From positions 1-22,649 of IMG/VR virus record IMGVR_UViG_3300027881_000086: DNA of 22,649 bases; one strand, given 5' to 3'. The translations under genes were made by a program, and so were the position numbers. The notes under the pieces were generated by a model, which saw only the letters and a list, made by a program, of their open reading frames with translations, was not told the DNA's origin and searched no databases. Shown here piece after piece: positions 1 through 22,649 of the stretch. Each line of letters begins with the position of its first letter. The stretch's first letter is position 1. This stretch comes from a virus.

Positions 1-46
1 CTACCCACTCGTCCAGCCAGAGCCAGAAGCGCAGACGGTGGCTCAC
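1..46 (-). CDS. Start of a further small frame, cut by window edge
   Basis: A GTG at 46 overlaps the lipoprotein stop in a GTGA, in the same style as neighbouring start/stop overlaps. It opens a frame reading SHRLRFWLWLDEWV before the window ends. Only 15 codons are visible, so this could be chance; the overlap pattern is the main support. Confidence 0.3.
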   Translation of the reverse strand, partial: MSHRLRFWLWLDEWV

Positions 47-405
47 TCAGCACACTCTCTGGCCCAAGTAGTCGCCGATCGGCTACTCCGGTCCACCGCG
101 TACGCCGCGGCCGCAGCGAACAGCACGGCCCCCGATGCCAGCCCGATTCTCACACCGCCCTGGTACCGCGGCTCGAGGTACTCCACCGGGATCTGTGCCA
201 GCCCAGTCGTGCCGGAACCGCTGGCAAACGCCGCAGCCCATGCGCTCCACGTTCTGTGCTCCTGGTCCAGCTCCTGGCACCGGCGTGAGTCCCGGACTTC
301 GCCCGGGCCGCGCGGGACCATCTGGCCACGCATGCGGGCGGACTCGAGGGAGCCCGCTCCGCATCCAGCGGTGAGCACGAGGAGCAACAGCAATAGCAAC
401 CGCAT
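43..405 (-). CDS. Lipoprotein with C-terminal TM segment, u-spanin candidate
   Basis: The open frame begins at 462, but the ATG at 405 shares one base with the holin-candidate stop (TGATG) and starts a lipoprotein signal, MRLLLLLLLVLTAGC, with the lipidated Cys at 15. The mature part includes a charged stretch (RCQELDQEHRTWSAW) and a hydrophobic segment at 84-104 (GVRIGLASGAVLFAAAAAYAV). A protein of 120 residues with an outer-membrane lipid anchor and a C-terminal membrane segment has the layout of unimolecular spanins such as T1 gp11, which disrupt the outer membrane at lysis. A second hydrophobic stretch at 55-70 is weaker. An unrelated phage lipoprotein remains possible. Confidence 0.5.
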   Translation of the reverse strand: MRLLLLLLLVLTAGCGAGSLESARMRGQMVPRGPGEVRDSRRCQELDQEHRTWSAWAAAFASGSGTTGLAQIPVEYLEPRYQGGVRIGLASGAVLFAAAAAYAVDRSSRSATTWARECAE

Positions 406-590
406 CACTCCGCACACTTCCAGATCTTGATAGCCTGAATCACGGTCGTGCGCACAATCCACACGCCAGCAATGGCGCCCAGCACGTAAACGCTACGGAT
501 GTCGTTTGGGTTCTGTGCGACGTACACGCCGATCGCTGTCACCACCATCGCTGCAACCGAACCCTCGCCAACCTTTGCTAGTGTGTTCAT
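405..590 (-). CDS. Two-TM small membrane protein, holin candidate
   Basis: This 61-residue protein has two hydrophobic segments at about residues 11-25 (SVAAMVVTAIGVYVA) and 33-53 (SVYVLGAIAGVWIVRTTVIQ), separated by a short QNPNDIR loop, and a short charged end. Two-TM proteins of this size next to a spanin-like gene are typical of class II holins. The ATG overlaps the preceding stop, with GGAG upstream. No endolysin lies in the window, so the lysis role is inferred. Confidence 0.5.
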   Translation of the reverse strand: MNTLAKVGEGSVAAMVVTAIGVYVAQNPNDIRSVYVLGAIAGVWIVRTTVIQAIKIWKCAE

Positions 591-1075
591 CGCTCAATCT
601 CCAATGGTTCTACCGCTGCGAGCGCCACGACAGCCGTACGCGCGGCTTTCGCTGCGGCGACCAGGTCTTTGCCGTCCTTGGCCAGTTGCACATTGTACGC
701 GGCGAGTGAGGTGCTCTCGGCCTCGTCGGCCTTGGCCGTGGCCTGCGCGCTCTGCCCCGCGGTGGGGTCCCATGGGTCGCTTGCTTCCTGGCGATTGTAG
801 GCCGCAACGAGCTGCCCGAACTCCTTCCCGGTCATCTCCACGCGGGGGTACTTGAACGGTATCCCGTGCTCGGCGTCGCCGGGGACGTGCGTCGCAAACG
901 TAGTGCCAGCCTCGTTGTGTTCCACGCCGAAGCGATGCTCCAGCAGGGTCGCGTCGGGTCGTTGCACGCCGTTGATGTCCGTCGCAAACTTGGGGTGATC
1001 AAACGCCTTACTCACCAGCGCACGGGTCGCCACTGCCTGCGCTTCGGTCGGGTACTGTGCGAGTTTTCGGGTCAT
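587..1075 (-). CDS. Unknown protein downstream of gp48-like fusion
   Basis: This 162-residue protein is not recognised. The ATG at 1075 overlaps the gp48-like stop (ATGA), and its own stop overlaps the next start (ATGA), which supports translation. It has a mixed N-terminal half (AQAVATRALVSKAFDHPKF, FKYPRVEMTGKEFGQLVAAY) and an Ala-rich helical C-terminal half. No signal peptide or membrane segment is seen. It could be a tail fibre assembly helper or a small virion protein; neither can be supported from the sequence. Confidence 0.6.
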   Translation of the reverse strand: MTRKLAQYPTEAQAVATRALVSKAFDHPKFATDINGVQRPDATLLEHRFGVEHNEAGTTFATHVPGDAEHGIPFKYPRVEMTGKEFGQLVAAYNRQEASDPWDPTAGQSAQATAKADEAESTSLAAYNVQLAKDGKDLVAAAKAARTAVVALAAVEPLEIER

Positions 1076-2886
1076 GATAGTGGGCTCCTAGCCGCAAGCC
1101 AAATGTTTAGGTTGACAGCATTCGCATCAGATATCGCTTCATCGTAAACTAGTAAATCCCGGTATGGGCATCCTGCGAAATGCATGAGCCCAACACGCCG
1201 GTGGGCACCCACCGTGCATTGATCCAAGGTGCATGCCCCGACGTCCACATCACCGGCCGTCACAACCCTCACACCGTCTAACCACACATCTACGGTGGTT
1301 CCGTGATTTACAATTACGATGTAATGCCGATCTCCGTCCCTTGCCGCCACAACCACGGCTTTATTCACCGCCGCATCATCGCGTTTTTGGACAGAGAAGT
1401 TCACTCCGTCGGAATAAAAACGAATCGTAGGTTGGTCGTTACCGGAATTTCCACACCCCAGTATTGTCTTAACAGTCGGGGTGTCCGCAACCTGAAACGA
1501 TAGCCCAATCGACCACTCCGCGTCGATACCAGTGAACACGCTTGCAAGACCGTCTGCGGTCCAGAAATCGTCCGTCTCATCCGTCAGCCCAGCCGTCAGT
1601 CCACCAGCGCCACCCCACACCGGTGCCGTAACGCCAGCGTAGCCGGTCGTGGCCTGGACTAGTTGGTTGACGCCCACATTCGCGAGGTTCTCGAACTTGG
1701 TGGCGTGCGGGCACTCGAATAAGCTCACGGCGTCATGCTCCGCCGACCCAGCCGCAGACGCTTGTGTCTGGACTACCAGCGTATTAGCCACCGCCGTCCA
1801 CACCACTGAGATCGGCTCCCACGACACACCGGCCACGCTCGCGATTAATCCTGCGCCTCCGTCCACTAGCCGCGAAGCGGTCGCGTCGACATTGCGCAGC
1901 CCAGCCGTCAGGTAGAGCGTGACGCCGGCCCCCGCATGGCCCTGGTATACGCCGGGATTTGTTGTCCCGTCATAGGCGATTCGCAGATTTTGGGCGCCCT
2001 CGTATGGATCGCTAGTCTCAAGCGACTTCAAGGGCGAACTCACGTCGGTCCAACCTGTATAGCCGGACTCGAAACCGCCGTTCGTCAGGCGCTGTCCGAC
2101 CCCAAGATCATACGATACCTCATACGGCGTAGCGCCAAGGTTCCACCAGGCGACGCAGTTGCCGAAGGCGGCGGGGCCTGGTGTAACCAAAGATACGATC
2201 CACATATTTCCAGGACTGATCTTGAGCATAAGCCGTCTCAGCTCAATGAGCCGCTCCTCTGGGACCAATGCATAGGTCCCAAATTCTTCGCCACCAAAAT
2301 AGATGAAGTTTCTGTATAGATCCTCATCATCTGGCAGCGGCGGGGGCGCCATGCGGTTGAGACTCTCATTAACGATGTAGTAGATCGTGTTCGCGAGAAA
2401 AAAGTCACATCGAGGCGGATCATCGGTGTCAACATCGGCGCACTGGTCCTGGATGGAGTCTTTCGTGCCGTGGCACTGCTCGGTGCCGCTATTCGCTGAC
2501 TCCGTGTAGTCGTGCGGATCGCGGACTACTTCGCCGACCGGATCCCACCAACCATGGTAGTAGACATCAAACCCCGCCGCCTGAATGATGTCCTGCAGGT
2601 ACCGAGGTGACTGACCACCGGTCGCCTGCCATTCAGCTGCAAGCGCAAGCCGACGCTCCGCATCGGTACCGCCGCCCCAGCAACCCAGCTCCTGCTCCCA
2701 CTCGACCAGCTCGTTGGTGGTCTCGGGAAAAATCTCAGCCCAGACGCCGTCGATGAAGTCGCGCGCGGGCTCACTCAACCCGTCGGCAATGCCGTTGAAG
2801 AATTTGCGGATGGTTGAACCGAACGGCAGCGCCCACGTCTTCGTTCGGGGGAGCAGATGCTGGATCTGGCGGAAGTAGATCGTCAT
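1072..2886 (-). CDS. Gp48-like baseplate protein fused to carbohydrate-binding-like and LamG-like domains
   Basis: Residues 1-235 fit the Mu gp48/YmfQ family: HLLPRTKTWALPFGS, FNGIADGLSEPARDFIDGV, TTNELVEWEQELGCWGGGTD, and the closing RLMLKISPGNMWI. Such proteins are usually about 180-200 residues. Here the frame continues to 604 residues. Residues 266-391 begin NGGFESGYTGWT and resemble CBM4/9-type sugar-binding modules. Residues 425-600 (SIGLSFQVADTPTVKTILG, YIVIVNHGTTVDVWLDGVRV, DLLVYDEAIS) resemble a LamG/concanavalin-like lectin. A Cys-rich stretch lies near 138-160. The start follows six bases after the glycosyltransferase stop. Probably a wedge protein carrying receptor-binding domains. 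The domain calls after residue 266 are by eye. Confidence 0.75.
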   Translation of the reverse strand: MTIYFRQIQHLLPRTKTWALPFGSTIRKFFNGIADGLSEPARDFIDGVWAEIFPETTNELVEWEQELGCWGGGTDAERRLALAAEWQATGGQSPRYLQDIIQAAGFDVYYHGWWDPVGEVVRDPHDYTESANSGTEQCHGTKDSIQDQCADVDTDDPPRCDFFLANTIYYIVNESLNRMAPPPLPDDEDLYRNFIYFGGEEFGTYALVPEERLIELRRLMLKISPGNMWIVSLVTPGPAAFGNCVAWWNLGATPYEVSYDLGVGQRLTNGGFESGYTGWTDVSSPLKSLETSDPYEGAQNLRIAYDGTTNPGVYQGHAGAGVTLYLTAGLRNVDATASRLVDGGAGLIASVAGVSWEPISVVWTAVANTLVVQTQASAAGSAEHDAVSLFECPHATKFENLANVGVNQLVQATTGYAGVTAPVWGGAGGLTAGLTDETDDFWTADGLASVFTGIDAEWSIGLSFQVADTPTVKTILGCGNSGNDQPTIRFYSDGVNFSVQKRDDAAVNKAVVVAARDGDRHYIVIVNHGTTVDVWLDGVRVVTAGDVDVGACTLDQCTVGAHRRVGLMHFAGCPYRDLLVYDEAISDANAVNLNIWLAARSPLS

Positions 2887-2892
2887 GATGCA

Positions 2893-3576
2893 TCAGACAC
2901 AGGGAAGTTTTACCGCGCGCCTCGCAACCCCGGGCACCGCCGCCAACTGAGAGCCCGTGGGCTTTGCCTTCGGCGGGCCAAACGGCGCCTCGCCGTAATG
3001 CGTGAGGGCAACACCAAGATGCATCCACAAGCGCAGCCCGGTGTCCAGGCACCGTTTCGAGAACGCAGCGTCTTCGCGGTAGCACGTTGCGCCAGGTCCC
3101 CACTGAAGGATGTCCTGCCACATTGCCGTTACGACTCCAACGCCATCGACGTGGTAGAGTTGCTCCGCCATCGATGCAGCGACTTTCAGCACGGCCGCGC
3201 GCGACACAAGCAGGAAGCCAGCGGGGAGCTTTGTCGCGCGGACCAGCGCCCCCGAGCGCTCTTTGGTCAAGTCGCCAACGATGCGCTCTGACTCGTCCTT
3301 GTAGCAGTACGCTCCTGAAACAACGTCCTTGCCCGCGTCCAGCAGCTGCTGCGCATGGTGCGCGCGCCACCCGATGTCGGTGTCGACCATCAGCATGTGC
3401 GAGTGGCCGCTTGCCAGGAACAACGCGGTCAGCGTGTCGCGATTCTGGGTGATGCTGTTTCCCTCTTGGATGCACGGGACGGCGCCCAGTTTCGCCACAG
3501 CATCGACCAGGCCGAACATGTACTCACGATGAAAGCAACGCGAGTTGGCTGCGGGCGTAGCAACGAATAGACTCAT
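2893..3576 (-). CDS. GT-A-fold glycosyltransferase-like protein
   Basis: This 227-residue protein has the build of a nucleotide-sugar-using glycosyltransferase. Seen are a first strand (SLFVATPAANSRCF), a helix and strand leading to MLMVDTDIGW with a DxD metal motif at 65-67, KDVVSGAYCYK, PAGFLLVSRAAVL, and YREDAAFSKRCLDTG with a Glu-Asp pair at 168-169, followed by His186 and His193. No signal peptide or membrane segment is seen. It lies inside the tail fibre cassette with the start overlapping the upstream fibre stop. It may modify a fibre or a host surface sugar; the acceptor is unknown. The fold call is by pattern only. Confidence 0.7.
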   Translation of the reverse strand: MSLFVATPAANSRCFHREYMFGLVDAVAKLGAVPCIQEGNSITQNRDTLTALFLASGHSHMLMVDTDIGWRAHHAQQLLDAGKDVVSGAYCYKDESERIVGDLTKERSGALVRATKLPAGFLLVSRAAVLKVAASMAEQLYHVDGVGVVTAMWQDILQWGPGATCYREDAAFSKRCLDTGLRLWMHLGVALTHYGEAPFGPPKAKPTGSQLAAVPGVARRAVKLPCV

Positions 3577-4415
3577 GCGACCCGCTTCCAGAACGTCACC
3601 ACGTAGTACGGCATCAGATTCTGTGCTTCGTCGGTGTTGTCGGCGCCTGCCTCGTCGGTCTCGGCCGGGTCAGCCACGCCGGTGCTGCCCGTACCGTCCG
3701 CGCCCGTTGCCCCCGTCCCGTCCGCGCTTGTTTCGGTTTCGCTCGCGCCGCTAGTTGTCTGCTCAGCGACCGGCGGATTCACTGCCTCCAACCAATACCG
3801 CGACCCACTCCCGGACGTCCCGCTCCAGGATGCCACGGCCGTCGTGATTGTCGCGCTCGGGTTGGTGCTCATCAAGTAGAGCGACCCGCTGTCATATGCG
3901 AACGGGACCGGATGCGTGTGAGCGTGCGTATGGGTATGCTCTAGATCGTGCGTGTGACTCGGCCCTGTGTGGGTATGGCTCGGACCCGTGTGCGTGTGCT
4001 CCGCCATGTCATGCTGGTGGGCCTCGACGGAGTGGTTGTGCTGCTTGATCCCGCCTTCTTCTTCCAGGACGTCAAAGTCGGCGTCTCCAATGTCCTGACC
4101 AACCAGGACTCGGCCGTCGGCGACCTTCGTCCACGTGCCGTAGCTGATCTCGTCGTTGGGATCGTCGTCCGTCGCCATCGCGATGATGGCGCCCACTGGC
4201 AACTCAGCCCCCAGGCCAATCTCTTCGTACAGCTCGCATAGGATTGTTGCAATCCCCTTGGCCTGAGCAGCTAGCGCTGGGGCCTGTTCACGAAGCGCCG
4301 CGCGGTCATGGTTCAGATGGTAGCTGATCTGGCGGAAGAGCCTCCACGCGAGTCCGCTCCCGAGATACTGGTCCGAGCTCGGGTCAAGAGTGACAGTACC
4401 GGCGACGCACGCCAT
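3573..4415 (-). CDS. Short tail fibre/collar-type receptor tip with HxH metal-binding repeats
   Basis: This 280-residue protein has an N-terminal helical part, then a collar-like motif (LPVGAIIAMATDDDPNDE, GTWTKVADGRVLVGQDIGD), a histidine-rich stretch at residues 126-168 with HNH, HQH and repeated HTH units, a Thr/Gly/Ala-rich acidic segment at 220-262, and a closing NLMPYYVVTFWKR. HxH motifs in intertwined trimeric fibres such as the T4 gp37 tip bind a row of iron ions, and the closing segment is typical of short tail fibre tips. The gene shares one base with the preceding fibre stop. It is probably a receptor-contacting fibre. Confidence 0.75.
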   Translation of the reverse strand: MACVAGTVTLDPSSDQYLGSGLAWRLFRQISYHLNHDRAALREQAPALAAQAKGIATILCELYEEIGLGAELPVGAIIAMATDDDPNDEISYGTWTKVADGRVLVGQDIGDADFDVLEEEGGIKQHNHSVEAHQHDMAEHTHTGPSHTHTGPSHTHDLEHTHTHAHTHPVPFAYDSGSLYLMSTNPSATITTAVASWSGTSGSGSRYWLEAVNPPVAEQTTSGASETETSADGTGATGADGTGSTGVADPAETDEAGADNTDEAQNLMPYYVVTFWKRVA

Positions 4416-5494
4416 TAGCAGTTTCGAAGCTCAGTAAATGTCGCGTACATCCCAGCGGCAACCCACAGCGAGCCGAGTTCTGCATTCGTGCCACTCTCTG
4501 TTATCATTTCGATGACCATGTACTCGCCGCTCGCGAAGGTCTCCGAGAATCCGTCGATAATGTGCTCGTGGTATGCCTCGTATTCCACTTGGTCACTGGT
4601 ATCCGCCGCTTCCGCCAAAAGTACCTTCGCTCCACTCGTGTTGACCTTGTGCACCGAAAACGTCGTCCGGTTCTCTGGTGGCCAGGTTCCGTGAGGTGGC
4701 CCATCCCACAACACTCTTACCTGGGTAATGGTGTAGTGTACGGACACTCGCACACGCCAATAGGCATGCGCAGCGGTGGCCACGCCGCATTTCCAGCCAA
4801 GCCCGTCATAATCCGACCAGTTGGAATTATTCGCAAACGAGACTTGACCATCGCATGGGAACCACTGCGACCGTGAAGAAAGCTGTGGGTAGTTGCTGGT
4901 GCCCTCGAGCGTCAGAGTCCCGCCTTCTTGGATCGTGATCGCGGCTGTGGCGGTCGCAGTGACTGTGCCGTCAAGCTGCACTGTGCTCCCGGAATACGCG
5001 CGCAGCTGCGCTCCGGACAGCAGGTTGATGTTGCTCCCAGATTCGGCGTCCAGGATGGACCCCGACTTCAGGTTCAGCTCGCCGCCGGTGTTGACGTTGA
5101 TGAACGCCCCGGTGTTAACCTCGACGGTTCCACCGCTGTCAACATCGACCGTTCCGACAACCGTAATCGTGCCACCGTCCAGGACATCGATCTCGCCGCC
5201 GCTGCCGATGATGATTTGGGCGCCAGACAGGACCGAAAACACGTGGCCGCTTTGCAGGCGCCTGAGTGCAACGAAATACTGACTCGAGGATCCCGAGTCA
5301 GGGGTTCCCGAGGGGGTTGCGCCGTCCGCGCCTAGGATCGCTTGCAGGAAACCATGTAGATCCTGCATCCACGCTTCTTCAAGCGGAGTCCCATCCGTTG
5401 CGCCTGGGGCGCTACGGTTGCGCGGCTTCCCGTACGGGTAAGCCCCGTCGGTGTCGATTTGCCCGGGATACTTTACGGTCAGGGAGATTGCCAT
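4415..5494 (-). CDS. Tail fibre protein with octad-repeat beta-helix
   Basis: The N-terminal part (LTVKYPGQIDTDGAYPYG, TPLEEAWMQDLHGFLQAIL, TPSGTPDSGSSSQYFVAL) is typical of tail fibre and tail-tip proteins in proteobacterial phages and probably attaches to the baseplate. Residues 90-197 are a regular run of eight-residue repeats of the form S/T-G-x-x-I/V/L-x-V/L-x, about 13 units, two of them two residues short. This resembles the octapeptide triple beta-helix of the T4 gp5 needle. The C-terminal 150 residues form a separate domain with many aromatic residues, perhaps for receptor binding. The stop overlaps the next gene by one base. Confidence 0.75.
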   Translation of the reverse strand: MAISLTVKYPGQIDTDGAYPYGKPRNRSAPGATDGTPLEEAWMQDLHGFLQAILGADGATPSGTPDSGSSSQYFVALRRLQSGHVFSVLSGAQIIIGSGGEIDVLDGGTITVVGTVDVDSGGTVEVNTGAFINVNTGGELNLKSGSILDAESGSNINLLSGAQLRAYSGSTVQLDGTVTATATAAITIQEGGTLTLEGTSNYPQLSSRSQWFPCDGQVSFANNSNWSDYDGLGWKCGVATAAHAYWRVRVSVHYTITQVRVLWDGPPHGTWPPENRTTFSVHKVNTSGAKVLLAEAADTSDQVEYEAYHEHIIDGFSETFASGEYMVIEMITESGTNAELGSLWVAAGMYATFTELRNC

Positions 5495-5495
5495 G

Positions 5496-6719
5496 CTACT
5501 CCGCCTCGTAGATGGTCGGGGTGCTGTTGAGCTTCGTCTTTTCGCCGGCGCTCAGAACGTATGTGTCGATCGGTGAGCCGTAGCCCGCTGGCTGCATTTC
5601 CACGCTGGTCACTGTCCCCCCGTGGGCTGACACAATCGAAATGATGATCCCGCCGATGTCAGTGGCGATAGCCCTGTCCTTGCGCGACAGTGCATCGAGG
5701 CCCAGAAGCCAGGGCTCGCGCTCGAGGAAATACTCCTCGCACGCATCCTCCACCGCCGTCTGACATTCCGAGTCCGTGTCTGCTGGCACGTCCCAACCGT
5801 TGATAACGACTTCGAGGCCTGTGCGCGTGATTGCCGACATGTTGAGCGTTTCGACGCCGGCCGGCAGACGACTCGCCAACCCATTGACGTCCAGCCTGAT
5901 TGAGGCTTCGACCGCGTCGAGCTGTGCCTGCGTTGGGATTCCGTCTGGATCCCCCGAGCTTTCGGGCGTCGCCTCGACGTAGATATCCATCTCACCGGGC
6001 GTAGCCGCCTTGTAGGGGTAGACGTGAATGATCCCGGTGACCTCTTCGCCCCAAATTCGGTAGTCCGTCGGGGCGCCCCCCTGCGGCCGGTTGCGTCTGC
6101 GACCGATGACGCGGCCGCGGTAGACTTCGACTGCCTCCGCGTCGGCACCCTGTACCGCGGTTGAGATGACCACCACGTCTCGGGAGACGTTCGGGGGCGT
6201 ACTGACGAACCGGACAACGTCGCTATCCTCCAGGTTCCCAACGTCTCCGATTCCGTTGGTGCCCTCAGGATCAGACACCGCCCTCATAACCGCGTTCACC
6301 GTTGCCGCGTCGAGGGGAACCGCGTACGTCGTGATGTAGATGACGCCGCTTTCGCTTCGCAGCAGTTGCGTCCCAGCAGCTAGAGAACCAGTCTGGTTTG
6401 TGACGGTGATTGCGATGTGAAGCTCGGCACGCGTGCCGGCCGCAGGATCACCAACTCCGAGCAGCCTGCCGTGCTCGGTGAGGGGGCGCAGGACCTTGCT
6501 GCCGATCGTCACCTCATCGTTGGTGCAGTACCGAACGAAGATCTGAAAGAAGATGAATTGCGCGTAGTGCCACAGCAAGACGTAAACACCCGCCAACACC
6601 TTCGCGAGCACGCGCGAAAATGCCTTCGGTAGCAGCGGGATCGTCTGCGACAGCTGCGCTTCCAGACCGGCGACGATCTGGTCACTGATTGCTGTGGTGG
6701 TCGGCGCAGTGTAGGCCAT
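5496..6719 (-). CDS. Baseplate J-like wedge protein (Mu gp47-like)
   Basis: This 407-residue protein is of the Baseplate_J family, the T4 gp6 counterpart that builds the baseplate ring. Seen are an N-terminal helical region (ISDQIVAGLEAQLSQTIPLL, LAGVYVLLWHYAQFIF), the HGRLLGVGDPAAGTRAEL segment, a strand region with GTQLLRSESGVIYITT, then YRGRVIGRRRNRPQGGAPTD and YRIWGEEVTGIIHVYPY, the family core with the Gly-Ala-Pro-x-Asp-Tyr motif. The C-terminal part contains IGGIIISIVSAHGGTVTSV. It is slightly longer than Mu gp47. The next gene is a fibre gene, not the usual gp48. Confidence 0.9.
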   Translation of the reverse strand: MAYTAPTTTAISDQIVAGLEAQLSQTIPLLPKAFSRVLAKVLAGVYVLLWHYAQFIFFQIFVRYCTNDEVTIGSKVLRPLTEHGRLLGVGDPAAGTRAELHIAITVTNQTGSLAAGTQLLRSESGVIYITTYAVPLDAATVNAVMRAVSDPEGTNGIGDVGNLEDSDVVRFVSTPPNVSRDVVVISTAVQGADAEAVEVYRGRVIGRRRNRPQGGAPTDYRIWGEEVTGIIHVYPYKAATPGEMDIYVEATPESSGDPDGIPTQAQLDAVEASIRLDVNGLASRLPAGVETLNMSAITRTGLEVVINGWDVPADTDSECQTAVEDACEEYFLEREPWLLGLDALSRKDRAIATDIGGIIISIVSAHGGTVTSVEMQPAGYGSPIDTYVLSAGEKTKLNSTPTIYEAE

Positions 6720-6723
6720 GCTT

Positions 6724-6999
6724 CTACTTTTTGAGACCGACGAACGTCATCCCTGCCGTCATGTCAGTAGCGTTGATTCGCGCTGGTCGGATCGGAAGGA
6801 ATTGGCCCGAGACGCCATAGAACGTGCCGAGGCTTCCGTCTTCGCTCACTGCCACGAAGGAGCCGCCAGTCGCCGACGAGACCTGTATGGCTTTCGGAAT
6901 GAAGGTGAAGTCCACGGTGTCTGACGGCGTTAGGTTCGCCCAATCGACACCCTGACTCGTGAGTTCATCCTGATCTGTCCAGTTCTTCGTGGCTGCCAT
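6724..6999 (-). CDS. Small virion-associated protein with decoration-type repeat strand pattern
   Basis: This 91-residue protein has a hydrophilic N-terminus (TKNWTDQDELTSQGVDWANL) and a beta-rich body: PKAIQVSSATGGSFVAVSEDG, then TFYGVSGQFLPIRPARINAT. The second half fits a common pattern of small phage virion proteins with G-x-LPIRxxRVNAT, seen from memory in many prophage structural regions and of unknown exact role. The start overlaps the gp46 stop by one base and gp47 follows four bases later, so it is co-translated with the baseplate wedge pair. Mu has no gene here. Confidence 0.65.
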   Translation of the reverse strand: MAATKNWTDQDELTSQGVDWANLTPSDTVDFTFIPKAIQVSSATGGSFVAVSEDGSLGTFYGVSGQFLPIRPARINATDMTAGMTFVGLKK

Positions 7000-7433
7000 T
7001 AGAGTTCCTCTTCTCGCGTCACGCTGAAGTCAAAGGGGATTCGTTCGCTGTCGATCGTCGCCTCAATCTCAAGGTCTACCTTGTCCACTTTCGGCATCGT
7101 CGCTTCGATCGTCGCCGCATCGATGATGGTCTCCGACATCCAAGCCAAGTCGCGTCCCGCCGCATCCTCGAAGGTCCCGAGATTCGCTGGGATGAGAGGG
7201 GCCGACTTCAGAGAAAATTGTGTCTCCGACCGATACGTCTTGGCGGGGTCGGTCTCATCCATGTTCCCCCACCACTGCGCGCGCGCGTCGCCGTCAAGCC
7301 CGCTGTCGTCGTCGTTACCGCCAAACAGGCTGAGGTAGACGGCCGCATACTTGCCGTCGCAGAGAACCAGCTGACCGTTCTCCATGACGATCTCGCCGCC
7401 GTCGGGCGTGCAGTAGAAAAGAGCGTCACTCAT
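6999..7433 (-). CDS. Baseplate wedge protein (Mu gp46-like)
   Basis: This 144-residue protein matches the gp46 family in length and in the signature AVYLSLFGGNDDDSGLDG followed by ARAQWWGN, then the typical closing part with LAWM and DKVDLEIEATI. Gp46-type proteins, related to T4 gp25, link the baseplate hub region to the sheath. The start overlaps the upstream stop as ATGA and the next gene begins at the stop with a one-base overlap. Confidence 0.88.
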   Translation of the reverse strand: MSDALFYCTPDGGEIVMENGQLVLCDGKYAAVYLSLFGGNDDDSGLDGDARAQWWGNMDETDPAKTYRSETQFSLKSAPLIPANLGTFEDAAGRDLAWMSETIIDAATIEATMPKVDKVDLEIEATIDSERIPFDFSVTREEEL

Positions 7434-8470
7434 GTCGCGAAGATGTTTCCGAACGAGGTCATGTTGGCTGGCGTCGACGCAATCACGAGTCCGTGCACGG
7501 TGGCGGTCGGCCCGCTACCGTTCGGGACCCCATCCCAAATCGCCTCAGCGAACTCGGGCCCGAGCTGCGCCGCCTGCCCCGAGTAGGTCCACACCGACAG
7601 CCCCCCGGCGCTGAGTTGGATCTGCAGATCGGCGATTAGATCGATCAGCACATCGAGCTGAAGCTCGATGCCACCGATCGCGACGTCAAGATCCGCGCGG
7701 ACATTGACCATGTTGCCGAGCATCACCTCGAGGTCGAGCCCGAGGCCGACGTCCAGCAGCACCTGAGGGGCCGGCAGGTTGAAGCCGAGGCTGACTTGGA
7801 TTTGCGCCTCGATGCTCGCCTTGAGTCCCCGTAGCTGGAGAATGAACGCCCGGAGCCTGACCATGAGCGTCCCGAGCCCTGTGCTCCACTCCCAGCCACC
7901 GAGCTCCCCGAGGTACTGGAGGTCGCCCGCGGCGCCGGTGGCGAACGACTCGCCGAACGCTGACCAGCTGGCCGGGTTCTCTGTGGCGATGAGCGTCGCG
8001 GAGATTTCGGAGGCCGGGGCCGTCCTGCCCCATCCCCCGGGCGTGGCCGCCCTCAGGGACGTCCCGAACCCGCGGGCGCTACCGGAGTAGGACCAGCCGG
8101 AAAGGCTCCCCACGGCCAAGCCAGCCTCCAGGGGGGCGACTATCGCGAGCGCTGCCGCCAGCTTCAAATTCACGAGGCCGAGCTCGATGGTCAGATCCGC
8201 GTTCGCGTCGGCCGAAACCGAAACCCAGCCCGCTGGGTTGAACATCGCCGCCAGCTCGGCAAGGTTCAGATGAGCCGCCAGCTCGGCCGCGTACGATACC
8301 GCCACCGGTGGGAAGTCGAGCCCTATTTCCAGCTTGGCTGCCACCGCTGGCACCAGCCCCGTGATGTCTGCCTGCAACTTCGCAACCTCGAGCTGTAGAG
8401 CCGGGATATCCGCTGACAGTCCGATGTTCAGAGCAGACACGGGCAAGCTACCCGCGTAGTTGATCGTCAC
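7430..8470 (-). CDS. A/L/G-rich structural protein with two-copy internal duplication, unknown function
   Basis: I do not recognise this 346-residue protein. It consists of two similar halves. Each has a long Ala/Leu/Gly-rich stretch with amphipathic pattern (about residues 1-120 and 195-290), followed by a module of about 57 residues (123-180 and 291-346). The modules share the order W-[ST]-YSG, GxxF/L, [AS]TLIAT or GLVIAS, P-A-x-W/M and FGxxFAT. No signal peptide is seen. The start overlaps the spike stop (ATGA) and its stop overlaps the gp46-like start (ATGA), so it is fully embedded in the baseplate operon at a junction where Mu has no gene. A baseplate-periphery or spike-associated role is inferred. 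Confidence 0.7.
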   Translation of the reverse strand: MTINYAGSLPVSALNIGLSADIPALQLEVAKLQADITGLVPAVAAKLEIGLDFPPVAVSYAAELAAHLNLAELAAMFNPAGWVSVSADANADLTIELGLVNLKLAAALAIVAPLEAGLAVGSLSGWSYSGSARGFGTSLRAATPGGWGRTAPASEISATLIATENPASWSAFGESFATGAAGDLQYLGELGGWEWSTGLGTLMVRLRAFILQLRGLKASIEAQIQVSLGFNLPAPQVLLDVGLGLDLEVMLGNMVNVRADLDVAIGGIELQLDVLIDLIADLQIQLSAGGLSVWTYSGQAAQLGPEFAEAIWDGVPNGSGPTATVHGLVIASTPANMTSFGNIFAT

Positions 8471-9054
8471 GTGCCGGTACCGGTGCCGCCCTCAACTCCG
8501 GTTACGCCACTGATGATCTGGCCCACGAACGGGACGCCACCGGTGGGTGTGTTGACGGATGGCGGGACGGCTACAATCGGTGACCCCGGCGCAGCTGACA
8601 CAGCACGGACAGACCCGGCAATGAAGTCACCCACACACGCAACCGGCCGTCCTCCGCTTCCGAGTCGCACGTCGGGGCTGTTCACCGTCACGCGCCCCGT
8701 CGATTTGATCTCGATCGGGGCGCCGTTGAGCGATTCGATCTCGATGCTGCCATCATTCCTCGGAATGACTCGAGCCACCGCGACGCCAGTCGTTGGGTTG
8801 CGCGAATAGATCCCGTGCTCGCCCGCGGCCGCTACTTTGTTGCCTTCGTCCGGGTCGTGGTAGCCGACTGCCTGCTTCTCTCCCGTGCCGGCCCCGGGTT
8901 GGAGCGCGGCCGCGTCACCGGGAAGCGGCTGGCTGTCATCGCCCGCGCCTTCGAAGTGCCCGGCGGTCCTGTCGTTTACCCCGCCGGTGTCGACGATCAC
9001 ATTGGCATCCGCGCCGTCGCGCTCGAACCGCTTGACTGTGCCAATCTCGCCCAT
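8467..9054 (-). CDS. Baseplate spike protein (Mu gp45-like)
   Basis: Mu gp45 is the trimeric membrane-piercing spike at the end of the tube. This protein has 195 residues, close to Mu gp45. The N-terminal OB-like part (GEIGTVKRFERDG, LPGDAAALQPG, GEKQAVGYHDP) is followed by a beta-helix segment at roughly residues 95-135 (EHGIYSR, GSIEIESLNGAPIEI, GRVTVNSPDVRLG). A Gly/Thr-rich end follows, with no visible HxH metal site at the tip. The ATG at 9054 overlaps the preceding stop, and the stop region overlaps the next start. Confidence 0.85.
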   Translation of the reverse strand: MGEIGTVKRFERDGADANVIVDTGGVNDRTAGHFEGAGDDSQPLPGDAAALQPGAGTGEKQAVGYHDPDEGNKVAAAGEHGIYSRNPTTGVAVARVIPRNDGSIEIESLNGAPIEIKSTGRVTVNSPDVRLGSGGRPVACVGDFIAGSVRAVSAAPGSPIVAVPPSVNTPTGGVPFVGQIISGVTGVEGGTGTGT

Positions 9055-9404
9055 CAGTGCTGCTCCGTGGATAGAGCTCCGGGGCCCTTGCTGGGGCCCC
9101 GGTTAGGTGGGCTGTTTTGCAAAACCGCTTCGGCAGCAACCGGAGCACTGGTCTTGCTCATCCCACCGCAGTCGGTGTTAGACATTCGCTGCGCGCCCGC
9201 GGAAGCCTCCTGATGGCGGACGCTGATCTTTGCCAAGTCGGCGCGCCTTCGCTCCGCCCGCAACTCGTGTCCGAACTTGGCGGCCATTTCCTTGTTCAGG
9301 ACCGCTGCGGCCAGTCGCTTCGCCAGCAGCATGCTTCCGACGCCTCCAAGGCAGAACGATACTGCAGCAACGGCCAGATGGCTCAGGATTAGGATGACGA
9401 CCAT
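9054..9404 (-). CDS. Small membrane protein of unknown function inside baseplate operon
   Basis: I do not recognise this 116-residue protein. It starts with a single hydrophobic segment at about residues 2-27 (VVILILSHLAVAAVSFCLGG) and continues as a charged helix around KEMAAKFGHELRAERRRADL and then a disordered Pro/Gly/Ser-rich end. The start overlaps the hub gene by 16 bases and has AAGG upstream; the stop shares one base with the spike gene start, which supports a real gene. An N-terminal anchor followed by a charged helix also resembles an inner-membrane spanin, but the position among baseplate genes argues against it. Confidence 0.6.
   Translation of the reverse strand: MVVILILSHLAVAAVSFCLGGVGSMLLAKRLAAAVLNKEMAAKFGHELRAERRRADLAKISVRHQEASAGAQRMSNTDCGGMSKTSAPVAAEAVLQNSPPNRGPSKGPGALSTEQH
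9079..9102 (-). other. Strong GC hairpin in 3' end of membrane-protein gene
   Basis: A perfect 9-bp all-GC stem (9079-9087 with 9094-9102) and a 6-base loop lie inside coding sequence, 25 bases before the spike gene start at 9054. No T-tract follows. It could slow ribosomes or shape translation of the overlapping spike start, or simply reflect the Gly/Pro codons it encodes. Confidence 0.4.
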
Positions 9405-10477
9405 GGGAACCTTTTTGGGATCGCTCCGGAGAACGCCTCGGGAAAACAGACCTGCAGATCTGCGGTTTCACTTTTGTCCGTCTGGTGCAGAGACACGGTT
9501 CGGATCAGCAGGTTCGTGTGCTCGTAGATCATTGCGCGGGGGGCACGCAGACGGATGGTAGTGTTGGGCCGCCACAGCTCGCCCTGTGGAGTTCGCCAGG
9601 TGGGCAGCCCCTCAACGTTGAAGGACACCGCTGCCCCAAACATCCGCCCAAGCTTCGAACGAGTCGCGAGCGGTCCATCCGCGTCTTCGCCGTCGTCAAT
9701 CCGGAAGTGATACGGGCGGACCACGCGGCTCGGCAGACGGTCGTTTTTCTCCGTCCACTTCCCGCCAGCGTGACCGCGTTTGGCCGGTGCGAATCCCGTG
9801 ATCTCTGAGTGGTACTCCTGTGGTTTGAATCCCGGCGTGACGGCGATAAGCGGAGGCAAGCCCCCCTCAAGTTTGGCTACGGGCGCCCCTGGTGACGTCT
9901 TCCAAATCAGGAGTTTGCCATCGGCTGTGCTCGACAAGATAGCGCCGCGCTGCTGCGCCAGCTTCCCCAAGAACTCCCAGGGCTTCCCGGCTTCGTCGAT
10001 CACGTTTTTGCCGCGAGCCTTCTTGGCTTGTTCAAGCGGATCGAAGGCGACTTTTCCAAACGGCGGATCGTCCTCCAACCTAAAATCCACTTCCAACCCA
10101 AACGACGCGCAGACCGCTTCCGCAATCGTCTTGAGTCCGACGCCCTTCCACTCGAATGGCAGGTAGCTTACTGGCGGGTCGCAGTCCCCCAGCACACCAG
10201 GCGACGCATACCCAGAAACCTCAACCTGGGTGGAGTCCGCGTCGAAGCTTGGCCCGACGTCCACCATGTTTCCGGCGAACTCGCGCGCGCCGGCCACCTG
10301 AACTTCGATGGGCGTGTAGTCGAGCGGCTTGAAGAGTTCGCGGAAGCCGGGGCGCTCCGGCTCGAACGGCGCGGATAGCGCGATCGTCGCAACAACATCC
10401 AGCCCAAACGTCAGACTGAGGGATTGCCAGTTGGCGAAACTCTTGCCCTCAATTGCGACGGAGACGCGCTCCATCAT
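9389..10477 (-). CDS. Baseplate hub protein (Mu P / gp44-like)
   Basis: Mu gp44 forms the trimeric hub at the tip of the tube, structurally related to T4 gp27 and P2 D. This 362-residue protein is near the Mu length. Recognised segments are an N-terminal strand set (RVSVAIEGKSFANWQSLSLT), PFEPERPGFRELFKPLDYTPIEV, YLPFEWKGVGLKTIAEAVCA, GKPWEFLGKLAQQRGAILSS, and a C-terminal strand PNTTIRLRAPRAMIYEHTNLLIR. Two adjacent ATG codons (10477 and 10474) both overlap the N-like stop. The spike gene lies shortly downstream, as in Mu, but here a small membrane protein gene intervenes. Confidence 0.88.
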   Translation of the reverse strand: MMERVSVAIEGKSFANWQSLSLTFGLDVVATIALSAPFEPERPGFRELFKPLDYTPIEVQVAGAREFAGNMVDVGPSFDADSTQVEVSGYASPGVLGDCDPPVSYLPFEWKGVGLKTIAEAVCASFGLEVDFRLEDDPPFGKVAFDPLEQAKKARGKNVIDEAGKPWEFLGKLAQQRGAILSSTADGKLLIWKTSPGAPVAKLEGGLPPLIAVTPGFKPQEYHSEITGFAPAKRGHAGGKWTEKNDRLPSRVVRPYHFRIDDGEDADGPLATRSKLGRMFGAAVSFNVEGLPTWRTPQGELWRPNTTIRLRAPRAMIYEHTNLLIRTVSLHQTDKSETADLQVCFPEAFSGAIPKRFPWSSS

Positions 10478-11952
10478 GCTGCCCGATCGTAATACGTGAT
10501 CTTCCTGCCCTTTGGGATCTCCAGAATCTCATCCCCGTGTAGCGCGTTCGTCTCAAGCAGGAAGAGCACCGGATCAAATCCATCGCGGGGATCTACATGC
10601 CCATACAGCTCGCCGGCCAAGTCAATCGGGGTGCGCGCACGACCGAGCACGATCGCCTTCTCCGGCGCCAAGCTGAACGACATCTCAACCAGGTGTCCCG
10701 CCGCCAATGACACCGCCTGCTGCAGCTCAGCAGTGGCCGCCCCGGGATCCGCCTGGTAGGTGCCCGTCTTGTCGACGGCGGACAACGCAGCGAACCCAGC
10801 GTCACGCCAAGCGACGAAGGAATCGAAGAGCGTCAGCAAGGAATCCGCCGCCGCGATTGCATCGGGCTTGGTGAGGAACGTGCGGGACGCCCTCGGGTCG
10901 ACGGACGTTCCGCCCACCGTGCGCCCCGACGCTGACGCCGCGGCTGGGTCGGCTGCCTGCGCGGTGGTCGTGGATTGCAGCGTGCTCAACACGGCCCCGG
11001 CAACAGCCTGCGACACGAATAGATCCGCAATGTGGAAGTCGTTCGCCACCCGCTGCGCGCGCGTTGTCAGGCCGTACTTGCCGGAGACCGCCGCCGCGAT
11101 GTCCTCGAGAAGCCCCGCCGGGTTCGCTGCGCTGGAGCCGAAGATTTCATCCGCGAAAGCCGCATAGCCATCCAGCCTCGAGACGATGCCATCAATCGCG
11201 CGTGACGGTGCCGCAAGCAGATCTTTCACCTGCGCCGCCAGGAGCAGCGGCTTCCCGATGAGGTTGTCGATCCCAATATGGATCGTGTCCTCGATGTCCT
11301 GCATCGTGTCGCGCACGCTCCAAACCACATCGGAGAGCTGGTCGAATACGTCGCCCACGCTCTTGAGGAAGTCCCGGATCGTCGCCTTCGCAGCTGCCTT
11401 CTGAACGGTCTTTGATAGATCGGCTAGGCTGCTGAATTGGTCAGCCGCCGCCAGACTGGCGCGGTCTAGCGCCGCGGAGATTTCGTTCTCGGGATCTGTG
11501 AGGGCATTCGGGTAGAGGTCCCTGAGAGTCGTCCAGAACGCGAGCTCGACGATCGCCTGATTGGCCTCCGTCTTCAGATCGTCGCGGCGGGTCACCTCGC
11601 CGAAGGGAACGACGTCGAACGTCCCGTATCGCGGGTGCTCAAGCTTCCCAACGCCGTGCTCAAGCAGCAGATCTTCAAATGCCTGCGCTTCGATGTCGCA
11701 ATACGGTCCAGAAAAGAAACACCGCAGCGGGTACTGACGGGAGCCGAAACCGTTCTGCTGGATGTACTCCCCGTCGACCCCCGGGAAGCCAAACGCGGTT
11801 GTGCGCAGCGCGAACTTTCGCGAGACATCCTCGTAGGCGAACGTTCGGCGAGTGCCCCCCGGAGACGTATAGGCGGCTTCCCTCAGCCGGTTGCGCCAAT
11901 GCTGATCGCGACCGCGGTGGCGAATGACCTTGTTCGCAGGGTTGCCAACCAT
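10474..11952 (-). CDS. DNA circularisation/tail protein (Mu N-like)
   Basis: Mu N-like proteins belong to the baseplate hub region; the family name comes from a proposed DNA-circularising role on injection. The N-terminal 150 residues carry the family pattern: WRNRLREAAYTSPGG, FPGVDGEYIQQNGFGSRQYPL, FFSGPYCDIEAQAFEDLLLE, GKLEHPRYGTFDVVPFGEV and a strand ending TLRDLYPN. The rest is long, Ala-rich and mostly helical. The length of 492 residues is close to that of Mu N. The ATG shares one base with the tape measure stop (TGATG), and the P-like gene follows, preserving Mu order. Confidence 0.88.
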   Translation of the reverse strand: MVGNPANKVIRHRGRDQHWRNRLREAAYTSPGGTRRTFAYEDVSRKFALRTTAFGFPGVDGEYIQQNGFGSRQYPLRCFFSGPYCDIEAQAFEDLLLEHGVGKLEHPRYGTFDVVPFGEVTRRDDLKTEANQAIVELAFWTTLRDLYPNALTDPENEISAALDRASLAAADQFSSLADLSKTVQKAAAKATIRDFLKSVGDVFDQLSDVVWSVRDTMQDIEDTIHIGIDNLIGKPLLLAAQVKDLLAAPSRAIDGIVSRLDGYAAFADEIFGSSAANPAGLLEDIAAAVSGKYGLTTRAQRVANDFHIADLFVSQAVAGAVLSTLQSTTTAQAADPAAASASGRTVGGTSVDPRASRTFLTKPDAIAAADSLLTLFDSFVAWRDAGFAALSAVDKTGTYQADPGAATAELQQAVSLAAGHLVEMSFSLAPEKAIVLGRARTPIDLAGELYGHVDPRDGFDPVLFLLETNALHGDEILEIPKGRKITYYDRAA

Positions 11953-14498
11953 CAGAACGCACCAGACGGCTGGACTCGGAGCCCGAAGCCTTTGCCCCTC
12001 GGAGCCTTCGTCACGGATGCGCGGCCCGTCTCGTCCTTGATCGTGACCTCGGCCTCGGTCCTCTCGGTCCTGATGGCTTCCGTCACACTTCGGCTGATGC
12101 GCTCCCCCGGAGTAACCAGCTTCACGAGCTGTTCTTGTGCCTCCGCCGACCGCCGCATCGCTTCCTGCATTGAGGCTTGGTCTTCGCCTTGGCCTTGACT
12201 ACCGATCGCGCCTAGACTCTTCTGGACCTGAGACATGGCATCAGAGAACTTCTGAGTGTCAAATGCAGTCTGAGGCATGGCTCCCGCCGCCGTTTCTACC
12301 CATCGGGTGCCGCGACCGGTCTCGGTTCCACCCTGCTCACTCGCAAACCCTGCGCGTCTTTTTGCACGTGCATTGACATTACGCTGAACCTTGCGCTCTA
12401 TGGCCTCCATGTTTTGGTAGGTATTCAACGCTTCGGCTGGATCCAGCGTTCCTTGATTCCACATCTGCTTCAGCAAACCGACAAATCCCAAACCCTCAGT
12501 TTCATCCTCCAAGCCTTGAAGTTGCTTAAACGCCAGGTAGAGCGCACCCACGGCGGCTGCGGCTGCCGCGATGGTTGCCGCAAATGCGCCCATTCCAGTC
12601 GCAGCGCCACCTGCCGCCGTTCCAACGCCACTCGTCAATTGTGCACACAACCCAGCGATTCGGTTGTATCCGCGCACGGCGAGATTCACCGCCCACTGCG
12701 CGGCCGCTTTGGCCCACAGCGCGATAATAGCCGCGAGGTCCTTGAGCGTCGCGGCACTGGTCATGGCGGTATAGAGCTTCAGTATCCCCCGTCCGGTCTT
12801 CACCGCGAGATTCACCGCGGCCTGTGCCGTAACCTTTGCCCATTGCGCAAGCGTGTTGATCCCGGTCTTCACCGTGTCCGCCATGGTCGCCAGCGTGAAC
12901 CGCCGCATACCAAGCGTACCGATCGCGATCGCTGCGGCACGGGCCCAGTGTGCCAGCTTGCTGGCCCATACGGCGGCAGTTGCTCGCCACTCTGCCACAG
13001 TAGCAATCACGGCCTCTTTGCTCAGCCACGCGGTGGCCAACGCGCTTGCTCTTAGCGCAACCTGGAACAGCCACACGCCAACCGAGGCGATTCGCACCGC
13101 CAGATTGAGCCCCCACACCAATGGGATGCCAACGATCAGGATCGCCGCCACCTTCCCCAGGGTCTGCGCAAACCCACGCCACGTCGGACTGCATGCGATG
13201 CTTTCGGTATCCCTCAACGGTCCCGTCCAGAAATCGAAAGCGTCTCCGATTCCCTTCAGCGTCTCCATGAAAGCGTTGCTGAAGATCACGCCCAGGGGTC
13301 GCAGCTGGTCAATCCAGTGCGCGAAGTCCTGCGCAATGATGTCCTCGTTCGCAGTGAGCCATTCCCGCGAGCGCTGAACGATCCCACGGAGGGCTCCATC
13401 CTGAACACCGAACAGCTTTACCTCGAGCCCATCCAGCGCCGACTTGAACAGCGTCACATCGCCGGACAGGTTGTCCAGACGGATCTTCGCCATTCGCTCA
13501 GAGGTTCCAGCCGCCTCGCGCAACAGCTCAACAAGCTCACCGAGCTTGCCCTTCTTCGCCAGATCCTGAAGCTGCAAGCCAGCCTTCTGTCCACGCAGCC
13601 CCATGAGTTCAGCAAAGGCTGCCAACTGCTTCGCGTTGCCCCCAGCCTTCTCTGCCATCTTCGCGAGGTTCGCCAATACCTCCGGGAATGGCAGCATGTT
13701 GCCCTTGGCGTCCTCGAAGGCGACGCCCATTCCGGTGAGCTTCCGACGGAGCGCGTCAGTAGGACTAGCGAGCTTGGTGAGCATGGTAGCCGTCGCTGTA
13801 CCTGCCACGGAAGCGTCAAGGCCAACGTCCTGCAGCGACGCTACCGCTGCGACGACCTGCTCAAGTGGAATTCCCAAATGCTTGGCGACGGCGGAAACAT
13901 TCTTCATCGACTCGCCGAGCGAGCTGATCGTGCTGTTGGTGCGGGACGAAGCCAGCGCCAATACGTCAGCGACCTTGCCGGCATCCGACGTCGCAAGCCC
14001 CATTCCCTTGAGCACATTGGACACATGGTCCGCGGTCTCGGCGAGCTCCCCACCAGACGCAGCAGCAGCATTCAACATGCCACTGATGCCGGTCAGAATG
14101 TCCTTCTCCTTGTAGCCGGCCTTGGCCATGATCTCCATGCCGGCCGCGGCCTCGCTGCCCGTGAACTTCGTTGTGGCACCAAGCCGCTTCGCCTCTGCAG
14201 TGAGCGATCCCATCTCCTCGCGCGTCTTCAGCATCACCGCGCCCACGCCGGACATGGCTGCCTCAAAGTCCATGCCCGTCTTGACGAGGTCACGGGTGGC
14301 CAGCCCCGCCATCGCGGTTCCAGCTATGGTGGCATAGCGCCTCATGGAAGCCAGGCTCCCGTTGATGCGTCCCGTCACGCGACCGACAGAAGCTAGCCCG
14401 CGGCGAAGCCTATGTGCAGCACGCTCCATTCCACGCATGGGCCGCGTGAAGCGGTCCACCGCACGGAAAATAGCGTCAACACTGAAGCGGCCAGCCAT
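11952..14498 (-). CDS. Tail tape measure protein (TP901 type)
   Basis: This 848-residue protein sets tail length and is carried inside the tube. The first 370 residues fit the TP901-type core: FEAAMSGVGAVMLKT, AKRLGATTKFTGSEAAAGME, VSNVLKGMGLA, GIPLEQVVAAVASLQDVGLD, FPEVLANLAKMAEKAGGN and AELMGLRGQKAGLQL. Hydrophobic segments follow at about residues 436-533 and 636-660. Between them are Trp/Ala-rich helical repeats near residues 548 and 590, 42 residues apart. At about 1.5 angstrom per residue, the usual rule for tape measures, the tail would be near 125 nm. The start lies one base after the chaperone stop. Confidence 0.92.
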   Translation of the reverse strand: MAGRFSVDAIFRAVDRFTRPMRGMERAAHRLRRGLASVGRVTGRINGSLASMRRYATIAGTAMAGLATRDLVKTGMDFEAAMSGVGAVMLKTREEMGSLTAEAKRLGATTKFTGSEAAAGMEIMAKAGYKEKDILTGISGMLNAAAASGGELAETADHVSNVLKGMGLATSDAGKVADVLALASSRTNSTISSLGESMKNVSAVAKHLGIPLEQVVAAVASLQDVGLDASVAGTATATMLTKLASPTDALRRKLTGMGVAFEDAKGNMLPFPEVLANLAKMAEKAGGNAKQLAAFAELMGLRGQKAGLQLQDLAKKGKLGELVELLREAAGTSERMAKIRLDNLSGDVTLFKSALDGLEVKLFGVQDGALRGIVQRSREWLTANEDIIAQDFAHWIDQLRPLGVIFSNAFMETLKGIGDAFDFWTGPLRDTESIACSPTWRGFAQTLGKVAAILIVGIPLVWGLNLAVRIASVGVWLFQVALRASALATAWLSKEAVIATVAEWRATAAVWASKLAHWARAAAIAIGTLGMRRFTLATMADTVKTGINTLAQWAKVTAQAAVNLAVKTGRGILKLYTAMTSAATLKDLAAIIALWAKAAAQWAVNLAVRGYNRIAGLCAQLTSGVGTAAGGAATGMGAFAATIAAAAAAVGALYLAFKQLQGLEDETEGLGFVGLLKQMWNQGTLDPAEALNTYQNMEAIERKVQRNVNARAKRRAGFASEQGGTETGRGTRWVETAAGAMPQTAFDTQKFSDAMSQVQKSLGAIGSQGQGEDQASMQEAMRRSAEAQEQLVKLVTPGERISRSVTEAIRTERTEAEVTIKDETGRASVTKAPRGKGFGLRVQPSGAF

Positions 14499-14499
14499 C

Positions 14500-14733
14500 T
14501 CAGTCTTTCGCCTTCGTTGCGTCCTTCAGCGATCCCCGGAGTCCGTCGTAGAAGAACTCGATTTCTGCCATGGTGAGCGTGCGTGGGTCAGGCAAGCCGG
14601 AGTAGTCCAAACAGATCTGCCGCAGCATCTCACCGTAGACGGTGAACAACGTGTGTTGCGGCTGTCCGGTTTCGTCGTCGCGCGGATGCCACCAATCGCC
14701 CCCGTACCGGACCAACGGGGTGGTGACATCTAC
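14500..14733 (-). CDS. Tail chaperone -1 frame extension (lambda T-like), made by frameshift fusion
   Basis: This frame is open upstream to 14784 but has no good start of its own: the only initiator there is a GTG without a clear ribosome site. The 77 residues from VDVTTPLVRYGG to the stop look like real protein (GDWWHPRDDETGQPQHT, PDPRTLTMAEIEFFYDGL). A -1 slip on G GGG GGG at 14733-14739 would join it to the zero-frame chaperone, giving a 222-residue fusion, the arrangement of lambda G-GT and its Mu and P2 counterparts. The tape measure starts one base after its stop. The frame relation is read directly from the sequence; use of the shift is inferred. Confidence 0.75.
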   Translation of the reverse strand, partial: VDVTTPLVRYGGDWWHPRDDETGQPQHTLFTVYGEMLRQICLDYSGLPDPRTLTMAEIEFFYDGLRGSLKDATKAKD

Positions 14734-15167
14734 CCCCCCATGTAGAGATTCGCGATCGCCTGCAGGACGCGCAGATCGCTCCACTCCATTTCCGCATACC
14801 TAGCCACCTTCTGGTGCGTCGTCGCAGCCATCATTGCATAGGTCTTTTCGATGTCGTGATTCTTCCGAATCATGTCGGCCTGCATGAAGTCGGCACCCTT
14901 CGGCTGCGGGAACGCGATCGGCTCGCGATCCTCACTGTCTTGCGGTGTGAACGTTGGAACCCCTTTTTCGCTCATCACTAAACTGCCGTCCAACGCTGCG
15001 TCGATGATACGCCGCTTCTGTTGCTCGAGCTGGGTTCGATCCTCTGGCTCCATTCCCTCGGTCGAGAGGTTGAGCCGCATCGCCGCGACGAACCTGTCGA
15101 AGTCCGCCTCGGCAACTTCTTTCGCGATCTTCGTCTTGCTCTTCGTGGGTTCAGATTTCTTGTCCAT
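14730..15167 (-). CDS. Tail assembly chaperone, zero-frame product (lambda G-like)
   Basis: This is probably the first tail assembly chaperone, which coats the tape measure during tail assembly. The ATG at 15167 has GAGAG upstream and gives 145 residues; the longer open frame to 15275 is a shadow of the tube gene end. The N-terminus is Lys/Glu-rich, followed by helices around AEADFDRFVAAMRLNLS and TQLEQQKRRIIDAAL and a C-terminal helix with WSDLRVLQAIANLYMGG. The frame ends ATG GGG GGG TAG, and a second frame continues in -1 phase. Position between tube and tape measure and the overlapping-frame arrangement are the main support; chaperones share little sequence between phages. Confidence 0.75.
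   Translation of the reverse strand: MDKKSEPTKSKTKIAKEVAEADFDRFVAAMRLNLSTEGMEPEDRTQLEQQKRRIIDAALDGSLVMSEKGVPTFTPQDSEDREPIAFPQPKGADFMQADMIRKNHDIEKTYAMMAATTHQKVARYAEMEWSDLRVLQAIANLYMGG
14733..14739 (-). promoter_or_regulatory. Programmed -1 frameshift slippery heptamer G GGG GGG
   Basis: Seven G residues are placed as the last base of an ATG codon plus two GGG codons, immediately before the zero-frame TAG (14732-14730). Both GGG codons can re-pair perfectly after a one-base backward slip, and the next codon then becomes GTA, entering the long downstream frame. A stop codon right after the slip site would also cause pausing. Confidence 0.75.
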
Positions 15168-15208
15168 GAGCGTTCTCTCTGTTGTTGGTTTACTTGTCTT
15201 CCGACGTG

Positions 15209-15601
15209 TCACTGCTTGCGCAGCCGGCCCGGTCCTGCAAATGAGCAGGTGGCCGTGGTGTTGTTGTTCGACCACGTAATCTCACCTTCGATATTCCCCT
15301 TGCCACCAAAGGTGATATTGCCCGAGTAGGTGAAGTTGATTGGCACGTCCTCGCCAGCGTCTGCAACGTCCTGCAGAGCCTTCTGGTCGTTGCGGTTGTC
15401 GTTGCAGGCGATGACTACGGAATCGACCTTCCACCCGCGCGGAGTCTGCATCCATCGCCCGGTTTTGCCGTCGCCATTCGGCGCGAAGGTGTTCGTGTTT
15501 CCGCCAAGATCTCTCGGGGAATCTCCATCCCCCGCAGTCGTGTAAATACGCCCGTCGACAGACAGTTGTTTGATCGGACCGCCGATTGCTGGTGCTACCA
15601 T
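15209..15601 (-). CDS. Tail tube protein (Mu M-like)
   Basis: This 130-residue protein should form the inner tube of the contractile tail. It begins with IGGPIKQLSVDGRIYTTAGD, contains the DLGGNTNTF segment and a tube-family middle part WKVDSVVIACNDNRNDQKALQDVADAG, followed by strands VPINFTYSG and NIEGEITWSNNNTTATCSF. The length and motif order match Mu-type tube proteins of roughly 120 residues. It lies immediately after the sheath gene, as is standard, with an AGGAG ribosome site eight bases before the ATG. Confidence 0.9.
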   Translation of the reverse strand: MVAPAIGGPIKQLSVDGRIYTTAGDGDSPRDLGGNTNTFAPNGDGKTGRWMQTPRGWKVDSVVIACNDNRNDQKALQDVADAGEDVPINFTYSGNITFGGKGNIEGEITWSNNNTTATCSFAGPGRLRKQ

Positions 15602-15613
15602 GATCGTTCTCCT

Positions 15614-15630
15614 GTGCGCAGACGGCGCAC
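15614..15630 (-). promoter_or_regulatory. Hairpin directly abutting the tube ribosome site
   Basis: A perfect 6-bp stem (15614-15619 with 15625-15630) and 5-base loop end right next to the AGGAG ribosome site of the tail tube gene (ATG at 15601). Stacked after the larger hairpin, it leaves the ribosome site as the first unpaired stretch, which could favour high translation of the tube gene. Confidence 0.45.
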
Positions 15631-15640
15631 GTAACTAGAC

Positions 15641-15682
15641 GGGGGCGCACCCGAGCGACGCTCGGCACCCAGACACGCCCCC
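15641..15682 (-). promoter_or_regulatory. Intergenic two-tier hairpin after sheath gene
   Basis: A 7-bp GC outer stem (15641-15647 with 15676-15682) encloses a 5-bp inner stem (15651-15655 with 15661-15665) with a 5-base loop. It begins 17 bases after the sheath stop. There is no T-run on the minus strand, so it is more likely an mRNA 3'-end stabiliser or processing site than a classical terminator. Confidence 0.5.
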
Positions 15683-15699
15683 AAGCTGTGGTTTGCGGG

Positions 15700-17514
15700 C
15701 TAGCGGGCTACCGCTGAGCCGACGTAGAAGCTCCAGAGGATCTGAACGTCCTTGACGGTCGTGTTGCCGCTGAGGAGAGCCGCCACGTCGATGTTGATCC
15801 GATCCGGATTCTGGTCGTCCAGCTCACACGTCGTAGCTTCCTTGCACGCTTCCGGATCTGAGAGGATCGCGGCCAAACCCAGGGAATCGATCAATCCGTC
15901 GACTTCAGTCTGCGCGTCCTCAGGACGTTTCGCGTTCTCGTTCGTCGTTGCCTGCCCGCTCGGAATGAGGGGCGCCGCCGCCCACTTCTGCGCGCCGAAG
16001 ATGAGTGCCAGGTTATAGGCGATCTGCTGGAGCTTCACGATCGCGACAACCTTCTTGTATCGCTTCGTAAGCGCCGGTTCCCCGGTGGGGTGCCAGAACG
16101 TGCAGACGTCTCCGATCTGCAAGATGTTGTCGATCTTCTCGACCGTCGATGACCCCTTATCCAAGGCCAGCTGGCGATTTGCATATGTGTACCACTGTTC
16201 GGAATCCTTGCCCGGCGTGAGCCCAGCAATATTCTCGCCGCCGTAGCCGGTTGCGGGGTTGTCGTTGGCAACCCTCGCGATGATCGCCAACTGGCGGGCA
16301 GCCACAACGAAGGGCAGATCCGGAGAGCCCGGCGCCACGAGTTGACTGTTGGTGCGGTCGGTTTTCCTAGCGTCCGGGATCGTCGTTGCGGCGACCACCG
16401 TCGGATCCCCGTACCCAGTCCAGCCTGTGAAGACCATGGCCGGCTTATGAACGAGAGTACCCCAGCGACTCTCACCCCATGTCGCGTAGGCAGTCAGAGC
16501 GGTGGTGTTGTCTGGGTCCAGACAGTTCAGGGCCATGGTCTCCCAAACGTCACCGATCGCGGTGAGTTGCGTGCTCACGCTCGGATCTGCGGCACCGCTG
16601 GCCATGGCGACGTTCGTAAACGTGACCCCGTTGCCGTCGGCCGCGCCGGACGTGAGAAGTTCTCCCTTCGCGTCGTGGAGCTCGATCGTGATGCGGTTCG
16701 CCGATTCGCCCTTCCACTTGCTGGTGGGCACCAAAGTCAGCGCAGGTACCTCGATCTCGAAGTAGTCGCCGACGTCGTAGTCCTCGGGACCATCGGCGAC
16801 CGTGAACGTCAGCCCGCCGCAATCAGTCTCTGCCACCGCTACCGTAATTGCGGAGTCGACCGTGACACCGTTTGGATCCACTAACTTGAACGTTCCTGCG
16901 TCCGCGGCCTCCGCGGTGCAGGTCAGGGTCCAGGTGCCTGGCACAGGAGCCCCGCCGGAGGCGACGTCGATTCCCGTAACGGTTCCATCGCCAGTGCCTA
17001 CGCACGATCCGACAGTCACCGTGTCGTACGTGTACGCCAGCGTGACTGGCATTTCCGGGACAGCAGTGATCGCGTTGTACATGGCGAGCAAGGTTGCCGA
17101 CACGTCCATTGCGCCCAGGGCCACAACGAACGCTTTCGACTTCACCCCACCAATCAGGGCGAAATACGACTTCGCGGCTAGGGCGGTCCCGCTTGGCGTG
17201 ATCGATCCGGCGGCTGCAGTCGTCCCGTCAGCGAGCGGAAACACGTCCACCGGGATCGTTCCCACTCCACCGCCTTCCGGCGGCGTGAGGGCCAACAACG
17301 AGTTATGGATCGGGCAGCCCGCACCGTACCGCTCAGCCGCCGCACTTGGCGACTCTGCAGTCCACTTCTCAGTGCTGAATCCAACCATGGACGTTGCGCC
17401 CTGACCAAACAAAGCAATGCGTTGTGGAAGGTTCTGCAGGTTTCCTGCGCGAAGGTTCTGGTATTTGGTGCTGATGCCCAAGACGCGGGCTGTAGCGCTC
17501 TGGTCGACTGACAT
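15700..17514 (-). CDS. Contractile tail sheath protein (Mu L-like) with inserted domain
   Basis: The sheath polymer contracts to drive the tube through the host envelope. At 604 residues it is longer than the Mu sheath (about 495). The N-terminal part (PQRIALFGQG, AAAERYGAGCPIHNSL, VPEMPVTLAY) and the C-terminal part (SPDLPFVVAARQLAII, VCTFWHPTGEPALTKRYKKV, DVQILWSFYVGSAVAR) fit the Mu-type sheath family. An insertion at about residues 167-256 (GTGDGTVTGIDVASGG, PGTWTLTCTAEA, LTFTVADGPEDYDVGDYFEI) is the fuller form of the domain seen in the decoration and terminator-like proteins. The start at 17514 follows AGGAG. It precedes the tube gene as usual. The call is firm. Confidence 0.9.
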   Translation of the reverse strand: MSVDQSATARVLGISTKYQNLRAGNLQNLPQRIALFGQGATSMVGFSTEKWTAESPSAAAERYGAGCPIHNSLLALTPPEGGGVGTIPVDVFPLADGTTAAAGSITPSGTALAAKSYFALIGGVKSKAFVVALGAMDVSATLLAMYNAITAVPEMPVTLAYTYDTVTVGSCVGTGDGTVTGIDVASGGAPVPGTWTLTCTAEAADAGTFKLVDPNGVTVDSAITVAVAETDCGGLTFTVADGPEDYDVGDYFEIEVPALTLVPTSKWKGESANRITIELHDAKGELLTSGAADGNGVTFTNVAMASGAADPSVSTQLTAIGDVWETMALNCLDPDNTTALTAYATWGESRWGTLVHKPAMVFTGWTGYGDPTVVAATTIPDARKTDRTNSQLVAPGSPDLPFVVAARQLAIIARVANDNPATGYGGENIAGLTPGKDSEQWYTYANRQLALDKGSSTVEKIDNILQIGDVCTFWHPTGEPALTKRYKKVVAIVKLQQIAYNLALIFGAQKWAAAPLIPSGQATTNENAKRPEDAQTEVDGLIDSLGLAAILSDPEACKEATTCELDDQNPDRINIDVAALLSGNTTVKDVQILWSFYVGSAVAR

Positions 17515-17540
17515 GTGTGTTCTCCTGTTTGCTTTGCCCG

Positions 17541-17555
17541 CCTGGTATCACCAGG
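17541..17555 (-). promoter_or_regulatory. Hairpin upstream of tail sheath ribosome site
   Basis: A 6-bp perfect stem (17541-17546 with 17550-17555) with a 3-base loop lies in the 45-bp gap between the terminator candidate and the sheath gene, shortly before the AGGAG ribosome site. No T-tract follows. It resembles in position the hairpins before the capsid and tube genes. Confidence 0.4.
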
Positions 17556-17559
17556 GGTT

Positions 17560-18507
17560 TCAGCTGAAGTCGTACTCGACGGACATGACCACTTCGCCGT
17601 CGACCTCGGTGTGCACTCTTGCGAGGATGCCCCCGCACGGAATCAACTCGACCTGTGGCGACAGCTCGTTGAACGTCACAGCAAGCACGAGCCGCATTCC
17701 TATGATGTTCTGCACAGGTCTGTCCGCGTCGCTTGGCTGGAACGCCGTGATACTATCGGGGAAGCGCTTGCCCACGGTTCCAGACAGACCCAGTTCCATG
17801 TACTCGGCGGCCATCAGGATGTTCCGCACCAGCCGCATAGCGCGGTGCGCCTCCGTGGAGGCTTTCAGATCTGCCGGGATGTGGCCGGCCTGAGTTGCTT
17901 CCGCCTTCCCGTAGCCGTAGACGTCCACATGGATTTTGCCATCCGCAGCCTGGCGCTCGATGTAGTCGCTATTGGACTCGTTGAACGTCTCGCGGTCGAA
18001 CCACACGTTGACGATGGGGGCGGCGTCTTCTGTTCCACCGGTTGGACTCGTCAGGAACGCGCCCCACGGTGCGGTGCGTTCTTTGTAGACGCGCAGCCTC
18101 CAGAGCTCAGGATCCGGAGACCACACAGTCAGGACATCCCCGGTGTCCCATGGCTCACTGACAGCGGTTACTGCGAAGGTGATGCCCAGGGTTGGGAATT
18201 CCAGATCGTCGTCCGCCGCGGTAGTGGTGCATGTGCCCTCGACGCCACTCGGCGCAACGCAGGTCCACGTCCCCACCCCGGCCGTCAGTGTCCCGGCGGT
18301 TGCGATGTATTCGCCGTCCTCGAGCCTGGCGCCGCTGTCCTTCTCCGCGGTCGCGGTGTAGTCGCTGTCGTCTGCGCGCGTTGGTGTTGCCGCTACGGAC
18401 GCCGCAAAAGTCTGCTGCTGGGCAGTCTCGACCGCGAGGATCGCCGCAATCGCGTCACGAACCAGTTCGGCATTGTCCTTCTTCGCGATGAGCGCAGCGA
18501 TCGTCAT
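17560..18507 (-). CDS. Tail terminator/completion protein candidate with inserted domain
   Basis: The ATG at 18507 overlaps the preceding stop (ATGA) and gives 315 residues; the open frame runs further upstream but that part is a shadow of the previous gene. The N-terminal helix MTIAALIAKKDNAELVRDAI is followed at about residues 45-129 by the domain also found in the decoration protein. The remaining part contains APIVNVWFDRETFNE, KIHVDVYGYG and a helix EAHRAMRLVRNILMAAEY, a pattern that fits tail-terminator or gp37-like proteins lying before the sheath in Mu-like phages. Without the insert it would be about 230 residues. The function is inferred mainly from position. Confidence 0.6.
   Translation of the reverse strand: MTIAALIAKKDNAELVRDAIAAILAVETAQQQTFAASVAATPTRADDSDYTATAEKDSGARLEDGEYIATAGTLTAGVGTWTCVAPSGVEGTCTTTAADDDLEFPTLGITFAVTAVSEPWDTGDVLTVWSPDPELWRLRVYKERTAPWGAFLTSPTGGTEDAAPIVNVWFDRETFNESNSDYIERQAADGKIHVDVYGYGKAEATQAGHIPADLKASTEAHRAMRLVRNILMAAEYMELGLSGTVGKRFPDSITAFQPSDADRPVQNIIGMRLVLAVTFNELSPQVELIPCGGILARVHTEVDGEVVMSVEYDFS
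18194..18222 (-). repeat. Identical 29-bp repeat, copy in tail-terminator candidate
   Basis: This stretch is identical to 21237-21265 in the decoration gene and is in the same frame, encoding TAADDDLEF and the start of a Pro codon from residue 96. Similarity in the surrounding protein domain extends roughly 40 residues on either side, but the DNA outside the repeat has diverged. Confidence 0.9.
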
Positions 18508-18890
18508 GATTCGTAGGCATCCAACTTGAGCGTGACGAGGTCGATTCCGGGGTTGTCGTCGGGCACCACCTCGATCACTTTGAACGTGCGTGTGACGGCG
18601 TCTGCCCCGGCCCAAGCAACGAGCCAGGGGGCGCCGGTTGTCTCCGGAATTGCCTTCGGATAGGCGAGCCCGGCGTCATCGATTGCCGTCAGGCTCAACA
18701 CCGCGGAAGCTTGCTTGCCCGCCACCTGCACGCCGGTGTCAGGATCGATAGCGAGCGCCGTCTCATTGACCATGCCGTTGACGGTCGCGCTCCCCCCGAG
18801 CTCATCGGTGCAGGTCACCTCGGTGCCGAACCCGTCGGTGTCCTCAACGACCGACCGCGCCAGCGTCCTGGCGTCGTCAAGCAGGCTCAT
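18504..18890 (-). CDS. Head-tail joining or head-completion protein candidate (FII-like position)
   Basis: This 128-residue protein begins with a helix (MSLLDDARTLARSVVEDTDG) and is then rich in beta strands, with a closing segment FKVIEVVPDDNPGIDLVTLKL. The length, the beta-rich build and the final strand pattern resemble small head-tail attachment proteins such as lambda gpFII, and it lies between the capsid region and the tail genes, where that function is expected. Sequence identity to any named family is weak by eye, so the call rests mostly on position. Its stop overlaps the next gene's start in an ATGA. Confidence 0.55.
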   Translation of the reverse strand: MSLLDDARTLARSVVEDTDGFGTEVTCTDELGGSATVNGMVNETALAIDPDTGVQVAGKQASAVLSLTAIDDAGLAYPKAIPETTGAPWLVAWAGADAVTRTFKVIEVVPDDNPGIDLVTLKLDAYES

Positions 18891-18894
18891 TGTG

Positions 18895-19173
18895 TCACTG
18901 CCGAATGACGCTGCCGCCCCTCACCAGGGCGTCCAGTGTCTCCAGGCCGCCGACGTCTTCCGCAGTGACAGCAGCGCCGGACTCGAGCACCACCGACTGC
19001 GTCTTGACGCGGCGCCGGGGGGCAACCGTGTAGGTCGGTTCTGATGGCGTCGCGGTGGGCGCCGGGGGCCCTGACTCCACAATGGGAATGACCAGGTCGG
19101 GCGTGCTCCATCCAGAACCAGGCGCATCCGGGTCGGTGATATCCGGGAGCTCAACGGGCTTTCTGCGTGGCAT
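18895..19173 (-). CDS. Small head-region protein, paralogue of the preceding gene's C-terminus
   Basis: This 92-residue protein has a Pro-rich N-terminal half and a C-terminal module at about residues 47-91 with TYTVAPRRRV, LESGAAVTAEDVGG and LDALVRGGSVIR. The same order of motifs ends the upstream protein, so the two look like a tandem duplication with different N-termini. The ATG at 19173 shares one base with the upstream stop. The function is unknown; its place in the operon suggests a capsid-associated or head-completion role. Confidence 0.7.
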   Translation of the reverse strand: MPRRKPVELPDITDPDAPGSGWSTPDLVIPIVESGPPAPTATPSEPTYTVAPRRRVKTQSVVLESGAAVTAEDVGGLETLDALVRGGSVIRQ

Positions 19174-19592
19174 CAGACAGGACTCCTTCCCCCATGCATC
19201 CCCGCGGCTCTCAGGACCAGTCCGCGCTTCACGAGTGCAGTGAGCTTGCCTTCCCCGCCGACGAGCTCTGGGACCACTTGAGCCCCCGACACAAGCTCAG
19301 CCCTGACGCCATGCAGCTCCGCCGGGACCCGCTTCCGCGGAGCCACCTGATAACGAAAACGCAGCGCGCTGCCGTCGTATGGGTTCACGTTCTCGTTGAG
19401 CCGAGCGAGCTTCTCCGTCGCCGACTGTCGTAGAATTTCAGCTTCCGACTTCGGATGCTTGGACAGGGCTTCTGCCGCCCCCTTGCTCTGAGTAGACGCA
19501 GGCTGCTTGCTGCTTGCTGATTGCATGTCGGACCTTTCGCGACTTCCGGGGGCCGCACCACGACCCCCGGTCCGTCGCTTTGAGCGTTTCAT
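19173..19592 (-). CDS. Small head-region protein of unknown function, paralogous C-terminal module
   Basis: I do not recognise this family. The frame is open from 19628, overlapping the capsid stop, but the ATG at 19592 has GAGG upstream and gives 139 residues. A further ATG at 19526 with AAGG upstream is a possible alternative. Residues 1-60 are basic, Ser/Gln-rich and probably disordered. Residues 80-129 form a module with RYQVAPRKRV, ELVSGAQV and LTALVKRGLVLR that recurs in the next gene. Its stop overlaps the next start by one base (TGATG), so the two are probably translated together. Position between capsid and head-completion genes resembles that of lambda FI, but no similarity to FI is claimed. 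Confidence 0.7.
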   Translation of the reverse strand: MKRSKRRTGGRGAAPGSRERSDMQSASSKQPASTQSKGAAEALSKHPKSEAEILRQSATEKLARLNENVNPYDGSALRFRYQVAPRKRVPAELHGVRAELVSGAQVVPELVGGEGKLTALVKRGLVLRAAGMHGGRSPV

Positions 19593-19606
19593 CGTCGCGC
19601 CCTCGA

Positions 19607-20722
19607 TTAGGTCGCGACGGTCATGCACGCGATGGAATCGATCGCGGTCGGAATGGTGAGAGGACGACAGCCCACATTGAGGACCAGATTTTTGCGATCT
19701 GGAGTCGTGTAGGCCACAAGCTGGAAGTCCATGCCCTGTCGCCCGAAGCTCATGCGCGACGGCACGAATGACAGCTGTTGCTGCCCCGCTGTTGCCGGCA
19801 GTAACGCAATCTCACCCCACGTCAGATCACGCGGTGCCGTGTCGTCCCACATGACAACCTTCTTGGCAGGCAGGTACTTCGTGATCACACCGGTTTCCGG
19901 GTGCCGGTAGGTCGCGTTGTAGGACCAGAGATTGAGCAGCCTCCCACCGATCACCATCTGCCCGACCTTCGCCGCACCACCACCGGGGCCTTGCCCCTCA
20001 ACGTTGATGCTGCCGGCGTTGAACTTCAGAAGATTGAGTTGGTTCTGCACCTTCGGCTTGACCAGGAAATACTTCAGCGCATCCGAACCAAAACAGACGT
20101 CCGTCGCGTCGTAGCCGCATGCGGCCATGTTGTTGCCCAACGACTCCAGGTCGTCGAGCGGCTCACCCGTCGCTCCATCCGCTGACCACTCGGTCGAGAC
20201 GGTAACGATCAGATCGCCACTCGCCAGAGTTCCAGACGCGTCCTTGGGCTCGAAGTTGATAGCAAATACGGCATCACCATTCTCGTCTGTGATTGCGAGC
20301 TGACCGGTGGTCATTACCTGCGCCGCCATGAGCTCGATGCCATCTCGAATCATGTCCTCGAGCTTACGAACCATGCGAAAGATGCGGCGGGTCGCCGCCG
20401 TTGCCCAAACTGGATCCGTGTACGGGTCCACGCCGGGTTCACGGGTTCGCAGGTTTGCGGCCGACAGATTCAAGTTGTAGTTGAAGACAGTTGGCGGCCA
20501 CGCCTTGTTCACGTAGTCGTCCATCGACATGTTGCGAGGACCGGCGTCCATGTTCGGCACCGGAATCGCAATGTGTTGACCCTGCCGGATGATGTCGATT
20601 TCGACCTTGTCCGTCGCGTGGAAGTTCTCGGGCGGCGATGCGAACTTGCTCGTGAAGTGTCGCGCCCGACCGATACGCTGCTCATATGCTTTGATGAGCT
20701 TGATGGTGCCTGTGTCAGACAT
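19607..20722 (-). CDS. Major capsid protein (lambda gpE family)
   Basis: This is the main shell protein, 371 residues, close to the usual length of the lambda gpE family (about 340). Recognised segments include an N-terminal helix region ending FHATDKVEIDIIRQG, then IPVPNMDAGPRN, a long helix with TRRIFRMVRKLEDMIRDGIE followed by LMAAQVMTTGQ, the FAINFEP strand and the LPAKKVVMWDD strand near the C-terminus. The start at 20722 follows GGGAG with seven bases of spacing. It lies after the decoration gene, as in lambda-like heads, and no separate N-terminal scaffold segment is seen, which fits a separate scaffold in the upstream gene. The call is firm. Confidence 0.92.
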   Translation of the reverse strand: MSDTGTIKLIKAYEQRIGRARHFTSKFASPPENFHATDKVEIDIIRQGQHIAIPVPNMDAGPRNMSMDDYVNKAWPPTVFNYNLNLSAANLRTREPGVDPYTDPVWATAATRRIFRMVRKLEDMIRDGIELMAAQVMTTGQLAITDENGDAVFAINFEPKDASGTLASGDLIVTVSTEWSADGATGEPLDDLESLGNNMAACGYDATDVCFGSDALKYFLVKPKVQNQLNLLKFNAGSINVEGQGPGGGAAKVGQMVIGGRLLNLWSYNATYRHPETGVITKYLPAKKVVMWDDTAPRDLTWGEIALLPATAGQQQLSFVPSRMSFGRQGMDFQLVAYTTPDRKNLVLNVGCRPLTIPTAIDSIACMTVAT

Positions 20723-20739
20723 TTGAATTCTCCCTTTTT

Positions 20740-20769
20740 GGTGCGTCTGTGCTGTGCTCGGGACGCACC
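20740..20769 (-). promoter_or_regulatory. Hairpin just upstream of the major capsid ribosome site
   Basis: An 8-bp inverted repeat (20740-20747 with 20762-20769) and a 14-base loop lie directly before the A-rich leader and GGGAG ribosome site of the capsid gene (start 20722). It is the second hairpin in this 150-bp gap, which otherwise holds no gene. A role in mRNA stability or keeping the ribosome site open is inferred from position only. Confidence 0.45.
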
Positions 20770-20821
20770 GCCGCGACCCCGCGCTGAGCGCAGGTAAGGC
20801 TTGCGACCCCTGAGAGTTTCA

Positions 20822-20855
20822 GTCCGACGTCACCCGCTTACGCGCTACGTCGGAC
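20822..20855 (-). promoter_or_regulatory. Intergenic hairpin between decoration and capsid genes
   Basis: A perfect 9-bp inverted repeat (20822-20830 with 20847-20855) with a 16-base loop lies about 18 bases after the stop of the decoration gene. No T-tract follows on the minus strand, so it is not a standard intrinsic terminator. It may protect or process the mRNA. Confidence 0.45.
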
Positions 20856-20872
20856 CATTGTTGTGCTTGCGG

Positions 20873-21577
20873 TTAGCTGGCTCCGTTGTCCAACACGGAC
20901 ACGTCGGTGTTCGGCAGCGCGGTGAAGCCAGCGTTAGCCAGCAGATCCATAACGTGATCGCTCACGTTCGTTGCGTCACCATCGGCATCGATGACCAGCT
21001 TGTCTTGGCGGACCACGCCTCCGATGAGCGCGCTGCAAGCCACGGAACCGCCGCCCGTCTGTACGGACGCGTACGGTAGGATCGCAACAGGAACCTGTGC
21101 GCCGTTGGTGCCGTCGATGTCGTAGCACACCAACGGCGTTCCGGACTGGGCGGCAACAGTCGCCGTCACAACGTCCGCAGTAACGAAATCCGTTTCGGAT
21201 CCAGGATCCGTGACAGTGATCGTGATTCCGAGATTCGGGAATTCCAGATCGTCGTCCGCCGCGGTGCTGGTGAAATCTTCATGCTGGCCATCCGGGGCCA
21301 CCATCGTCCACGTACCGACGCCTGAACTCAGGGTTCCGGCCGTCGCCACGTAGGCCCCGGCCTGCAAGGTTCGGCCGGCGTCTGTAGCGCCAGCAACGGT
21401 CCAGACGCCCGTGCCCGTGATTGCCGCGGCAATCGTGTTGTTGATCAACAGGCGAGCAAGAATCGTATTCTGTGCCCATGTGTCTGCGCCGGTGAACAGC
21501 AGCGTGTCTCCCCGATACTCGGGGTTCTTGAGGATGCAGCTCGGAGACTGATCGCAAGTGGTAACTGTCATTGCCAT
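20873..21577 (-). CDS. Head decoration protein (lambda gpD-like) with inserted domain
   Basis: This is probably the capsid-stabilising decoration protein that binds the outside of the expanded shell. Flanking segments fit the gpD-type pattern: an N-terminal stretch YRGDTLLFTGADTWAQNTIL, then after the insertion TPLVCYDIDGTNGAQVPVAIL and a C-terminal GVVRQDKLVID. Lambda gpD is about 110 residues; this protein has 234. The extra length is explained by an insertion at about residues 57-142 containing AGTLSSGVGTW, TAADDDLEFP and VTADVVTATV, which recurs in two other proteins of this window. The start at 21577 follows AAGGA eight bases upstream. It sits between the scaffold and capsid genes, the normal place for this function. 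Confidence 0.8.
   Translation of the reverse strand: MAMTVTTCDQSPSCILKNPEYRGDTLLFTGADTWAQNTILARLLINNTIAAAITGTGVWTVAGATDAGRTLQAGAYVATAGTLSSGVGTWTMVAPDGQHEDFTSTAADDDLEFPNLGITITVTDPGSETDFVTADVVTATVAAQSGTPLVCYDIDGTNGAQVPVAILPYASVQTGGGSVACSALIGGVVRQDKLVIDADGDATNVSDHVMDLLANAGFTALPNTDVSVLDNGAS
21237..21265 (-). repeat. Identical 29-bp repeat, copy in decoration gene
   Basis: These 29 bases match 18194-18222 exactly and are read in the same frame, encoding TAADDDLEF and the first bases of a Pro codon at residues 105-114 of the decoration protein. The rest of the surrounding domain is similar at protein level but diverged at DNA level. An exact stretch this long between two genes of different function points to duplication or gene conversion. 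Confidence 0.9.
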
Positions 21578-21627
21578 GATCGTGTTCCTTCAACCAAAGT
21601 TGCAGTTTGCGGGACTGTTCGAGCCGC

Positions 21628-21996
21628 TCAGAGCGTCATGCCCGCGGCGATATTGTCGGCCACGATGTCCTGCAGATCCTTCGTGCCCTCGATCGGCTTG
21701 GCGCCTTCCGTCGTCTTGCCAGCCGCGTCGGTTTCTGCCTGGCGAGTCTCGACGTCGTTCTTGTTGCGCCCCGCCGTCATGTATTCCGACTGCACTTCTG
21801 GATCCATGAAGTCGGCGCCGTCCTTGACGGCCTTGATCGCGATGTCCATGGCGCCGAACTTCTGGCCCATGTTCAGGTGTGCGTTTACGCGCTTCCGCTC
21901 GGCAACGGCGCCCGCTTCCGCGCCCTGCTCCTCACCGATCTTGACAGCCGCTTCGTACACCGCCGAGTGCTCGGCCTTCAGTTGATTGAGATCCAT
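21628..21996 (-). CDS. Nested in-frame capsid scaffold protein (Nu3-like)
   Basis: An internal ATG at 21996, in the same frame as the protease, would give a 122-residue protein equal to the protease C-terminus. It is preceded by AGGAG at 22006-22010, nine bases upstream, in a purine-rich stretch. The predicted product starts MDLNQLKAEHSAVYEAA and is mostly charged helix, as expected of a scaffold. Lambda makes its scaffold Nu3 from the same kind of internal start in gene C. I see the start and ribosome site directly; that it is used is inferred. Confidence 0.6.
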   Translation of the reverse strand: MDLNQLKAEHSAVYEAAVKIGEEQGAEAGAVAERKRVNAHLNMGQKFGAMDIAIKAVKDGADFMDPEVQSEYMTAGRNKNDVETRQAETDAAGKTTEGAKPIEGTKDLQDIVADNIAAGMTL

Positions 21997-22649
21997 TTTT
22001 CTCTTCTCCTGTTTTGGAGTTGGTCCGCCACCATCGGCGGTGGAGTTGGTAAAACTTCGATCGCGAGGCATCATTCCCTGCGCGACCATCTCGTTGTATC
22101 CAGCAACCAGATGAGGGGCAGGGGGGGCGCCGGCCTCTGCCGCTGGCTTCACAGCCCGCAGCGCCCTCGGTACCTTGTCGATCATGTTGCGCGCCTTCGC
22201 ATCCCGGGCGACGAACATTGAGCCCCGCCCAAACTCCGCGTTGACCTGCCTGGCCGTCATCTTCTGCTCGCTGGCGCGTGTACGCCCGGAAGCAATCGAG
22301 TCGACGAACAGATCGTGCACGGCGTCGAGGTACTCGCGCACGACGGCCTTACCTTCGTCCGTCGTGACGTCGGGGCGTTTGTTGGGGGCCTCCGAGCTTG
22401 TGACGTCGATGATTTGATCGTCCGCGAAGAACGACATCACAACGCCAATGCTCCCGAAGGATGACGCTGGACTGACGGCGGTGATGCTGCCGGCTGCCGC
22501 GGCAATCGCGTAGGCTGCGGAAGCGGCCTTTGACGCCCGCACGCTCATCGGCTTGCCGAATGCCTCAATGGCGGCCAGCGTTTCGAACAGGCTGGCCACT
22601 GTCCCCCCGGTGCTATCGATGAGCCACGTCACGCGCTTTACGTTCGGAT
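21628..22649 (-). CDS. S49-family capsid maturation protease with C-terminal scaffold domain (5' truncated)
   Basis: This protein should cleave head proteins during procapsid maturation, and its tail should act as scaffold. The frame stays open to the window edge, so the true start lies outside. A GTG at 22632 sits inside the conserved IDSTGG strand, so it is not a plausible start. Numbering from that GTG, the oxyanion-type glycine motif is at about residues 6-10, the nucleophile motif ASAAY has Ser38, and GSIGVV follows. The motif FVARDAKARNMID is typical of the end of the S49 domain. After a Pro/Gly-rich linker comes a charged helical segment ending at the stop, as in the lambda C protein, whose end is shared with the Nu3 scaffold. 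The decoration and capsid genes follow directly. Note STGG in place of the usual SPGG. Confidence 0.85.
   Translation of the reverse strand, partial: PNVKRVTWLIDSTGGTVASLFETLAAIEAFGKPMSVRASKAASAAYAIAAAAGSITAVSPASSFGSIGVVMSFFADDQIIDVTSSEAPNKRPDVTTDEGKAVVREYLDAVHDLFVDSIASGRTRASEQKMTARQVNAEFGRGSMFVARDAKARNMIDKVPRALRAVKPAAEAGAPPAPHLVAGYNEMVAQGMMPRDRSFTNSTADGGGPTPKQEKRKMDLNQLKAEHSAVYEAAVKIGEEQGAEAGAVAERKRVNAHLNMGQKFGAMDIAIKAVKDGADFMDPEVQSEYMTAGRNKNDVETRQAETDAAGKTTEGAKPIEGTKDLQDIVADNIAAGMTL
22006..22010 (-). promoter_or_regulatory. Internal Shine-Dalgarno for nested scaffold
   Basis: AGGAG on the minus strand lies nine bases before the internal ATG at 21996, inside the protease gene at the Pro/Gly linker between protease and scaffold domains. 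A strong ribosome site at a domain boundary inside a coding frame is the signature of independent scaffold translation. Confidence 0.6.

Follow-up and report, generated by a model that had tools for sequence, protein, structure and literature searches.

A gp48-type baseplate wedge protein with a fused lectin-like module in a Mu-like phage from a metagenome

The stretch of DNA analysed here (the window) spans all 22,649 nucleotides of IMG/VR record IMGVR_UViG_3300027881_000086. On its minus strand, at positions 1072-2886, a single uninterrupted open frame of 604 residues joins a gp48-type baseplate wedge part to a CBM4/9-like stretch and a LamG-like domain. The reading that we prefer, and hold to be reasonably likely, is that this gene encodes a Mu-like contractile-tail wedge protein (BW3, gp48 type) with a C-terminally fused adhesin module, consisting of a LamG/ConA-like lectin with the CBM4/9-like part in front. 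The module would have been taken from the adjoining host-recognition genes and would add short-range, six-fold glycan binding. The fusion is known from one metagenomic contig, and a whole-protein scan of viral contigs returned no close relative of the entire fusion.

Almost every gene of the window lies on the minus strand, and together the genes constitute the structural module of a phage with a Mu-like contractile tail: a sheath and a tape measure (both assigned by eye, on position and sequence), relatives of gp45 to gp48, fibre genes and small open frames at the end. Relatives of gp46 (6999-7433) and of gp47 (5496-6719, minus strand; baseplate J or BW2, PF04865 at 1e-22 and phrog_6 at 3e-27) lie in the same baseplate module as the window gp48, with fibre genes between, an arrangement also seen in a number of related contigs. 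These fibre-type genes stand between gp47 and gp48 in the window (3573-5494) and in L010-L030; in most other loci gp48 comes directly after gp47. Elsewhere in the module, an 80-aa domain with 55% identity (ATAGTL.GVGTWT...TAADDDLEFP.LGIT) is common to the proteins encoded at 20873-21577 and 17560-18507 (both minus strand), as if it were a mobile decoration domain within the genome. A 346-aa gene at 7430-8470 (minus strand), between the gp45 and gp46 relatives, has a homolog among the loci only in L027 (1036-2220). Cys-rich lipoprotein-like genes with GAGG-type low-complexity stretches and a myxobacterial lipoprotein look were seen beside the tail module of three relatives (L101:10820-12220, L011:10422-11138, L112:5028-5981). 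Together with the presence of L090 in a Myxococcota MAG, these genes hint at Myxococcota hosts.

Profiles, and alignments with phage and IMG/VR relatives, assign residues 1-236 (2179-2886, minus strand) to the Mu gp48-type baseplate wedge proteins (BW3). Residues 2-236 match phrog_4920 at E = 2.6e-26 and phrog_203, "baseplate wedge subunit", at 3e-12; their match to PF10076 (Mu gp48), at 2.7e-6, is under the gathering score. The best PDB sequence match of this part is the 180-aa chain of 9ki1, "Baseplate protein gp48", a weak one with E = 0.061. A search of genome contigs for gp48 relatives yielded one only, and looking for the CBM in the genome concerned gave no match. In named Acinetobacter, Shewanella, Oceanospirillum, Aeromonas and Vibrio phages, annotated homologs stop at the position that corresponds to residue ~236 of the window protein. 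Since they are 240-275 aa long, the first-pass annotation, which had put gp48-type proteins at usually under 200 residues, was right that they are shorter than the window protein, with a figure slightly low for this branch.

The frame itself agrees with the earlier proposal that gp48 is here extended to 604 residues within one gene. Its 604 codons hold no internal stop, and a 366-codon open extension would arise by chance with p ~ 1e-5 at this composition. Packing is tight: a few bases separate the gene from the preceding one, its stop codon overlaps the following start, and a Shine-Dalgarno-like AGGAG lies within its last codons. The stop/start overlap and this site tie the gene to its neighbour, and the join falls in frame at the end of gp48. 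These observations argue against an assembly artefact in which gp48 was joined to the downstream adhesin of another phage, as does the occurrence of gp48 with other C-terminal domains on other contigs (L016, L102, L011). Such an artefact is considered very unlikely, even though the fusion is seen in a single contig and in no close relative, and GC3 shifts from 0.69 to 0.57 along the gene. It also seems highly improbable that the C-terminal part is made as a separate product as well, whether from an internal GTG or TTG codon or through processing of the full-length protein. From residue 228 to residue 568 the frame has no ATG, so that a C-terminal gene of its own, which the first-pass annotation had considered as a possible objection, would need a GTG or TTG start. 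Codons of both kinds are present in frame, and relatives do make the module as a protein of its own; however, inspection by eye showed no Shine-Dalgarno-like site ahead of the possible starts close to the junction.

The segment that follows the wedge part, residues 237-264 (AFGNCVAWWNLGATPYEVSYDLGV...; 2095-2178, minus strand), resembles by eye the LLFWCTAD and AAWYHW segments that precede a nested insert in L097 and L101, and is possibly the first LamG strand ahead of an inserted CBM. The CBM4/9-like stretch itself covers residues 265-388 (1723-2094, minus strand) and opens with LTNGGFESGYTGW, a motif resembling the N-terminal signature of CBM4/9-type domains. PF02018 aligns over positions 1-44 of its 136, at E = 0.019-0.031, which is below gathering. 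Among PDB sequences the nearest is the beginning of an alginate lyase (4q8k, E = 0.2); pLDDT is about 30 in both AF2 models, and a CBM-only scan of viral contigs found no relative. A putative CBM4/9-type domain is a likely reading of this stretch. It is placed between CVAWWNLG and FENLANVG, which by eye is comparable to the position of the nested domain in L112, L101 and L097, and it may perhaps be inserted into the LamG domain.

Domain search and structure prediction past residue 240 revealed a ConA/LamG-like jelly-roll at residues 422-604 (1075-1623, minus strand), a fold predicted with confidence from AF2 and VIA matches. Per-block pLDDT is mostly 63-89 from residue ~445 on in the AF2 model built on an alignment of LamG-type rows and repeat segments of related phage proteins; AF2 without an alignment gave an uninformative model. 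VIA-align Z values reach 15.9, with pentraxins, sialidase lectin domains and CBM40 as matches, and the jelly-roll occupies model residues 186-368, with a Foldseek E of ~1e-8. In BFVD the best match, with 25% identity, is a phage protein named "Concanavalin A-like lectin/glucanases". No direct Pfam match to LamG was obtained for the window protein; its homolog in L101 reaches PF13385 at 6.8e-5, under gathering. Comparison of the C-terminal part with phage, plasmid and PDB sequences gave no convincing match. Of the layout first proposed, the gp48 and LamG-like parts thus stand, by homology and a confident fold, and the CBM4/9-like part between them is a weak candidate (Pfam E of ~0.02). Matches to CBM40, pentraxins and a clostridial neurotoxin binding domain reflect a common ConA-like fold at about 8-19% identity (about 10% for the neurotoxin) and carry no information on whether the protein is toxic or binds sialic acid. 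Many LamG or jelly-roll domains bind proteins or are structural rather than sugar-binding. Judged from its predicted fold, the C-terminal part probably binds sugar.

As the first-pass annotation had held, other gp48 proteins do without such an extension. The extra part (residues 237-604) is missing from nearly all of 133 other loci, where gp48 ends within about 30 residues either side of the residue-236 equivalent. Extensions of more than 100 residues are found in two of 134 gp48 genes, the window included, and extensions of at least 60 in six: 370 in the window, about 250 (249-251) in L016, at least 84 in L102, which runs off its contig, 73 in L011, 64 in L028 and 63 in L069. These counts come from stop-to-stop frames and are taken from where the profile match ends. 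The addition in L016 is a domain different from that of the window; the extensions of L016 and L102 bear a likeness to LamG by eye only, which profile tests did not confirm. Because the additions of these other gp48 proteins differ, the C-terminus of gp48 has been extended more than once. In a quick gp48 tree, the extended forms require at least two to three changes, and L016 is placed in a starred group (99) whose remaining members have no extension. Variable tails of 20-30 aa with short repeats such as TTESG..FTTESGDRL or GFGSGPMGTxELG are frequent at the gp48 C-terminus in this clade and were noticed in L017, L018, L023, L024, L026, L029, L030, L098 and L101. The reverse of the window arrangement is seen at L125:4441-6711 (plus strand), where the fusion is N-terminal: a single frame of about 741 aa runs from a beta-helix-like fibre sequence into gp48.

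The likely source of the module is indicated by the genes of sister phages. LamG homologs (profile A5) occur in separate proteins 1.1-2.1 kb downstream of gp48 in L112, L101, L097 and L134, and multi-LamG proteins lie downstream of gp48 in L010 and L015. These tail-tip proteins of L101, L112, L097 and L134, and UOF77315.1 of MW202476.1, have a homologous LamG module, as in the window. Unlike it, the sister-phage modules are genes of their own without a gp48 fusion, and the domain apparently nested near the LamG start in L112, L101 and L097 differs from that of the window. The L101 protein has a homolog at 98% coverage adjoining an annotated "putative tail fiber" in MW202476.1, an unrelated siphophage. 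Scans with the L112 or the L101 LamG protein as sole query retrieved nothing beyond the query itself, and the LamG alignment was too divergent for use as a scan query.

The gp48 closest to that of the window belongs to L011 (51% identity, a starred pair), which has the same, unusual gene order: gp46, a 91-aa gene, gp47, fibre, collar, putative glycosyltransferase, gp48. This gp48 ends in a ~70-aa domain different from the window's extension; identity is 60% with a domain of the next gene and 43% with the N-terminal domain of the second gene on (545 aa, with a GDSL hydrolase domain). In L011, therefore, the end of gp48 has sequence in common with the adhesin-like genes that immediately follow. 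Capture of the module could have proceeded by recombination or deletion between gp48 and adjoining adhesin genes, or by transfer. GC3 is 0.57 in the LamG part of the fusion gene versus 0.69-0.77 in nearby genes, which suggests transfer and fits a recent acquisition of this part.

The same comparison bears on whether the C-terminal domains are purely structural, decorating or caging the baseplate or anchoring an extra fibre by domain-domain contact, with no host sugar bound. A domain common to the L011 gp48 and the proteins that follow is what would be expected of a possible anchor, and wedge extensions are able to form structures, such as the spike cage of Alg11. However, the LamG modules of sister phages reside in separate proteins among variable tail-tip genes, and the domain is missing from nearly all other gp48 proteins, L016 using a different one. 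A structural role is therefore viewed as unlikely, and host glycan binding by the fused module remains our preferred reading.

On this preferred reading, the N-terminal part would assemble into the wedge as in Mu, and the C-terminal parts would hang around the baseplate as up to six lectin-like arms, one per wedge. The first-pass annotation had placed the sugar-binding domains on the wedge instead of on a separate fibre. That they stand in for a separate fibre does not hold, as the same module encodes a 359-aa tail fibre-type protein (4415-5494, minus strand; phrog_26525 tail fiber at 1.1e-17), with relatives in nearly all related loci, and a 280-aa collar/Gp10_C-type fibre protein with HxH repeats (3573-4415, minus strand; PF21939 at 4.9e-12). 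Since these genes adjoin gp48, the arms would supplement the fibres rather than replace them. Separate fibres would make the first contact, the arms would then bind a host surface glycan at short range, and such contacts could help irreversible attachment. Between the fibre genes and gp48 lies a putative GT-A-like glycosyltransferase (2893-3576, minus strand; phrog_1574, of unknown function, at 6.1e-9; VDTDIGW motif by eye), which among the loci is kept only in the sister L011 (L011:4940-5569) and might modify the fibres.

A wider and rather doubtful proposal is that the gp48 C-terminus is a recurrent docking point in this clade, where lectin, Ig-like and other adhesin modules swap between tail-tip genes and the wedge. 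The result would be a six-fold, wedge-borne lectin ring which, on binding, could exert a pull on the wedge and contribute directly to triggering contraction. If the preferred reading of the fusion is true, receptor recognition can shift from detachable fibres to the contraction-triggering wedge. The fusion would also allow one lectin-like module to be studied in both settings, fibre-type gene and wedge, and would offer an evolutionary route to re-targeting of the baseplate.

The first-pass annotation knew of no standard design of this kind. CBM folds on wedge proteins are in fact already known (Vp4 Gp119, Alg11), the former with cell binding (PMC11406892); a LamG domain on a wedge protein was not found in a literature search of limited coverage. 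Alg11 of the AlgoCIS contractile system is a wedge protein with two CBM folds and a proposed role in attachment; it differs in that these domains lie within the chain and cage the spike (PMC8894135). In Mu, each wedge has one gp48 (BW3), placed at the rim of the baseplate, and the trimeric fibre is docked by one of its loops (PMC11915804). The window protein has the same N-terminal family (PF10076), a contractile tail module and gp46 and gp47 relatives alongside; Mu gp48 differs in docking a separate trimeric fibre by its loop, and the paper describes no lectin-like extension (PMC11915804). Vp4 Gp119, of a Bacillus cereus Herelleviridae phage, is a BW3 with two CBM folds, and its GFP fusion decorated host cells (PMC11406892). 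Compared by its published description, it comes from a different phage family with a Gram-positive host and has an A511 gp105-like N-terminal part; its added domains are CBM16-like and Xyn10B-like, with LamG not reported (PMC11406892). The likeness lies in the architecture: the homolog in a related phage, Deep-Blue Gp177, is without CBMs (PMC11406892), so that in Vp4, as is proposed for the window, carbohydrate-binding-type folds have been added to a BW3 whose relatives lack them.
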